Part shown: positions 1-64,000 of the stretch, in pieces
Layout of the letters: each line of letters starts with the position of its first letter
How positions within the stretch are numbered: position 1 is the first letter of the stretch
Assembly (NCBI RefSeq): GCF_018860165.1
Contig: NZ_JAHKNG010000013.1
Coordinates: 1-64,000, forward strand
Origin: Paracoccus marinaquae
GTDB taxonomy: Bacteria > Pseudomonadota > Alphaproteobacteria > Rhodobacterales > Rhodobacteraceae
Reading direction: 5' to 3'
DNA length: 64,000 nt
Translations under genes and position numbers: made by a program
The notes under the pieces: model-generated
What the model was told of the DNA's origin: nothing
Database searches by the model: none
The model's input: the letters and a program-made list of their open reading frames with translations, nothing else

Positions 1-16
1 GCATCAGCCATGGGAG

Positions 17-70
17 GGTCTCCTGATGAAAGGTTGGTCTTCAGCAACCAAACCTTCCCATCAGGGGGCC
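17..70. other. Long imperfect stem-loop upstream of the first gene
   Basis: The outer arm at 17-28 pairs with 59-70: seven Watson-Crick pairs CCTGATG/CATCAGG (22-28 with 59-65), extended outward by further G-C and G-T pairs. An inner arm AAGGTT (30-35) pairs with AACCTT (51-56) and GGT (36-38) with ACC (47-49), leaving an 8-nt loop. There is no T-run on either side, so it is not a classical intrinsic terminator. It may be the 3' hairpin of an upstream gene lying outside the window, or a regulatory or mRNA-stability structure ahead of the Hint-domain gene. Confidence 0.5.
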
Positions 71-194
71 ATTCCCGCCAACACAGACACCTCTCCCGCG
101 TCAGCGGCTTCGTTCAATCATGAACGTTAACAGACCCTAGGTTCTTTCGGAAAGACCCTTGTTTTCGTCATCGACGACCGGAGACCGGATCACC

Positions 195-1334
195 ATGGCC
201 TTCATTTCCGAACTCAATTTCTTCGGCGGCAGCGGCGCCGCGGGCGGGGAGCATGTGGAGATCGTCCTCGGCCCCGGGGAGGATCCGGCGGATTTCGTTG
301 TCAGCGCCTATACCGATACCGGCGCATTGCACACCGGGGCCGGCGGCCCGACCAATCCGTCCGGGCAGGTGAACCTCGCCAGCCTGACGGGCGTGCCCGA
401 CCCCGACCACCCCACCTACACCGTCTATGTCATTCCGCTGGGTTTCAGGATCGCCGCCAGTTCCCCGACCGAGGCCAGTGGCGTTGCGCTGACCAATGTC
501 GACACGGACACGGTCATTGCATTCTATTCGGGGACCCGGACGGGTCCGGTCACGGCGACCGAGGGGGCAGCCTCTGGCGCAACGTCAGAGGACATCGTCG
601 GCGTCGGGGCGGGAGGCGGTCAAAGCTATCAATGGGATATCAACGACAACCTGACCATCGGCCCGCCAACGCCCGGCGAGGCTGCCGTTTGCCTCACCGG
701 GGGCTGCCTTGTCAGAACGGCCAGCGGCGTGAAGGCGGCGGAAGAGCTAAGCCCCGGTGATCTCGTCTGGACGCTGGATCACAGCTATCAGCCGATCCGC
801 TGGATCGGGCGGCGCAAGCTGCGGCAGGACGAACTGGCCGCCGATCCGCGACAATGCCCGATCCTGCTGCAGCCATCCAGCTTTGGCCCCGGCCGGCCGG
901 AACGTCCGCTGATGCTGTCGCCCCAGCATCGGGTGCTGGTCCGGGCGCGGGCCGCGCAGCGGATGTATGGCGATGACGAGGTCCTGATTGCGGCCAAGAA
1001 GCTGACCGCCTTCCTGGGCATCCAGCCGGCGGAGGTGGCCGAGGTCACCTATGTCCACCTGCTGTTCGATCGGCACGAGGTGATCGAGACCGATGGCCTG
1101 CTGGTCGAGAGCCTGCTGCTGGCGCCCGTCTCGAAGGACCTGCTGTCCCGTGCGGCGCTGGTGGACGAGGTCGGGATCCTGCCCGATCCCGACCGCTTTC
1201 CCGGCGCGCAGGTTCCCTGCCGGCCGGTCGCGGACGGGAAGAAGGGCAAGCAGCTGCTGCAGCGCCTGCAACGGAATGCGAAGCCGCTGCAGCCGGATGC
1301 GGACGGTGACCACGCGCTTCGCCGCGCCGACTGA
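195..1334 (+). CDS. Hint-domain protein with a lamin-tail-like N-terminal domain
   Basis: This 379-aa protein has a C-terminal Hedgehog/intein-type (Hint_2) domain. The conserved Cys lies in a CLTGG motif followed by the LVRT strand, then a PGDLVWTLD segment, a QPIRWIG motif and the SPQHRVLV histidine motif, the usual order for this domain in Rhodobacterales. The N-terminal ~170 residues, with an ISELNF start and a GEHVEIVL strand, look like a lamin-tail or other Ig-like beta domain; this is inference. There is no classical signal peptide. Such proteins are usually thought to be secreted or surface-associated, with the Hint domain perhaps self-cleaving, but the function is not established. 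The ATG at 195 is preferred over a TTG at 159 because GGAG lies at 180-183 with suitable spacing. The 216 nt downstream hold no recognisable gene. Confidence 0.8.
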   Translation: MAFISELNFFGGSGAAGGEHVEIVLGPGEDPADFVVSAYTDTGALHTGAGGPTNPSGQVNLASLTGVPDPDHPTYTVYVIPLGFRIAASSPTEASGVALTNVDTDTVIAFYSGTRTGPVTATEGAASGATSEDIVGVGAGGGQSYQWDINDNLTIGPPTPGEAAVCLTGGCLVRTASGVKAAEELSPGDLVWTLDHSYQPIRWIGRRKLRQDELAADPRQCPILLQPSSFGPGRPERPLMLSPQHRVLVRARAAQRMYGDDEVLIAAKKLTAFLGIQPAEVAEVTYVHLLFDRHEVIETDGLLVESLLLAPVSKDLLSRAALVDEVGILPDPDRFPGAQVPCRPVADGKKGKQLLQRLQRNAKPLQPDADGDHALRRAD

Positions 1335-1550
1335 CCGGATATCGCGAGGCCAGCCCGGGGGCAGCCGAACGCCCCGTGCACCACGCGTATGCCGGGGGTG
1401 CACAGGCTGTACACAGCTTGCGCGCGCCGGGTTAAGGATCCGTTGAGATCCGGCAGGTCGGCGGGGGCAGGCAGGGAAGATGCCCTATTTCGTCGGGGGT
1501 TTGTCTGGCGAGCACAATCCGAGGGGCGGATTTGCGGATGAAGGTGCCGC

Positions 1551-2240
1551 TCAGGGATAGACCTGCACGACAACATCAGACGAAACAATCATTCCCGGCG
1601 TTACGATGGCCAGGTTCTTCATCCATCCCCAGCACATCTCCGTGTCTGTGGCCTCGATACAAGGGAAATGGCCTATTCGGTTCTCCAACAAAGCCTCCCC
1701 AAGCGGGGCGTCTATTGTTGTGACATCCCGGAGGGGCTTCGGCGCGACGAGCATGACGCCAGCGTTAAGCGCGGCCGCAAATGGAAGCTCGGCATTGTAG
1801 AGCTTGCCGTTTTCGAGCATCAATTCAGTATCATATGGCATTCCAAAGGCCACAATGCCTGAAAATAACGCCATCGGTCCAAGATCGTAACTTTCAGCCC
1901 TCACAGCCTCCAAGCCCTTGACGCGAAAAACGGCATAGGCCTCACTCTCAATGAACAGGTCCAGCGGGGTCTCGGTAACACCCTGCTCCTGGTCAACATA
2001 GATTACGACTGGCCCACCGCTTGACGGGCGGATCACGCCTACCGACGCCCACTCGCCAGATTCATTCTGCCGCACGATTTCATCGAAATCGTTGAGGCCG
2101 TTTCGGAAGACCAGATCGCCGGGAAGCCAATCCCAGGCTGCTTCGGCCATCATCCCGGTATAGTCGGAGTCCTGCGCAAAAGCGGAAGAGCCGGAAAAAG
2201 TCGCCAGAACCAGCGAAAGACGGAGAAGGATGCGCCGCAT
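1551..2240 (-). CDS. YiiX-like permuted papain-fold exported protein, predicted catalytically dead
   Basis: This 229-aa protein begins with a signal peptide (basic MRR, hydrophobic stretch, AFA-Q cleavage site near residue 23). It continues with the layout of YiiX/YebB-type NlpC/P60-like cysteine hydrolases: a GDLVFRNG strand at 41-48, a WASVGVI strand at 64-70 where the family usually has SHVGI, and PYD...LYNAEL at 135-152 where the family has YCSEL. Both expected catalytic residues are replaced: His by Ser66 and Cys by Asn149. The fold is probably kept but the hydrolase activity probably lost, which suggests a binding role in the periplasm. The start at 2240 is chosen because it places the signal peptide at the N-terminus; a TTG 30 nt upstream would bury it. 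G+C is visibly lower than in the neighbours. Confidence 0.65.
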   Translation of the reverse strand: MRRILLRLSLVLATFSGSSAFAQDSDYTGMMAEAAWDWLPGDLVFRNGLNDFDEIVRQNESGEWASVGVIRPSSGGPVVIYVDQEQGVTETPLDLFIESEAYAVFRVKGLEAVRAESYDLGPMALFSGIVAFGMPYDTELMLENGKLYNAELPFAAALNAGVMLVAPKPLRDVTTIDAPLGEALLENRIGHFPCIEATDTEMCWGWMKNLAIVTPGMIVSSDVVVQVYP

Positions 2241-2351
2241 GGGATCTGCTCTGTTGTTTTCTTGCGCCAATCATCGGACCTGTTCCGAGCGAGGGCAAGC
2301 CGAAGGCCGGACTTTCATGAAGTGGCGCACCCGCGCGGCGGGTGCAGATAA

Positions 2352-2436
2352 GGTGTTTGCCCTGTCGCGGCGGGCAAACCGAGCCGGGGCGCAGCCGCAC
2401 CCAAAGGGCATTTCGTGACCCGACAGGGCAAATGCC
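2352..2436. repeat. 12-bp perfect inverted repeat, spaced
   Basis: TTTGCCCTGTCG at 2356-2367 is the exact reverse complement of 2421-2432, and the arms extend outward by two G-T pairs and GG/CC. The 53-nt interior is itself G/C-rich with a further partial copy (GGGCAAACC). It lies between the end of the LuxR-type gene and the start of the YiiX-like gene, both on the minus strand. It could be a long terminator hairpin for the regulator gene or an operator; no T-run is present. Confidence 0.45.
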
Positions 2437-2471
2437 ATGACTATCGACAGACGGCGCGCCTGCCGCCTCGG

Positions 2472-3545
2472 TCAGGTCCGGGTTGCGAGCCAGTCATGGG
2501 CGAGCAGACCAAGCTGAAGCTGGGTCCGGGTGTCGGTCTTGTCGAACAGGCGGGACAGATGCGTCCTTGCCGTGGTGAGGCTGATCTCGAGGCGTTCGGC
2601 GGCCTCGGGCAATGAACAGCCCGAGGCGAGCAGGCAGGCGATGTCGCATTCCCTCGGGGTCAGGCCGAAGGCCCGTGCAAGCCTGGTTCTCGGCTCTGCC
2701 TCCGAGGCGCGCGATATCCGCAGGCGTACCGCCCCGGGCGCGCTGCGGCCACCGGGCAGAAGCGCGACGTTGATGCGTCCAAGACTCGTCGCCACGGGGC
2801 CGATCACAATGCCGACGGGAGGCGGCCAGTCATCCGAGGCGCGGCCGGTCGCGCGCAACGCCGCGGCAAGCCCGGGCAGAAGCGGCATGGACAGGGTGCC
2901 TTGGCGAAGCACGATGACACCGGCGCGCGACCATTCCGCCAACCAGGCCTCGTGGCGCAGGACGCGCCCTTCGGGGGTGACAAGGGCTTCACGCGGCAGG
3001 TCCGTGGCGGGCTCATCGGCCAGGAAAACCGGCTGCGACGCATCCAACATGCGCGCGAGAGCGGTCGCAAGTTCAGCACCGAAACGGATGTCATCGCTGT
3101 CGAAGGGATCGCGTCCCTGCCGGCGCCCGACGGTCAGCAGACCGATGGTGCCCGAGCGAGGGTTCGTCAGGGTCAATGTCATCAATGCGTCGAACCCCTG
3201 CGGCCGGATGAAGTCGTTGAAGATCGTCGAGCGGCGATAGCCCCGGCGGGCCTTGTGATCGGTGGCCGTCAATGCCCGACCTGCGGGCTGGCCTGCGGCC
3301 TGAGCCCAGATATGGTTGGCCGCGTGCATCTCGGCATCGTAGCGTTCGTGCCAGTCGGGATCGGTGTCGGGACAGGCGCGCTCAAGCATCGTGCCGCGCC
3401 TGTTCAGAAAGCCGATGGTGGCCCGCCCGGCATCCAGCGCGCGCGCGGCCAGCCGGGCAACATCGGACCAGCGATCCGGATCCCGCGACGCCGCCGCGGT
3501 CTGCCCGACCGCCCCCAGCGCGGCGGAAATGTCATGCCTGACCAT
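2472..3545 (-). CDS. LuxR-family transcriptional regulator with a GAF-like sensor domain
   Basis: This is a 357-aa protein. The C-terminal ~60 residues form a LuxR/FixJ-type helix-turn-helix: an [15 protein letters not shown] helix, [26 protein letters not shown] and RTQLQLGLL, all matching the family pattern. The N-terminal ~180 residues ([45 protein letters not shown]) look like a GAF domain that would bind a small ligand. The ATG at 3545 has a strong Shine-Dalgarno GGGAGG about 7 nt upstream. The gene is divergent from the DUF4188/hydrolase pair across a 116-nt gap, so those two genes are the obvious candidate targets (inference). The ligand cannot be guessed from the sequence. Confidence 0.85.
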
Positions 3546-3628
3546 CAGGACGCCTCCCACGCATATCCTACGATCGAAGGACGCGCGCCGCCAGAGAATC
3601 ATCCAAGAGTTGGACAGTCACATTCACC

Positions 3629-3660
3629 GAAGGAAGGGGCAAAGGAAGGAAGGGGCAAAG
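3629..3660 (+). repeat. Perfect 16-bp tandem duplication spanning the ribosome-binding site
   Basis: The unit GAAGGAAGGGGCAAAG occurs at 3629-3644 and again, identical, at 3645-3660, immediately before the ATG at 3662. Each unit carries a purine-rich AAGGAAGGGG that can act as a Shine-Dalgarno, so the mRNA has two, 16 nt apart. Only the second is at a normal distance from the start codon. Confidence 0.9.
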
Positions 3661-3661
3661 A

Positions 3662-4150
3662 ATGTCGAAAGTGATTGATGGGCGGTTCACGGCGCGGATC
3701 GAGGGCGATTTCGTCGTCTTCCTGATCGGCATGCGGATCAACAAGCCCTGGAAGATCGCAAAATGGTGGCCGGTGTTCACGGGCATGCCGAAGATGGTCA
3801 AGGAACTGCAGCGTGCCGGAACCCAGAGCGGCTTTCTGGGAACGACGCCGGTCCGGCCTGGTGTCATCGCGCAATACTGGCGGTCGTTCGAGCAATTGGA
3901 AGCCTTTGCGCGGTCGGCTGACCAGGCCCACTGGCCGGCCTGGGTCGCATTCAACAGGCGGATCAAGGGGGCACGCGGCGATGTCGGGATCTGGCACGAA
4001 ACCTACAAGATCCGGGCCGACGAATACGAGTGTTTCTATTCCGGCATGCCGCCCTATGGGCTTTCGTCAGTGGCCGAGTTGATCCCGCTTGGCCGGATGA
4101 AGGGTGGCGAAACTGCGGCGCGGGACCGACTGGCCGGGAAGCTGGGCTGA
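3662..4150 (+). CDS. DUF4188-family protein (putative monooxygenase-like)
   Basis: This 162-aa soluble protein resembles the DUF4188 family, which is sometimes annotated as monooxygenase-like because of its dimeric alpha-beta barrel fold. Recognisable parts are the N-terminal [19 protein letters not shown] strand, [20 protein letters not shown] in the middle, the [13 protein letters not shown] helix, GIWHETYKI, and [12 protein letters not shown] near the end. The start is set by the duplicated purine-rich ribosome-binding site. It is followed after 9 nt by an alpha/beta hydrolase gene, so the two are probably cotranscribed and may act on the same small molecule. They are divergent from a LuxR-type regulator. 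No biochemical role is established for the family; a ligand or substrate cannot be inferred. Confidence 0.7.
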
Positions 4151-4159
4151 GGGAAAGAC

Positions 4160-4909
4160 ATGGCGACCTTCGTTCTTGTCCATAACGGTTTCGCCGGGGC
4201 ATGGGTCTGGCGGCAGGTCGAGCACCTGCTGCGCGATGCCGGGCACGAGGTCCATACGCCGACCCTGACGGGGCTTGGCGCGCGCGCGCATCTCGCTCAT
4301 CCCGGCATCGACCTTGGCACCCATGTCGCCGATGTGCTTGGCACTTTTGCCTGCGAAGAGATCAGCGGGGCGATTCTGGTCGGGTCGAGTTCCAGCGGCA
4401 CCGTCATCGCCGGCGTGGCCGAACGCCTGCCCCGGGCGATCCGTCAGCTGGTCTTTCTTGACACGCCGGTCCCGACCGATGGCCAGTCCTGGTTCGATAT
4501 CATCGGGCCCGAGGTCGCGGCGCCACTTCTCGACGCCGCCCGCCTTCATGGCGACGGCTGGCGTGTGCCGCGCAACGACGTGCCTCCGCCGAGATGGGTT
4601 CCGCACCCGCTTGGCGCCGTCACCGAGCGGCTGCGGCTGACCGACCCGGACGCCGCGCGTCTGCCGCGCACGATGATCCACTGCACCGATCGGCCGCCTG
4701 ACTGGTTCCTTGGCCTCGGCGGGGTGATCGACCGCGCAGCCGAGGCCGCGCGCGGCTCCGGGATCGAGGTGCTGTGCCTGAAGGCGGATCATCTGCCGCA
4801 ACTCAGCTGCCCGGGCGACCTTGCAGGCATGCTGAACGCGATTGCCGGGTCGTCCGACGAGGATCAGTTGAAGAAGGCTCCTGCGGAAAACCGCGGCCCC
4901 GCGTTCTGA
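4160..4909 (+). CDS. Alpha/beta hydrolase (EstC/hydroxynitrile-lyase-like)
   Basis: A 249-aa alpha/beta-hydrolase. The VLVHNGFAGAWVWRQV oxyanion-hole region sits at 5-20. The nucleophile elbow at 75-80 reads GSSSSG where relatives have GHSYGG, so Ser77 is the expected nucleophile, but the second Gly of GxSxG is Ser79. The catalytic His lies in KADHLPQL near the C-terminus, and Asp is probably in the LDTPVP region. The layout (short cap, GARAHLAHPGIDL loop) matches the plant esterase/EstC-like subfamily acting on small esters or amides. It is downstream of the DUF4188 gene with a GAGGGAAAG ribosome-binding site before the ATG. The last ~13 residues are encoded by one arm of the terminator hairpin. 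The substrate is unknown. Confidence 0.8.
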   Translation: MATFVLVHNGFAGAWVWRQVEHLLRDAGHEVHTPTLTGLGARAHLAHPGIDLGTHVADVLGTFACEEISGAILVGSSSSGTVIAGVAERLPRAIRQLVFLDTPVPTDGQSWFDIIGPEVAAPLLDAARLHGDGWRVPRNDVPPPRWVPHPLGAVTERLRLTDPDAARLPRTMIHCTDRPPDWFLGLGGVIDRAAEAARGSGIEVLCLKADHLPQLSCPGDLAGMLNAIAGSSDEDQLKKAPAENRGPAF

Positions 4910-4923
4910 ACGCGGGGCCGCGG
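4891..4923. terminator. Bidirectional hairpin terminator overlapping a stop codon
   Basis: There is a perfect 15-bp inverted repeat (4891-4905 with 4909-4923) and a 3-nt loop. The TGA stop of the hydrolase (4907-4909) lies in the loop and first base of the right arm. Reading the minus strand, the hairpin is followed by TTTTCC, giving an intrinsic terminator for the minus-strand operon ending at 4975. Reading plus, it closes the DUF4188/hydrolase unit. Confidence 0.8.
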
Positions 4924-4974
4924 GGCGAAAATTCGATGCCGGAGCCGGTTCTGACGGGACGCGCGGGACGGCGG

Positions 4975-5670
4975 CTATTTCCGCGGCTTGCCCCTGAACG
5001 TGTCCAGCCAGCCGGTGAAGCGTCCGCGGGCCTCGCTGGCCTCGGCCACGACCCGGTCGCGGGCGGCGTCGGCGCCGGCCTCGACATCGTCCCAGGCCTG
5101 ATCGACGCGGGCCACGGCCGGGTCGATGGTGCGTTCGCGGAACTGCGCCCACATGCGCCAGACCAGCAGCAGCAGGATCAGCAGGATGCCGCAGACAACC
5201 ATGGCGGCCCAGTTGCGCGGACGCTCATCCGGGCCGGCGAGCGTATCGACCGAGATGGCGTTGGGATAGATCGTCAGCCACGGGATCCGCCAGCCATAGG
5301 CGGTGATGCTGACCCATTGCGGATCGGCCGAGTTGGAACGGAGATTGGTCGCCTCGGAATGCAGGTTGGCGCTGTCATATTTGAAATAGGGCGGCCAGAT
5401 CCAGCCGGTATCCTCGTTGCGATAGACGAAGACCTTGCCGTTCGGGCGCACCGTGTCGATGAAGCGCACGTCGCGCTGGCCGGCGGCGTTCTCGACCGTG
5501 CCGGTATCCTCGGCGGCGTAGAAGATCGCGTTCGACGAGGTGATCGGGGTCAGCCGGTTATAGGTATTGGTGATCCGGACCGTGTTCTTCGAGGGCAGCG
5601 TGTAGTCGAGGAAGGCGAAGACCACGACGCCCAGCAGCACCCCCAGCAAGACCTTGACGTAATACAGCAT
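4975..5670 (-). CDS. DUF1523-family membrane protein
   Basis: This 231-aa protein has an N-terminal membrane segment (VKVLLGVLLGVVVFAFLDY, about residues 5-23), a ~130-residue extracytoplasmic domain and a second membrane segment (AAMVVCGILLILLLLVW, ~150-167). It ends in a charged cytoplasmic helix rich in Ala, Asp, Glu and Arg. The central domain motifs (NTVRITNTYNR, DVRFIDTVRPNGKVFVYRNEDTGW, PPYFKYDSANL) match the DUF1523 family found in alphaproteobacteria and some gammaproteobacteria. Function is unknown. It is the last gene of a minus-strand cluster with an AAA+ ATPase and other unknowns; 12 nt separate it from the small membrane protein upstream, and a strong hairpin follows 50 nt downstream. 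Confidence 0.75.
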   Translation of the reverse strand: MLYYVKVLLGVLLGVVVFAFLDYTLPSKNTVRITNTYNRLTPITSSNAIFYAAEDTGTVENAAGQRDVRFIDTVRPNGKVFVYRNEDTGWIWPPYFKYDSANLHSEATNLRSNSADPQWVSITAYGWRIPWLTIYPNAISVDTLAGPDERPRNWAAMVVCGILLILLLLVWRMWAQFRERTIDPAVARVDQAWDDVEAGADAARDRVVAEASEARGRFTGWLDTFRGKPRK

Positions 5671-5682
5671 GCGTGGCGCCCC

Positions 5683-5964
5683 TTATTGCCAGTTGACCCA
5701 ATAGACGACCGCCATGACGGCCAGCGTCGGGATGATGAAGACCAGCCACAGCAGCCGCGCCTTCAGCGTCCGGTCGAAGCCGACCATCGACTTGCGGACA
5801 AACTCGTCCCGGGCCGGGTTGTTCCCGGCGCGGTCGGGATGACGCGCGTCCCAGATCTCCTCGAGCCGCTCGCGCCGCAGCGACCGGATATAGATCCGCA
5901 GGAGCAGATAGAACATCGCCTCGAGAAGCAAGACCAGGACGATCAGGCGAAACAGCGCAGCCAT
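5683..5964 (-). CDS. Small two-TM membrane protein of unknown function
   Basis: This is a 93-aa protein with two hydrophobic segments: FRLIVLVLLLEAMFYLLLRIYI at ~5-26 and LLWLVFIIPTLAVMAVVYWV at ~71-90. Between them is a charged loop of about 45 residues (RRERLEEIWDARHPDRAGNNP). The start at 5964 lies one nucleotide from the stop of the upstream gene (5966), and the next gene starts 12 nt downstream, so translation is very likely coupled. I recognise no family. The membrane topology and its position between the DUF6638-like and DUF1523 genes suggest it is a membrane partner of those proteins (inference). Confidence 0.75.
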   Translation of the reverse strand: MAALFRLIVLVLLLEAMFYLLLRIYIRSLRRERLEEIWDARHPDRAGNNPARDEFVRKSMVGFDRTLKARLLWLVFIIPTLAVMAVVYWVNWQ

Positions 5965-5965
5965 C

Positions 5966-7351
5966 CTATTCCCCCCATGGACCGGCGGGGCGCGGCAGCC
6001 CGGCTTCGCTGAGGCTGACGCGCGGGCTGCCCCAGGGGCCCGAGCCGGCCCGGGCCGGAGCGGGGGGCGCGCCGGGTTCGCGCATGCCCGGCTCGGGGCC
6101 GAACAGGGCCTCACGGGTGCCCTGCTTGTCGATGGCGTATTCGCGGGCCAGCATCTCGGCCACATAGGCGCGCTTGTCGTCGGGCCAGGTCTGGTAGAGG
6201 CGGTAGAACAGCGGCTTGTGGGTGATGAACAGCTGGCGGATGTCATGCGGCGCCAGTTCCGACAGCAGCCGGTTGATCAGGTCGCGGGCCGGGCCGGGCG
6301 TGGCGCGGATGGCGTAGAAATAGGCCGGGTCGGCGCTGTCGATCACCGGCCAGTCGCCGCCCTGTTCGGCATAGCGCTGCAGCGCCGCCAGCCCCCTGAC
6401 CTCGGGCGGCAGGTCGGCGCCCATCCGGCCCGCCGCGCGGCGCAGCCCGGCGCGGCCGCCATCGCCGGCCCCGATGCCCAGCCGCACCGCCGCATCGGCC
6501 AGCACGAAGTCGATCTTCTGGCGCAGGATCGGGCCGGCATCGGCGCCGCGCGCGCTGATGATCGGCTCGGCCAGCGCGTTGCGCGCCAGCCAGGCGGCCA
6601 GCTTGTGGCGGTCCCCGGTGGTGAGGCTGAGAAAGCCCTTGACCTCGACCGCCTGGGCCGGGTCGGCGAAGATCATCGCCGCCTCCTTCGACGAGCGGAT
6701 CACATAGACGCCGCCGAAACCGGCGGTCCAGAAATCCGGCACCTCGAAATCGGTGCGGTTCAGGCGGATCGGGTTGCGCAGCACATCGCCGGATTTCCGG
6801 GCCTGCTCGATCATCCGGGCGATCAGCACGTCGTCCCACCAGGCATCGGCTTCAGTGCGGAATTTCTCGATCATCGAGGCCAGCCGGTCGGCCTCGGCCA
6901 CATGGTTGCCGGTGGTGTCGGCGCTGACGGTCAGGCGGCGGATATTGGGAAGATCGGCGGGGCCGGTCAGCTGCCAGACCTGATCGTCGATCTGGCCCAG
7001 CACCGCGTCGCGGGCGGTCAGGCTGAACAGCTGGCTTTCGTTTCCGGTGATGAACTGGCGCATCACGTCGCGCAGCACCGACAGATCCGCGTTCAGCATC
7101 GGCGCGGTCTTCTGCTCGGTCGTCAGCAGGATGAACTGCCGCTCGGCCCCCTTCGGCGCCAGATAGTCCATGTCGCCCAGCTCGTCCCCGATCTCGGGGG
7201 AATGGCCGCTGATGTCGATGTGGAATTCGCTCAGCGCGGTTTCGCGGCCGGTGATCTTTTTCAGCGCGCGGTTATAGAGCCCCACCCAGGCGGTCGAATC
7301 CACCCGGATGAGATTGCCGAACATCAGGCCCTTTTCGATGAGGCGTTTCAT
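5966..7351 (-). CDS. Uncharacterised soluble protein, DUF6638-like
   Basis: A 461-aa soluble protein with no membrane segments. The N-terminus (MKRLIEKGLMFGNLIRVDS, HIDISGHSPEIGDELGDMDY, RQFILLTTEQKTAP) matches a conserved Rhodobacterales family that I recall as DUF6638; I am fairly but not fully sure of that number. The middle has FRTEADAWWDDVLIARMI and FWTAGFGGVYVIRSSKEAAMIF. The last ~40 residues are Pro/Gly/Ala-rich and look disordered. The ATG at 7351 is chosen because the conserved family N-terminus begins there and GGAAG lies just upstream. It follows a probable terminator at 7474-7491, so it may have its own promoter in the 7352-7559 gap, or depend on read-through from the ATPase unit. 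Confidence 0.7.
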   Translation of the reverse strand: MKRLIEKGLMFGNLIRVDSTAWVGLYNRALKKITGRETALSEFHIDISGHSPEIGDELGDMDYLAPKGAERQFILLTTEQKTAPMLNADLSVLRDVMRQFITGNESQLFSLTARDAVLGQIDDQVWQLTGPADLPNIRRLTVSADTTGNHVAEADRLASMIEKFRTEADAWWDDVLIARMIEQARKSGDVLRNPIRLNRTDFEVPDFWTAGFGGVYVIRSSKEAAMIFADPAQAVEVKGFLSLTTGDRHKLAAWLARNALAEPIISARGADAGPILRQKIDFVLADAAVRLGIGAGDGGRAGLRRAAGRMGADLPPEVRGLAALQRYAEQGGDWPVIDSADPAYFYAIRATPGPARDLINRLLSELAPHDIRQLFITHKPLFYRLYQTWPDDKRAYVAEMLAREYAIDKQGTREALFGPEPGMREPGAPPAPARAGSGPWGSPRVSLSEAGLPRPAGPWGE

Positions 7352-7473
7352 CTGCGGCTTCCGGGCGTGACAGAGGGCTGCGTCCAACCGTGGAGGGACG
7401 CGGCGACGGTGCCGACGGGCAGTTCATGGGACCACACCGCCAGACCCGACGAGGGGGCGCAGGCGACAGCAAA

Positions 7474-7491
7474 GCCCCCGCCCATGGGGGC
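7474..7491 (-). terminator. Probable intrinsic terminator after the low-GC exported-protein gene
   Basis: GCCCCC (7474-7479) pairs with GGGGGC (7486-7491) around a 6-nt loop. On the minus strand the stem is followed by TTTGC. It lies ~70 nt downstream of the stop at 7560 and ~120 nt upstream of the DUF6638-like start. The stem is short and the T-run only 3 nt, so termination may be partial. Confidence 0.45.
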
Positions 7492-7559
7492 CTGCCCGGG
7501 TCGCTGACGCGGCTGTTCCGGGCGGGGAGCGATTCTGCAACAACCCGCAACCAATCGTA

Positions 7560-7988
7560 TCATTCGCAGACACCCATCCCGATGGCTACCCCCGAAACTG
7601 CAATGAAGGGTTTATTCGAGCCATCCGCGAAAGTTTCGATTTGAAGGTAAACGGTATTCCGAAACGGTGCTTCGCCCTCGCTGGGAGACGATGACAAAGG
7701 TGATAGAGAGATCACTTTGAAACTCGATTCTGATGCGCCATAATCTAGAACTTGCCTTTCACCATATGTTTCATTTCCAAACTTTGGATGGAACACGGTG
7801 CCGGTTTCTCGATCAACAATCATTATGTCGTCGCTAAAATCATCAGAAAGAGGATGCGGATCTAGCAGACCGTCGCTTCTGAGAGTTTTGACTTCAACAA
7901 GTTTGCAGCGAAAAGACGCTCCGAACGAAGGCCCAGCCAAGACTTGCAGCAATACTAATGCGGCAGCGAATATATGAGTATGGTTCAT
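7560..7988 (-). CDS. Small exported protein of unknown function with low G+C
   Basis: This 142-aa protein has an N-terminal signal peptide (HTHIFAAALVLLQVLAGPSFGA-S, cleavage near residue 24) and a mature domain with no family I recognise. A Cys just after the cleavage region (FRC) and one at the C-terminus (GVCE) could form a disulfide. Its ATG overlaps the TGA of the upstream AAA+ ATPase (ATGA at 7985-7988), so it is translationally coupled. A hand count over 7561-7980 gives about 48% G+C, far below the operon around it. This suggests the gene was acquired separately, yet it is joined to the operon without any gap. It probably acts in the periplasm. Confidence 0.7.
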   Translation of the reverse strand: MNHTHIFAAALVLLQVLAGPSFGASFRCKLVEVKTLRSDGLLDPHPLSDDFSDDIMIVDRETGTVFHPKFGNETYGERQVLDYGASESSFKVISLSPLSSSPSEGEAPFRNTVYLQIETFADGSNKPFIAVSGVAIGMGVCE

Positions 7989-9910
7989 TCGCCCTCCCCA
8001 AACCGCCGCTTTGCCTCCTGCATCCGCTCCATGCCACGCACGGCGTCCTCGATGGCGGCCTCATCGGCGCTGTCGGAATAGCGCCATTCGCTGTCGGCAT
8101 AGCGGTTGATCTCCTGCACCACCATCGCGGTGGTGATCGGCTTGCGCAACGTCTCGATCATCTCGAGCTTGCGGGCATAGGGCTGGTGCAGGAACGGCTC
8201 GGGCGCCGCAAACCATTCGTCGGGCATGTCGAAATCCATCGCCCGGGCCTTGACCGCATCGGTGATGTTCTTGACCGCGCGGCCGGTGAAGCGCGGCTCG
8301 GCCTCGGCGATGGCGTGGAGATAGCTGCCCAGTTCGGCCAGATCGTCCAGCGCGCCATAGGTCGCGCTGATCTCGGTGAAAACCTTGTCCAGCCCGGCCT
8401 CCTGCGGGCGGGAATGGCCGTCATAGCTGTCGGCCACGGCCTTTCGCATCGCCTGCGCGGCCATCAGCTGGTGGTCGCCCACGGGGATGCCGTGGCGCTG
8501 GCCCAGCAGCAGGGCGAGGATGTCGATGTAATCGGCCCGCGTCTTCGGCCCGTCGATCAGGAAACGGGCAGAGGCGCGCTGACGCAGGGCGTCGTCGATC
8601 GCCTCGGCATGGTTCGAGAACATGCCGAAGGTCGCGTTGCCGCGCACCACGGTCGAGGCGCCGGCAAAGGCCTCCATCAGTACGGCGGTGATTTCCTGCT
8701 GCCCCGAGGAGGACTGCCGGTCGCCGCGCCGGCCGGCGATCTGGTCGATATCGTCGATGGTGCCGAAGCCGATCACCTTGGGGTCGATCACGGCATTGAT
8801 GAAGGCGCGCGCGTTCTGGCCCGACTTGCCCTGATAGCTGTCGATATTGTCCACCGACAGGTTGCGATAGCGGAACGGATAGCCCGCCATCTGGCAATAG
8901 TCGTTCAGCAGCCCGGCCATCATCTGGATCAGCGTGGTCTTGCCGGTGCCGGGGCGGCCATCGCCGAGGAAGGTGAAGGTAAAGCCGCCCAGTTCGACGA
9001 AGGGATTGGTCATCCGGTCGAAATCATAGGCGACCATCATCCGCGCCAGCCGCATCGCCTGATGCTTGGCGATGGCATTGCCGATGACCTCCTCGGGCTT
9101 CTTGAAGCTCATGGCGACGGGGCCGCCGCTGGCCTTGGTGGCGGGCGCGAAGCCGGCGATGGGAAAATCGTCGGCCCCGACCCGCCAGCCGGCACCGGTG
9201 AAGGCGCCGATGCGCGGCGCGGTCTCGCCGCGCGCCGCTGCGGCCGAGGACAGGGCCTCGGCCCAGGCCAGCACGGTGGCGATCAGGCTGTCATCGTCGC
9301 GCGCCGCGCGGGCGAGGTTCTGGTCCAGTTCCCACAGCGCGCCCTGAAGCGCGGTCAGCGGGTTGTCGGTCAGCACCTCGTCGGCGCTGACCTCCTCGAC
9401 CGTCTTGGCGCCGGCATGTTCGGCCAGAAGGAAGGTCGTCGCATTGGCCAGAACCGACAAGGCCGCCAGCGCCTCGACCGCCAGCAGTTCGGCGAATTCG
9501 CGGTGCCGGTCGGGCGCCAGGCGGTTTTCCAGATTGACCCGGCGCAGTTCCGCCGCCCCCGAACGCGCCGCCACCTCATCGGCCACCGCGAGCGCGATGG
9601 CCAGCGCCCGGCGCAGCACCCGCGCCATGGTCGCCGCCGCGGGCGTCAGCAATTCGTCGCCGCCGGCATTCTCGATCCGTTCCAGCAGGCGCACGCCCTC
9701 GGGACGCGCGGCCGGGCGGCCGACCAGCCCCGGCGTGGTCGGGCGGAACCGCGCCCCCGAGGGAATGCCGGGCGAGCGTTCGGGCACGGCCCGCGGCGCG
9801 CCCTTGCCCAGCCGCGGCGCGTGTTCAAAGCCGGTCAGCAGCGACAGCGCCTGCGGGTAATGCCGCAGGATCTCGTCTTCGGGCAGTTCCATCTCGTTGC
9901 GGGCGTCCAT
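7985..9910 (-). CDS. AAA+ ATPase with a long helical N-terminal region
   Basis: In this 641-aa protein residues 1-~265 are Ala/Glu/Arg-rich and mostly helical, with no domain I recognise. The AAA+ module follows: Walker A GDGRPGTGKT at 316-325, a Walker B-like hhFGTIDDID at 382-389, sensor 1 Asn in VRGNATFGMFSN (~N425), and arginine-finger candidates in DDALRQRASARF (439-450). The C-terminal ~180 residues form the lid and a helical tail. The short spacing and the RxR after sensor 1 resemble the classical FtsH/CDC48-type clade (inference). The protein begins directly at the stop of the glycolipid-binding-like gene (TGAATG) and overlaps the next gene by ATGA. As the only obvious energy-coupling protein in the cluster, it probably remodels or assembles the products of its neighbours. 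Confidence 0.85.
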   Translation of the reverse strand: MDARNEMELPEDEILRHYPQALSLLTGFEHAPRLGKGAPRAVPERSPGIPSGARFRPTTPGLVGRPAARPEGVRLLERIENAGGDELLTPAAATMARVLRRALAIALAVADEVAARSGAAELRRVNLENRLAPDRHREFAELLAVEALAALSVLANATTFLLAEHAGAKTVEEVSADEVLTDNPLTALQGALWELDQNLARAARDDDSLIATVLAWAEALSSAAAARGETAPRIGAFTGAGWRVGADDFPIAGFAPATKASGGPVAMSFKKPEEVIGNAIAKHQAMRLARMMVAYDFDRMTNPFVELGGFTFTFLGDGRPGTGKTTLIQMMAGLLNDYCQMAGYPFRYRNLSVDNIDSYQGKSGQNARAFINAVIDPKVIGFGTIDDIDQIAGRRGDRQSSSGQQEITAVLMEAFAGASTVVRGNATFGMFSNHAEAIDDALRQRASARFLIDGPKTRADYIDILALLLGQRHGIPVGDHQLMAAQAMRKAVADSYDGHSRPQEAGLDKVFTEISATYGALDDLAELGSYLHAIAEAEPRFTGRAVKNITDAVKARAMDFDMPDEWFAAPEPFLHQPYARKLEMIETLRKPITTAMVVQEINRYADSEWRYSDSADEAAIEDAVRGMERMQEAKRRFGEGE

Positions 9911-10462
9911 TCAATCCTCTTGCGTCCAAAATTCCGGATAGTCGGTCACGAAACCGTGCCGGTTCACCGTCAGGAATGTCTCGAAACCGGGTTCGGCGGC
10001 GCGGTAATGCCAGCGCCCGTCCGCCTGCCGGCGATAGCCTTGATGCAACGGTTTCAGCCGCCAGTCACCCTCGTCCAGCCAGATTGCCGCGCTGTCGCCG
10101 CCGCCCGGCACCTTCAGGCGGTTCAGCGCCAGCGTGTTGGTGGCGGGGGTGAAGGCCAGATCCAGATCGATCAGCCCGTGGCTGCCGGGCACCTCGGCAC
10201 CGTTCGCGCGCCATTCGCCGCCCGCGCCGCGCCGGATCGAGAGGCTGAGCCCCTGCCCCGCCACGCGCCCCGACAGCCGCGCCGAACGGGTCTGCCAGTC
10301 CTCGCCGCAGATGATGCTGTAGGTGACCTGCGCCGGGCCGTTGCGGTCGCGCCAGGCCGCCGCCCCCTCGAGATGCCACTCGCCCGCCTCGAAGCGCAGC
10401 GCGCAGGCGTCGTGGCCGGGCCGGTCCAGCCGCCGCCACAGGATCAGCGCGCCGGCCGCCAT
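9911..10462 (-). CDS. Putative glycolipid-binding domain protein (PF06475-like)
   Basis: A 183-aa protein matching the putative glycolipid-binding (DUF1089) fold along its whole length: an ILWRRLDRPGHDACAL start, EWHLEGAA, YSIICGEDWQTRSARL, the WRANGAEVPGSHGLIDLDL strand pair, TPATNTLALNRL, then GDWRLKPLHQGYRRQ and the VNRHGFVTDYPEFW C-terminus. These are the family's conserved blocks in the correct order. It has no signal peptide. The family is implicated in lipid binding by structural similarity to lipoprotein-carrier folds; no direct function is proven. Its ATG overlaps the upstream stop (TGATG at 10460-10464) and the ATPase gene follows without a gap, so all three are translated in a coupled way. 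Confidence 0.8.
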   Translation of the reverse strand: MAAGALILWRRLDRPGHDACALRFEAGEWHLEGAAAWRDRNGPAQVTYSIICGEDWQTRSARLSGRVAGQGLSLSIRRGAGGEWRANGAEVPGSHGLIDLDLAFTPATNTLALNRLKVPGGGDSAAIWLDEGDWRLKPLHQGYRRQADGRWHYRAAEPGFETFLTVNRHGFVTDYPEFWTQED

Positions 10463-11595
10463 CAGCGATACCCCGCCACGCGCCCGTCCGGGCCGGGCAC
10501 ATATTTGCGGATGTCGCGGAACCCCGCCGGATCCAGCGCCGCCAGCGCCTGATAGGGTCGCTGCGGCAGGATCAGCGCGCGGGTCGCGGCACTGGCCCCC
10601 TGCCCGGCGCCGTGCGCGTTCAGCGGATCCAGCCGGAACACCTGCCGCTCGACCACGCCGAAGAAGCCGCTGGATTCCAGTGTCGCGCGCGCGGCCTGCA
10701 GATCCTCGACGGTCAGGGCCATGGCCCAGTCCTCGCCCGCCGGGGCGGCGGCGTTTTCCAGCACCTGCCGGATCGGGCCTTCCTGACGGGTGAAGCCCTG
10801 CGAATAGACCGGACCCAGCACGATCCGGCGCAGCCGCATCGGATGCAGCGTGTCGAAATCGCGGTCGAAGCCCTGGGCGATGGTCAGAAGCTGCAGCGAG
10901 GTCACCGCCTGCGCCAGAAGATGCGCGCGCACCTCGGGCCAGCGCTTGGCGTCCTCGACCAGCGGGCGGCGGCCGCTGTCATCGGCATCCATCAGATAGA
11001 TCACCGGCACGTTCAGCCGGCTGTCATAGACGCCCCAATGCAACAGCCAGCGCCGCCGCTGCCGGTCATTGCCCGACAGCCAGTAGCCCTGCGGATGCAT
11101 CTGCGGCCAGAACAGCCCGCCCTTCGCCAGCGCCTCGTAATAGAGCCGCTGCGACAGCGCATATTGCAGCCGCGTGGGGATGGTCAGCCGGCCGACGATC
11201 TCGCGGATCATGTCATCCTTGATCGCCTCGGGCGCGGGCGTCCGGGCCAGTTCCTCGCCCGCCTGCGCGGCATCGGCGGCGGTCTGGGCGATCTCCTGCC
11301 AGACGGGAAAGCCCGATTCGTGGATGTCGATGGTCAGGTGCCGGCGCAACGGCCCCTCGATCCGGCCCGCGACGAGATATTTCATCGACAGCGCCTCGAT
11401 GCTGGTGCCAAGCGCCGCCAGATAGCCGCCGATCACCTCGGTCTCGATCCGCGTGAACAGCCCGTCGCGCACCATTTCGGCCAGCGCCGCGGGCAGCACG
11501 CCCGCGACCCTGCGCGTCTGGTCGAAATAGGCCCGCGCGGTCAGGTCGTCGTCAAGCGCCCGGTGATCGGCGTCAAGATTGCCGGTTTCAGCCAC
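10462..11595 (-). CDS. Uncharacterised 377-aa soluble protein in the AAA+ operon
   Basis: The protein is soluble with no membrane segments and no family I recognise. Visible features are a helical N-terminal half (FDQTRRVAGVLPAALAEM, IGGYLAALGTSIEALSMKYL) and a tryptophan-rich patch (GYWLSGNDRQRRRWLLHWGVYDSRLNVPVIYLMD). A C-terminal beta-rich part contains VVERQVFRLDPLN and ends in YVPGPDGRVAGYR. The start is a GTG at 11595, 3 nt after the stop of the coiled-coil gene, with no good Shine-Dalgarno. Translation probably relies on coupling; a GGTGGCTGA repeat covers the junction. Its constant position between the TelA-like and glycolipid-binding-like genes makes it a core component candidate of this cluster (inference). 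Confidence 0.75.
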   Translation of the reverse strand: MAETGNLDADHRALDDDLTARAYFDQTRRVAGVLPAALAEMVRDGLFTRIETEVIGGYLAALGTSIEALSMKYLVAGRIEGPLRRHLTIDIHESGFPVWQEIAQTAADAAQAGEELARTPAPEAIKDDMIREIVGRLTIPTRLQYALSQRLYYEALAKGGLFWPQMHPQGYWLSGNDRQRRRWLLHWGVYDSRLNVPVIYLMDADDSGRRPLVEDAKRWPEVRAHLLAQAVTSLQLLTIAQGFDRDFDTLHPMRLRRIVLGPVYSQGFTRQEGPIRQVLENAAAPAGEDWAMALTVEDLQAARATLESSGFFGVVERQVFRLDPLNAHGAGQGASAATRALILPQRPYQALAALDPAGFRDIRKYVPGPDGRVAGYR

Positions 11596-11598
11596 CGC

Positions 11599-12672
11599 TC
11601 AGCCACCATAGAGGTTGCTGTCGTGCTTCTGGACGATCTCGGCGAAGCGGCGGGCGAAGCGCTCGTCGGCCTTGGCCTTTTCCTCGAGCACCTTGCGGGC
11701 GAAGACCATGTGGTCGCCATGCGCCTCGAGCATGTCGGCCATCCGGTCGTTGGTGGCGGTACCGATCGCGGCCATCGCGGCCTGCGCCTCCTGATCGGTC
11801 TTCACGCCGATCTCGTTGATGCGATGGGCCACGTCCTGCTGCTGCGCGGTCTTCAGCGACTTGGTCAGCGCGTCATACAGCACCACCCGCTGGCGGGTAT
11901 CGGTCTGCAGCTTGTTGATCAGCACCATCTGGGTCGCGGCCTGGTTCTGCAGGCTGTCCACCCAGGTCTTGCCGGCCTCGATATAGCGTTCCAGCGTCTG
12001 CGACTTGGCCAGCGCCACCTGTTCGTCCTGGATCAGCGCGTTGTGATCCTTGTTGGCATTGGCAAGCTCGGTCTCGACGCGGGTGCGTTCGGCCGGATCG
12101 GTGGTCGCGGCGACCTTGTTTTCCAGTTCGATCAGCTTCGGATCCATCGCCTTGATCCGGTCGCGCAGGCCCTCCAGCGTGGCGACCGTGTCCTCGCGCT
12201 CGGTCAGGGTCGAGGTCAGGTTGCTCTCGACCTTCTGCTTCTGGTCGTTCAGCAGTTCAAGCTGGCCCTGCAGCAGCCGGGTGATGGTGTCAGACTTGGA
12301 AATCAGGTCCTGCAGCTTGTCGTCGATACTGGCCGAGCGGAGCCGTTCCTGCCGCATCGCCTCGGATTTGCCGCTGGCGAAGATGCCGACGAAGCTTTCC
12401 CAGCCGGTCTTGCTGCGCAGATCCTCGAAATCCTTCGAGAAGCCGGCGGTCACATCGTCCAGGCCCATGATAAGTTCGGCGATATTGGCGTTCATCGCCT
12501 CGGTATGGGCGTGGACATCGGCCAGCGTGGCATTGGCCACGTCGATCGGCATCTCGGCCACATCGGCCCGCGCGGTGGCCCGGTCCAGCGCCGCCGTCAT
12601 CTCGGAAATCTTGCCCTGCGCCAGCGTGACCTGCTGCTGGCTGTCCTTGATCTGCTGTTCCAGCGACGCCAT
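11599..12672 (-). CDS. TelA-like coiled-coil protein
   Basis: This 357-aa protein is almost wholly helical with long coiled-coil stretches: residues 1-45, ~115-220, and ~225-355. The segment LERYIEAGKTWVDSL at 228-240 followed by helices rich in Gln/Leu (AATQMVLINKLQTDTRQRVVLYDALTKSL) resembles the conserved YIxAG core of TelA/KlaA toxic-anion-resistance proteins. The N-terminal part of TelA is not clearly matched. TelA-type proteins are known from tellurite and envelope-stress loci. The ATG at 12672 has a near-perfect Shine-Dalgarno (GGGAGGTGA), so this is the well-translated first gene of the minus-strand operon that includes the AAA+ ATPase. The promoter should lie in 12673-12804, shared with the divergent M20 hydrolase gene. 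Confidence 0.7.
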   Translation of the reverse strand: MASLEQQIKDSQQQVTLAQGKISEMTAALDRATARADVAEMPIDVANATLADVHAHTEAMNANIAELIMGLDDVTAGFSKDFEDLRSKTGWESFVGIFASGKSEAMRQERLRSASIDDKLQDLISKSDTITRLLQGQLELLNDQKQKVESNLTSTLTEREDTVATLEGLRDRIKAMDPKLIELENKVAATTDPAERTRVETELANANKDHNALIQDEQVALAKSQTLERYIEAGKTWVDSLQNQAATQMVLINKLQTDTRQRVVLYDALTKSLKTAQQQDVAHRINEIGVKTDQEAQAAMAAIGTATNDRMADMLEAHGDHMVFARKVLEEKAKADERFARRFAEIVQKHDSNLYGG

Positions 12673-12804
12673 CGTCACCTCCCTTGTGCTTTTGCCTGAT
12701 GTTAGGGCCACAGGCTGCCGGTGCAAGGGGCGCGTCTGCCTATCCGCCCGGCTGCAATGGAAACGTCATTGTCTCCGCGACCGGCCCGGCCTAGCGTGAT
12801 CGGC

Positions 12805-14085
12805 ATGAATCTCTTGAAAGCCGCCATCGCTGCCCGCCGCGATCAGCTGATCGCGCTGACGCAGGATCTGATCCGCATCCCGACGCTGAACCCGCCGGGG
12901 CGGCATTACCGCGACATCTGCGACTATCTGCAGGCGCGCATGGCCCCGCAGGGATGGGAGTGCGAGATGATCCGCGCCCATGGCGCGCCCGGCGACAGCG
13001 AGCAGTTTCCCCGCTGGAACATCGTCGCCCGCCGCCGGGGCGCAGGGCCGGGCGACTGCGTGCATTTCAACAGCCATCACGACGTGGTCGAGGTCGGCCA
13101 CGGCTGGACCCGCGATCCCTTCGGCGCCGAACTGGACGGCGACCGCATCTATGGCCGCGGCGCCTGCGACATGAAGGGCGGGCTGGCGGCCAGCATCATC
13201 GCCGCCGAAGCCTTTGTCGCCACCTGCCCCGACCATGCCGGCAGCATCGAGATCAGCGCCACGGCGGACGAGGAATCGGGCGGCTATGGCGGCGTCGCCT
13301 TTCTGGCCGAACGGGGCGCCTATGCCCATGTCGATCACGTCATCATCCCCGAACCCCTGCACAAGGACCGCATCTGCCTTGGCCATCGCGGCGTCTGGTG
13401 GGCCGAGATCGAGACGCAGGGCCGCATCGCCCATGGCTCGATGCCGTTCCTGGGCGATTGCGCCGTGCGCCACATGGGCGCGGTGCTTGCCGAGATGGAG
13501 GCGGCGCTGTGGCCCCTGCTGGCGGCCAAGCGCACCGAGATGCCGGTGATCCCCGAGGGCGCGCGATCCTCCACGCTGAACATCAACGCCATCCATGGCG
13601 GCGCGGCGGAGCAGGCCGAGGACTATACCGGCCTGCCCACGCCCTGCGTGCCCGACCGCTGCCGGATCACCATCGACCGCCGCTTTCTGATCGAGGAGGA
13701 TCTGGCCGAGGTGAAGGCCGAGGTCACCGCCCTGCTGGAGCGGGTCCGGGCGCGGCGGCCGGGGTTCCGCTATGAGATCCGCGACCTGTTCGAGGTGATC
13801 CCCTCGATGACCGACCGCGAGGCGCCGGTCGTGCGCACGACGGCGGCCGCGATCGAGCGTGTTCTGGGGCGCGAGGCGGGCTTTGTCGTCAGCCCCGGCA
13901 CCTATGACCAGAAACATATCGACCGGATCGGCAAGCTGAAGAACTGCATCGCCTACGGGCCGGGGGTGCTGGATCTGGCCCATCAGCCCGACGAGTGGAT
14001 CGGCGTTCAGGACATGCTGGACAGCGCCGGGGTCATGGCGCTGGTGCTGCAGGATCTGCTGTGCCGCGAGGCCGGGTCATATTGA
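12805..14085 (+). CDS. M20 family metallo-amidohydrolase (ArgE/DapE-type)
   Basis: A 426-aa protein of the acetylornithine deacetylase / succinyl-diaminopimelate desuccinylase family. Metal ligands appear in order: HxD in FNSHHDVVEVG, the bridging Asp in YGRGACDMKGG, and the catalytic Glu pair in ATADEESGGYGG. The dimerisation domain starts near GHRGVWWAEIETQGRIAHGS. It is probably a cytoplasmic zinc enzyme removing an acyl group from an amino acid derivative, but the exact substrate cannot be read from the sequence. The ATG at 12805 fits the family N-terminus; an upstream in-frame extension to 12721 is Arg/Pro-rich and unlikely. It is divergent from the TelA-like operon and precedes the membrane hydrolase gene by 63 nt. 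Confidence 0.85.
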   Translation: MNLLKAAIAARRDQLIALTQDLIRIPTLNPPGRHYRDICDYLQARMAPQGWECEMIRAHGAPGDSEQFPRWNIVARRRGAGPGDCVHFNSHHDVVEVGHGWTRDPFGAELDGDRIYGRGACDMKGGLAASIIAAEAFVATCPDHAGSIEISATADEESGGYGGVAFLAERGAYAHVDHVIIPEPLHKDRICLGHRGVWWAEIETQGRIAHGSMPFLGDCAVRHMGAVLAEMEAALWPLLAAKRTEMPVIPEGARSSTLNINAIHGGAAEQAEDYTGLPTPCVPDRCRITIDRRFLIEEDLAEVKAEVTALLERVRARRPGFRYEIRDLFEVIPSMTDREAPVVRTTAAAIERVLGREAGFVVSPGTYDQKHIDRIGKLKNCIAYGPGVLDLAHQPDEWIGVQDMLDSAGVMALVLQDLLCREAGSY

Positions 14086-14148
14086 GCATATTCTAACCCT
14101 TTCCGAATCTGCTAACATCATCCCGGTGTCGCTTTTCGGGGTGATCGG

Positions 14149-16299
14149 GTGCAGCGCAATCTGGTTCTTGTCGTTCACGGCATCGGCGAACAGCAGGCGG
14201 GTCAGACGATCGACGCGCTGACCGGCGGCGCGCTGCGCGAACTGGGCCTGCCCGGCCCGGTCGAAAGCCGGGTCGAGATGATCGCCGAGCAGCGCCCCGG
14301 CAGCCGGCAGCTGAAGCTGTTTCCCTGCAATATCCGCCGCAGCGTCCTGCCGGCCTCGCAGCATAACGGATTTGCCGAGGATCAGGAGGTTCTGGCCGGC
14401 GAAATCTACTGGTCCGACCTGTCCCCCGCCCCGCGCGGCGCGCTGGCGACCGGGTTCGACCTGCTGCGCACGGTGCTGACGCTGGGCTATCTGGCGCTGG
14501 ACAATGTCTCGCAGAGCGGGGCGCCGGCCAATCGCTGGATCCGCGCCCTAGTGCATGTCTTCGTCTGGATCTTCTACGCCCTGATCGCGCCGATGAACGC
14601 GCTGCTGCTGATCGGCTCGTTCCTGACGCTGATCGACAGCTTCGTGATCCGGGTGGGGCCCGGCGGCTTGCACGGGACCATGCTGATCGCGCTGATCGGC
14701 GCCGCCGTTCTTGCGGCCTATCTGTTGTGGCGCGGCTGGATCCGGCGGCCCGATGCCTCGTATCTGGAACGCTGCTTCATGTCCGGGCTGGGCGGGCTTG
14801 GGGCGGCGACACTGATGGCCGGCATGGTCATGCGGCTGGCCCAGCCCGCCCCGGGCACGGCCGCGCCCGGCTGGCTGGGCTGGCTGCGCCGCGCCTCGTG
14901 CGATTCGGTGGACTTCACCGCCTGCTGGAACCTCGCCTATCAGGACATCGCCGCCCTGCTGTGGGGCTTCGTTCTGGTGATGGCGCTGACCTGGCTGGCC
15001 GCCGTCGCGGTCCTGCTGCTGCTGTTCGCGATCTCCTCGGTCTCCGAGATCGGCGTGCTGCGCACCGGGCTGCTGGTCGGGGCGCCGCTCTTGGTCATCC
15101 TGGCCATTCAGGTGGCGCCCAGCCGCGCCTGGCTGCTGCTGCTGTTGGGCCTGCTGGTGGTGGCGGGCGCCCTGTTCGCGCGCCGGATCGCCCGGCGCGG
15201 CCTGCGCGCCCTTGGCCGGCTGACCCGGCTGTTCGGCCGGCGCGAGCGGATCTATCTGCCGATCTGCAATGCGATGCTGTTCCTGTGGATGCTGATATCG
15301 GCGGCGCTGTGGTCGCTGTTCAGCGAACTGGTGCGCAAGATCGACGGCGCCGAGGGCGGGCAGAGCCTGCTGACCCAGCTTTATGTCGATTATTCGGCGC
15401 TGGCGACCAGCACCATGTCCTATATCGTCTTCGGTCTGGCCGGGCTGATCCTTGCCGGCATCGTCCCGCTGGCGATCCGCCAGCGCCGCAAGGCCGCGCT
15501 GGCGCTGGACCCGGCCTCGCCGCTGGACGTGTGGTGCGGGCGGGTGATCCTGAACCCGGTGCTGAACCTGTTGCTGATGTTCCTGATCCTGTGGATCGCC
15601 TTTGGCGGCGCGCTGCAGGCGCTGCGCACCGGCTTCGACCTGCTGGGCATTCCCTATTACCCATGGAACACCGACACGCTGATCGGCCAGCTCAGCAGCT
15701 TTCACGACCGGATCAACAGCTATAACGCGCTGGCCATCGCTCTGGTCGGGCTGGTCGGGGTTCTGGCCTATCGCGCGGCCGATTTCATCTCGGCCGCACT
15801 GGGCGTGGCCCGCGACATCTCGGTCTATTCGGCGCGCACGCTGGCCTACAGCCCCGAAAACGACGCGGGCAGCAGCACCTATGCCGCGCGGCAGCGGATC
15901 AAGGCCCGGTTCCACATGGTCCATGACTATCTGGCGCGGCAATATCCGCATGACCGGCTGATCGTCATCGCCCATTCGCAGGGCACGGTGATCGCCGCCC
16001 AGGCCCTGCAGGAGGCCGAACCCGCCGGCCTGCCCACCTATCTGGTCACCATGGGCTCGCCCCTGACGCATATCTACGGCCAGTATTTCGCCAGGGGCTT
16101 CGATATCGGCAATCTGCCGCCGCGTCTGGAGCGCTGGATCAACATCTATCGCTGCGACGATTTCGTCGGCACCGAGGTCCGCCTGCCCGACGGTTTCGTC
16201 GAGAATTACCGGATTCCGCCGGGCGGGCATACGGGCTACTGGACCGACAGCCATGTCTGGCAGGCGGTCCGCGAGGTGCTGCGCCCGGCGACGCCCTAG
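14149..16299 (+). CDS. Multi-pass membrane protein with split alpha/beta-hydrolase elements
   Basis: This is a 716-aa protein. The first ~20 residues (LVLVVHGIGEQQ) carry the HG oxyanion-hole strand of an alpha/beta hydrolase. The nucleophile elbow AHSQG (Ser610) and the His in GGHTGYWTD (His694) are found only in the last ~120 residues. Between them lie roughly ten hydrophobic segments (for example WIFYALIAPMNALLLIG, GFVLVMALTWLAAVAVLLLL, VILNPVLNLLLMFLILWI). The lipase-like domain is therefore assembled from the two ends around a membrane insertion, with both ends presumably on the cytoplasmic side. The start is GTG with GGGG just upstream. Its stop overlaps the stop of the convergent SpoIIAA-like gene by four bases. 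The substrate could be a membrane lipid, but this is inference. Confidence 0.75.
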   Translation: MQRNLVLVVHGIGEQQAGQTIDALTGGALRELGLPGPVESRVEMIAEQRPGSRQLKLFPCNIRRSVLPASQHNGFAEDQEVLAGEIYWSDLSPAPRGALATGFDLLRTVLTLGYLALDNVSQSGAPANRWIRALVHVFVWIFYALIAPMNALLLIGSFLTLIDSFVIRVGPGGLHGTMLIALIGAAVLAAYLLWRGWIRRPDASYLERCFMSGLGGLGAATLMAGMVMRLAQPAPGTAAPGWLGWLRRASCDSVDFTACWNLAYQDIAALLWGFVLVMALTWLAAVAVLLLLFAISSVSEIGVLRTGLLVGAPLLVILAIQVAPSRAWLLLLLGLLVVAGALFARRIARRGLRALGRLTRLFGRRERIYLPICNAMLFLWMLISAALWSLFSELVRKIDGAEGGQSLLTQLYVDYSALATSTMSYIVFGLAGLILAGIVPLAIRQRRKAALALDPASPLDVWCGRVILNPVLNLLLMFLILWIAFGGALQALRTGFDLLGIPYYPWNTDTLIGQLSSFHDRINSYNALAIALVGLVGVLAYRAADFISAALGVARDISVYSARTLAYSPENDAGSSTYAARQRIKARFHMVHDYLARQYPHDRLIVIAHSQGTVIAAQALQEAEPAGLPTYLVTMGSPLTHIYGQYFARGFDIGNLPPRLERWINIYRCDDFVGTEVRLPDGFVENYRIPPGGHTGYWTDSHVWQAVREVLRPATP

Positions 16300-17594
16300 G
16301 CGTCGGGCGTCCGGGGCGTCGTCACCCGGGTCCGGGTCGCGGGCTTGCGGGTCGCGGGCTTGCGCGCCGGCTTGGCCGGCGCCGCCGCACCCTCTGCCGC
16401 CGGCGCCGTCTTCCCGGCCGCCGTTCTGGTCGCGGCGGCCCTGCGGGTCGCGGGTTTCTTCGCCCCGGTTTCCTCCGGCTTTGCCGCAGGTTTCACCGCC
16501 GGCTTCGCCGCTGTTTTCGCGGTCCGTCCTGCGGCCGGCTTCGCGGCCGTTTTCGCGGCCGGCTTGGCCGGGGCAGCCGCGGCAACCGCCTCGGTCTTGA
16601 CGGCCCGGCGCGTCGTTCCGGACGCCGCAGGTTTCGCCGCAGGTTCAGGCACCACCTCCGGCGCAGGCTCCGCGGCCGGTTGCGTCACCGGCGCCACCGC
16701 CCTGTCCACGGGGGGCACCACCTTGACGGCAGGCTGAGCAGGCACCGGTTCGGACGGGGGGGCCACATCGGCCTTGACCGCAGGTTTCGGCGCGGCCTCT
16801 TCCGCCTTGGCGGCAGCCGCCTTTCCTGCCTTCACCGGCGCGTCGGCCACGGCATTTTCGCTGATCCAGGCCCTTGCCGCCGCCATCGCCTCATTCGGGA
16901 AGACCGCCACCTCGGCCGGCATCAGCGGCGCGAACATCTTCACCGACCGGGTGATCCAGCCGATGTCGCTGACCACCGCGACCCGCTCGAAGCTGCGCCA
17001 ATGGGTCAGGCCCAGCCGCGCATCGTCCCACATGGCGCCGGCGGTATAGTTCTCGAAATCCGGACCAAGTTGCAGCAGCAGCCGGACCTTGCCATGCCGC
17101 GCCGCCATCTTGCGCACCAGCGGGATCAGGCGATCCTCGTAATCGCGCGCGGTGACCTCGCCCACGGCCCGAATCGCGATCACGTCATCGGGGAAATCCT
17201 CCAGCAGCAGATAACCCTCGGGCTCCTTGTCGGGCGATCCGGCCCAGACGATGGCCTCGTCCATCTGCCGGACATCGAAATGCCGCACCCGGGCGCGCAC
17301 GAAAATATCGGCGAGGCTGGGCAGCATCGCCAGCCCGAAGGTATCGGTGACGATGGCCACGCGCGGCAGCACCATTCCATGCCGGCGCACCACCTCGAAA
17401 TGCGCCCGCATCGCCGACAGGCCCTGCCAGTGCGGCAACCCCTTCAGATGCACCACCAGCCCGGGCATCCGGTCATGCCGGTTGGCATGATCCTCGATCG
17501 CCGCGCCCAGAGCCTCGAATTCCGAGGCCGGGATCTGCCCCTCGGGGCGCGCGGTGATGACGTTTCTGTCGGCATCCGCCTGGATGTTCAGCAT
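16296..17594 (-). CDS. Double SpoIIAA-like domain protein with a histone-H1-like tail
   Basis: In this 432-aa protein residues ~1-118 and ~125-245 are two tandem SpoIIAA-like (PF11964-type, STAS-fold) domains. Each has a GQIPASEFEAL or GEVTARDYEDRL helix start, a central hydrophobic strand, an RVAIVTD or RVAVVSD strand and a closing helix ending near AIVWAG or AARAWI. From ~250 to the end the chain is almost only Ala, Pro, Lys, Val, Thr and Arg, with many KPAAK/KTAAK repeats, like the lysine-rich tails of histone H1-like bacterial proteins and AlgP. SpoIIAA-like domains are thought to bind lipids or partner proteins; the tail would bind nucleic acid or other polyanions. The start at 17594 has a GAGGAAAG ribosome-binding site. 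It is convergent with the membrane hydrolase. Confidence 0.8.
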   Translation of the reverse strand: MLNIQADADRNVITARPEGQIPASEFEALGAAIEDHANRHDRMPGLVVHLKGLPHWQGLSAMRAHFEVVRRHGMVLPRVAIVTDTFGLAMLPSLADIFVRARVRHFDVRQMDEAIVWAGSPDKEPEGYLLLEDFPDDVIAIRAVGEVTARDYEDRLIPLVRKMAARHGKVRLLLQLGPDFENYTAGAMWDDARLGLTHWRSFERVAVVSDIGWITRSVKMFAPLMPAEVAVFPNEAMAAARAWISENAVADAPVKAGKAAAAKAEEAAPKPAVKADVAPPSEPVPAQPAVKVVPPVDRAVAPVTQPAAEPAPEVVPEPAAKPAASGTTRRAVKTEAVAAAAPAKPAAKTAAKPAAGRTAKTAAKPAVKPAAKPEETGAKKPATRRAAATRTAAGKTAPAAEGAAAPAKPARKPATRKPATRTRVTTPRTPDA

Positions 17595-17626
17595 CTGCTT
17601 TCCTCGTTGCTGGCCGCCCTGTCCTT

Positions 17627-20005
17627 TCAGAACGGCACGTCCTGGTCCTCTCCGGCCGGCCTGACATAGCCGGCCTTGACGGTCTTGAAGCCGCCCGTGA
17701 ACTGCACGGTCAGCGTATCCTCGGCAATGCCCATGATCTGGCCTTCGCCGAATTTCGCATGGGCAACCCTGTCCCCAACGCTGAAAGGCGCCGCGGGTTC
17801 GGCGTCGATGGTCACCGGCGCGCGATGGACCGGCGGTTTGCGTTCGGCCGCGCGGGCCTGCATCCGCTTCCAGCCGGGCGAATTGTAGACATCGGCCCGC
17901 GCCGCCCGGTCATGCATGTCGGTGCCGGCATTGGCCCCGGCAAAGGCCATCGCCGCCCCATAGCCGCCGCCATACAGCCCCGGCGGCGTCAGCACCTCGA
18001 CATGATCCTCGGGCAGTTCATCGACGAAGCGCGAGGGCATCGAGGATTGCCACTGGCCGTAAAGCCGCCGGTTTCCGGCAAAGCTGATCGTCGCCAGCCG
18101 CTCGGCCCGGGTGATGCCGACATAGGCCAGACGGCGCTCTTCCTCGATGCCCCGGGTGCCGTTCTCGTCCATGGCGCGCTGGTTCGGGAACAGCCCGTCC
18201 TCCCATCCCGGCAGGAACACGACCGGAAATTCCAGCCCCTTGGCGGCATGCAGCGTCATGATGCTGACCTGCTCGGCCCCCTCGCCCTCGTCGCGATCCA
18301 TGACCAGCGCGACATGTTCCAGGAAGCCCTGAAGATTGTCGAATTCCTCCAGCGCCTTGACCAGTTCCTTGAGGTTGTCCAGCCGGCCCGGCGCGTCGGG
18401 CGATTTCTCGTTCTGCCACATGGCGGTATAGCCGGATTCGTCCAGGATCCGCTCGGCCAGTTCGACATGGCCGGCGGTGCTGTCGGTGGCATCGGCATGC
18501 CAGTGCCCGACGGCGGCCACGAAGGCGCGCAGATTGGCCAGCCCCTTGCCGCCCAGATGGCCGTCCTCGACCACGATCCGCGCGCCCTCCAGCAGGGACA
18601 CGCCATTCTGCCGCGCCACCGCCTGGATGGTCTGCACCGCCTTCTCGCCCAGGCCCCGCTTGGGGGTGTTGATGATGCGCTCGAATGCCAGATCGTCCTC
18701 GGGACCGGTGACCAGCCGGAAATAGGCCATGGCGTCCCGGATCTCCTGCCGCTCGTAAAAGCGCGGGCCGCCGATCACCCGGTAGGGCAGACCGATGCTC
18801 ATGAAGCGGTCCTCGAAGGCGCGCATCTGGTGGCTGGCGCGGACAAGGATGGCGATGTCGTTCAGGCCGACCGGGCCAAGCGCGGCGCGATGCCCGCCCT
18901 GAAAGGCCTCGATCTCCTCGCCGATCCAGCGCGCCTCTGCCTCGCTGTCCCAATGCCCGATCAAGCGGACCTTCTCGCCCGCCGCGGCCTCGGTCCACAA
19001 GGTCTTGCCCAGCCGCCCGGCATTGGCCGAAATCAGCCCCGAGGCGGCGGCCAGGATCTGCGGGGTCGAGCGGTAATTCTGTTCCAGCCGGATCACCTGC
19101 GCGCCGGGGAAATCGGTCTCGAAGCGCAGGATGTTGCCGACCTCGGCGCCGCGCCAGCCATAGATCGACTGGTCGTCATCGCCCACGCAGCAGATATTGC
19201 GATGCCCCTGCGCCAGCAGCCGCAGCCACATGTACTGCGCGACATTGGTATCCTGATACTCGTCGACAAGGATATAGCGGAACCGGTCCTGCCAGTCCTT
19301 CAGCAGATCGGGATGGGCCTGGAACAGGGTCACGCAATGCATCAGCAGATCGCCGAAATCGACCGCGTTCAGCGCCAGCAGCCGGTCCTGATAGGCCTGG
19401 TACAGCCGCCCGCCCCAGCCATCGAACCCCGCCGCCTCGCTCTTCGGCAGCCGCGCCGGCGTCAGGCAGCGGTTCTTCCAGCCATCGATCAGATGCGCCA
19501 GTTGCCGCGCGGGCCAGCGCTTCTCGTCCAGCCTCTCGGCCGCGATCAGCTGCTTCATCAGCCGGATCTGATCGTCGGTGTCCAGAATGGTGAAGCCGGG
19601 CTTCAGATGCAGCTCGCCATTGCCGATCAGTTCGGCGTGGCGGCGCAGGATCTTCACGCTGATCGAATGGAACGTGCCCAGCCAGGGCATGCCCTCGACC
19701 GCCTCGCCCAGCAGGCGGGCGATCCGCTCCTTCATCTCGCGCGCGGCCTTGTTGGTGAAGGTCACGGCCAGGATCTGTCCGGGCCGCGCCCTGCCCTGCG
19801 TCAGCAGATGCGCGATCCGCGTGGTCAGCGCGCGGGTCTTGCCGGTGCCCGCCCCCGCCAGCATCAGAACCGGCCCGTCCAGCGCCTCGACCGCCGCGCG
19901 CTGCGCCGGGTTCAGCCCGTCCAGATAGGGCATCGGCCGCGCCGCCATCACGCGCCGCGACAGCGGCACGCCATCGAAATCGTCGGAATCGTCCAGAAGC
20001 TCCAT
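17627..20005 (-). CDS. uvrD: UvrD/PcrA-type superfamily 1 DNA helicase
   Basis: This 792-aa helicase carries the SF1 motifs in order: LNPAQRAAVEALDGP (Q motif), GAGTGKTR (Walker A, ~51-58), VTFTNKAAREMKER (Ia), ILVDEYQDTN (II), GDDDQSIYGWRGAE (III), LEQNYRSTPQIL (IV), and MTLHAAKGLEFPVVFLPG (V) with an RRLAYVGITRAE segment (VI). The length and the C-terminal region (FSVGDRVAHAKFGEGQIMGI, a Tudor-like PcrA/UvrD tail) fit the UvrD/PcrA/Rep family; UvrD or PcrA is the best label. It acts in nucleotide excision and mismatch repair and in removing transcription or recombination intermediates. The start at 20005 has GGTGGGG upstream. It is the only large DNA-repair gene in the window. Confidence 0.92.
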   Translation of the reverse strand: MELLDDSDDFDGVPLSRRVMAARPMPYLDGLNPAQRAAVEALDGPVLMLAGAGTGKTRALTTRIAHLLTQGRARPGQILAVTFTNKAAREMKERIARLLGEAVEGMPWLGTFHSISVKILRRHAELIGNGELHLKPGFTILDTDDQIRLMKQLIAAERLDEKRWPARQLAHLIDGWKNRCLTPARLPKSEAAGFDGWGGRLYQAYQDRLLALNAVDFGDLLMHCVTLFQAHPDLLKDWQDRFRYILVDEYQDTNVAQYMWLRLLAQGHRNICCVGDDDQSIYGWRGAEVGNILRFETDFPGAQVIRLEQNYRSTPQILAAASGLISANAGRLGKTLWTEAAAGEKVRLIGHWDSEAEARWIGEEIEAFQGGHRAALGPVGLNDIAILVRASHQMRAFEDRFMSIGLPYRVIGGPRFYERQEIRDAMAYFRLVTGPEDDLAFERIINTPKRGLGEKAVQTIQAVARQNGVSLLEGARIVVEDGHLGGKGLANLRAFVAAVGHWHADATDSTAGHVELAERILDESGYTAMWQNEKSPDAPGRLDNLKELVKALEEFDNLQGFLEHVALVMDRDEGEGAEQVSIMTLHAAKGLEFPVVFLPGWEDGLFPNQRAMDENGTRGIEEERRLAYVGITRAERLATISFAGNRRLYGQWQSSMPSRFVDELPEDHVEVLTPPGLYGGGYGAAMAFAGANAGTDMHDRAARADVYNSPGWKRMQARAAERKPPVHRAPVTIDAEPAAPFSVGDRVAHAKFGEGQIMGIAEDTLTVQFTGGFKTVKAGYVRPAGEDQDVPF

Positions 20006-20078
20006 GCCCCCACCATAGGCGCAGCGCCGGAACAAGGAAAGGCCGCGTTCCGCTTATGTTCCCGCCTCGCGCTCTTTC

Positions 20079-20116
20079 AAAATACCTTCGGGGGTCCGGG
20101 GGCAGACAGCCCCCGG
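20079..20116 (-). terminator. Hairpin repeat (copy A) acting as folE2 terminator
   Basis: CCGGGGGC (20096-20103) pairs with GCCCCCGG (20109-20116) over a 5-nt loop. On the minus strand the hairpin is followed by ACCCCCGAAGG and TATTTTG, giving a short T-run. It lies six nucleotides after the folE2 stop. The same 21-nt stem-loop, with one loop base changed, is found at 36322-36342, and the CCCCC...TATTT tail recurs at 49701-49715. It is therefore a dispersed repeat used as a terminator. Confidence 0.65.
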
Positions 20117-20121
20117 CGTCC

Positions 20122-21084
<963 letters not shown>

Positions 21085-21203
21085 GCAATCATCCTCCTGC
21101 GCGGCAGCGCGACCGGCAATATGGGCAGGAACGGGACGTTTCTAAAGCCCCGAGCGGCCATTTCCCGATGAAATCCGTCATTCGCGGCGGATTTCGGGGA
21201 CGA

Positions 21204-22403
21204 TCAGCCCTCCAGCGCCTGCCTGAGATCGGCGATCAGGTCCTGCGTATCCTCAAGCCCGACCGACAGCCGCATCAGCCCCGGCGTGATGCCCAGCTGC
21301 GCCTTGACATCATCGGTCAGGCGCTGGTGGGTGGTGGTCGCCGGATGGGTGACGATCGAGCGCGCATCGCCGAGGTTGTTGGAAATGCTGATGATCCTCA
21401 GCCGGTCCAGCGCCCGGAACGCCGCCTCCTTGTCGCCCTTGACCTCCAGCGCCAGCATGGTTCCGCCCGACCCCATCTGCGCCATGGCCAGATCGTGCTG
21501 CGGATGATCGGGCAGGCCGGGATAGATCACCCGGCTCAGCTCCGGATGGTGCTGCAGGGCCTGCGCGATGCTCAGCGCCGCCTCGGCCTGCGCCCGGACC
21601 CGCAGATCCATGGTGGTCAGCCCGTTCAGCATGATCCAGCTGTGGAACGGGCTGATCGCGCCGCCGGTATGTTTCAGATAGGGCTCCACGGTCTTGCGGA
21701 TATAGTCGCGGCTGCCGCAGATGACCCCGGCCAGCGCTCGGCCGCCGCCATCGATATGCTTGGTCGCCGAATAGATCACCACATCGGCGCCCAGTTCGAC
21801 CGCACGCGAAAACACCGGCGTCGCAAAGACATTGTCCACGATCACCAGCGCCCCGGCCGCATGGGCCAGATCGGACACGGCTTGGAGGTCGATCACTTCC
21901 AGCCCCGGATTCGAGACCGATTCGAAAAACACCGCCCTGGTGCCGGGCCGGATGGCCTTGCGCCACTGATCCGCATCGGTGCCGTCGACCAGCGTGACCT
22001 CGACCCCGAATTTCATCAGCAGGTCCAGTATATAGAGGCAGGACCCGAACATCGCCCGCGCGGCGACGACGTGATCGTCCGGGCTGCACATGGAAAACAG
22101 CGCGCCATTCACGGCGGCCATACCGCTGGCGGTGGCAAAGGCGTCCTCGGTCCCCTCCAGCGCCGCCATCCGGTCCTCGAACATGCGGCTGGTGGGGTTG
22201 CCGTATCGGGCATAGATGAATTCGTCCGGTCCCGACTGCACGAACCGCGCCTCGGCCTGCTCGGCGCTGTCATAGACGAAGCCCTGGGTCAGGAACAGCG
22301 CTTCGGCCATCTCGCCATACTGGCTGCGGCGGGTGCCGTGATGAATGGCCTTGGTGCGCGGATGCGGTCCGCCGTCCGCCGCGGTCTTGGGCTTGTCAGT
22401 CAT
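21204..22403 (-). CDS. metZ: O-succinylhomoserine sulfhydrylase
   Basis: This 399-aa PLP enzyme of the Cys/Met metabolism family makes homocysteine from O-succinylhomoserine and sulfide. Key parts are the N-terminal KAIHHGTRRSQYGEMAEALF, YARYGNPTSRMFEDRMAALEG, SGMAAVNGALFS (cofactor phosphate binding), VIVDNVFATPVF (Asp contacting the PLP ring) and the Schiff-base Lys in YSATKHIDGGG. The C-terminal SNNLGDARSIVTHPATTTHQRL is typical of MetZ and closely related enzymes. The start at 22403 is chosen on the family N-terminus plus an AAAGGGAC ribosome-binding site; longer in-frame extensions are Arg/Pro-rich and unlikely. It is transcribed alone. I could not make a SAM riboswitch out of the upstream region. 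Confidence 0.9.
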   Translation of the reverse strand: MTDKPKTAADGGPHPRTKAIHHGTRRSQYGEMAEALFLTQGFVYDSAEQAEARFVQSGPDEFIYARYGNPTSRMFEDRMAALEGTEDAFATASGMAAVNGALFSMCSPDDHVVAARAMFGSCLYILDLLMKFGVEVTLVDGTDADQWRKAIRPGTRAVFFESVSNPGLEVIDLQAVSDLAHAAGALVIVDNVFATPVFSRAVELGADVVIYSATKHIDGGGRALAGVICGSRDYIRKTVEPYLKHTGGAISPFHSWIMLNGLTTMDLRVRAQAEAALSIAQALQHHPELSRVIYPGLPDHPQHDLAMAQMGSGGTMLALEVKGDKEAAFRALDRLRIISISNNLGDARSIVTHPATTTHQRLTDDVKAQLGITPGLMRLSVGLEDTQDLIADLRQALEG

Positions 22404-22534
22404 GCGCGTCCCTTTCGACTGTCGCGACGGGTTAACGCCGTGCCGCCAGCAGTGCAAGGGTTCAGCCGCATCCCGCGGGGGCCGGCCCTGCTGCGACGCC
22501 CCCGGGCGGGGCACCCTCCGACGCGGTGCCGGAA

Positions 22535-22574
22535 CCGGGCGCCTGCGCACCGGCCCGGGCCTGCCGGCGCCCGG
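22535..22574. repeat. 9-bp perfect inverted repeat in the metZ/HDAC divergent gap
   Basis: CCGGGCGCC (22535-22543) is repeated inverted at 22566-22574 with a 22-nt interior that also contains GGCCCGGGCC. It lies in the 279-nt region between the divergent metZ and HDAC-like genes. No other recognisable element was found there. It may be an operator or an mRNA 5' structure, or just a product of high G+C. Confidence 0.3.
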
Positions 22575-22682
22575 AGGCCGCTGACTTCACGGCAGCGCTG
22601 GAACTTCCGCCGGCATGCCGGATAAGCTTAAAGGCGAACAAAGACACCCAAAAGCCGCGTGACGCGAGAGAGGAACCCGGCC

Positions 22683-23603
22683 ATGACCACCGCCCTTTTC
22701 ACCCATCTCGCGGCCTCGCGCCATCTGACCGCCCCCGGCCATCCCGAACAGGTTGCCCGCCATGCGGCCGTCACCCGGGCGCTGGAACCCTTGGATCTGA
22801 TGCGGCTCGAGGCGCCCATGGCCGGGGATGCCGAGATCCTCAGATGCCACCCCCAGCGGCATCTGGACCGCATCCGCCAGAGCCAACCCGAACGGGGATA
22901 TGCGATGCTGGATGCCGACACGCAGATGTCGCCCGGCAGTTTCGAGGCGGCCCTCAGGGCGGTGGGCGGTGCCTGTGCCGCCGTGGATGCGGTGCTGGCC
23001 GGCGAGGCCGCAAACGCCTTCGTCGCCATGCGCCCGCCCGGACACCATGCCGAGCGCGAGACGCCGATGGGCTTCTGCCTGTTCGGCAATGTATCGATCG
23101 CGGCAAAGCGGGCGCTGGACCATCACGGGCTGTCCCGCGTCGCCGTGCTGGATTTCGACGTGCATCACGGCAACGGCACCCAGAATCTGCTGTGGGACGA
23201 GCCGCGGGCCTTCTTCGCCTCGAGCCACCAGATGCCGCTCTATCCCGGCAGCGGTGCGCCGGGCGAGACCGGCGCCCATGGCCAGATCATGAACATGCCG
23301 CTGCAGCCCGGCTCGGGCGGGGTCGAGGCGGCGGCGGTCTGGCGCCATATCCTCGAACGCTGCCGCGACTGGGCCCCGCAGCTGGTGTTCGTCTCGGCCG
23401 GCTTCGACGCCCATCACGACGATCCGCTGGCCGAACTGAACTGGTCGGACGGCGATTTCGCCGATATCACCCGGATGATCTGCGACATGGCGTCCGATTG
23501 CGGGGCGCCGGTGGTATCCTGCCTCGAAGGTGGCTATGATCTCGCCGCTTTGGGGCGGTCGGTCCGCGCCCATGTCGAGGTGCTGATGGAGGCCGGGAAA
23601 TGA
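22683..23603 (+). CDS. Histone-deacetylase-family amidohydrolase (acetylpolyamine-type)
   Basis: This 306-aa zinc amidohydrolase has the class II HDAC-like bacterial pattern: the RPPGHHAE motif with tandem His, GFCLFGNVSIAA, the metal-binding LDFDVHHGNGT, SAGFDAHHDDPL, and the C-terminal EGGYDL with the Tyr used in catalysis. These enzymes remove acetyl groups from acetylated lysine or polyamines; the substrate here is unknown. The ATG at 22683 begins the conserved domain directly. The stop overlaps the xseB start (ATGA), so it is the first gene of an HDAC-xseB-ispA-dxs operon that is common in Rhodobacterales. A polyamine substrate would fit the spermidine genes at 28-30 kb, but that link is speculative. 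Confidence 0.88.
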   Translation: MTTALFTHLAASRHLTAPGHPEQVARHAAVTRALEPLDLMRLEAPMAGDAEILRCHPQRHLDRIRQSQPERGYAMLDADTQMSPGSFEAALRAVGGACAAVDAVLAGEAANAFVAMRPPGHHAERETPMGFCLFGNVSIAAKRALDHHGLSRVAVLDFDVHHGNGTQNLLWDEPRAFFASSHQMPLYPGSGAPGETGAHGQIMNMPLQPGSGGVEAAAVWRHILERCRDWAPQLVFVSAGFDAHHDDPLAELNWSDGDFADITRMICDMASDCGAPVVSCLEGGYDLAALGRSVRAHVEVLMEAGK

Positions 23604-23836
23604 GCGAGATCGAAAAGCTGTCCTTCGAGGACGCCATGCGCGAGCTTGAGGCGACGGTGGGCAAGCTGGAGACCGGCGAGGCGACGCTGGAGGAATCCAT
23701 CGCGCTTTATGAACGCGGGGCAAAGCTGCGGGCGCATTGCGAAAAACGCCTGCGCGAGGCCGAGGAACGGGTCGAGAAGATCACCCTCTCGGCAAACGGC
23801 CAGCCGGTCGGCACGGAACCCGCCGAGGGGCTGTGA
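23600..23836 (+). CDS. xseB: Exodeoxyribonuclease VII small subunit
   Basis: This 78-aa protein has the full XseB signature: LSFEDAMRELEATVGKLE, GEATLEESIALYERG and LRAHCEKRLREAEERVEKI. XseB assembles with XseA to form exonuclease VII, which degrades single-stranded DNA from both ends. The large subunit gene is not in this window, as is usual in alphaproteobacteria. The start overlaps the upstream stop (ATGA) and the stop overlaps the ispA start (TGATG), so translation is coupled on both sides. Confidence 0.95.
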   Translation: MSEIEKLSFEDAMRELEATVGKLETGEATLEESIALYERGAKLRAHCEKRLREAEERVEKITLSANGQPVGTEPAEGL

Positions 23837-24699
23837 TGCAGGCAAGACTGGATGAGGTGAAGGCGCAGGTCCGGGCCGCGCTGGACGAGGCGCTGTCGGC
23901 CCTGCCCAAGGGCGAACTGGCCGATGCCATGGCCTATGCGACGGTGGGCGGCAAGCGTATCCGGGCGCTGCTGGTGCTGGAATCGGCCCGGCTGCACGGG
24001 GTTTCCGATACGGCCGCCCTGCCGGTCGCGGCGGCGGTCGAGGCGCTGCATGCCTACAGCCTCGTGCATGACGATCTGCCGGCGATGGATGACGACGACC
24101 TGCGTCGCGGCATGCCGACCTGCCATATCCAGTGGTCCGAGGCCACCGCGATCCTCGCCGGCGACGCCCTTCAGGCGCTGGCCTTCGCGCTGCTGACCAG
24201 GGACGAGATCGGCGGACCCGAGGCGCGGCTGCGGCTGATCGGGGCCTTCGCCGGGGCCGTGGGCGCGGCCGGCATGGTCTGGGGACAGGCGCAGGACATC
24301 GCCGCAGAAACCGCGCTGCGGCCCCTGGATCTGGAGGCGATCACCCGCCTGCAGGGGGCCAAGACCGGTGCGTTGATCCGTTTTGCCGCCACCGCCGGGC
24401 CGCTGATCGCGGGCGGCGAGACCGAGGCGCTGGACCACTATGCCCGCAAGCTGGGGCTGGCCTTCCAGATCGCCGACGACATTCTGGATGTTACCGGCGA
24501 CCAGGACCTGACCGGCAAGCGCGTCGGCAAGGACGATGCGGCGGGCAAGGCCACCTTCGTGTCGCTTCTGGGCCTCGACGGCGCCCGGGCCGAGGCCGCG
24601 CGGCTGGCCGCCGAGGCCGAAGCGGCGCTTGCCTCCTATGGCGAGGCCGCGGAAAACTTGCGGGACCTCGCGCGTTTCGTTATCGAACGCGACACCTGA
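23836..24699 (+). CDS. ispA: Farnesyl diphosphate synthase
   Basis: This 287-aa polyprenyl synthase condenses dimethylallyl and isopentenyl diphosphate to geranyl and then farnesyl diphosphate, feeding ubiquinone, undecaprenyl lipid and carotenoid synthesis. Motifs: [18 protein letters not shown], the first Asp-rich motif in [36 protein letters not shown], and the second Asp-rich motif in [15 protein letters not shown]. The residues before the first Asp-rich motif fit a bacterial farnesyl-length product. The ATG overlaps the xseB stop (TGATG at 23834-23838). dxs follows after 25 nt, so precursor supply and condensation are in one transcript. Confidence 0.93.
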
Positions 24700-24724
24700 C
24701 AGCCGCCCGCCCGGAGGGCCAGCC

Positions 24725-26641
24725 ATGACCGACCGACCGAATACGCCCGTTCTCGACCGGGTCAACCTGCCTTCGGATCTGAAGGCCCTGTCCGACCGCG
24801 AGCTGCGGCAACTGGCCGACGAGTTGCGGGCCGAGACGGTCAGCGCGGTCAGCGTCACCGGCGGGCATCTGGGCGCCGGGCTGGGCGTGGTCGAACTGAC
24901 CGTGGCCCTGCATGCGGTCTTCGACAGCCCGCGCGACAAGATCATCTGGGATGTCGGGCATCAATGCTATCCGCACAAGATCCTGACCGGGCGGCGCGAC
25001 CGCATCCGCACCCTGCGCATGGGCGGCGGGCTGGCCGGCTTCACCAAGCGGGCCGAAAGCCCCTATGACCCGTTCGGCGCCGGCCATTCCAGCACCTCGA
25101 TCTCGGCCGCGCTCGGCTTTGCGGTGGCGCGCGATCTGGGGGGCGATCCGGGCGACGCCATCGCCGTGATCGGCGACGGCGCGATGAGCGCGGGCATGGC
25201 CTATGAGGCGCTGAACAATGCCGGCCATCTGGGCAAGCGGCTGTTCGTGATCCTGAACGACAACGAGATGTCGATCGCGCCGCCGGTGGGGGCGATGTCC
25301 TCGTATCTGACCCGGCTCTATACGCAGGGACCGTTTCAGGAACTGAAGGCCGTGGCCAAGGGCGCGGTCGGCTTCCTGCCCGAACCCCTGCAGGAGGGCG
25401 CGCGCCGGGCCAAGGAAATGCTGAAGGGCATGACCATCGGCGGCACCCTGTTCGAGGAACTGGGATTCTCCTATATCGGCCCCGTGGACGGCCATGACAT
25501 GGAGCAGTTGCTGCCGCTGCTGCGCACCGTCAAGGCACGGGCGACGGGGCCGGTGCTGATCCATGCGGTGACGAAGAAGGGCAAGGGCTATGCGCCCGCC
25601 GAAAACGCCGCCGATTGCGGCCATGCCACCGGCCGGTTCGACCCCGTCACCGGGATTCAGGCCAAGGCGAAATCGAACGCGCCCAGCTATACCTCGGTCT
25701 TTGCCCGCGCGCTGATCGACGAGGCCGGGCGCGATGAACGGATCGTCGGCATCACCGCCGCCATGCCCGACGGCACCGGGCTGAAACAGTTCGCCGAACG
25801 CTTTCCCCGCCGCAGCTTTGATGTCGGCATCGCCGAACAGCATGCCGTGACCTTCTCGGCCGGGCTGGCGGCAGGCGGGCTGAAGCCGTTCTGCGCGCTC
25901 TATTCGACCTTCCTGCAGCGCGGCTACGACCAGGTCGTGCATGACGTTGCGGTGCAGGGCCTGCCGGTCCGATTCGCCATCGACCGTGCCGGGCTGGTCG
26001 GACAGGACGGGCCGACCCATGCCGGCGCCTATGACATCGCCTATCTGGCCAATCTGCCGGGCTTCGTGGTGATGGCCGCCGCAGACGAGGCCGAACTGGT
26101 GCATATGGTCGCCACCGCCGCCGCCCATGACAGCGGTCCCATCGCCTTCCGCTTTCCGCGCGGCGAGGGCACCGGGATCGACCTGCCCGACCGGGGCGAG
26201 GTGCTGCCCATCGGCCGCGGCCGGATCGTCGCGGAAGGCAGCGGGGTTGCGCTTTTGTCGCTGGGCACGCGGCTGGCCCCGGCGCTTGAGGCCCGCGAGG
26301 CGCTGGCCGCGCGCGGGATCCGGCCGACCGTCGCCGATGCGCGTTTCGCCAAGCCGCTGGACCGCGACCTGATCCTGCGGCTGGCCCGCAGCCATCAGGC
26401 GCTGATCACCATCGAGGAGGGCGCGGTCGGCGGCTTTGGCAGCCATGTCGCCCAGCTTCTGGCCGATGAGGGCGTCTTTGACGGTGGGCTGAAGTTCCGC
26501 TCGATGGTGCTGCCCGACCGGTTCGTCGATCACGACGCGCCGATGGCGATGTATGACGATTCGGCGCTGAACGCCCGCCATATCGAGGCCAAGGTGCTGG
26601 AGGTCATGGGTGTCGGACAGCTTGCCGACCGCCGCGCCTGA
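24725..26641 (+). CDS. dxs: 1-deoxy-D-xylulose-5-phosphate synthase
   Basis: This 638-aa thiamine-diphosphate enzyme makes DXP from pyruvate and glyceraldehyde 3-phosphate, the first step of the MEP isoprenoid pathway. The N-terminal part has [30 protein letters not shown] and the ThDP-binding [20 protein letters not shown] ending in ILNDNEMSI. The middle has [11 protein letters not shown], and the pyrimidine domain has [17 protein letters not shown] and the [15 protein letters not shown] loop. Length and motif order are standard. A GGAGGG ribosome-binding site precedes the ATG at 24725. It is the last gene of the HDAC-xseB-ispA-dxs unit and is convergent with the AI-2E family gene 28 nt downstream. 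Confidence 0.95.
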
Positions 26642-26669
26642 TCGCGGCTGAGGCGCGGCCGGAGACCGG

Positions 26670-27899
26670 TTATTCCTGCTCGCCCGGACTGGCGGGATCG
26701 GTGGCCCTGCGGGCGGTCGCCGCATCCCCTGCCCCGGCGGCGGTCTCGACGATGTCGCGGGCCTCGTCCTCGTCGAGGGCGGGAGGATTGTCTCCGGCCA
26801 GGAAATTGCCGAACTTCCCCCAGCCCGGCACATGCTCGGCCAGCACCCGCAGCACGACCAGCACCGGCACGGCGATCACCATGCCGATCACCGACCACAG
26901 CCAGGCCCACAGCGCCACGGCCAGAAACACCACGACGGCGTTCATCTGCAGCCGGCGCGAGACGAAATAGGGCGTGATCAGCTGCCCCTCAAGCGAGGTC
27001 AGCGCCAGATAGGTCAGCGCCACCATGGCCGGCCCGAACAGCCCCGGCATCACCACCAGCGCCACCGCGGCCGAGATCGCGACACCGGCGATCGCGCCCA
27101 GATAGGGGATGAAGTTCAGCAGGAACGCCCCCAGCCCGAACAGCAGCGGCCCCGGCATGTCCCAGACCCACATCGCCAGCCCGACCGACAGGCCCAGCCC
27201 GGCATTGATGACGGTGATCGCGCCCAGGTAGCTGCCCAGCGAATCCTCGATCTCGCGCAGGGCCAGATAGGCGTTGCGCTTGTCGCGCAGGGAATCGAAG
27301 CTTTGCACGATCTTCAGATACAGAAGATCGCCCGAGGCCAGCATGAAGAACATCAGGACCAGCGTGAACAGTACCTGCCCCAGAAGCTGAGGGGTCAGCT
27401 TGACCACGGTTTCGAGGGTGGTTTCCCCCTCTTCCTCGACCCTGATCGTCGGGGCGGCGGCGGGCCTCTCGTCGCCTACCACCTGCGCCTGATCCAGCTT
27501 CTGCGCCGCCTCCTGAAGATCCCGCATCGAGGCGCGGACGCTCTGGAACTTCTGCTCCAGCCGGGTGCTGATCGTGGGGATGTTGCCGACCGCGCGGTTG
27601 ATCGGCCCGCTGGCGGTATAGGCGATCACCGCGACCAGCGCGAGGATCCCGAAAGTCACCACCGCCGCGGTGATCGCGTCCGGCACCCCGCGCCGCCGGG
27701 CAAGGCGCCTGAGCGGGGTGAAGACGAAGAACAGCAGGATCGCCATCGTCACCGGCATCAGGAAATCGCGGCCCGCGGCAATGGCCGCGAAGGCGAGGAT
27801 CAGGAAGATGCCGATGACCGCCCAGTTCGCCACGCGGCTGCTGGTGCTGCCGTCGCCCCGTCCGAAACGCGGAAAATGATGCCCGCCCGGTTCCTCCAT
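26670..27899 (-). CDS. AI-2E family transporter (YdiK/TqsA-type permease)
   Basis: A 409-aa inner-membrane protein with the AI-2E layout: about eight hydrophobic segments including VIGIFLILAFAAIAA, MAILLFFVFTPL, and a C-terminal cluster (PLLFGLGAFLLNFIPYLGAI, SLEGQLITPYFVSRRLQMN, VVVFLAVALWAWLWSVIGM). A long cytoplasmic/periplasmic helical loop (~115-175) with Gln/Glu-rich sequence is typical. The family includes autoinducer-2 exporters and Na+/H+ antiporters, so the true substrate is unknown. The C-terminal ~40 residues are acidic and Ala-rich. It stands alone, convergent with dxs. Confidence 0.85.
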   Translation of the reverse strand: MEEPGGHHFPRFGRGDGSTSSRVANWAVIGIFLILAFAAIAAGRDFLMPVTMAILLFFVFTPLRRLARRRGVPDAITAAVVTFGILALVAVIAYTASGPINRAVGNIPTISTRLEQKFQSVRASMRDLQEAAQKLDQAQVVGDERPAAAPTIRVEEEGETTLETVVKLTPQLLGQVLFTLVLMFFMLASGDLLYLKIVQSFDSLRDKRNAYLALREIEDSLGSYLGAITVINAGLGLSVGLAMWVWDMPGPLLFGLGAFLLNFIPYLGAIAGVAISAAVALVVMPGLFGPAMVALTYLALTSLEGQLITPYFVSRRLQMNAVVVFLAVALWAWLWSVIGMVIAVPVLVVLRVLAEHVPGWGKFGNFLAGDNPPALDEDEARDIVETAAGAGDAATARRATDPASPGEQE

Positions 27900-27990
27900 C
27901 CCCTCCCCCCTCGTGTCAGGGGGCGGAAACGCGGCGGGCGGGCCGATTGTTCCGGCCCGCCCGCGATCTCTCGGCCTCGTTCCGGTGCGG

Positions 27991-29217
27991 TCAGATCGGA
28001 TGATCGCCGCTGGCGTCGATCACGCGGGTCGGCAGGCCCAGCTTGCCCAGCAGTTCCAGGAAGGGCCGCGCCGGCAGATCCTCGACATTGACCATCTTCT
28101 TCACGTCCCAGACCCCGCGCGCGATCAGGATCGCCGCCGCCACCGGCGGCACGCCGGCGGTATAGCTGATGCCCTGGCTGCCGACCTCGTCATAGGCGTC
28201 CTTGTGATCGGCGACGTTGTAGATGAAGACCTCGCCCTCCTTGCCGTTCAGGCTGCCCTTGACCAGATCGCCGATGCAGGTCTTGCCCTCGTAATCGGGC
28301 GCGAGGCTGGCCGGATCGGGCAGCACGGCCTTCACCACCTTCAGCGGCACGACCTCCAGCCCCTCGGCGGTCCTGACCGGCTGTTCGGACAGCAGGCCCA
28401 GATTCTGCAGCACGGTGAAGACATTGATGTAGTGATCGCCGAAACCCATCCAGAAGCGAACATCGCTGTCCTTGTAGCGGGCCGAGAGGCTGTGCACCTC
28501 GTCATGGCCGGACAGATAGGCGGTGCGCTTGCCGACGACGGGCAGATCCCATTCGCGGCCGATCTCGAACATCCGGTTCTCTTTCCACACGCCGTCCTGC
28601 CAAGAATAGACCGTGCCGGTGAATTCGCGGAAATTGATCTCGGGGTCGAAATTGGTGGCGAACCAGCGGCCATGCGACCCCGCATTGATGTCCACGATGT
28701 CGATCGAGTCGATCCTGTCGAAATATTCATCCTCGGCAAAGCGGGCATAGGCGTTGACCACGCCCGGATCGAAGCCTGCGCCGAGGATCGCGGTGATCCC
28801 GGCCCTGGCCACATCGTCGCGCCGTTTCCATTCGTAATTGGCGTACCAGGGCGGCGTTTCGCAGACCTTGGCCGGATCCTCGTGGATGGCCGTGTCCAGA
28901 TAAGCGGCGCCGGCGCGGATGCAGCCTTCCAGCACGGTCATGTTGATGAAGGCGCTGCCGACATTGATGACGATGCCCGCATCGATCCGCCGGATCAGCG
29001 CCTCGACCGCGCCGGCATCCATCGCGTCCAGCGCATGGCTGGTAAAGGGCATCTCGTGGCCCTTTTCGCGCAGGCTGTCGATGATCGCATCGGCCTTGGC
29101 CTGCGTGCGGTTGGCGATATGCAGATCGCCGAATTCCACCGCCTGCTGCGCGATCTTGTGGGCGGTCACCTGCGCGACGCCACCCGCGCCGATGATGAGG
29201 ACATTCTTCTTGGCCAA
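27991..29217 (-). CDS. Carboxynorspermidine/carboxyspermidine synthase
   Basis: This 408-aa enzyme of the saccharopine-dehydrogenase-like family condenses aspartate semialdehyde with putrescine or diaminopropane, using NADPH, to give carboxyspermidine or carboxynorspermidine. It has an N-terminal dinucleotide fold (VLIIGAGGVAQVTAHK), the INVGSAFINMTVLEGCIRAG and LDTAIHED motifs, GAGFDPGVVNAYARFA, and an SHGRWFATNFDPEINFREF segment, which match this subfamily rather than lysine-pathway saccharopine enzymes. The start is TTG at 29217 with AAAGGAG 8 nt upstream. The decarboxylase gene lies just upstream on the same strand (35-nt gap), forming a two-gene spermidine route. Confidence 0.88.
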   Translation of the reverse strand: MAKKNVLIIGAGGVAQVTAHKIAQQAVEFGDLHIANRTQAKADAIIDSLREKGHEMPFTSHALDAMDAGAVEALIRRIDAGIVINVGSAFINMTVLEGCIRAGAAYLDTAIHEDPAKVCETPPWYANYEWKRRDDVARAGITAILGAGFDPGVVNAYARFAEDEYFDRIDSIDIVDINAGSHGRWFATNFDPEINFREFTGTVYSWQDGVWKENRMFEIGREWDLPVVGKRTAYLSGHDEVHSLSARYKDSDVRFWMGFGDHYINVFTVLQNLGLLSEQPVRTAEGLEVVPLKVVKAVLPDPASLAPDYEGKTCIGDLVKGSLNGKEGEVFIYNVADHKDAYDEVGSQGISYTAGVPPVAAAILIARGVWDVKKMVNVEDLPARPFLELLGKLGLPTRVIDASGDHPI

Positions 29218-29252
29218 TTCAGTCTCCTTTCCCGGTGGCGGGGGGCGGCGCC

Positions 29253-30353
29253 TCAGGACAGGCTGCCCTTGTAATCGTCGTAAGAGAAGCTGCGGACGGC
29301 GCGGATCGTGCCGTCCTCTTCGCGGATGGCGATGGCGGGCATGGCGACGCCGTTGAACCAGTTCTTCTTGACCATGGTGTAACCCGCCGCATCCGCGATG
29401 CTGATCCGGTCGCCGATCCGCAGCGGACGGTCAAAGCGGGCATCGCCGAAGATGTCGCCCGCGAGGCAGGTCTTGCCGGCGATCTGATAGGCGTGGTCGC
29501 CCGCCTGCGGCAGACCCGCCGTCTCGCGATAGATCAGCAGATCCAGCATATGCGCCTCGATGCTGCTGTCGACGATGGCCACGTCCTTGCCGTTATGGAT
29601 CAGGTCGAGGACCGAAACCTCAAGCGTCGTGGTTCCGGTGATGCTGGCCTCGCCCGGTTCCAGATAGACCTGCACGCCGAACTTCTGGCTGAAGGCCGCC
29701 AGCCGGTCGGCCAGCCGGTCCAGCGGATAGCCGTCGCCGGTGAAATGGATGCCGCCGCCAAGGCTGACCCAGTCCAGCCGGGCCAGCAGATCGCCGAATT
29801 CGGCCTCGATGCGGGACAGCTGATGGTCGAACAGCTCGAAATCGCCATTCTCGCAATTGTAGTGGATCATCACCCCGCTGATCCGGCCCATCGCCGCCTC
29901 GAGCCGGGCCGTGTCCCATTCGCCGAGCCGGCTGAAGGGGCGCGCGGGATCGGCCAGATCGAAGCCGCTGGTCGAGAAGCGGGGGTTCAGCCGCAGCCCG
30001 GTGGTGATCCCCTTCGCCTTGCCGGCGAAACGGTCCAACTGGCCAAGGCTGTTGAAGATGATCTTGTCGGCATAGCCGACCGCCTCGTCGATCTCGTGAT
30101 CGGCCCAGGCGACGGAATAGGCATGCGTCTCCTTGCCGAATTCCTCGTGCCCCAGCCGCAGTTCGAACAGCGAGGACGATGTGGTGCCGTCCATGAACTC
30201 GCGCATGAAATCAAAGGCCGACCAGGTGGCAAAACATTTCAGCGCCAGGAGTGCCCTCGCGCCCGAACGCTGGCGCAGGCGGGCGATCTTTTCCATGTTG
30301 CCGCGCAGAAGGGCCTTGTCGATCAGGTAGAAGGGTGTTTGCGGCTGGGTCAT
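29253..30353 (-). CDS. nspC: Carboxynorspermidine/carboxyspermidine decarboxylase
   Basis: This 366-aa PLP decarboxylase of the alanine-racemase-like barrel fold removes CO2 from carboxy(nor)spermidine to give (nor)spermidine. Visible parts: an FYLIDKALLRGNMEKI start, the PLP lysine in LLALKCFATWSAFDF, SSSLFELRLGHEEFGKETHAYS, NPRFSTSGFDLADP, the SLGGGIHFTGDGYPLD phosphate-binding loop, VYLEPGEASI and the C-terminal KTCLAGDIFGD with the catalytic Cys. The start at 30353 has AGGA upstream. It is cotranscribed with the synthase gene downstream, giving a complete S-adenosylmethionine-independent spermidine pathway. Confidence 0.9.
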   Translation of the reverse strand: MTQPQTPFYLIDKALLRGNMEKIARLRQRSGARALLALKCFATWSAFDFMREFMDGTTSSSLFELRLGHEEFGKETHAYSVAWADHEIDEAVGYADKIIFNSLGQLDRFAGKAKGITTGLRLNPRFSTSGFDLADPARPFSRLGEWDTARLEAAMGRISGVMIHYNCENGDFELFDHQLSRIEAEFGDLLARLDWVSLGGGIHFTGDGYPLDRLADRLAAFSQKFGVQVYLEPGEASITGTTTLEVSVLDLIHNGKDVAIVDSSIEAHMLDLLIYRETAGLPQAGDHAYQIAGKTCLAGDIFGDARFDRPLRIGDRISIADAAGYTMVKKNWFNGVAMPAIAIREEDGTIRAVRSFSYDDYKGSLS

Positions 30354-30462
30354 GGCAGTCCTGCGGCGAAGGCGTGGAGGGCAGTCGGGAATGGGCCGTA
30401 TAGCGATGCGGCCCGCTTTTCGCAAGGAAAGGTGACAGCCCCGTGACAGGCGGTTCGCGGTC

Positions 30463-30846
30463 TCAGGCCTCGGCCGCGAAGCGACGGAACTCGCGCTTGA
30501 GCAGCTCCAGTTCCGAGCGCAGAAGGGCCAGTTCCGCCGCCACGTCGTCATCCAGCACCCTGCCGGCGGCCAGGTTCAGCCGGGCCAGATGCACCGAGGC
30601 GGGGCCGACCGGCGCGCCGGGCCCGCCCTCGTCTGCGACCAAGATCAGGCTTGTCACCCCCTCCGAGATCAGTGCGGCCGGCAGGGCGACCCGCAGATCC
30701 CAGGCGTTTCCGGCCGCCTCGGTCATCACGGCCTCGGCCACCACCTCGCCCAGATGGGTCGCGCAGACGCGCCCCGGGAGCCTGGTCGCCGTCAGCCGGC
30801 CGGACCAGACGCCGCCGCGCACCCCGTAATCCTCGAATTTCGGCAT
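30463..30846 (-). CDS. Small protein of unknown function with a C-terminal helix
   Basis: This is a 127-aa soluble protein. The first ~95 residues look beta-rich (VWSGRLTATRLPGRVCATH, WDLRVALPAALI, SLILVADEGG), and the last ~30 are a charged helix (DDDVAAELALLRSELELLKREFRRF) that could form a coiled coil. I recognise no family. Two ATGs in a row (30849 and 30846) follow an AAGGAGG; the second has the better spacing (4 nt against 1 nt) and is chosen. It lies 9 nt downstream of the next gene on the same strand and so belongs to the ilvD operon. Confidence 0.65.
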   Translation of the reverse strand: MPKFEDYGVRGGVWSGRLTATRLPGRVCATHLGEVVAEAVMTEAAGNAWDLRVALPAALISEGVTSLILVADEGGPGAPVGPASVHLARLNLAAGRVLDDDVAAELALLRSELELLKREFRRFAAEA

Positions 30847-30855
30847 CATGCCTCC

Positions 30856-31641
30856 TTACATCTCGGCGCGGGGATGACGTGACAGCATCGCCTCGGTCAC
30901 AGTGACGGCGTTCATGCGCGGCGCCTCGAAGATCAGGTCGAGCCAGACCTTGTCGACCGGACGCTGCGAGAGTTCGGCAAAGCCGAGATCGAATTCGACG
31001 GTCCGGCGGCATTCGCGCCCGTCGATGGGATGGCCAAGCTGGCGCAGGATGGTTTCGGTATTCGGCCCCTGGGCAATGTTCAGCCGCCCATAGACGACGA
31101 TGGATCGTTCCGAATGCAGCGTCGCGTCCAGCCGGATGACATGATGGCGGCCCAGATCCGGGTTCAGATCGGCCGGCAGGGCCAGTGCCAGCGACAGATA
31201 GCTGCCGCTGAACCCCATCATCTCGAGCGTCAGGGCATAGGGCGCCAGATCCGCCGCCCGGCGATTGGGGACCTGGCGCAGGATCAGGGCCTGGTGCGGA
31301 CAGTCGTGATACAGCGCCACCTCATCGCCCAGATGCTGGCCGTTCTGCGGGGCCACGGCCGCGCCGGGCCGGATGCGGCCGCGCACAATCAGCGGGCGCC
31401 AGTGCCAGTCGGTCCCCAGCGGCAGGTCCTGCGTCCCGGCCGCTTCGCCTCGGCGGACCAGATGCGCATCGGCCAGTTGCAGGAACCGGCCCAGCGACCG
31501 GTGCAGGTCAGCCGCCTCGTCGCGCAGTTCGGGCGCGGGCGTGCCGCCGCCGCGTTCCAGCGCATCTGCCCGCATGGCCCATCGCGCTGCTGCGCGCGTG
31601 CTGCCCCAATGCGGCAACCGTGTCCGCCCCTTGCCGATCAT
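30856..31641 (-). CDS. Uncharacterised protein downstream of ilvD, DUF6478-like
   Basis: This 261-aa soluble protein starts with a basic helix (GSTRAAARWAMRADALER). It contains the segments LPLGTDWHWRPLIVRGRI, HDCPHQALILRQVPNRR, LTLEMMGFSGSYLSLALALP and RPVDKVWLDLIFEAPRMN. It resembles a Rhodobacterales-restricted family that I recall as DUF6478, without certainty. The start lies 5 nt after the ilvD stop with an AGGGCAG ribosome-binding site overlapping the ilvD end, so expression follows ilvD. There is no clear link to branched-chain amino-acid synthesis beyond position; the function is unknown. Confidence 0.7.
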   Translation of the reverse strand: MIGKGRTRLPHWGSTRAAARWAMRADALERGGGTPAPELRDEAADLHRSLGRFLQLADAHLVRRGEAAGTQDLPLGTDWHWRPLIVRGRIRPGAAVAPQNGQHLGDEVALYHDCPHQALILRQVPNRRAADLAPYALTLEMMGFSGSYLSLALALPADLNPDLGRHHVIRLDATLHSERSIVVYGRLNIAQGPNTETILRQLGHPIDGRECRRTVEFDLGFAELSQRPVDKVWLDLIFEAPRMNAVTVTEAMLSRHPRAEM

Positions 31642-31646
31642 CTGCC

Positions 31647-33380
31647 CTACTGGTCCATGTAGACATGGGTTTCCGCGGCCGCGCCGGGATGGGTCACCGC
31701 GCCCCAACGCGCGCCGCCCACCAGCCGCGCATATTTCCACAGCGCGCCCGAGGCGTAATCGGTCGGGCGCGGTCCAGCCCAGGCGGCCCTGCGCACCGCC
31801 AGTTCGTCGTCGGAGAGATCGACATCGATCTCGCCCTTCACCGCGTCGATGGTGATGACGTCGCCATCCCGCAGCAGCGCGATCGGCCCGCCATGCGCGG
31901 CCTCGGGTCCGACATGGCCGACGCAGAAGCCGCGGGTCGCACCCGAAAAGCGGCCGTCAGTAATCAGCGCCACCTTCTTGCCCATGCCCTGGCCCGACAG
32001 CGCCGCGGTAGTGGCCAGCATCTCGCGCATGCCCGGCCCGCCCGCCGGGCCCTCGTTGCGGATGACGATCACCTCGCCCTCCCTGTAGGCGCGCTTCTGG
32101 ACGGCGGCGAAGGCCTCTTCCTCGCTGTCGAAGACCCGGGCGGGGCCGCTGAAGACCTGTTCCTCGGGCGTCATGCCTGCGACCTTCACGATCGCCCCGT
32201 CGGGCGCAAGGTTGCCCTTCAGCCCGACCACCCCGCCGGTCGGCGTGATCGGCGTCGTGACCGGATGGATCACCCTGCCGTCCACCACACGATCCACGAG
32301 GTCCAGTTCCTCGCCGATGGTCCGGCCGGTGGCGGTGATGCAATCCTCGTGGATCAGCCCGGCGCGGCGCAATTCGCGCATGACCACCGGCACCCCGCCG
32401 ACCTCATAGAGATCCTTGGCGACATATTCGCCGCCCGGGCGCAGGTTCACGAAATAGGGCGTGTCGCGGAAGATGTCGCAGACATCGAACAGGTCGAACT
32501 CGATCCCGGCCTCATGGGCGATGGCCGGCAAATGCAGCCCGCCATTGGTCGAGCCGCCGGTACAGGCCACGACGCGGGCCGCATTTTCCAGTGACTTGCG
32601 GGTCACCACGTCGCGGGCGCGGATGTTCTTCTCGATCAGCCGCATCACCGCCTCGCCCGAAGCAAGGCCATACTGGTCGCGACTCTCGTAGGGCGCCGGT
32701 GCCCCGGAACTGTTGGGCAGCGCAAGCCCGATCGCCTCGGAGACGCAGGCCATGGTGTTGGCGGTGTACTGCCCGCCGCAGGCCCCGGCCGAAGGGCAGG
32801 CCACACGTTCCAGAATGTCCAGTTCGGCATCCGACATGTTGCCGGCCTGATGCTGGCCCACGGCCTCGAACACGTCCTGCACCACCACGTCGCGGCCGTT
32901 CAGCTTGCCCGGCAGGATCGAGCCGCCATAGATGAAGACCGAGGGCACGTTCAGCCGCACCATCGCCATCATCATCCCCGGCAGCGACTTGTCGCAACCC
33001 GCCAGCCCGACCAGCGCGTCATAGCAATGCCCGCGCATGGTCAGTTCCACCGTATCGGCGATGGCGTCGCGGCTGGCGAGGCTGGAGCGCATCCCCTCAT
33101 GCCCCATGGCGATACCGTCGGTCACGGTGATGGTGGTGAATTCGCGCGGGCAGCCGCCGCCCTTCTTCACCCCCTGCTTGACCGACTGCGCCTGCCGGTT
33201 CAGCGCGATATTGCAGGGCGCGGCCTCGTTCCAGCAGGTGGCGACGCCGACCCAGGGGGAATGGATTTCCTCTTCCGAGATCCCCATTGCATAGAAATAG
33301 CTGCGATGCGGCGCACGGGCCGGGCCTTCGGTGACATGGCGGCTGGGCAGCCGTGACTTGTCGAAACGCGAATTTCTCAT
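31647..33380 (-). CDS. ilvD: Dihydroxy-acid dehydratase
   Basis: This 577-aa Fe-S enzyme dehydrates 2,3-dihydroxy acids to the 2-keto acids that precede valine, isoleucine and leucine. The cluster Cys residues are visible: [28 protein letters not shown] and [17 protein letters not shown]. Other parts are [41 protein letters not shown] and the C-terminal [24 protein letters not shown]. The length is typical. The ATG at 33380 has a G-run just upstream. It heads a three-gene unit with the two unknown genes at 30856 and 30463. phhB lies upstream with a 61-nt gap. Confidence 0.95.
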
Positions 33381-33441
33381 CTGACCCCCCCGGTTGCAGC
33401 GCCATCCCTTGGATAAACCGCCGCAACCGGCGGAACAAGCG

Positions 33442-33780
33442 TCAGGCGACCAGCGCGTCCAGTCTTGCCGCGCAGATGAAGTCGTTCTCGGTCAGCCCGC
33501 CGGCCTCATGGGTGGTGAACGCCACCTCGCAATAGCCCCAGCCGAAGGTGATATCGGCGTGATGGCCCTGATGGTTCCCCAGCCACGCGGCCAGATTCGC
33601 CATCTCGACCGCCTTCAGATAGCCCTTGAACTCGAACCTCCGGCGAACGGTCCTGCCGTCCTCGGACAGAAGCCAGCCGTCCAGCCGCTGCATCAGCGCC
33701 GCCACCTCGCCGGCCTCAAGTGGCGCCACGCCGCCCCTGCAGGGCTGGCAGGTCCTGCCGGCCAGATCATCATTGCCCAT
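33442..33780 (-). CDS. phhB: Pterin-4a-carbinolamine dehydratase
   Basis: This 112-aa small enzyme dehydrates 4a-hydroxytetrahydrobiopterin in pterin recycling. The core [35 protein letters not shown] carries the usual fold, and [39 protein letters not shown] carries the His-His pair and the conserved GLTENDF motif. The ATG at 33780 with GGAGGAGG at good distance is preferred to a GTG 18 nt upstream. No aromatic amino-acid hydroxylase is present in the window, so its partner enzyme is elsewhere or the protein serves another pterin role. Confidence 0.92.
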
Positions 33781-33837
33781 CGTTTCCTCCTCCTTCACGG
33801 GCGACCCGCCCGCACCGAACGGCTTCGGCCGGCCCCG

Positions 33838-35277
33838 CTAGAGCAGCGGCGAGGCCAGGGCGAAGAGGTTGTTGCGCAGAATTCGCAGGATGCTCCAGCC
33901 GCGCACCTCGTCCAGCGTGATCTCATGCGCGCGCTCCACATAGGTCGATTGCCGCGCATCGATCTCGGCCACCAGCGGATCGTCGAAGATCGCCATGTTG
34001 ACCTCGTAGTTCAGCTCAAAGCTGCGGCGGTCCAGATTGGCGCTGCCGACCATCGCCATGCGCCCGTCCACGGTCATGATCTTGGCATGAAGCAGCCCCG
34101 GCTGAAACAGCATCAACCGCACACCGGCCGACAGCAGGCCGTAATAGAAGCCCTGACTGGTCGCCCCGACGATCAGCGAGTCGTTGCGCGCGGGCAGGAT
34201 CATGGTGACATCGACCCCACGCCGGGCAGCGGCGCGGATCGCCGCGTCAAGGGCCGCGTCGGGAACATAATAGGGCGTGGTGATGACCACCCGTTCGCGC
34301 GCGGTATGCAGCATCCCGGTCAGGCAGTCCGAGATGCTGCCCGCGCGCCGGTCCGGCCCCGTCGCCACGACCTGCGCCGGAACGCCGGGCTGCTCGACGG
34401 CATGGACCAGTTGCAGCATCCCGCCCAGATCATGGCCGGTATAGCTCATCCAGTCGGCCAGAAACACGGTCTGCAACTGCCGCACGATCGGCCCCTCGAC
34501 GCGGAACAGCACATCGACCCAGGGCGCGAAGCGCGGCTTGGTCGCAAAGGCCATGTCCGAACAGTTGCGGCTGCCGGTGAAGGCCACACGGTTGTCGACG
34601 ACCAGGATCTTGCGGTGGTTGCGCAGATCCAGCCGGCGATAGAGGAAGCTGACGATCGGCAGGCTCCAGGGAAAGGCGGTCACGCAATCCGCCCCCGCGC
34701 CCTTCATCTGCGCCCAATAGGGCGACCGGACCAGCAGCCGCGATCCCACCGCATCGACAATGATCCGGCAGTCCACGCCGCGCGCGGCCGCGCGCCGCAC
34801 GGCCTCGGCGACCTTGCCGCCGCTCTGGTCGGACAACCAGATGTAGAACAGGATATGGACGTGATCGCGCGCGCCGTTGATCGCCTCGACCAGCCGGTCG
34901 ATGGCGGTATCGGCTTCCTCGAGCAGATCGACCCGATTGCCGCCCAAGGCCGGCAACCCCCCGACTGCGGCGTTGGCGGCGATGATCGGGCGCTCGAAGT
35001 CGGGCGGATCCAGGATCCTCTCGGGGCTGGGAAGGCTGAGACCGGTCAGCCGGTCGCGCACATCCGCCATGCGCTGCACGTCGGCCCGGTTCATCCGGAT
35101 CTCGCCGAACAGCAGATAGGCGACGATCCCGGCCACCGGCACGACATGGATCACCATGATCCAGGCCACACGCACCGACGGCTCCATCCGCGGCCGGACC
35201 AGAACCCGCATCGCCAGTGCGAGGGCCGTAACCATATGCAGCAGAAAGAAGAACGAGGTCCACATGGTCGGCATCAT
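33838..35277 (-). CDS. cls: Cardiolipin synthase (phospholipase D family)
   Basis: This 479-aa membrane enzyme joins two phosphatidylglycerols (or PG with another head group) into cardiolipin. There are two N-terminal membrane helices ([19 protein letters not shown] and [22 protein letters not shown]), then two HKD motifs: [18 protein letters not shown] and [29 protein letters not shown]. The layout matches ClsA-type enzymes. Three ATGs cluster at 35277, 35274 and 35265; the first is taken because GGGCGG lies just upstream. It is divergent from accD across 76 nt. Confidence 0.9.
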
Positions 35278-35353
35278 CACCGCCCGATCCGGGAATTGCA
35301 ATTCCTTCGCGCGCGGCCTATCTGGGGGCCTGAAACAGCCAAGGTCGCCCGCG

Positions 35354-36289
35354 ATGAACTGGATCACCAACTATGTCCGCCCGCGCATCAACTCGCTGTT
35401 CTCGCGCCGCGAGGTGCCCGAGAATTTGTGGACGAAATGTCCCGAATGCGGAACCATGCTGTTCCATCGCGAACTGACCGACAATCTGAATGTCTGTACC
35501 AGCTGCGACCATCATCTGGGGATCAGCCCGCGCGACCGGTTCGCCGCCCTGTTCGATGGCGGCGTCTTTGTCGAGGTGAAGATCCCCGAGCCGCTTCTCG
35601 ATCCGCTGCAGTTCCGCGACCAGAAGAAGTACCCCGAGCGGATGAAGGCCGCGCAGAAGGCCACCGGCGAGAAAGAGGCGATGCTGGTCGCCGAGGGCGA
35701 GATCGGCCGCACCCCGATCGTCGCCGCCGCGCAGGACTTTTCCTTCATGGCTGGCTCGATGGGCATGTATGTCGGCAACGCGATCATCGCCGCGGCCGAA
35801 CGCGCGGTGAAGCTGAAACGCCCGCTGGTGCTGTTCTCGGCTGCCGGCGGGGCGCGCATGCAGGAGGGGATCCTGTCGCTGATGCAGATGCCGCGCACCA
35901 CCGTCGCGGTCGAGATGCTGCGCGAGGCCGGCCTGCCCTATATCGTCGTGCTGACCCACCCGACCACCGGCGGGGTCACGGCCAGCTATGCGATGCTGGG
36001 CGACATCCAGATCGCCGAGCCGAATGCCCTGATCTGCTTTGCCGGCCCCCGCGTCATCGAACAGACCATCCGCGAGAAGCTGCCCGAAGGGTTCCAGCGC
36101 GCCGAATATCTGCTGGAACATGGCATGCTGGACCGGGTGACCCATCGCGGGAAGATGCGGGACGAGCTGATCTCGATCCTGCGGATGCTGGGTGGCCTGC
36201 CCGCCCCCAGCAAGGGCGACCTGCCACCGCCCTCCGGCCTCGCGCTGCCCGATCCGGGCGGCGACGCGAAAAAACCCGCGACCGCCTGA
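35354..36289 (+). CDS. accD: Acetyl-CoA carboxylase carboxyltransferase subunit beta
   Basis: This 311-aa subunit transfers the carboxyl group from biotin to acetyl-CoA, making malonyl-CoA for fatty-acid synthesis, in complex with AccA, AccB and AccC. The N-terminal zinc ribbon has the four Cys residues in KCPECGTML and [10 protein letters not shown]. The carboxyltransferase body has [55 protein letters not shown] and [22 protein letters not shown]. The C-terminal tail is Pro-rich and variable. The ATG at 35354 places the ribbon at the usual distance from the N-terminus. folC follows after repeat copy B, an arrangement common in alphaproteobacteria. Confidence 0.95.
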
Positions 36290-36321
36290 CCGGATCTTCC
36301 GTGCCCAACCATCCCCGGGGA

Positions 36322-36342
36322 CCGGGGGCAGACCGCCCCCGG
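36322..36342. repeat. Dispersed hairpin repeat, copy B
   Basis: CCGGGGGC (36322-36329) pairs with GCCCCCGG (36335-36342) around the loop AGACC. Copy A at 20096-20116 is the same apart from the last loop base. It sits in the 64-nt accD-folC gap, so it may reduce read-through into folC or be a processing or stability hairpin. No T-run follows on either strand, and the TATTT tail of copies A and C is missing. Confidence 0.6.
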
Positions 36343-36353
36343 CTTGCGCAACC

Positions 36354-37625
36354 ATGAGCCATTCCGACGCCATTCTCGACCGCCTCATGTCCCTGCATCC
36401 CAAGGTGATCGACCTGTCGCTGGACCGGATGCACCGCATCCTCGCCGCGCTTGACCATCCCGAACGCAGGATCCCGCCGGTGATCCATATCGCCGGCACC
36501 AATGGCAAGGGCTCGACGCAGGCGATGATCCGCGCCGGACTCGAGGCCAGCGGCGCGCGCGTCCATGCCTATACCTCGCCGCATCTGGCCCGCTTTCACG
36601 AACGCATCCGCCTGGCCGGCGAACTGATCTCGGAGGCCGATCTTGCCGCCGCGCTGGAGGAATGCGAGGCCGCGAATGAAGGCAAGCCGATCACGTTCTT
36701 CGAGATCACCACGGCGGCGGCCTTTCTGGCCTTCTCGCGCCTGGCCGCCGATTACACGTTGCTCGAGGTGGGGCTTGGCGGGCGGCTGGACGCGACCAAT
36801 GTGATCGACCAACCGGCGCTGACGGTCATCACCCCGGTCAGCATCGATCATACGCAATATCTGGGTGAGACGCTGGCGCTGATCGCGGCCGAGAAGGCCG
36901 GCATCATCAAGCCGCGCATCCCCTGCATCGTCGGCCCGCAGCAGGACGAGGCGCTGCGGGTGATCGAAGCGCGCGCCTCGGGGCTGACCGCCCCATTGTC
37001 AATCTATGGCCAGCACTGGATGGTCGCGCCCGATCGCGATGGCATCGTCTATCAGGACGACCACGGGCTGTGGGATCTGCCCATGCCGAACCTGATCGGG
37101 CCGCATCAGATCCAGAACGCCGGCACCGCCCTCGCGGCGCTGCGTCATCTGGGCGCCAGCCACGGCCAGGCCAGCGCCGCGGTAACCCGGGCCGAATGGC
37201 CGGCGCGCATGCAGCGCCTGACGCGGGGACCGCTGGTCGAGGCCGCCGGGCCGCAGGCGGAATTGTGGCTGGACGGCGGCCACAACCCGGCCGGCGGCGA
37301 GGCGCTGGCCGCAACCCTGAAGACGCTGCCCCCTCGCCCGACACGACTGGTCTGCGGCATGCTGAACACCAAGGATGTCGCGGGCTATCTGCGCGCCCTT
37401 GCCCCCCATGCCGAGGGGCTGACCGCGATCGACATCCCGGGCGAGCCGAACACCCTTCCGGCCGCGACCACCGCCGGTATCGCCGCCTCGGTCGGCCTTC
37501 CGGCAGACAGCGCCCCGGACGCCGAAACCGCCATCCGCCGAATCGCGGACCAGGAGCCGCGCGCCCGGATCCTGATCTGCGGATCGCTCTATCTTGCCGG
37601 GCGGATCCTCAGATCGAACGGATGA
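36354..37625 (+). CDS. folC: Bifunctional folylpolyglutamate/dihydrofolate synthase
   Basis: This 423-aa Mur-ligase-like enzyme adds glutamate to dihydropteroate and to folates. Motifs: the P-loop HIAGTNGKGSTQAMIR, YTSPHLARFHERIRL, the TLLEVGLGGRLDATNVI strand with the metal-binding Glu, PVSIDHTQYLGETLALIAAEKAGI, and the C-terminal LDGGHNPAGG. The length is normal. It follows accD with one hairpin between and shares its transcript. Other folate genes of the window (folE2, folK, phhB) are elsewhere, so this is not a folate operon. Confidence 0.93.
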   Translation: MSHSDAILDRLMSLHPKVIDLSLDRMHRILAALDHPERRIPPVIHIAGTNGKGSTQAMIRAGLEASGARVHAYTSPHLARFHERIRLAGELISEADLAAALEECEAANEGKPITFFEITTAAAFLAFSRLAADYTLLEVGLGGRLDATNVIDQPALTVITPVSIDHTQYLGETLALIAAEKAGIIKPRIPCIVGPQQDEALRVIEARASGLTAPLSIYGQHWMVAPDRDGIVYQDDHGLWDLPMPNLIGPHQIQNAGTALAALRHLGASHGQASAAVTRAEWPARMQRLTRGPLVEAAGPQAELWLDGGHNPAGGEALAATLKTLPPRPTRLVCGMLNTKDVAGYLRALAPHAEGLTAIDIPGEPNTLPAATTAGIAASVGLPADSAPDAETAIRRIADQEPRARILICGSLYLAGRILRSNG

Positions 37626-37772
37626 CGTCGCCCTGACGCCACGGGAACTGTATTTTCAGTCAGTTTTCCCGTCCAGATAGTGGAAACTGCCTGTTAACCA
37701 ACCTATTATAGGCTCCGGGTTTTGCGTGGCCCGATATTGTATAGATTTTATTGTGTTGTCGGAGTTATTGAG

Positions 37773-38702
37773 ATGCCGATTGTTCGCATCACCCTTTATC
37801 GAACCGAGGTGATCCGCGGCAAGGTTCAGGCCGACTCGCAGACCGTGTCACTGGAGATCGACGACAGCAACGACAACGGCCTGATCGAAGCCGACGAATG
37901 GCAGGCCTTCACCGGACTTCACAACTCGCGGGTTGCCGGCGAATCCTTCCCGGCGATGCTGTTTCACAGCACCAACGACACCGGCAGCAACCGCACCGGA
38001 ATCCTCTATTCGCCCGTTTCCCACACGGCGGGTACGGATCTCACCAAGCTGTTGCGCGACCTCGACCGCAAGCATTTCGCGCCTTCACTTGACGACCTGA
38101 ACATCTGCTATCTGGCCGGCACCATGATCGCGACCCCGTCGGGCGAGGTTCCGGTCGAGGCCCTGCGGGCGGGTGATCTGGTCCTGACCCGCGACCATGG
38201 CGCGCAGGCGCTGGTCTGGACCAGTTCAAGCCATGTCACCCCCGCCGATCTGGACCTCGCACCCAACCGGCGCCCGGTGCGGATCGCGGCCGGGGCGCTT
38301 GGCCAGGGCCTGCCGCGTCGCGATGTCGATGTTTCGCCCCAGCACCGGATCCTGGTTCGCGACTCGGAAGGCGGCGAATACCTGATCTCGGCGCGGCACC
38401 TGATCATGTCCGGGCATCCCGGCGTGGCCCTGCGTCCGCTGGGGGGCGAGTTCGACCTTGTCCATATCGCCTTCGCGGATCACGAGATCATCATGGCCGA
38501 AGGCGCCGCGATGGAGTCGTTTTTCACCGGGCCGCAGGCGGTTCGCGCACTGGCCCTGCCGCAGCGGATGGGGCTGATCCTCAGCTTTCCCGACCTGGCC
38601 CGCGGAGAGAACCCGATGCACCCCGCCCGGCCCTTCATAAAGCATCGCGACTATGCCCGGATGCGCGGCCAGCTTCCGGCCAGTGTGGACGGATCGGCCT
38701 GA
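37773..38702 (+). CDS. EF-hand plus Hint-domain protein
   Basis: This is a 309-aa protein. Residues 31-42 form a perfect canonical EF-hand calcium loop (DSNDNGLIEADE, with D, N, N, G, I and E at loop positions 1, 3, 5, 6, 8 and 12). From ~110 the Hint_2 domain begins: the Cys in ICYLAGTMIATPSGE, AGDLVLTRDHGAQALVW, the VSPQHRILV histidine motif, and a long C-terminal part ending near RDYARMRGQL. There is no signal peptide. The ATG at 37773 with GGAG 8 nt upstream is chosen over a TTG at 37722. The 147 nt upstream are AT-rich for this genome, suggesting a strong or regulated promoter. It is a paralogue in its Hint part of the protein at 195-1334, but with a different N-terminal domain. Confidence 0.8.
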   Translation: MPIVRITLYRTEVIRGKVQADSQTVSLEIDDSNDNGLIEADEWQAFTGLHNSRVAGESFPAMLFHSTNDTGSNRTGILYSPVSHTAGTDLTKLLRDLDRKHFAPSLDDLNICYLAGTMIATPSGEVPVEALRAGDLVLTRDHGAQALVWTSSSHVTPADLDLAPNRRPVRIAAGALGQGLPRRDVDVSPQHRILVRDSEGGEYLISARHLIMSGHPGVALRPLGGEFDLVHIAFADHEIIMAEGAAMESFFTGPQAVRALALPQRMGLILSFPDLARGENPMHPARPFIKHRDYARMRGQLPASVDGSA

Positions 38703-38705
38703 CCC

Positions 38706-38748
38706 GCCGGGCAGGTACTGCCGGCTGATGCGCGCCACGAAGCGTGGC
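38706..38748. terminator. Two consecutive stem-loops between convergent genes
   Basis: The first is GCCGG-G-CAG / CTG-CCGGC (38706-38725, 8 bp with one bulge). The second is GCCACG / CGTGGC (38734-38748, 6 bp, 3-nt loop). They lie just after the Hint gene and before the end of the convergent lipoprotein gene. There is no T-run, so they are only terminator-like. Confidence 0.35.
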
Positions 38749-38777
38749 AACGCTGCCGCCGTAGTGCCGCCACTGCC

Positions 38778-39209
38778 TCAGGTCTTCTCGTCCTCGGGAT
38801 AGGCCGCCTTGCAGGCCTCGACCGCCTGCGCCGCCTTCCCGCTGAGCGCGGCCCTGCGCTCGGCAAGGAAATCGCGCTTGCGGGTTTCGGCGGCGGGATC
38901 GATCGGGATGCGATAGGGAACAATCTCGACCGTATCAACGAAACAGGGGTCGTAATAGACCACCACATTGCCATCGCCGTCGGTATAGGCGCGGCGGCAT
39001 TGCACCAGCCGGTCGCTTTCCACCGCGCGCTCGCCCCAGGCATAGCCCCGTGCCAGATTGCCCTCGACCTCGGCAAGCAGCCGGCTCACCGCGCGATACT
39101 CGCCCGTATTGTCGCGAATGCACCGTTGCTGCGGCGTGCCGCAGGCCGCCAGCACCAGCGGCAGGGCAAGCAGGACAAGGGCAGAGTTGCGGGACATGGC
39201 CAGTCTCAT
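38778..39209 (-). CDS. Small lipoprotein of unknown function
   Basis: This 143-aa protein has a lipoprotein signal: a basic start, hydrophobic ALVLLALPLVL and a lipobox LAAC with Cys23. The mature part is hydrophilic with several Cys residues (QRCIRDN, VQCRRAY, DPCFVD, EACKAAY), some probably in disulfides, and a helical C-terminal region. Family not recognised. Two in-frame ATGs (39209 and 39197) are possible; neither has a strong ribosome-binding site, and both give a working signal peptide. It would be anchored in the periplasmic face of a membrane. It is divergent from hemF. Confidence 0.7.
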   Translation of the reverse strand: MRLAMSRNSALVLLALPLVLAACGTPQQRCIRDNTGEYRAVSRLLAEVEGNLARGYAWGERAVESDRLVQCRRAYTDGDGNVVVYYDPCFVDTVEIVPYRIPIDPAAETRKRDFLAERRAALSGKAAQAVEACKAAYPEDEKT

Positions 39210-39273
39210 TACAGCGGGTCAATGAATCCTAACGGCCCGGCACGAGGCTTGGCAAATCAAGATTGAGGTTCGC

Positions 39274-40128
39274 ATGGAAGATCAACGCCGTCGCGCCGCC
39301 CACTGGTTCCGCGAACTGCGCGACCGCATCACCGCCGCCTTCGAGGCGCTGGAGGATCGCGGCCCCGGCGACGGCCCGGCCGGTCGCTTCGAAATCACCC
39401 CGACGCAACGCGGCGAGGATGGGGGCGGCGGGCTGATGTCGGTCATGCGCGGCGGCCGGGTCTTCGAGAAGGTGGGTGTGAACTGGTCCGAGGTCCATGG
39501 CGTGCTGGCCCCGAAGGCGCAGGCGGCGATGGCGGCCCGCGGGGTGCCGGGCATGGACCTCGATCCGCGCTTCTGGGCCTCGGGCATCAGCCTTGTGGCG
39601 CATATGCAGAACCCGCTTGCGCCCGCCGTGCACATGAACACGCGGATGTTCTGGACACCGGGCGCCTGGTGGTTCGGCGGCGGCGCCGACCTGAACCCCT
39701 GCATCGAATATCCCGAGGATACCGCGCATTTCCACGCCACGCTGCGCGCTGCCTGCGACCTGCATGACAGCGGTGACTATGACCGCTTCAAGGCTTGGGC
39801 GGACGAGTATTTCTTCATCCCGCACCGGGGTCGCGCGCGCGGTGTCGGCGGCATCTTCTACGACGACCTGAACAGCGGCGACTGGGAGGCCGATTTCGCC
39901 TTCACCCGCGCCGTGGGCGAGGCCTTCCTGCCCGCCTTCCTGCCCCTGGTCGAGGCGCGCATGGATCTGCCCTTCACCGAGGCCGACCGCGAGACGCAAC
40001 TGATCCATCGTGGGCTTTATGCCGAATACAACCTCGTCTACGACCGCGGCACGAAATTCGGCCTCGAGACCGGCCATAATGCCGAAGCCGTGCTGATGAG
40101 CCTGCCGCCACTGGCGAAATGGGTCTGA
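39274..40128 (+). CDS. hemF: Oxygen-dependent coproporphyrinogen III oxidase
   Basis: This 284-aa enzyme decarboxylates two propionate side chains of coproporphyrinogen III to vinyl groups with O2, giving protoporphyrinogen IX for heme. Family blocks: RGEDGGGGLMSVMRGGRVFEKVGVN, the His-rich HMNTRMFWTPGAWWFGGGADL, FIPHRGRARGVGGIFYDDL and the C-terminal YNLVYDRGTKFGLETGHNAEAVLMSLPPLAKW. Length and order are standard. It is monocistronic, between a divergent lipoprotein gene and hslU. I looked for an FNR-type site upstream and did not accept one. Confidence 0.95.
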   Translation: MEDQRRRAAHWFRELRDRITAAFEALEDRGPGDGPAGRFEITPTQRGEDGGGGLMSVMRGGRVFEKVGVNWSEVHGVLAPKAQAAMAARGVPGMDLDPRFWASGISLVAHMQNPLAPAVHMNTRMFWTPGAWWFGGGADLNPCIEYPEDTAHFHATLRAACDLHDSGDYDRFKAWADEYFFIPHRGRARGVGGIFYDDLNSGDWEADFAFTRAVGEAFLPAFLPLVEARMDLPFTEADRETQLIHRGLYAEYNLVYDRGTKFGLETGHNAEAVLMSLPPLAKWV

Positions 40129-40232
40129 CCGACGCGCGGCGGTCGCGAAGAAGGCGCCGTTCTGTCCGGTGGTTTGGTTGAATCGGCCCTTCACCCTGTC
40201 TAAGTGATGCGCAAGAGAGACAGGAGCCTGTG

Positions 40233-41540
40233 ATGACCGACCTGACACCGCGTGAAATCGTGTCCGAACTGGACCGCTTCATCATCGGGCAGAAAGACGC
40301 CAAGCGCGCCGTCGCCGTGGCCCTGCGCAATCGCTGGCGCAGGAAGCAACTGGCCGACGATCTGCGCGACGAGGTCTATCCCAAGAACATCCTGATGATC
40401 GGGCCGACCGGGGTGGGCAAGACCGAGATCAGCCGCCGGCTGGCGAAACTGGCCAACGCGCCCTTCATCAAGGTCGAGGCGACCAAGTTCACCGAGGTCG
40501 GCTATGTCGGCCGCGATGTGGAACAGATCATCCGCGACCTGACCGACGCCGCCATGATCGACACGCGCGAGCGGATGCGCGAAGAGGTCAAGGCGCGGGC
40601 GCATCAGTCGGCCGAGGACCGGGTGATCGAGGCCCTGGCCGGAGAGGGTGCGCGTGACGGCACCCGCACCATGTTCCGCGACAAGCTCAAGCGGGGCGAG
40701 CTGGACGACACCCTGATCGAGCTGGAACTGCAGGATCATTCCAATCCTCTGGGGATGCTGGAATTGCCCGGCATGTCCGGCGGGCAGGCCGGCGGCATGA
40801 TGGATCTGTCGGGGCTGATGAAGGCCTTTGGCGGTCGCCGGACGCGGCGCAAGGTGACGGTGGCGGAAAGCTATGAACTGCTGATCGCCGAGGAAGCCGA
40901 CAAGCTGCTGGACGATGACGCCGTGAAGGCAGCCGCGCTGGAGGCGGTGCAGGAAAACGGCATCGTCTTCATCGACGAGATCGACAAGGTCGCTGCCCGT
41001 CAGGAGGTGCGCGGCGGCGATGTCAGCCGCGAGGGCGTGCAGCGCGATCTGCTGCCGCTGATCGAAGGCACCACGGTCGGGACCAAATACGGCCCGGTGA
41101 AGACCGATCACATCCTGTTCATCGCCTCGGGCGCCTTCCATGTCGCCAAGCCCTCGGACCTTCTGCCCGAACTTCAGGGCCGGCTGCCGATCCGGGTAGA
41201 ACTGCGGGCGCTGACCGAAGAGGATTTCATCCGCATCCTGACCGAAACCGACAACGCGCTGACCCGGCAATATACCGCCCTGATGGCGACCGAGGGCGTG
41301 ACCGTCGGCTTTACCGAGGATGGCATCGCGGCGCTGGCCCGGATCGCGGCCGAGGTGAACGCCGCGATCGAGAATATCGGCGCGCGCAGGCTCTATACCG
41401 TCATCGAGCGGGTGTTCGAGGATCTGTCCTTCACCGCCCCCGACAAGGACGGCGAAACGGTCAGCGTCGATGCGGCCTTCGTGGACCGGCATCTGGGCGA
41501 TCTGGCGCGTTCGACCGACCTGTCGCGCTACGTTCTGTAA
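40233..41540 (+). CDS. hslU: HslU ATPase subunit of the HslVU protease
   Basis: This 435-aa AAA+ unfoldase feeds substrates into the HslV peptidase. Walker A is GPTGVGKTE, the pore loop GYVGRD follows, Walker B is [10 protein letters not shown], the I-domain lies between them (~110-230), and the C-terminal LSRYVL tail that docks into HslV is intact. The ATG at 40233 is chosen with AGGAG 6 nt upstream; a GTG overlaps it three bases earlier. HslV is normally encoded near HslU, but the neighbours here are hemF and a small membrane protein, so hslV must lie elsewhere. Confidence 0.95.
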
Positions 41541-41588
41541 GGCGCCGGGCGGCGTCGCCTATCCGGGGCGTGACGCGGGAGGTCAGGC

Positions 41589-41981
41589 ATGAATACGCCT
41601 TGCAGGGGAAGTCTGTCGGTCAGGATCGCAGCCGGCGCTGCCGTGCTGTTCGGCGCAATGACCCTTCTGTCGGGCGGGCAGGTGCTGTTCGGCGGCGGCG
41701 CGGCGCAAGCCGCGGCCGGAAACTTCGTGCCCTTCGTGCTGTGGTTCAACTTCCTGTCGGGCTTTGCCTATATCCTCGCGGGTATCGGGATGGTTCTGGA
41801 TCGATCATGGGCCCCTTGGCTGGCCATCGCGCTGGCATCCGCGATCGCCGCCGTCTTTGCGTTGTTCGGCCTGCATGTCCTTGGGGGCGGGGCCTTCGAG
41901 TTCCGCACGGTGGCGGCCATGACGCTCCGCCTGGCGGTCTGGGTGGCCATCGCGATGATCGCCAGACGCAGCATCCGCTGA
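41589..41981 (+). CDS. Small four-TM membrane protein of unknown function
   Basis: This 130-aa protein has four hydrophobic stretches: VRIAAGAAVLFGAMTLLSGG, FVLWFNFLSGFAYILAGIGMV, WLAIALASAIAAVFALFGLHVL and MTLRLAVWVAIAMIA. I recognise no family. A GGGAGGTCAGGC ribosome-binding site precedes the ATG. It is 48 nt downstream of hslU and may be cotranscribed with it; it is convergent with the M20 peptidase gene 61 nt further on. That short gap contains a GC-rich palindrome CCGGCGCCGG. Confidence 0.7.
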   Translation: MNTPCRGSLSVRIAAGAAVLFGAMTLLSGGQVLFGGGAAQAAAGNFVPFVLWFNFLSGFAYILAGIGMVLDRSWAPWLAIALASAIAAVFALFGLHVLGGGAFEFRTVAAMTLRLAVWVAIAMIARRSIR

Positions 41982-42042
41982 CGGTTCCCCGCCACCGGCC
42001 CGGAGCCTCCTGCCCCGGCGCCGGAAGAAGGTGATCGCGCAG

Positions 42043-43773
42043 CTATTCCAGCGAGTCCAGATTGCTCATCCGGGCCATCATCTCGGTGAACATCTGCAGG
42101 TCAAACTGGAAGGCGTCGAGGCGTTTGAACTCGCCCCGCGTATGGCCCAGATACTTGTCGCCCGGCATGTTCGGCCCGAAATTGACCGCGTTGGGCAGCA
42201 GCTTCGCGGTGGTGCTGCCGGCGGTCGATGTCGGCTCGGAGGGCAGGCCGGTCGTTTCGCCGAAGATCTCCAGCAACAGCGACAGCCACGCGCCTTCGGG
42301 GTCGCGATACATCCAGTTGCGCAGGCTGACCTCGATCTCGGCGGGCGAGCCGCTGCTGCCCTTCCACGCCTCCAGTGCGGTCTGGATATCGGCCTGCACC
42401 GCCTCGAAATCCTTGTCGGCATGGCGCGGCGCACGCAGGTTGACGGCCATGGTCAGGACGCCGTCAGCCTCGTTGAAATAGGTCGGCGAGACGGTCAGAG
42501 GCCCCATGAAATCATCGGCGTAGCCGACCCCCAGTCCTCCGGCCAGATAGTCGAGGCCGTAAGCGCCGTCGATATACCGGATCGCCTGAAGGTAATGGTT
42601 GTCGGCGGGCTCAAGGCCGCTTTGCAGCAGAAAGGCCGCCAGGCGTGGCACCGGGTTGACGCCGGTTTCGGGTTGCGAGGCATGGGCCGAGACCCCGGTG
42701 ACGGTCAGTGTCACCAGACCGTCGCCGGCTTCGGCACCGATGCTGAAATCGCCGCCATTCGCCGCGATGAAGGCGGGCGCGGCGTCGTTTAGCTGCCTGG
42801 CCACCCCTGCCGCGTCGTCGGCGCTGATCTCGGCGATGGCGGTTTCGGGGATCTGGTTTGCCGCCGCAGATCCCGTGAGGCCGGTGATCACCAGCGCGCC
42901 GAACGCCTCGACCACCGGGAACCGCGCCGAGATCGTGCCCGGCCCCTTCTCGGCGGTGACCGCCGGATAGCGGCTGTCCAGCACGATGTTGTAGTCGGGC
43001 GCGGGTTGCTGTTCGAGATAATATTCCATCGCCGAGCCGCCGATTTCCTCGGTCGTCTCGATCATCAGGCGGATGTCGCGGCCCAAGGGCAGCCCGCTGT
43101 CCCGGATCGCCTTCATCGCGTAAAGGCCGGTGGCGATCGAACCCTTGTCGTCAAGCGTGCCGCGCCCGTAGATGCGATTGCCCTCGACGGTCATCTGGAA
43201 GGGGTCGATGGTGGCCCCGCCCTCGGTCTGCCATTCACGGCTGAGGACGGGGACCACATCGGAATGGGTCAGGATGCCGAACACGTCCTCCGAGGGGCCG
43301 TCCAAAGTGACCTCGAAGATGCGGCCATCGACATTGCGGAGATTCAGGCCGAAGGCCGCGGCGGTGGCGCCGATCTTCTCACCCATGGCGATGAAGGCCG
43401 GGTTCTCGTGCTGCTCGGGGTAGTCCGCGCTCTGATGGCTTTCGATGGCGACAAGTTCCGCCAGAAGTTGCAGGGCATCATCCTCATTGACCACGCGGTT
43501 ATAGACGCCCAGCATCCGGGCCAGCAGTTTCAACTGATCGGGCCCGTGGGTGCCGGCCTCGACCGCTGTCCGGGCCTCGGCGACGCCGGCCACCCCCTGT
43601 TCCTGAACCGCGTCCAGAAACGCGTCGAAACTGTCGAACTCGGCCCCGGAATACCGGGCGACCAGCGCGGCCAGATCGGCGGCGGCGGGGCTCTCCTGCG
43701 CCATGGCCGGCAATGAGAGACCACAGACGAGCAGTGGCGTCGCACAGAGGGCTGTGAGATTGCGGGTCATCAT
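42043..43773 (-). CDS. Exported M20 family dipeptidase (PepV-like)
   Basis: This 576-aa protein has a signal peptide (LTALCATPLLVCGLSLPAMAQ) and a zinc M20 peptidase body: HSDVVP (first metal ligand), YGRGTLDDKGSIA (bridging Asp), ETTEEIGGSA (Glu pair), then the lid domain with GVSAHASQPETGVNP. The C-terminal GPNMPGDKYLGHTRGEF carries the last metal His. The arrangement matches PepV/Sapep-type dipeptidases, here in the periplasm. Two ATGs (43773 and 43770) follow AGGAGGAG; the first is taken. The gene is alone, between a convergent small membrane protein and the MFS transporter. Confidence 0.85.
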   Translation of the reverse strand: MMTRNLTALCATPLLVCGLSLPAMAQESPAAADLAALVARYSGAEFDSFDAFLDAVQEQGVAGVAEARTAVEAGTHGPDQLKLLARMLGVYNRVVNEDDALQLLAELVAIESHQSADYPEQHENPAFIAMGEKIGATAAAFGLNLRNVDGRIFEVTLDGPSEDVFGILTHSDVVPVLSREWQTEGGATIDPFQMTVEGNRIYGRGTLDDKGSIATGLYAMKAIRDSGLPLGRDIRLMIETTEEIGGSAMEYYLEQQPAPDYNIVLDSRYPAVTAEKGPGTISARFPVVEAFGALVITGLTGSAAANQIPETAIAEISADDAAGVARQLNDAAPAFIAANGGDFSIGAEAGDGLVTLTVTGVSAHASQPETGVNPVPRLAAFLLQSGLEPADNHYLQAIRYIDGAYGLDYLAGGLGVGYADDFMGPLTVSPTYFNEADGVLTMAVNLRAPRHADKDFEAVQADIQTALEAWKGSSGSPAEIEVSLRNWMYRDPEGAWLSLLLEIFGETTGLPSEPTSTAGSTTAKLLPNAVNFGPNMPGDKYLGHTRGEFKRLDAFQFDLQMFTEMMARMSNLDSLE

Positions 43774-43936
43774 ATACTCCTCCTGAACACGTATTTCGGG
43801 GGGTCGTCCGGTTTCCCCCTGGTCATTATGGTTGTACAATTTGCCATGCCGGACAAGAACGTTCCGGCTTTCGTGACGGCGTGATCCGGGCACAGGCGGG
43901 GTTTGGCTTGCGAAAGGGCGGCGGGACCGGGGAAGG

Positions 43937-45151
43937 TCAGCGCCTGCCGCCGGCCAGCAACGCGGCCTCGGGCATCCGGCGCAGGCGCAGCATGGCCCAA
44001 GCGCCCACCGCCGGGCCGGGCAACAGGGCGAGGAAGGTCCATTGCCAGCCGCCCAGCAGCCCGGCGATCTGCGGCATCAGCCAGATCGCCAGAACGGTCA
44101 GCGCAAAGCCGATGCTGACCTGCAGGGTCAGGGCGGTGCCGATCAGGCGCTGGTCGGCAAGTTCGGTCACCGAGGCCGAGAACTGTGCGCTGTCACCGAT
44201 GATCGAGACGCCCCAGATCACCGCGATCAGCGCCAGAAGCCATTCCGGCCCGTCGAAGGCAAAGCCGATCAGCGCGGCGCAGGCCCCCGACACCGCCATC
44301 ATCCCCGCCGTTGTCAGGCAGCGGCCGATCCGGTCGCTGAGCAGGCCACCGCCGATGCAGCCGGCAACACCCGATCCGACCGCGACGAAGGCGAACATCG
44401 AGGGCGAGCCGAAGGGCATCACCCCGCCCTGCCCGGCCGCCGTGGCGAAGGCCAGAAACCAGGCCCACATCGCGTAAAGTTCCCACATATGGCCGAAATA
44501 GCCGATATTGGCCAGCAGCACCGGGCGGTTGCGCAGCACCGCCAGCGCCTGCCGCGGATCGAAGGTGGCGCGGCCAAATGCGTGCGGGCCCTCGCGCACC
44601 AGCAGGCCGAAGATCAGCGCCGAGGTCAGCGTCGCCAGCGTCGAGGCGATCACCACCACCCGCCAGTCAAGCCCGCCGCCAAGCGCGCGGAACAGATGCG
44701 GCATCGAGGACCCCAGCGTCAGCCCACCCACCAGCAGGCCCAGGGCGAAGCCGCGCCCGCGCACGAACCAGGTCGCCATCAGTTTCATCGCCGGCGGGTA
44801 AAGCCCGGCCAGCGCCGCACCGGTGACGAAGCGCGCGGCAATGGCGCCGGCGAATCCCGGCTCAAGCAGCAGGGCGGCATTGGCCAGCGCGGTCAGCAGC
44901 GCCGACCCAGCGATCAGTCGGGTCAGGCGCATGATGTCGGGCAGGTTCACCAGCGAGGCGGCCAGCGCCCCCAGCACAAAGCCGATCTGCACGGCATTGG
45001 TCAGCCAGCCCGCCTGCGCGGGCGTCAGCCCCCAGTCGCGGATCAGTTCGGGCAGGATCGCGGTGGCCGAGAACCAGCAGGTCATGGCCCCGATCACGCC
45101 GGCACCGATCAGCGCCAGCGCGACCCAGCGCCCCTCGGCCGGCGTGCTCAG
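43937..45151 (-). CDS. MFS transporter, probably starting at a CTG codon
   Basis: This 404-aa protein has twelve hydrophobic segments of the major facilitator type, a GRGFALGLLVGGLTLGSSMPHLF motif and an RIGRCLTTAGMM loop after TM8. The nearest ATG/GTG/TTG start in frame is a GTG at 45097, which would cut the first membrane helix in half (WVALALIGAG lies upstream of it). Reading further back, the frame is open and reaches a CTG at 45151 that overlaps the TGA of the upstream NYN gene (CTGA) and has AGGA 8 nt upstream. I take this as the start: N-terminus STPAEGRWVALALIG. The substrate is unknown. Confidence 0.65.
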   Translation of the reverse strand: MSTPAEGRWVALALIGAGVIGAMTCWFSATAILPELIRDWGLTPAQAGWLTNAVQIGFVLGALAASLVNLPDIMRLTRLIAGSALLTALANAALLLEPGFAGAIAARFVTGAALAGLYPPAMKLMATWFVRGRGFALGLLVGGLTLGSSMPHLFRALGGGLDWRVVVIASTLATLTSALIFGLLVREGPHAFGRATFDPRQALAVLRNRPVLLANIGYFGHMWELYAMWAWFLAFATAAGQGGVMPFGSPSMFAFVAVGSGVAGCIGGGLLSDRIGRCLTTAGMMAVSGACAALIGFAFDGPEWLLALIAVIWGVSIIGDSAQFSASVTELADQRLIGTALTLQVSIGFALTVLAIWLMPQIAGLLGGWQWTFLALLPGPAVGAWAMLRLRRMPEAALLAGGRR

Positions 45152-45696
45152 GTCTCGTCCTGCGGCTCGCGCGGGGGGCGGCCGATGATATCGCGCAGGG
45201 CATCAAGCTCGATGAAATTGTCGGCCTGGCGACGCAGGTCATCGGCGATCATCGGCGGCTGCGAACGGATGGTCGAGACCACCGAGACGCGCACGCCCTG
45301 ACGTTGCAGCGCCTCGACCAGCGGCCGGAAATCGCCATCGCCCGAGAACAGCACCGCATGGTCCAGCCGCGGCGCCAGTTCCAGCGCGTTGACAGCCAGT
45401 TCGATATCCATGTTGCCCTTGACCTTCCGCCGGCCCATCGAGTCGGTATATTCCTTGGCCGGCTTGGTCACCACGCAATAGCCGTTGTAGTGCAGCCAGT
45501 CGACAAGCGGGCGGATCGGAGAATACTCCTCGCCATCCATCAGCGCGGTGTAGTAATAGGCGCGCACAAGCTTGCCCCGGCGGTCGAATTCCTGGCGCAG
45601 CAGCTTGTAATCGACGTCGAACCCCAACGACTTGGCCGCAGCGTAAAGATTGGCGCCGTCAATGAACATCGCCAATCGGTCGTCCTTGTAAAACAT
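45148..45696 (-). CDS. NYN-domain (LabA-like) putative ribonuclease
   Basis: This 182-aa protein of the NYN/PIN-like fold carries its acidic residues in order: MFIDGANLY near the start, KGNMDIELAVNAL in the middle and LFSGDGDFRPLV near the end, as in LabA/DUF88 proteins. These are thought to be RNA-cleaving or RNA-binding proteins. The start at 45696 (ATG) fits the domain better than a TTG 15 nt upstream. Its TGA overlaps the likely CTG start of the MFS transporter. It is divergent from folK across ~106 nt. Confidence 0.85.
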   Translation of the reverse strand: MFYKDDRLAMFIDGANLYAAAKSLGFDVDYKLLRQEFDRRGKLVRAYYYTALMDGEEYSPIRPLVDWLHYNGYCVVTKPAKEYTDSMGRRKVKGNMDIELAVNALELAPRLDHAVLFSGDGDFRPLVEALQRQGVRVSVVSTIRSQPPMIADDLRRQADNFIELDALRDIIGRPPREPQDET

Positions 45697-45802
45697 TTGT
45701 GTTGCCTTCAATCAGACTTAAGTGGTGATCGTCCGGGCCAGGACCCTGGTGCGGGGTCGGACGGCAAGCCCGGTTTCGGTTAGCAAATACGGTCAGGGGG
45801 TC

Positions 45803-46402
45803 ATGCCTCAGTTGTCTTTCGGTCTTGTCAGTCTTGGCGCGAACCTGCCCTCAGCCGACCGCCACGCGAGTGAGACGTTGCGATCAGCGTGGGGCATTCT
45901 GCACGGCGCCCCGGATATTTCAATAACCGCGATAAGCAGGATATGGCGAACGCCGGCCTTTCCGCCCGGATCGGGACCCGACTTCGCCAATGCCGCCGCC
46001 CGGATCGCCACCACGCTGACCGCCGGGGCATTGCTGGAGCGGCTGCATGCGATCGAGGCGGAATTCGGGCGCGACCGCAGCACCGGACGGTGGTCGGTAC
46101 GCGTTCTGGATCTGGACCTGATCGCGCTGGATGATCTGGTGCTGCCCGATGCCGCCACCCTGCGCCGCTGGATCGACCTGCCCCCCGGGCAGCAGCGGAA
46201 CGAGGCGCCCGGACAGTTGATCCTGCCGCATCCGCGCCTGCAGGACCGGGGCTTCGTGCTGGGGCCGCTGGCCGAGATCGCGCCCGGCTGGCGCCATCCG
46301 CTGATCGGGCAAAGCGTGGCAGAGATGCTGGATCGCCTGGGCCCCGCGGGATTGGCCGGAATGCGGCCACGGTCCGGGGATGACGGGCCCGGTTTTCCTT
46401 GA
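45803..46402 (+). CDS. folK: Dihydropterin pyrophosphokinase
   Basis: This 199-aa enzyme transfers pyrophosphate from ATP to 6-hydroxymethyl-dihydropterin in folate synthesis. Motifs: FGLVSLGANLPSADRHASETL, SRIWRTPAFPPGSGPDFANAAARI, GRDRSTGRWSVRVLDLDLIAL (the Asp-Leu-Asp-Leu metal site), LILPHPRLQDRGFVLGPLAEIAP. A GGGGG run before ATG 45803 is the ribosome-binding site. It begins the folK-rpoZ-Rel run, which is conserved in many alphaproteobacteria. Confidence 0.92.
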   Translation: MPQLSFGLVSLGANLPSADRHASETLRSAWGILHGAPDISITAISRIWRTPAFPPGSGPDFANAAARIATTLTAGALLERLHAIEAEFGRDRSTGRWSVRVLDLDLIALDDLVLPDAATLRRWIDLPPGQQRNEAPGQLILPHPRLQDRGFVLGPLAEIAPGWRHPLIGQSVAEMLDRLGPAGLAGMRPRSGDDGPGFP

Positions 46403-46472
46403 CATTCGGCGCAAGGACCATCAGTTATCCGTCTCCGCCCGGATATCCGATTCGAAATTGCACAGGTGAGAC

Positions 46473-46826
46473 ATGGCCCGCGTAACGGTTGAAGACTGCG
46501 TCGACAAGGTTCCCAACCGCTTTGATCTGGTGATGCTGGCCTCGCATCGCGCCCGCGAGATCGCCACCGGCAGCGCGCCCACCGTGGACCGCGACAACGA
46601 CAAGAATCCGGTCGTCGCCCTGCGCGAGATCGCCGAGGAAACCCAGCCGGTCGACGACCTGCGCGAGCGGATGATCGAATCGAGCCAGACCCAGATCGAG
46701 GTCGACGAGCCGGAAGAGGACGCGCTTGCGCTGATGCTGGGGGCCGAGACGGACCGGCCCAAGCCCGTCGACGAAGAATCGGAAGAGCGGATGCTGCGCA
46801 TGATGCTGGAAGCCAGCCAGCGGTAA
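46473..46826 (+). CDS. rpoZ: RNA polymerase omega subunit
   Basis: This 117-aa omega subunit stabilises the beta-prime subunit in RNA polymerase assembly. The [30 protein letters not shown] block is diagnostic, followed by [18 protein letters not shown]. The C-terminal half is acidic and variable. The Rel gene starts 3 nt after the stop, a very common pairing that couples RNA polymerase and (p)ppGpp genes. Confidence 0.97.
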
Positions 46827-46829
46827 GAC

Positions 46830-48974
46830 GTGGATGACCGGGGTCTTCGACTGGACATGATCGACGTCGAAGACCTCATCGCGCTGGTTCGCAACTACAA
46901 TCCGCGCAGCAATGCCGAGTTGATCCGCGATGCCTATGAATACGGCATGCGGATGCATGAAGGGCAGATGCGCCATTCCGGCGAGCCCTATTTCACCCAT
47001 CCCGTCTCTGTCGCCGCCATCCTGACCGAGATGCGGCTGGACGACGCCACCATCGTCACCGCCCTGCTGCATGACACGGTCGAGGACACGCGCTCGACCA
47101 AGCAGGAGGTCGAGGCGATGTTCGGCAGCGAGATTGCCGAGCTTGTGGATGGCGTCACCAAGCTGACCAATCTGCAACTATCCTCGGCTCAGTCCAAGCA
47201 GGCCGAGAATTTCCGCAAGCTGTTCATGGCCATGTCGCGCGACCTGCGCGTCATTCTGGTCAAGCTGGCCGACCGGCTGCACAACATGCGCACCATTCGC
47301 TCGATGCGACCCGAGAAGCAGGTGCAGAAGGCGCGCGAGACGATGGAAATCTATGCCCCGCTGGCCGGGCGCATGGGCATGCAGTGGATGCGCGAAGAAC
47401 TGGAGGATCTGGCCTTCAAGGTCATCAATCCCGAGGCCCGCAACTCGATCATCCGCCGCTTCGTCAGCCTGCAGAAGGAATCGGGCGACATCATCGGCCA
47501 GATCACCGCCGATATCCGCAACGAACTGGACAAGGAAGGCATCGAGGCCACCGTGTTCGGGCGGGCAAAGAAGCCGTTCTCGGTCTGGCGGAAGATGCAG
47601 GAAAAGCAGCTGGCCTTCTCGCGCCTGTCCGACATCTACGGGTTTCGCATCATCACCCGCAGCGAAATGGACTGCTATCGCGCGCTTGGCGTGATCCATC
47701 ACCGCTGGCGGGCGGTGCCGGGCCGCTTCAAGGACTACATCAGCCAGCCGAAATCGAACGGCTACCGCTCGATCCATACCACCGTCTCGGGGCGCGACGG
47801 CAAGCGGGTCGAAGTGCAGATCCGCACCCGCCAGATGCACGAGGTGGCCGAGGCCGGCGTCGCCGCGCATTGGGCCTACCGCGACGGCGTGCGGACCAAG
47901 AACCCCTTCGCTGTTGATCCCGCCGCCTGGATCGACAGCCTGACCGACCGCTTCGAGGATGCCGATCACAACGAGTTCCTCGAACATGTGAAGATGGAGA
48001 TGTATCAGGATCAGGTGTTCTGTTTCACGCCGAAGGGGGACGTGATCCAGTTGCCGAAGGGCGCGACGCCGATCGATTTCGCCTATGCGATCCATACGAG
48101 GCTGGGCAATTCCTGCGTCGGCGCCAAGGTGGACGGAATCCGGGTACCGCTGTGGACGCGGCTGAAGAATGGCCAGGCGGTCGATGTCATCGCCGCCTCG
48201 GGGCAGCGGCCGCAGGCGACCTGGCTGGACATCGTGGTGACCGGCCGCGCCAAGGCGGCGATCCGGCGATCCCTGCGCGAGGATGACCGCGACCGCTTCG
48301 TGCGGCTGGGACGCGAACTGGTCCGGGTGAGTTTCGAGCATGTCGGGCGCAAGCCCACCGACAAGGCCTTGCGCACCGCCGCCAAGCAGATGGGGCTGGA
48401 GGGCGCCGAGGAGTTGCTGGCCCGGATCGGCAGCGCCGAACATTCCGCCAAGGAGGTGCTGGAGGCGCTCTATCCGGAACTGGCCAACGCCCCGCAGGAC
48501 GAGATCGACGGCAAGCGCCCCTTTGCCGGACTGGAGGCGGATGCGAATTTCCAGCGCGCGCCCTGCTGCAACCCGCTGCCCGGCGAGCGGATCGTCGGCA
48601 TCACCTATCGCGGACGCGGCGTGGTCATCCACGCGATCGACTGCCCGGTGCTGGCCGAGTTCGAGGACAGCCCCGACCGCTGGGTCGATCTGCAATGGCG
48701 CGACGGGCGGCATCCTGCGGTCTATTCGACCCTGCTCAGCCTGACCATCCGGCATGACGCCGGAGTCCTGGGCCGGATCTGCGGCTTGATCGGCACGCAG
48801 GGGGCGAATATCTCGAACCTTGAGTTCATCGACCGCAAGCCGGACTTCTACCGGATCGAGGTCGAGGTCGAGTTGCGAGACCACGAGCATCTGCACAACC
48901 TGCTGACCGCGCTGGAAGCGGAAAGCGATGTGGCGCAGGTCTGGCGGGTCCGCGACCCGGCGCTGAAACCGTAA
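46830..48974 (+). CDS. Bifunctional (p)ppGpp synthetase/hydrolase (Rel/SpoT)
   Basis: This 714-aa long RSH protein makes and degrades the alarmone (p)ppGpp. The HD hydrolase site is intact (ALLHDTVEDT, RLHNMRT). The synthetase has YGFRIITRSEMDCYRALGVIH and the RFKDYI segment, where the RxKD pattern marks the bifunctional class (EFDD marks synthetase-only RelA). TGS (VFCFTPKGDVIQLPKGATPIDFAYAIHTR), zinc-finger-like (CCNPLPGERIVGITYRGRGVVIHAIDC) and ACT domains follow. The start is GTG 46830 or ATG 46857; the GTG, 3 nt after rpoZ, keeps coupling, but neither has a strong ribosome-binding site. It acts in the stringent response. Confidence 0.93.
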   Translation: MDDRGLRLDMIDVEDLIALVRNYNPRSNAELIRDAYEYGMRMHEGQMRHSGEPYFTHPVSVAAILTEMRLDDATIVTALLHDTVEDTRSTKQEVEAMFGSEIAELVDGVTKLTNLQLSSAQSKQAENFRKLFMAMSRDLRVILVKLADRLHNMRTIRSMRPEKQVQKARETMEIYAPLAGRMGMQWMREELEDLAFKVINPEARNSIIRRFVSLQKESGDIIGQITADIRNELDKEGIEATVFGRAKKPFSVWRKMQEKQLAFSRLSDIYGFRIITRSEMDCYRALGVIHHRWRAVPGRFKDYISQPKSNGYRSIHTTVSGRDGKRVEVQIRTRQMHEVAEAGVAAHWAYRDGVRTKNPFAVDPAAWIDSLTDRFEDADHNEFLEHVKMEMYQDQVFCFTPKGDVIQLPKGATPIDFAYAIHTRLGNSCVGAKVDGIRVPLWTRLKNGQAVDVIAASGQRPQATWLDIVVTGRAKAAIRRSLREDDRDRFVRLGRELVRVSFEHVGRKPTDKALRTAAKQMGLEGAEELLARIGSAEHSAKEVLEALYPELANAPQDEIDGKRPFAGLEADANFQRAPCCNPLPGERIVGITYRGRGVVIHAIDCPVLAEFEDSPDRWVDLQWRDGRHPAVYSTLLSLTIRHDAGVLGRICGLIGTQGANISNLEFIDRKPDFYRIEVEVELRDHEHLHNLLTALEAESDVAQVWRVRDPALKP

Positions 48975-49014
48975 GCCGCGATCCGGCCGGGTCTGCAAGG
49001 GAACGGGTGACGAA

Positions 49015-49716
49015 GTGTTCAAGCGGCGCAAGCCCCGCAGCTATGGGCAGATGGCCAGCGACATGATCTATCCGCGCGGCGGCTGGCGGCGGGCGGCGAC
49101 CTATGTCTGGCACCGGCTGCGCCGCCTGCCCGACCAGCCGCACCGGATCGGGCGCGGCGTGGCGGCAGGGGTCTTCGTGTCCTTCACGCCGCTTTTCGGG
49201 TTCCATTTCCTGTCCGCCGCCGGCGTCGCCTGGCTGATCGGCGGCAATATCCTGGCCGCGCTGCTGGCGACCTTCGTCGGCAATCCGGTCACGTTTCCCT
49301 TCATCGCCGTGATCTGCGTCGGGCTCGGGCGCGAGATCCTCGGACTGCCCGGCGATCTGGAACCGCAGCGGATCCTGAGCGAAATCACCCTCGCCGGTGT
49401 CGAGCTGTGGCAGAACCTGCGCACGGTCCTGTCCTCGGAGCGCGCGCATTGGGGACGGTTCCACGAGTTCTTCGAGCAGATCTACTGGCCCTACATGGTC
49501 GGCGGCGTGATCATCGGCCTGGCCGTCAGCATCGCCGCCCATTACCTGACCGTGCCGGTCTTCCGCGCCTATCAGCGCCGCCGCGAGAAGAAGATGGCCG
49601 AACGGATCGCGCGGGTCCGCGCGCGCGCCGAGATCGTCACCACCGCCACCCCCGGCGCCGATGGGCAGAAGGGGGGCGCTGCCCCCCGTCCTGCGGACTC
49701 CCCCCGGGATATTTGA
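49015..49716 (+). CDS. DUF2062 membrane protein with a repeat-derived C-terminus
   Basis: This 233-aa protein of the DUF2062 family has a PHRIGRGVAAGVFVSFTPLFGFHF block, the membrane helix WLIGGNILAALLATFVGNPVTFPF and a second one (MVGGVIIGLAVSIAAHYL). The ~16 C-terminal residues (QKGGAAPRPADSPRDI) are encoded by the dispersed hairpin repeat copy C, so the reading frame has run into the repeat. The start is GTG at 49015, 40 nt after Rel, probably in the same operon. Function unknown; the family is common next to Rel in Rhodobacterales. Confidence 0.8.
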   Translation: MFKRRKPRSYGQMASDMIYPRGGWRRAATYVWHRLRRLPDQPHRIGRGVAAGVFVSFTPLFGFHFLSAAGVAWLIGGNILAALLATFVGNPVTFPFIAVICVGLGREILGLPGDLEPQRILSEITLAGVELWQNLRTVLSSERAHWGRFHEFFEQIYWPYMVGGVIIGLAVSIAAHYLTVPVFRAYQRRREKKMAERIARVRARAEIVTTATPGADGQKGGAAPRPADSPRDI

Positions 49717-49725
49717 GTGAAGAAG
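49671..49725 (+). repeat. Dispersed hairpin repeat, copy C, inside the DUF2062 gene end
   Basis: GGGGGGC (49671-49677) pairs with GCCCCCC (49681-49687) over a 3-nt loop; CTCCCCCCGGGATATTTGAG follows, then AGTGAAGAAG. The CCCCC...GG...TATTT tail matches that of copy A. It works as the likely terminator of the folK-rpoZ-Rel-DUF2062 unit. The DUF2062 stop TGA is at 49714-49716, inside the repeat tail. Confidence 0.6.
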
Positions 49726-49732
49726 AAGGGCC

Positions 49733-50641
49733 TCAATATCCCTTCGCGCGATCAACGAGATGCAGGACCGGCCGGCCCGACATGGCGCGGCGCAGGTTTT
49801 CGGCCACGACCGGGGCGGCGGTTTCGGGGCGGGTTTCGGCGGCGATATGCGGGGTGACGGTGATGCCCGGATGCGCCCAGAACGGGTGGTCCGGGGGCAG
49901 CGGCTCGGTGCGGAAGACATCGAGGACGGCATGGCCCAGATGGCCGCGGTCGAGCGCGGCCAGAAGCGCATCGTCATCGATCAGCGTACCGCGGCCCGGA
50001 TTGACGATCCAGGCGCCTTTCGGCAGGCGGGCGAGGCGCCGGGCATCCAGAAGGCTGCGGGTCGCGGGCGTATCGGGCAGCAGGCAGATCAGGATCTCGG
50101 CGCGCTGAAGCGCCCGGTCCAGATCTCGCGCGCCCAGCATCTCGACGCCATCGGCGGGGCGGCCGGACGCGCTCCAGCCGGTCAGCGCGAAGCCGATCGC
50201 GCCCAGCATGGCGGCGGTGGCGCGGCCCAACTCGCCCATGCCGAGGATCGTCACCCGGCGGCCGGAGGCCAGCGGCGGGGTCAGGTCGTTGCGCCAGATG
50301 CCGTCCTGCAGATAGCGGTCCATGCCCAGATGGGCGCGCATCGCCCAGCCGGTACAGAACTCGGCCATGCCCTGGGCAAGGCCCGGATCGACCATGCGCG
50401 CCAGCGGCCGGGTCAGGGTCGGGTTGGCGACGATGCGTTCCACCCCGGCCCAGAGGCTCTGGACCAGGCGGGCGTTGCGATAGGGGGACAGATCCTCGAT
50501 CTCGCCGCCCGGCGCATAGATGATCGCGTCGAACCCGTCCGGATCGCCGTCGCGGGCCAGATCCATCTCGGGGCAGGCCGCCAGAAGTGCCGGGGACCAG
50601 CGGGGCCAGTGGGCGGCGGGGGCGGCGAACAGGACCTTCAT
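49733..50641 (-). CDS. ghrA: Glyoxylate/hydroxypyruvate reductase A
   Basis: This 302-aa 2-hydroxyacid dehydrogenase reduces glyoxylate and hydroxypyruvate with NAD(P)H. The cofactor loop is VTILGMGELGRATAAML. The catalytic Arg is in IVNPGRGTLIDD, the Glu in DVFRTEPLPPDHPFWAHPG, and the His in VTPHIAAETRP. Lack of the N-terminal catalytic domain's usual acidic patch and the length fit GhrA rather than SerA. The ATG at 50641 is 4 nt after the rodA stop, so it is the tail of the mre/mrdA/rodA operon or at least read through from it. Confidence 0.85.
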   Translation of the reverse strand: MKVLFAAPAAHWPRWSPALLAACPEMDLARDGDPDGFDAIIYAPGGEIEDLSPYRNARLVQSLWAGVERIVANPTLTRPLARMVDPGLAQGMAEFCTGWAMRAHLGMDRYLQDGIWRNDLTPPLASGRRVTILGMGELGRATAAMLGAIGFALTGWSASGRPADGVEMLGARDLDRALQRAEILICLLPDTPATRSLLDARRLARLPKGAWIVNPGRGTLIDDDALLAALDRGHLGHAVLDVFRTEPLPPDHPFWAHPGITVTPHIAAETRPETAAPVVAENLRRAMSGRPVLHLVDRAKGY

Positions 50642-50645
50642 GGCG

Positions 50646-51785
50646 CTATCTCGGGCGGTGGACATGGGCGGACTGGACCATGCCGAAGCCCATCAGCAGG
50701 ATCATCATCGCGGTACCGCCATAGCTGACCAGCGGCAGGGGCGAGCCGACCACCGGCAGCAGTCCCATCACCATGCCCATGTTGATGGCGAAATAGACGA
50801 AGAAGGTGCCGCTGATGCCGAGGGTCAGCAGCGCCCCGAAACGGTCGCGGTTGCTGAGCGCGGAATAGAGGCAGAAGCCGATGACCAGCGTGTAGAGCAC
50901 CAGCAGCGAGAAGGCCCCGATGAAGCCGAATTCCTCGGCCAGGACGGTGAAGATGAAATCGGTCTGCTTCTCGGGCAGGAAGTTCAGCCGCGACTGGGTG
51001 CCCTGCATGAACCCCCTGCCCGACCAGCCGCCCGAGCCGAGCGCGATCTGCGCCTGGGTGATGTTGTAGCCCGCCCCCAGCGGATCGACCGAGGGGTCGA
51101 GGAAGGTGTCGATGCGGCGGTACTGATAGTCCTTCAGAAGCTGCCAGTCGGTGCCGCGGCTTTCCAGAACCGCCCAGACCAGCCCGACCACGGCCGCGAT
51201 CACCGCGCCGAAATACCACAGCGACACGCCCGCCGCGAACATCACGATGCCGCCCCCTGCCATCAGCATGATCGAGGTGCCGAGGTCGGGCTGTTTCAGC
51301 ACCAGCGCCGTCGGCATAAGGATCAGCGCCACCGGGATCAGCACCCAGAGCGGGCGCGAGGTCCGGTGCAGGGGCAGCCATGCGTAATAGGCGGCGAGGA
51401 TCAGGACCAGCGCGATCTTCATCAGTTCCGACGGCTGCAGGCGGATCGGCCCCAGTTCAATCCAGCGCTGCGCGCCCATGCCGATATCGCCGAAGAGTTC
51501 GACCGCGACCAGCAGCAGCAGGCAGATCACATAGGCGAAGACCGACACCCCGCGCCAGAACCACATCGGCACGAAGGCCAGCGCGAACATCGCCGCCATG
51601 CCCGCGGCAAAGCGATAGATCTGCGGCTTGGCCCAGAGATCGGCGCGCCCGCCGCCGACGGAATAGAGCATCAGGAAGCCGATGCAGGCGATGGCCGTCA
51701 GCAGGAAGACCAGCGGCCAGTTCAGATAGAGGATCCGGCGCCATCCGGCCGGCACATGGGCGACATCGTAATCGAGATAGGCCAT
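50646..51785 (-). CDS. rodA: Peptidoglycan glycosyltransferase RodA
   Basis: This 379-aa SEDS-family membrane protein polymerises glycan strands of the lateral wall, together with the PBP2 product of mrdA. Ten hydrophobic segments and the SEDS motifs are visible: GAQRWIELGPIRLQPSELMKIALV, LVLKQPDLGTSIMLMAGG, the catalytic-loop region with DPLGAGYNITQAQIALGSGGW, FLPEKQTDFIFTVLAEEFGFIG and the C-terminal VGSPLPLVSYGGTAMM. It lies 15 nt after mrdA and is followed by ghrA. It acts in the Rod complex at the inner membrane. Confidence 0.95.
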   Translation of the reverse strand: MAYLDYDVAHVPAGWRRILYLNWPLVFLLTAIACIGFLMLYSVGGGRADLWAKPQIYRFAAGMAAMFALAFVPMWFWRGVSVFAYVICLLLLVAVELFGDIGMGAQRWIELGPIRLQPSELMKIALVLILAAYYAWLPLHRTSRPLWVLIPVALILMPTALVLKQPDLGTSIMLMAGGGIVMFAAGVSLWYFGAVIAAVVGLVWAVLESRGTDWQLLKDYQYRRIDTFLDPSVDPLGAGYNITQAQIALGSGGWSGRGFMQGTQSRLNFLPEKQTDFIFTVLAEEFGFIGAFSLLVLYTLVIGFCLYSALSNRDRFGALLTLGISGTFFVYFAINMGMVMGLLPVVGSPLPLVSYGGTAMMILLMGFGMVQSAHVHRPR

Positions 51786-51800
51786 GCCCGCCCCCTCCCC

Positions 51801-53747
51801 TCAGGCCCGCGACCGGGTCGGCCGCGGCGGCTCGGGCGTGTAGAGATGCATGGCGTTGTGGCGCGCCTCCATCGCCGCGCGCTGGTCCGAGGGCACCGCC
51901 TCCAGCGGCGGCAGCCCACCCTCGAGCGCGAACAGCAGGATGTCGCGGCCGATGGGCGCCGCTGCGGTCGAGCCGCCGCCGCCATGTTCGACCACCACCG
52001 ACACCGCGTAGCGCGGTGCATGCACCGGCGCATAGCAGACAAACAGCGCATGGTCGCGGCGGTTCCATGGCAACTGGTCGTTGCTGATGACGCCACGGGC
52101 GCGTTCGGCCGCGGTGATGTTGCGGACCTGGCTGGTGCCGGTCTTGCCGGCCATGCGCCAGTCATCGGCGATGATCCGGGCGCGCCGCGCGGTGCCGCGC
52201 GCGCCGTTCATCACCGCGTCCATGCCGTCGCGGGCCTGACGCAGATGCTCCTCGGACAGGCCCAGCGACGCGGCTTCGGGAACCTGCTGCGCGATGCCGT
52301 CAAGCGCCCGGATCAGCCGCGGCACCACCTCGCGCCCCGAGGCCACCCGCGCCGTCATCACCGCCAGTTGCAGCGGCGAGGCCAGAACATAGCCCTGCCC
52401 GATCGAGGCGTTGATGCTGTCGCCGATCAGCCATTCCTGGTCATAGCGGGCGCGTTTCCAGGCGCGGTCGGGGGCGATTCCCTCGGCCACGGCCGACATC
52501 GGCAGGTCATGCTGGATGCCGACGCCCAGCCGCCGGGCCATGGCCCCGATCCGGTCGATGCCGATGCGCTGCGCCAGTTCGTAATAGAAGACATCGCAGC
52601 TTTGCTCGAGGCTCTGGATCGGGTTCATCGTGCCATGTCCGCCGCGCCGCCAGCAATGGAAGCGGCGGCCGCCGACCTCGACGAAGCCCGGGCAATAGAA
52701 CCTTGTGCCGGAATTGATCAGGCCCGATTCGAGCCCCGCCAGCAGGACCACCATCTTGAAGGTCGAGCCGGGCGGATAGACGCCCTGCACGGTCTTGTCG
52801 GCCAGCGGGCGGTGATCATGTTCCATCAGCGCCCGGTAATCCGGGCTGGAAATGCCGCGTACGAACTTGTTCGGATCGAAGCTGGGCGAGGAGCAGATCG
52901 CCAGAAGATCGCCGTTCTGGACATCCATGACCACGGCGGCGGCACTTTCCTCGCCCATGCGCTGCGCGGCATAGTTCTGCAGCCGCGCATCGACGGTCAG
53001 CTGCACGGTGGCGCCCTGCTCGCCCTCCTGCCGGCCGAGTTCGCGCATCTCGCGTCCGGCGCTGTTCACCTCGACCCGGCGGGTGCCGGCCTTGCCGCGC
53101 AGATCCGCCTCGAGCTTGGTCTCGACCCCGACCTTCCCCAGCTGGAATTCCGGCAGCATCAGCACCGGGTCCGGATCCTCGATCTTCGAGAGGTCGTAAT
53201 CCGAGACCGGGCCGACATAGCCCAGCACATGCGCCAGATCGCCGGCGCGGGGATAGGACCTGGACAGGCCGGATTCGGGGGTCACCCCGGCCAGCGAGGG
53301 GGCATTCACCGCGATCGAGCTGAACTGTGCCCAGCTCAGCCGGTCGGCCAGCACGATCGGGGTGATCGCGCTGCGTTTGGAAAATTCTTCCAGAAGTTCG
53401 GCCATACGCTCGTCGCTGATCGGGATCAGTTGCGACAGCCGGTCCAGCACCGGCCTTACATCGCCGCCGGCCTCCTCGCGGGTCAGGGTTACGCGGTAGT
53501 TCTGTTCGTTGCCGGCAACCACCAGGCCGTTGCGGTCGAGGATCAGTCCGCGCGCCGGTGGCAGCAGCCGGATCTTGATCGAGTTGCCATCGGACAGCAG
53601 CCGGTATTCCTCGGCATGATCCAGCTGCATCGAGCGCAGCCGCAGCCCCAGCGTGGTCACCACGCCCAGCTGGATGCCGGCCAGCATCAGACCGCGCCGG
53701 CCGATGCGGCGGGTTCCGTCCTGGGTGTCGCGCGGCGATTTCCTCAT
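51801..53747 (-). CDS. mrdA: Penicillin-binding protein 2 (transpeptidase)
   Basis: This 648-aa class B PBP cross-links peptidoglycan in cell elongation. It has one N-terminal membrane anchor (GLMLAGIQLGVVTTLGL), the ARGLILDRNGLVVAGNEQNYRV dimerisation segment, and the transpeptidase motifs: SxxK in YPPGSTFKMV, SxN-type SCD in LEQSCDVFYYEL, and KTGTS in MAGKTGTSQV. The ATG (53747) overlaps the mreD stop (ATGA). It works with RodA, encoded just downstream. Length and order match PBP2. Confidence 0.95.
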   Translation of the reverse strand: MRKSPRDTQDGTRRIGRRGLMLAGIQLGVVTTLGLRLRSMQLDHAEEYRLLSDGNSIKIRLLPPARGLILDRNGLVVAGNEQNYRVTLTREEAGGDVRPVLDRLSQLIPISDERMAELLEEFSKRSAITPIVLADRLSWAQFSSIAVNAPSLAGVTPESGLSRSYPRAGDLAHVLGYVGPVSDYDLSKIEDPDPVLMLPEFQLGKVGVETKLEADLRGKAGTRRVEVNSAGREMRELGRQEGEQGATVQLTVDARLQNYAAQRMGEESAAAVVMDVQNGDLLAICSSPSFDPNKFVRGISSPDYRALMEHDHRPLADKTVQGVYPPGSTFKMVVLLAGLESGLINSGTRFYCPGFVEVGGRRFHCWRRGGHGTMNPIQSLEQSCDVFYYELAQRIGIDRIGAMARRLGVGIQHDLPMSAVAEGIAPDRAWKRARYDQEWLIGDSINASIGQGYVLASPLQLAVMTARVASGREVVPRLIRALDGIAQQVPEAASLGLSEEHLRQARDGMDAVMNGARGTARRARIIADDWRMAGKTGTSQVRNITAAERARGVISNDQLPWNRRDHALFVCYAPVHAPRYAVSVVVEHGGGGSTAAAPIGRDILLFALEGGLPPLEAVPSDQRAAMEARHNAMHLYTPEPPRPTRSRA

Positions 53748-54283
53748 CCCTTGTATCTCATCATCTCGGCCTCGGAGGGGGTGATCCGGCGCAGCCCCAG
53801 CAGCAGTCGGGCGACGACGACGACCAGCGGATAGGCCATCGTCGTTGCCAGAAATTGCAGGATCACCTGTCCCAGGGCCGGAACCGGTACCAGAAACAAC
53901 AGCGACACGATGCGATAACCCAGCATCATCGCGCCGATCAGCAGGGCGACGCGCAACCATTCAACCATGAATGGCTGGCCCCGCCAACGGTGCTCACGCA
54001 GGCGTGCGGCCTCGCTGCCCAGAAGCACCGCCACGGCCCAAAGGCCGACCGGGCGCAACAGCACCAGATCCTCGACCAGAAAGACCAGCGCGATCGCCGG
54101 CGCCGGCAACTGGTCGGGGCGGCGCAGCACCCAGGCAAGCGTCAGGCACAGGCCCAGATCCGGGCCAGGCCAGCCGGTCAGCCCGGTGGACAGCGGCAGC
54201 AGCCGCAGGAACAGAAGCAGCCCCATGCACAGCCCGAACAGGATCGTTCCGACCAAAGCCGGCCTGCCCGGACCCTCAATCAT
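53744..54283 (-). CDS. mreD: Rod shape-determining protein MreD
   Basis: This 179-aa membrane protein has about five hydrophobic helices ([93 protein letters not shown]). MreD is poorly conserved in sequence; position between mreC and mrdA and this topology make the call. Its ATG overlaps the mreC stop region (ATGATTGA) and its stop overlaps mrdA (ATGA). The longer upstream reading frame is Arg/Pro-rich and lies inside mreC, so it is rejected. Confidence 0.88.
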   Translation of the reverse strand: MIEGPGRPALVGTILFGLCMGLLLFLRLLPLSTGLTGWPGPDLGLCLTLAWVLRRPDQLPAPAIALVFLVEDLVLLRPVGLWAVAVLLGSEAARLREHRWRGQPFMVEWLRVALLIGAMMLGYRIVSLLFLVPVPALGQVILQFLATTMAYPLVVVVARLLLGLRRITPSEAEMMRYKG

Positions 54284-55217
54284 TTTCTGTGCCCGTGGAC
54301 AGCGGATCGGCGGCCTGCGCCGCATCGACCCGCGATGCCGGCAGTTGCGGCCCGATCGGCCCGCTCTGGCGCGGTGTGATGATGGCATCGGAATCCGTCA
54401 CCGCCTCGGCCGGATGCGAGCGCAGCACGCGCAGGAATTCCAGCCGGCCGTAATCGGCGGCCATGCGCAACCGCATCCGCCCGTCGCTGCCCTGCACCAC
54501 CTGCCCGACCAGCAGGCCCGGCGGGAACACGCCGCCATCGCCCGAGGTCACCACCCGGTCGCCGGGCCGCACATCGTCGAGGTTCTCGATGAAATCCAGA
54601 AACGGCAGCGAGGTATTGTCGCCGGTCAGCAAGGCCCGTTCGCCCGAGGGTTGCAGGGTCACCGGAATCCGCGATGAGGGATCGGTCAGCAGCACCACCC
54701 GGCTGGTGCGCTCGCCCACGCCCGAGATGCGGCCGACCAGCCCCAGCCCGTCCATCGTCGCCCAGCCGTCGATGATGCCGTCCTGCGCGCCCACGTTCAG
54801 CAGCACCGATTGCCGGAAGGCCGAGCCGCTGTCCACCGTGACCAACCCGGTCACGCTGGTCAGAGCCGGGTCGATGCGGACATTGTTCTGCGCCAGAAGT
54901 TTCGAGTTTTCCTGCTCAAGCTGCACCGCCGCCTCGCGCCAGGCCTGCATCTTCTGCAACTCGCGGCGCAATTCCTGGTTCTGTTCGTAGATGCGGGCAT
55001 AGGACTGGAAGCCCGCGACCATCTGGCTGACCTTGGTGACCGGCACCAGCGCCCATTCGAAGCTGGGCACGAAACGGTCGATCAGCGCGATCCGCATGCG
55101 TTCGGCCCGCGGGCTGTCGATGCGCCAGAACAGGAACAGCGCCAGCAGGACAATCGCCAGCAGCGCGATCAGCACGCGCCGGATCGGTGTGGCGAAATCT
55201 GGTCCCTTGCGCGCCAT
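54276..55217 (-). CDS. mreC: Rod shape-determining protein MreC
   Basis: This 313-aa protein has one membrane anchor near the N-terminus (RRVLIALLAIVLLALFLFWRI), a coiled coil (YARIYEQNQELRRELQKMQ continuing to ~110) and the periplasmic double beta-barrel with VTGLVTVDSGSAFRQSVLLNVG, GLVGRISGVGERTSRVVLLTDP and VRPGDRVVTSGDGGVFPPGLLVGQVV. It scaffolds PBP2 and RodA in the Rod complex. The C-terminal ~45 residues are variable. The gene starts 22 nt after mreB. Confidence 0.95.
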   Translation of the reverse strand: MARKGPDFATPIRRVLIALLAIVLLALFLFWRIDSPRAERMRIALIDRFVPSFEWALVPVTKVSQMVAGFQSYARIYEQNQELRRELQKMQAWREAAVQLEQENSKLLAQNNVRIDPALTSVTGLVTVDSGSAFRQSVLLNVGAQDGIIDGWATMDGLGLVGRISGVGERTSRVVLLTDPSSRIPVTLQPSGERALLTGDNTSLPFLDFIENLDDVRPGDRVVTSGDGGVFPPGLLVGQVVQGSDGRMRLRMAADYGRLEFLRVLRSHPAEAVTDSDAIITPRQSGPIGPQLPASRVDAAQAADPLSTGTEND

Positions 55218-55239
55218 TCAGCGCCTCCGTCGGGCCGGC

Positions 55240-57122
<1,883 letters not shown>

Positions 57123-57141
57123 TCCACAGACTGAAACGAAA

Positions 57142-57168
57142 GACGCCGGGCGATGACCGCCCGGCGTC
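57142..57168. terminator. Bidirectional terminator between GNAT and leuA genes
   Basis: A perfect 11-bp stem GACGCCGGGCG (57142-57152) / CGCCCGGCGTC (57158-57168) encloses a 5-nt loop. On the minus strand it is followed by TTTCGTTT, a fair T-run after leuA; on the plus strand CTGTTCC follows. It lies between the two convergent genes. Confidence 0.75.
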
Positions 57169-57188
57169 CTGTTCCATCTGTGTCCGGA

Positions 57189-58745
57189 TCAGTGCGAATA
57201 CATGCTGATCTGCTTGTCGTCCTTGCCGGCCATCTCGCGGCGCACGATCAGGTGGTTCAGCGCGCCGACATAGGCCTTGACCGAGGCCAGGATCGTGTCG
57301 GTATCCGCCGACTGGCCGTTGACGATACGGCCGTCCTCTTCCATCCGCACGCTGACCGTGGCCTGCGCGTCGGTGCCCTCGGTCACGGCATGCACCTGAT
57401 ACAGCTTCAGCCGGGCGTTATGCGGGAAGATCTGTTTCACCGCATTGAAACAGGCGTCCACGGGGCCATCGCCGGTGGCATGGACGCTTTTCTCTGCGCC
57501 ATCGACCAACATGGTCAGATCGGCGGACTGACCGTCGCTGCCGCAGACCACGCGCAGATGCTTGACCTGCAGGTGATCCTCGCCGGTATTGGCGGCAGCG
57601 TCCTGCACCAGCGCGACGATATCGTCGTCATAGACCTCTTTCTTGCGGTCGGCCAAGGCCTTGAAGCGCACGAAGATGTCCTTCAGCTGGTTGTCGCCCA
57701 CCTCATAGCCCAGATCGGCCAGCTTGGCGCGCAACGCGGCGCGGCCGGAATGCTTGCCCATGGCGATGTTGGTCTCGTTCAGGCCGATATCGGCGGGGCG
57801 CATGATCTCGAAGGTTTCGACATTCTTCAGCACGCCGTCCTGATGGATGCCGCTTTCGTGCAGAAAGGCGTTCTTGCCGACGATCGCCTTGTTGAACTGC
57901 ACCGGAAAGCCCGAGACCTGCGCCACCCGGCGCGACAGCCCCATGATCTTGGTCGTGTCGATGCCTGTGTCATAGGGCATGATGTCGTGGCGCACGCGCA
58001 TCGCCATCACCACCTCTTCCAGCGCGGTATTGCCGGCGCGCTCGCCCAGGCCGTTGATGGTGCATTCGATCTGCCGCGCGCCGGCCTCGACGGCCGCGAG
58101 GCTGTTCGCCGTCGCCATGCCCAGATCGTTGTGGCAATGGGTGGCGAAGATCACCCGATCGGCGCCCGGCACCCGCTCCAGCAGCATGCGGATCAGATCG
58201 GCGCTTTCGCGCGGCGCGGTGTAGCCCACCGTGTCGGGGATGTTGATCGTGGTGGCGCCGCATTTGATGGCGATCTCGACCACCCGGCACAGGTAGTCAT
58301 GTTCGGTGCGCGTGGCATCCATCGGCGACCACTGCACGTTGTCGCACAGGTTGCGGGCATGGGTGACGGTCTGTTCGATCCGCTCGGCCATCTGGTCCAT
58401 GTCCAGATTGGGAATGGCCCGGTGCAGCGGCGAGGTGCCGATGAAGGTATGGATGCGCGGGCGGCGGGCATGTTTCACCGCCTCCCAGCAGCGGTCGATA
58501 TCGGGCAGCTGCGCGCGGGCCAGCCCGCAGATGACGCTGTTCTTCGCCTGTTTGGCGATTTCCGTGACGGCGGCGAAATCGCCCTCCGAGGCGATGGGAA
58601 AGCCCGCCTCGATGATATCCACGCCCATCTCGTCCAGCATCTGGGCGATTTCCAGCTTTTCGGCATGGGACATGGTGGCGCCGGGCGACTGCTCGCCATC
58701 GCGCAGGGTGGTGTCGAAGATATAGACGTGATTGCTGTCGGTCAT
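57189..58745 (-). CDS. leuA: 2-isopropylmalate synthase
   Basis: This 518-aa enzyme condenses acetyl-CoA and 2-ketoisovalerate, the first committed step of leucine synthesis. The catalytic domain has FDTTLRDGEQSPGATM (metal Asp), GFPIASEGDF, HTFIGTSPLHR, VGYTAPRESADL, HCHNDLGMATANSLAAVEAGA (His-x-His metal site) and GLGERAGNTALEEVVMAM. The regulatory C-terminal domain (from ~390) binds leucine for feedback inhibition. The ATG at 58745 is preferred to an upstream frame. A leucine-rich leader peptide and hairpins lie between it and the likely promoter. Confidence 0.95.
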   Translation of the reverse strand: MTDSNHVYIFDTTLRDGEQSPGATMSHAEKLEIAQMLDEMGVDIIEAGFPIASEGDFAAVTEIAKQAKNSVICGLARAQLPDIDRCWEAVKHARRPRIHTFIGTSPLHRAIPNLDMDQMAERIEQTVTHARNLCDNVQWSPMDATRTEHDYLCRVVEIAIKCGATTINIPDTVGYTAPRESADLIRMLLERVPGADRVIFATHCHNDLGMATANSLAAVEAGARQIECTINGLGERAGNTALEEVVMAMRVRHDIMPYDTGIDTTKIMGLSRRVAQVSGFPVQFNKAIVGKNAFLHESGIHQDGVLKNVETFEIMRPADIGLNETNIAMGKHSGRAALRAKLADLGYEVGDNQLKDIFVRFKALADRKKEVYDDDIVALVQDAAANTGEDHLQVKHLRVVCGSDGQSADLTMLVDGAEKSVHATGDGPVDACFNAVKQIFPHNARLKLYQVHAVTEGTDAQATVSVRMEEDGRIVNGQSADTDTILASVKAYVGALNHLIVRREMAGKDDKQISMYSH

Positions 58746-58770
58746 GGCCTGGTCTTTCTTACGCGGTCTG

Positions 58771-58827
58771 GTCAGGAAGGATCCGGGCACGGACCTGACT
58801 GAGCGGCGGCCCGGAAGACCCGCTCAG
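58771..58827 (-). promoter_or_regulatory. Hairpins of the leuA leader (attenuator candidate)
   Basis: Two stem-loops lie just 3' of the leader-peptide Leu codons on the minus strand: CTGAGCGG/CCGCTCAG (58820-58827 with 58799-58806, 8 bp, including the leader stop codon) and GTCAGG/CCTGAC (58794-58799 with 58771-58776, extended inward by TCCG/CGGA). They share base 58799, so they are nearly adjacent or compete. No T-run follows the second, so the control could act on translation initiation rather than termination. Confidence 0.5.
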
Positions 58828-58922
58828 CGCAGCGTAAGAAGCAGCAGACCGCGGAGCTGCACGGCCAGACGCGCGCCGAAGGGCGCGGTGGTGGCGGTGG
58901 CGATTTGGCGCATCCGAGTCAT
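58824..58922 (-). CDS. leuA leader peptide, leucine-rich
   Basis: This 32-codon frame on the minus strand ends 78 nt before leuA. It reads MTRMRQIATATTAPFG, ARLAVQLRG, then four Leu codons in a row (CTG CTG CTT CTT), T, L and R before TGA. Seven of its last 14 residues are Leu. This is the classical layout of a ribosome-mediated attenuator for a leucine gene: scarce charged tRNA-Leu stalls the ribosome and changes folding of the following hairpins. The start could also be the second ATG (58913). No strong ribosome-binding site is visible. Confidence 0.7.
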   Translation of the reverse strand: MTRMRQIATATTAPFGARLAVQLRGLLLLTLR

Positions 58923-58929
58923 GGCGCGG

Positions 58930-58958
58930 ACTATGCAGCCCGTGGCGTCACTTGGAAA
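58930..58958 (-). promoter_or_regulatory. Possible promoter of the leuA leader transcript
   Basis: On the minus strand TTTCCA (58958-58953) and CATAGT (58935-58930) are spaced by 17 nt; each matches 4 of 6 consensus bases. The start of transcription would fall only a few bases before the leader-peptide ATG (58922), implying a very short or absent 5' untranslated region for the leader. Confidence 0.35.
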
Positions 58959-59159
58959 GCGAAAAGATGTCATCCGTGCTTGGAGCGACGGCGATTCGCC
59001 GCCGCGCAGTCATTTTTTACTGTCAACCAGTCAAAATGACGAAGCACCATCCGAAAGGCCGGCACTATCACGATTTCGTCATGTTTTTCTGGCTCTGAAA
59101 TCCGCCCCGTGGCAAGGGACCGGCACTGACGTGAACGAAAAACAACCGCAGGGGGTAAC
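58959..59159. other. Intergenic region upstream of the universal stress protein gene
   Basis: No gene is present. It is AT-rich for this genome, with a T-tract and an imperfect palindrome TTTTTTACTG (59013-59022) / CAGTCAAAA (59028-59036). This may be a regulatory site or the spacer between divergent leuA and usp promoters. A GGGGG ribosome-binding site lies just before the ATG at 59160. Confidence 0.4.
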
Positions 59160-59594
59160 ATGTCACGAAAGATCGTCGTCGGCTTCGACGGCAGCGACGC
59201 CTCGCGTCGTGCACTGGACTTCGCCATCAGCCGCGCCAAGGCACAGGGCGACAGCATCCTGATCGCCCATGTTCTGGAATGGTCGCCCTACAGCTTCCTC
59301 ACCCCGAACGAGATCGAGGAACGCCACAAGCGCCGTCAGGAGGAGCTGACCCGCGCCAAGGAGGCAATCATCGATCCCGTCGTCAAGACCGTCGAGGCGG
59401 CGGGCATCCCGGTCGCTTCGGTGATGAAATACGGGCACATCGCCGAAACGCTGTGCGACATCGCCCGCGATGAGGGCGCGGCGCTGATCTTCATCGGCCG
59501 GATGGGCAATTCGGGCCTGTCCAGCCGCATCTTCGGCTCGGTCGCGGGCACGCTGGCGCAGGTCGCGCCGGTGCCGGTGACGATCGTGCCGTAA
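59160..59594 (+). CDS. Universal stress protein (UspA family)
   Basis: This 144-aa single-domain Usp has the fold's standard elements: KIVVGFDGSDASRRALDFAI at the start, LIAHVLEWSPY, VVKTVEAAGIPVASVMKYG, a DEGAALIFIGRMGNSGLSSRIFGSVAGTLAQ segment with the ATP-binding G-x2-G-x9-G(S/T) type loop, and PVPVTIVP at the end. It probably binds ATP. It is followed after 22 nt by the alanine symporter gene and may share its transcript, an arrangement seen for Usp genes next to transporters. Confidence 0.9.
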   Translation: MSRKIVVGFDGSDASRRALDFAISRAKAQGDSILIAHVLEWSPYSFLTPNEIEERHKRRQEELTRAKEAIIDPVVKTVEAAGIPVASVMKYGHIAETLCDIARDEGAALIFIGRMGNSGLSSRIFGSVAGTLAQVAPVPVTIVP

Positions 59595-59616
59595 ACGATA
59601 CAAGGGGAGGAACTAC

Positions 59617-61164
59617 ATGACACGACACACAAACCTTCTGGCGCCGGCCGCTTTGTCTGCCGGCCTGCTGACCGCAGCCCCGGCAATGGCCCAGAGCCTT
59701 GATGAAAAGGTGAACGAGGTCTTCGCCACCGCGACCGGCCCCTATGTCAGCTTCATCTTCTCGAATTTTCCCGGAACCAACTATCCCTGGATCGTTGCCT
59801 GGCTGGTGATCGCCGCGACGGTCTTTTCCATCTATTTCGGCTTTATCCAGTTCCGCGCCTTCCCGCATTCCATTGCACTGGTCAGGGGCGATTATTCCGA
59901 CCCCAATGACGCGGGCGAGGTCAGTCATTTCCAGGCGCTGGCGACGGCGCTGTCGGGCACGGTCGGGCTTGGCAATATCGCCGGGGTCGCGGTCGCCGTC
60001 GGCATCGGCGGCCCGGGTGCCACCTTCTGGATGATCCTCGCCGGCCTTCTGGGCATGGCGTCGAAATTCACCGAATGCACCCTGGGCGTGAAGTATCGCA
60101 ACGAATATGACGACGGCACCGTCTCGGGCGGGCCGATGTATTACATGGTCAAGGGCTTTGCCGAGCGGAACCTGCCCGGCGGCAAGTTCCTGGCTATCCT
60201 GTTCGCGATCTTCTGCATCCTCGGCTCGTTCGGGGGCGGCAACATGTTCCAGTCCAATCAGGCCCATGCCCAGATCGCCAATGTGTTCGGCGATTATCCC
60301 GGCTGGATCACCGGGCTGGTCTTTGCCGTGGTGGTCTTCCTGGTCATCGTCGGCGGGTTGAAATCCATCGCCCGCGTGACCGAGAAGGTCGTCCCCTTCA
60401 TGGGCATCCTCTATGTCGGCACGGCGCTGATCATCATCCTGATGAACTTCGACCAGATCGGCACCGCCTTCGGCCAGATCTTCGAGGGCGCCTTCACCGG
60501 CCTCGGCATCGCCGGCGGCATGGTCGGCGCGCTGATCCAGGGCTTCCGCCGCGCCGCCTTCTCGAACGAGGCCGGCGTCGGTTCCGCCGCCATCGCCCAT
60601 TCGGCCGTGCGCACCAAGGAGCCGATCACCGAGGGCTTCGTCTCGCTGCTGGAACCCTTCATCGACACCGTGGTGATCTGCACCATGACCGCGCTGGTCA
60701 TCATCATCACCGGCCAGCTGATGATCGATCCTGCCACCGGCCAGGTGATCCTGAACGAGGCCGGCACCGCGATCCAGACCGCCGACGGCAGCACGGGCGT
60801 CGCCCTGACCTCGGCCGCCTTCAGCAGCGCCTTCGGCTGGTTCCGCTATGTGCTGGCCGTCGCGGTGGTCCTCTTCGCCTTCTCGACGATGATCTCGTGG
60901 AGCTATTACGGGCTGAAGGCCTGGACCTTCCTGTTCGGCGAGGGTCACACGAAAGAGCTGACCTTCAAGGTGATCTTCTGCGTCTTCACCTGGATCGGCG
61001 CCGCGGCCAGCCTCGGCCCGGTGATCGACTTCTCGGACGCGGCGATCTTCTCGATGGCGGTGGTCAATATCTTCGCGCTGTACTTCCTGATGCCGATCGT
61101 CAAGCGCGAGATGCACAGCTATCTGTCGCGGCTGAAATCGGGCGAAATCCGGAAGTTCGCCTGA
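59617..61164 (+). CDS. Alanine/glycine:Na+ symporter (AGCS family)
   Basis: This 515-aa protein has about eleven membrane segments and the AGCS signature SGTVGLGNIAGVAVAVGIGGPGATFWM, followed by KFTECTLGVKYRNEYDDGTVSGGPMYYM, GGGNMFQSNQAHAQI, RRAAFSNEAGVGSAAIAHSAVRTKEP and SWSYYGLKAWTFLFG. The first ~25 residues look like an extra cleavable signal (AALSAGLLTAAPAMAQ), common in Rhodobacterales members. It imports alanine or glycine with Na+. A GGGGAGGAA ribosome-binding site precedes the ATG, and a classical terminator follows the stop. Confidence 0.93.
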   Translation: MTRHTNLLAPAALSAGLLTAAPAMAQSLDEKVNEVFATATGPYVSFIFSNFPGTNYPWIVAWLVIAATVFSIYFGFIQFRAFPHSIALVRGDYSDPNDAGEVSHFQALATALSGTVGLGNIAGVAVAVGIGGPGATFWMILAGLLGMASKFTECTLGVKYRNEYDDGTVSGGPMYYMVKGFAERNLPGGKFLAILFAIFCILGSFGGGNMFQSNQAHAQIANVFGDYPGWITGLVFAVVVFLVIVGGLKSIARVTEKVVPFMGILYVGTALIIILMNFDQIGTAFGQIFEGAFTGLGIAGGMVGALIQGFRRAAFSNEAGVGSAAIAHSAVRTKEPITEGFVSLLEPFIDTVVICTMTALVIIITGQLMIDPATGQVILNEAGTAIQTADGSTGVALTSAAFSSAFGWFRYVLAVAVVLFAFSTMISWSYYGLKAWTFLFGEGHTKELTFKVIFCVFTWIGAAASLGPVIDFSDAAIFSMAVVNIFALYFLMPIVKREMHSYLSRLKSGEIRKFA

Positions 61165-61187
61165 ACTCCTACGGCGACACGACACCG

Positions 61188-61216
61188 GGCGGGGCCATCG
61201 CGGCCCCGCCTTTTTT
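61188..61216 (+). terminator. Intrinsic terminator after the symporter gene
   Basis: GGCGGGGCC (61188-61196) pairs with GGCCCCGCC (61202-61210) around a 5-nt loop and is followed by TTTTTT (61211-61216). It lies 24 nt after the symporter stop and is the clearest intrinsic terminator in the window. Confidence 0.92.
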
Positions 61217-61252
61217 GTTCGTGGCTGGGCCTTTCCGGCCGAACGTTCCGAA

Positions 61253-61363
61253 GTGCTGAAGTACGTCGGCAACATCATCTCTTGTGCCACCGAGGATGAC
61301 GTGATGCGGGTAAAGGCCATCGCCCGTCGCTTCGCGGGCTATCCGCACGCGATGGATCACTGA
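61253..61363 (+). pseudogene. Possible gene remnant downstream of the symporter terminator
   Basis: A 36-codon open frame reads VLKYVGNIISCATEDDVM then RVKAIARRFAGYPHAMDH and stop. It has protein-like composition but no ribosome-binding site and no start other than GTG. It continues upstream without a proper beginning and lies after a strong terminator. It looks like the 3' end of a decayed gene. I recognise no family, and it may be chance. Confidence 0.2.
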
Positions 61364-61414
61364 GCGGCTGGTAACGGCGGCCTCGCGCGACGACGGTCCC
61401 GGCGGTTTTGCGCG

Positions 61415-62107
61415 TCAGGCGCGCTGCGGCAGCAATTGCTGTACCGCCCCGGCCAGCATCAGCCACAGCGAGGTCAGCACCAGCCCCCAGATCGCCCAGC
61501 TTGACGGGTGGAAATCGACCCAGGCGGCGCGGCCGGCGAAGACCACCCACAGGATCGCCACCGGCAGGGAGACTGCCCGCCAGCGCTCGGTCCGCACGGG
61601 ATGGATGAACTTGATGTTTGTGAACATGGCGACGGTCAGCGCGACCACGATGACCAGGATCACCGTCCAGTGCGGCCGGGTGGCGAACAGCACCAGCACC
61701 ACCATGTTCCAGCAGCCGGGAAAGCCGGCAAAGGAATTGTCGGTCGTCTTCATCCGCGTATCGGCGAAATAGATGACGCTGCCATAGACGATCACCAGCA
61801 CCGCGAACCAGCCGGTCCAGCCCGACAGCAGCCCCGACTGGAACAGCGCGAAGGCGGGGATGAAGACATAGGTCAGATAGTCGATGATCAGATCCATCAG
61901 CACACCGTCATAGGTGGGCCAGTTGCTCTTGACATGATAGCGCCGGGCCAGCGGGCCATCGACGCCATCGACCACCAGCGCCACGACCAGCCACAGGAAC
62001 ATGAGCGACCATCTGCCCTCTGCCGCCGCCAGCATTGCCAGCATGGCCAGAACCGCGCCGGTCGCGGTCAGCAGATGGACGGACAGAGCCTTGTGTCGCA
62101 ATTGCAT
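61415..62107 (-). CDS. pcs: Phosphatidylcholine synthase
   Basis: This 230-aa membrane enzyme condenses CDP-diacylglycerol with choline to give phosphatidylcholine, a route restricted to some bacteria including many alphaproteobacteria. The CDP-alcohol phosphotransferase motif is visible as DGPLARRYH ... YDGVLMDLIIDY with the Asp residues spaced as in the family, followed by FIPAFALFQ and about seven hydrophobic helices. The C-terminal TNIKFIHPVRTERWR matches Pcs. The ATG at 62107 starts the conserved MQLRHKALSVHLLTATGA segment. Confidence 0.92.
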   Translation of the reverse strand: MQLRHKALSVHLLTATGAVLAMLAMLAAAEGRWSLMFLWLVVALVVDGVDGPLARRYHVKSNWPTYDGVLMDLIIDYLTYVFIPAFALFQSGLLSGWTGWFAVLVIVYGSVIYFADTRMKTTDNSFAGFPGCWNMVVLVLFATRPHWTVILVIVVALTVAMFTNIKFIHPVRTERWRAVSLPVAILWVVFAGRAAWVDFHPSSWAIWGLVLTSLWLMLAGAVQQLLPQRA

Positions 62108-62155
62108 GCGTTCGTTCTGTCAGTTTGATGACAACCGCGCAACCGCCCAGATCGC

Positions 62156-62896
62156 TCAGCGCAGGATCGGCGGGCCTTTCGGGCCGGCAGGAGGCGCCGG
62201 CACCTCGGGCAGGGTCAGGTCGAAACGCAGGGCAGTGGGCGGCGGCGCGGCCTCGGAAAAGCTGATGTCCACCCCGCCCGACTGCGGCGGCAGAAAGGCC
62301 AGCGCCTCGGCCAGCGCCTTGGCAATGGCCGGCTGATGCCCGGCCCCGGCGCCCGAGATCAGCAGCAGATGCCCGGCGATCCCGGCCTCGCCCCGCACCC
62401 CGGCCAGCGCCGCCCCGCTGATCAGCCCGCGCATGTCGCCGAGGCGCGCGGCCAGCGGCCCGGCCAATGCGGCGACCGTTTCGGGTGCGGGTCCGGTCAG
62501 GTGCAGGCGGGCCTCGCCTGTCTCGGGTGCGACGGCCAGCGCCCCCGACAGCCAGTCCAGCATCGCCGCATCCAGCAGCATCTCGGACGGATGGCCCGGA
62601 TTGACCAGAAGCCCGGTTTCCGCGCCGCGCAGCATCTCGGCGAGGACCCGGCCCGGCATCGCCGCATAGGCGACCGGCGCCCCGAAGAACCCGGCCAGCC
62701 GGTCCTCGCTGTCGCAGGCCAGCGCCACCGGCCCCGTCTCCAGCGGAAAGATGCGCAACTCGACTTGGTCGCCCACGGGTTCGGCGGTCAGCGCCACGGA
62801 AAGTTCCGTATCCGCCAGGCGCGACAGCATCTGCGACCGCTGCGGGGCGGTGGCGGCATGAAAGGGCGTGGCGGCAAGATCATCAAGCGCGGTCAT
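62156..62896 (-). CDS. SseB-family protein
   Basis: This 246-aa protein has an N-terminal SseB-like domain (~20-125: RLADTELSVAL, ELRIFPLETGPVALACDSEDRLAGFFG, MLRGAETGLLVNPGHPSEMLLD) and a C-terminal domain of ~110 residues with an LLLISGAGAGHQPAIAKALAEALAFLPP segment that fits the family's C-terminal half. In enteric bacteria SseB-related proteins include secreted chaperones, but housekeeping members are of unknown role. It is alone on the minus strand between pcs and bamE. Confidence 0.8.
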   Translation of the reverse strand: MTALDDLAATPFHAATAPQRSQMLSRLADTELSVALTAEPVGDQVELRIFPLETGPVALACDSEDRLAGFFGAPVAYAAMPGRVLAEMLRGAETGLLVNPGHPSEMLLDAAMLDWLSGALAVAPETGEARLHLTGPAPETVAALAGPLAARLGDMRGLISGAALAGVRGEAGIAGHLLLISGAGAGHQPAIAKALAEALAFLPPQSGGVDISFSEAAPPPTALRFDLTLPEVPAPPAGPKGPPILR

Positions 62897-62985
62897 GACA
62901 GGGCCTTCTGCGGTGAGGGCCCTGCCCTACCCGCCCGGCCGCGATGGGACAAGGGCACGGCCGGGGCGAATCACGCCCCGCCGGA

Positions 62986-63435
62986 TCAGTCGACGATATC
63001 CGCGGCCTGGAAGTTCCCGAGATTGCCAAGCAGCTGCCGGACGAATGAGATCTCGGTGATGCTGCCCTCGGTCACGCGGCGCGACAGCACCACGACACGG
63101 CCGCGCTCAAGGCCGAATCGCTCGACATTGGTGACGGTGCCACCCGCGTCGAACGAGATCGCCACCACCTGCCGGTTGATCTCCTGCGGCTCGGCGGCCC
63201 CGTAGATACGCCAGCGCGAGCCGACATAATACCAGCCAGAGCCGGTCAGCACCCCCTGCGTCGACGGCACGCCCAGCATCCCCGGCAGTTCGGCCGTGCT
63301 GGTCTGCCCGACCACGACCTGCGCCAGATCTTCCTCGGGCGGGATGAAGCCGTGATTTCGATAGACCGGAGCGCAGGCGGCAAGCGCGAATATGGCTAGA
63401 AAAGCCAGGATCAGCAGGTTCCTGATGGCAGCCAT
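62986..63435 (-). CDS. bamE: Outer-membrane assembly factor BamE
   Basis: This 149-aa lipoprotein has a signal ending in a lipobox (ALAAC, Cys21) and a SmpA/OmlA domain: DLAQVVVGQTSTAELPGMLGVPSTQG, then GWYYVGSRWRIYG and EINRQVVAISFDAGGTVTNVERFGLE. It is a subunit of the Bam complex that inserts beta-barrel proteins in the outer membrane. It is divergent from a DUF177 gene, the usual arrangement in Rhodobacterales. Confidence 0.9.
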   Translation of the reverse strand: MAAIRNLLILAFLAIFALAACAPVYRNHGFIPPEEDLAQVVVGQTSTAELPGMLGVPSTQGVLTGSGWYYVGSRWRIYGAAEPQEINRQVVAISFDAGGTVTNVERFGLERGRVVVLSRRVTEGSITEISFVRQLLGNLGNFQAADIVD

Positions 63436-63583
63436 GAAAGCACTTCCTTTGCTCGGGCGGGTTGACGCGGCCCGCCCCGCTTAGCAAACTCGGCCACCGC
63501 GCTCAAGAATGTCCATCCGCAACCGAGGCTTGCACACCCCCCCCGGTCGGAAACCACCCCTTGAAGGACGCCCGAAGATCTCG

Positions 63584-64000
63584 ATGACCACCCCGACCCC
63601 GCTGACCCATCGCCTGCGCGTCGCCCATCTGAACCCGCGCCAGCCGACGCCCTTCCTGTTGCAGCCCGATTCCGCGACCCGGCAGGGCATCGCCGGGGAA
63701 CTGGGTCTCAGCAGCCTGCCGAAGCTGGCCTTTCAGGGCGAGATCCGGGCCGAGGGCGGGGAGGGCTGGGCGCTGGCCGGGCGCCTGACCGCAACGGTGG
63801 TGCAGCCCTGCGTGGTGACGCTGAAGCCGGTCCGGACCAGCCTCGACGAGGCGGTCGAGCGGCATTATTCGCCGCATCTGGCGGCCCCCGAGGGCGACGG
63901 GATCGAGATGCCCGACGAGACGCAGGAGCCGCTTGGCCAGTTCATCGACCTCGCGGCGGTGATGATCGAGGAACTGACGCTGGCGCTGCCGGACTATCCC
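63584..64000 (+). CDS. DUF177 (YceD) protein, partial, runs off the window
   Basis: The 139 codons to the window end are open and lack a stop. The start TPTPLTHRLRVAHLNPRQ, ELGLSSLPKLAFQGEI, GRLTATVVQPCVVTLKPVRTSLDEAVERHY, and acidic PDETQEPLGQFIDLAAVMIEELTLALP match the alphaproteobacterial DUF177/YceD family. Such proteins are linked to 23S rRNA levels or ribosome large-subunit function and are usually followed by rpmF, plsX and fabH, which should lie just beyond the window. The ATG at 63584 lies downstream of GAAGA. Confidence 0.88.
   Translation, partial: MTTPTPLTHRLRVAHLNPRQPTPFLLQPDSATRQGIAGELGLSSLPKLAFQGEIRAEGGEGWALAGRLTATVVQPCVVTLKPVRTSLDEAVERHYSPHLAAPEGDGIEMPDETQEPLGQFIDLAAVMIEELTLALPDYP

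Follow-up and report, generated by a model that had tools for sequence, protein, structure and literature searches.

Eight genes on one strand of a Paracoccus marinaquae contig (NZ_JAHKNG010000013.1), within a 64,000-nucleotide stretch referred to here as the window, raise the question of which of them belong together and what they do. An initial annotation had read all eight as one assembly that uses ATP to remodel lipid or membrane-associated partners, perhaps in envelope stress.

Gene content of the locus

The eight open reading frames are present in the order that had been claimed (Table 1), and the overlaps were all recovered: TGATG between B and C, TGAATG between C and D, and ATGA between D and E. 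By alignment, the start of F is most likely the ATG at 7351 rather than 7387.

Table 1. Genes at positions 4975–12672 of the window.
Gene	Product	Status	Positions	Strand
A	357-aa coiled-coil-like soluble protein	core	11599..12672	-
B	377-aa protein without family match	core	10462..11595	-
C	PF06475 glycolipid-binding-fold protein	accessory	9911..10462	-
D	641-aa classic AAA ATPase	core	7985..9910	-
E	142-aa protein, hydrophobic N-terminus, AT-rich	orphan	7560..7988	-
F	DUF6638 protein	core	5966..7351	-
G	93-aa protein with two hydrophobic segments	site resident	5683..5964	-
H	DUF1523 protein, two hydrophobic segments ~130 residues apart	site resident	4975..5670	-

The proposed coupling of the genes holds in the window for the three overlaps, but tight A-B and D-F spacing is not a feature of most related loci. 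The A-B gap is ≤50 bp in 18 of 58 loci (median 130 bp) and the D-F gap in 7 of 57 (median 477 bp). F-G and G-H spacing is tight wherever both genes were located (52/52 and 44/44 loci, respectively). With A-B and D-F so loosely spaced in relatives, cotranscription of all eight genes is not favoured. As for the membrane segments that had been reported, hydropathy supports two each in G and H and one at the N-terminus of E, with a borderline segment in D and none in A, B, C, or F.

A four-gene core

The conserved unit is smaller than eight genes and consists of A, B, D, and F, which are kept or lost as a block. In a draw of 149 genomes from the order of the window, each of the four occurs in the identical set of 89. 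They follow the one-strand order A-B-D-F in 57 of 59 loci examined, this order is preserved across families and classes, and rhizobia and Vibrio megaplasmids likewise carry the four together. One locus of the 59, from a MAG (L015), is exceptional in reading A-B-C-D, with F, G, and H absent from the following 7.5 kb. There is usually one copy of the cassette per genome, and the identified flanking genes are metabolic, encoding an M20 peptidase, an aldehyde dehydrogenase, a DeoC-type aldolase, thymidine kinase, and formate-tetrahydrofolate ligase. The usual separation of the genes, which was to count against a cluster, is not what is seen for A, B, D, and F.

A second draw covered 247 genomes of a Rhizobiaceae-like family (f174), so called by inference because the locus is common to named Sinorhizobium, Shinella, and Rhizobium records. 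Here D is found in 146 genomes and A in the same 146 plus 11. Some D-bearing genomes of this draw gave A matches of <500 bits, with three partial matches (G866, G918, and G1097), and a draw at the level of the phylum gave two weak A matches (G559 and G669, E 3e-4 to 5e-4).

The four genes also co-vary. Distances were compared in 48 of the 59 loci, leaving out a decayed copy (L078), a locus in which D is split into two ORFs (L005), and loci in which any of the five genes compared was not located. Correlations among A, B, D, and F are 0.86–0.93 against 0.64–0.73 with the adjacent H, although H is shorter and faster-evolving, which alone is enough to lower its values. In the 34 non-Paracoccus loci the corresponding ranges are 0.65–0.86 and 0.28–0.46, with B, D, and F the most tightly correlated (0.81–0.86).

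The remaining genes show that the eight-gene extent was drawn too wide. C carries the Glycolipid_bind domain PF06475 (128.7 bits vs. a cut-off of 25), but occurs in 10 of the 59 loci, all of them Paracoccus and only part of that genus, and the suggested lipid role, which rested on C, is not supported. E has a GC content of 46.9%, compared with 63–71% in the other seven genes, was found in none of the 59 related loci, and was probably inserted recently between D and F. H is a DUF1523 protein (PF07509, 217.4 bits vs. a cut-off of 23). G and H are kept at the site by relatives that lack the cassette and are residents of the site, not part of the conserved unit. Pfam families PF20343 (DUF6638), PF07509, PF10095 (DUF2333), and PF06475 contain F, H, the membrane gene of rhizobia described below, and C, respectively; none of them defines a system, and PF06475 is named as putative only.

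Gene D, the ATPase

The AAA domain of D is well supported (Pfam 48.3 bits vs. a cut-off of 21.2, E 1.7e-12), and Pfam places no second domain in the protein. Its motifs include Walker A (GDGRPGTGKT), a pore loop (YQGKS), Walker B (IDDID), and a conserved Arg cluster (LRQR). When aligned to the i-AAA protease 5ubv, the YQG of the pore loop falls on YVG and Walker B on FIDELD. Walker A and the pore-loop-1 aromatic-x-Gly, both covered by this alignment, are identical in 13/13 diverse copies, as is the whole of Y359-Q360-G361-K362-S363. By these motifs D is a classic AAA ATPase with a conserved threading-type pore loop, consistent with the earlier description of a remodelling-type ATPase adjoining membrane-protein genes, D being a core gene and G-H lying at the site.

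The Walker motifs noted earlier are thus present, but Walker B departs from the usual form, with Asp replacing the Glu of the aligned protease. The acidic pair is Asp-Asp (D386-D387) in 13/13 copies where Asp-Glu is usual, and D may therefore hydrolyse ATP slowly or not at all. The FtsH/i-AAA ATPase domain (5ubv) can be aligned with D over Walker A, the pore-loop aromatic-x-Gly, Walker B, and the residues that follow. Unlike these enzymes, D has an extended N-terminal region, carries Asp at the second Walker B position, and comes with three fixed partner genes, A, B, and F.

Gene A is not TelA

A had been labelled TelA-like, and this label fails. TelA/KlaB (PF05816) resembles A in length and helical character only. 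Pfam gives no PF05816 match at E ≤ 1 to A of the window, nor does A of S. meliloti or Vibrio match this family. A separate TelA (349.5 bits) sits on another contig of the same genome (C111), apart from A, and a search of the genome for the family at E ≤ 10 found matches on that contig only. Comparison of the A profile with a five-row TelA profile using hhalign gave a probability of 0.2%, equal to an unrelated control, both profiles being shallow. On these results TelA identity was rejected. PspA and Snf7 families are also absent from the Pfam matches of A at E ≤ 1, and a sequence search against solved structures returned nothing coherent (best E 0.083). A stands out by a C-terminal segment that is strongly conserved around SLKTAQQQDVAHRIN and spans residues 266–300, with the motif SLKTAxQQDVAHxIN.

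Genes B and F

B matches no family, although many of its polar residues are kept across families. Its AlphaFold2 model is confident and has no clear match among solved folds, with no Foldseek match at E ≤ 0.001. The best fold comparison (Z 4.5, rmsd 4.0, 120 residues aligned) is equalled by fructose bisphosphatase, which is unrelated. F is a DUF6638 protein, as had been proposed (PF20343, 558.2 bits vs. a cut-off of 27), in which a variable linker modelled with low confidence is followed by a nearly invariant GPWG close to the C-terminus. The F model, of fair confidence overall, likewise lacks a clear solved-fold match (none at E ≤ 0.001; best Z 3.5). Sequence searches against solved structures found nothing coherent for B (best E 1.4) or F (best E 0.16), and direct comparison showed that the two are not related to each other. 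Weak or missing matches in these searches are no proof of a new fold.

Natural losses of B-D-F

Part of the unit has been lost in some Rhizobiaceae-like genomes. In 10 of the 11 genomes with A but without D, a DUF2333 gene comes next after A, and B and F are absent from the fetched stretch; the contig of the eleventh stops after A. In these ten genomes A is retained next to the gene for a DUF2333 membrane protein. Nine of them have an A in which the conserved segment has been deleted or can no longer be recognised. The tenth (L153) represents a separate loss; there, of eight segments compared, this one shows the lowest conservation (0.58 vs. 0.62–0.88), albeit by a small margin. The 13 copies counted as full in this comparison include L152, whose contig ends after A.

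The damage to A is not confined to this segment. In the nine degenerate copies residues 266–300 stand at 0.16, compared with 0.17 for residues 1–60 and 0.15 for residues 301–325. Because other segments have fallen just as far, what favours a motif-specific effect is chiefly the deletions and L153. The ten loci also represent few events, with a tree minimum of three changes.

A candidate remodelling machine

A tentative reading, and the one we prefer, is that A, B, D, and F form one protein-remodelling machine in which D engages A through its conserved segment beside an inner-membrane protein. At its centre D would be an ATP-driven motor, probably acting by pulling a long, coil-shaped partner adjacent to the inner membrane. 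D would be expected to form a hexamer and pull protein through its own pore. A, as a long soluble helical protein, would be the partner of D, most probably its client, while B and F would serve as adaptors or regulators. Together with B and F, D would engage A through SLKTAxQQDVAHxIN, and an assembly of A would be taken apart or reset beside the inner-membrane protein, G-H in the family of the window and DUF2333 in rhizobia. Support comes from the conserved gene order, the all-or-none presence in the family of the window, the AAA motifs of D with the pore-loop aromatic among them, and the co-variation of the four genes. It comes too from the retention of A and a membrane gene, with damage to the A segment, when B-D-F is lost. 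The hexameric state of D, its threading activity, the client role of A, the adaptor roles of B and F, and the location at the membrane are inferred. A may instead be an adaptor or scaffold.

A narrower version, which we consider doubtful as a whole, is a four-protein ATP-driven disassembly machine that recycles its own polymerising scaffold, A, via the C-terminal segment at an exchangeable inner-membrane dock. This dock would be DUF1523 with G, or DUF2333, while B and F would be two partner families matching no solved fold in the searches made. Such a machine would be of a previously undescribed kind, a functional parallel to Vps4 and ESCRT-III built from unrelated parts. Vps4 is a AAA ATPase that acts with ESCRT-III, a helical partner near the membrane bearing a C-terminal recognition segment, and the proposed D-A pair would share these three features. 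To our knowledge, Vps4/ESCRT-III has no counterpart of B and F.

Rubisco activase, CbbQ, and NorQ insert cofactors into their own target enzymes or free them from inhibition. By analogy B could be an enzyme or cofactor carrier, with D and F inserting the cofactor or relieving inhibition and A acting as scaffold. The conserved polar residues of B fit this idea, as does the tight correlation of B, D, and F. In addition, among the 50 VIA rows listed for B, urate oxidase, QueF-like, pterin, and GTP-cyclohydrolase enzymes, which share the tunnelling fold, account for 38. However, the best Z of B, tied with fructose bisphosphatase, lies within the range of common arrangements, and Foldseek finds no match at E ≤ 0.001. 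This model also leaves the loss of the conserved A segment upon B-D-F loss unexplained, and we regard it as unlikely.

Less likely still is a conflict or stress cassette, for instance against phage, gained and lost as an all-or-none unit at one site. The patchy presence, repeated loss, and insertion-prone D-F junction would be in keeping with this, as would weak PADLOC matches of the D AAA domain to IetA (20.4 bits) and TRIP13 (22.5 bits) and of A to JetC3 (18.7 bits), NsnC (13.9 bits), and LmuB (12.3 bits). However, none of B, C, E, F, G, and H has a PADLOC match at E ≤ 0.01, and NCBIfam IteA, the Iet-type defence ATPase, reaches 13.3 bits against a cut-off of 510. The usually single copy per genome, the metabolic neighbours, and the lack of a phage record matching D also argue against it. 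Matches to defence systems are weak throughout. Phage origin was rejected as D has no match to phage records at E ≤ 1e-5. PHROGs matches of D fall on the AAA domain (best phrog_3757, annotated as of unknown function, 39.5 bits), while A and H match PHROGs weakly (18.4 and 18.5 bits).

TelA-type tellurite or toxic-anion resistance is very improbable, as similar length and helical make-up are all that speak for it against the negative family, genome, and profile searches. It is just as hard to credit that A, B, D, and F are loose chromosomal neighbours without shared function: the long A-B and D-F gaps would suit this, but it is refuted by co-occurrence in the same 89 genomes, order kept over classes, joint loss, and matched distances. 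C, E, and in part G-H may be such neighbours.

Relation to the literature and significance

The view that the unit is undescribed stands, insofar as the searchable part of the literature yielded no description of A-B-D-F. Nothing was found there on DUF6638, and DUF1523 papers do not describe the unit as far as their titles and abstract openings show. Judged by title and abstract opening, the cluster is also absent among the matches listed for TelA with AAA and Rhodobacter and for TelA with Vps4 and coiled coils. DUF2333 appears, in the text available, in work on the T6SS hcp3 locus. In S. meliloti, SMc02726 is given as shmR, and gene counting from shmR in the corresponding locus (L103) plausibly makes SMc02733 gene D. 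The sole hint of a link to envelope stress is that SMc02733 contains a ChvI-bound fragment, according to the accessible part of the report (PMC3687685).

A cassette whose function is not described in the searchable literature is kept by ~60% of sampled genomes of the order of the window (89/149), and Sinorhizobium and other rhizobia have it too. Genomes that lost B-D-F naturally while A survived suggest a candidate interface segment that is directly testable, and offer a setting for finding the functions of DUF6638, DUF1523, and DUF2333.

Gene content of the cluster

The eight minus-strand genes A to H, together with the divergent neighbour of A, are listed in the table. Pfam assigns C to Glycolipid_bind, D to AAA, F to DUF6638 and H to DUF1523; A, B, E and G have no Pfam match reaching the cut-off, and none of the eight matches NCBIfam at cut-off. 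The overlaps B/C, C/D and D/E described in the initial annotation are borne out in the sequence. E has a GC content of 46.9% vs. 63–71% for the seven other genes, and no homologue of it was found in 59 related loci or in the plasmid records searched.

Features of the cluster and its divergent neighbour (positions in the window)
Feature	Position	Strand	Description
Genes A to H	12672-4975	minus	eight ORFs
Gene E	7560-7988	minus	AT-rich orphan, hydrophobic N-terminus, at the D-F junction
M20 peptidase gene	12721-14085	plus	divergent, adjoins A

A conserved four-gene cassette

Querying named genomes with B identified 19 loci, all from Paracoccus, each carrying A, B, and D (D as two ORFs in L005) and none carrying E. 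In a draw of 149 genomes from the order, all listed ones belonging to the window's family, a profile for each of A, B, D, and F found 89 genomes, and these were the same 89 in all four lists. The cassette is divided between two contigs in G137, G007 and G080 each have one stop codon that F reads through, and G123 retains a decayed remnant in place (locus L078) in which only pieces of A, B, D, and F matched.

Across 59 loci, comprising 40 stretches fetched from the 89 genomes and the 19 named loci, A, B, D, and F are ordered on one strand in 57. The two exceptions are the decayed copy and L015, from a MAG, in which A-B-C-D is present and F, G, and H were not found in the next 7.5 kb. The proposal that the genes co-occur in the same order thus holds for A, B, D, and F but not for C, present at 10/59 loci and exclusively in Paracoccus, or for E (0/59). 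Spacing of F-G and G-H is tight at every locus where both genes were located, and that of A-B, B-D, and D-F is often not tight. Differing lineage-specific genes occupy the D-F junction, an insertion-prone spot (L010, L061, L063, L066, L077, L086, L103) with inserts including varied small hydrophobic or helical proteins, a weakly DUF4145-like gene and a DUF559 endonuclease; in S. meliloti it holds an ISRm16 element.

G and H as residents of the site

DUF1523 is found in 108/111 genomes of the order, in 65/65 cassette-bearing vs. 43/46 cassette-free genomes. None of A, B, D, and F was found at 12 fetched cassette-free H loci, 10 of which retain G beside H. This persistence of G and H speaks against the eight-gene unit originally proposed. 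An M20 peptidase gene, a family present in 25/60 loci, precedes A in many cassette loci; in four of the 12 cassette-free loci (L166, L167, L168, L174) it precedes G-H without any other credible gene intervening. Loci of this kind indicate that A-B-D-F is gained or lost as a block which, judged by gene order, comes or goes in front of a resident G-H pair. Protein distances agree with a block apart from H. Across 34 non-Paracoccus loci the six pairs among A, B, D, and F correlate at 0.65–0.86 and pairs with H at 0.28–0.46; for all 48 loci used the values are 0.86–0.93 and 0.64–0.73, the lower H correlations being partly noise because H is shorter and faster-evolving.

Distribution outside the family

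A draw of the class with DUF6638 matched 8/385 genomes, seven over the cut-off, five of them from the window's family. The other two (loci L100, L101) carry A-B-D-F then H, with G seen only in L100. Searching D against 72,556 plasmid records gave 10 matches, in Sinorhizobium, Rhizobium, Shinella, and Vibrio. In S. meliloti, A, B, and D are followed by an endonuclease gene with an IS element, next by F and then by a DUF2333 gene, in place of which R. leguminosarum has a sigma-70 gene after F. Two Vibrio records show A, B, D, F, and A of the window and of Vibrio share 36% identity. A phylum draw with A matched 32/398 genomes, 26 at ≥499 bits; fetched examples again contain A-B-D-F, and one from another class (L135) has a DUF1523 gene at the locus end.

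In both the window's family and rhizobia, the site is flanked by deoxynucleoside-salvage genes: a DeoC-type aldolase and an aldehyde dehydrogenase follow G-H in the former (L174 8406-11559), and a thymidine kinase gene precedes A in the latter (L139 8874-9641). In Vibrio, a 279-aa protein without a Pfam match precedes A (L104 8032-8871, L106 6032-6871) and is a possible additional partner in that genus.

Properties of the cassette proteins

The profile of D aligns with the ATPase domain of an i-AAA protease (E 0.00018; the sole chain under 0.01), pairing YQGKS with the pore-loop YVG and IDDID with the Walker B FIDELD. Both motifs are identical in 13/13 diverse copies. D differs from the protease in having Asp at the position of the usual catalytic Glu. 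On these motifs, D is a predicted ATPase of the classic AAA kind.

A has no detected membrane segment, contains 0.8% proline, and has a heptad signal reached by 5/200 shuffles. Its TelA-like label was rejected: A has no family match, profile comparison gave 0.2% probability, equal to an unrelated control, and the genome encodes a separate, true TelA on contig C111 (L102 2425-3753; 349.5 bits to PF05816).

The predicted model of B (mean pLDDT 89.3, pTM 0.87) matched no PDB chain at E ≤ 0.001, with urate oxidase and fructose bisphosphatase tied at the best Z of 4.5. That of F (mean pLDDT 83.5, pTM 0.79; last 40 residues <50) gave no match in a fold search. Most alignment rows of F share a nearly invariant GPWG near the C-terminus (window ~5966-6010), after a variable low-confidence linker; it is absent from F of L101. 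Linker and motif look like a putative docking peptide.

Natural losses of B, D, and F

Among 247 genomes from the family of G795, inferred to be Rhizobiaceae, 157 carry A and 146 carry D. All 11 with A but without D were inspected. One is 68% complete and its contig ends after A; in the other 10, DUF2333 follows A, neither B nor F was found in the fetched stretches, and a thymidine kinase gene still adjoins the locus in eight. Nine of these 10 A copies score 42–148 bits vs. 500–554 in 23 complete loci, and have gaps within 266-325. Of the eight segments compared, 266-300 shows the highest conservation in reference copies. At sites ≥80% conserved in 13 reference copies, the nine degenerate copies retain a fraction of 0.16 in 266-300 and 0.15–0.48 in other segments, with 1-60 (0.17) and 301-325 (0.15) as low. 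L153, the tenth, clusters with three complete loci that share its genus code, and 266-300 is the least conserved segment of its A (0.58 vs. 0.62–0.88). A DUF2333 tree of 33 loci requires at least three changes of state; therefore, the events were few but more than one. Our reading of these sequences is that A, which stayed with its membrane partner, was released from a putative interface with B, D, or F.

Proposed mechanism

We know of no described system with this set of parts. The open-access papers searched yielded no description of the cassette. To our knowledge its newness lies in the partner set around D, itself a classic AAA protein. One S. meliloti study places a ChvI-bound fragment within SMc02733 (PMC3687685), the only, putative, hint at envelope regulation.

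Taking the unit, its order, the motifs, the joint presence of its genes and the release of A's segment as observed, we infer that D would act as a hexamer that threads A as its client. Most likely D, aided by B and F, would engage A through the 266-300 segment, and would disassemble or reset it at the inner membrane.
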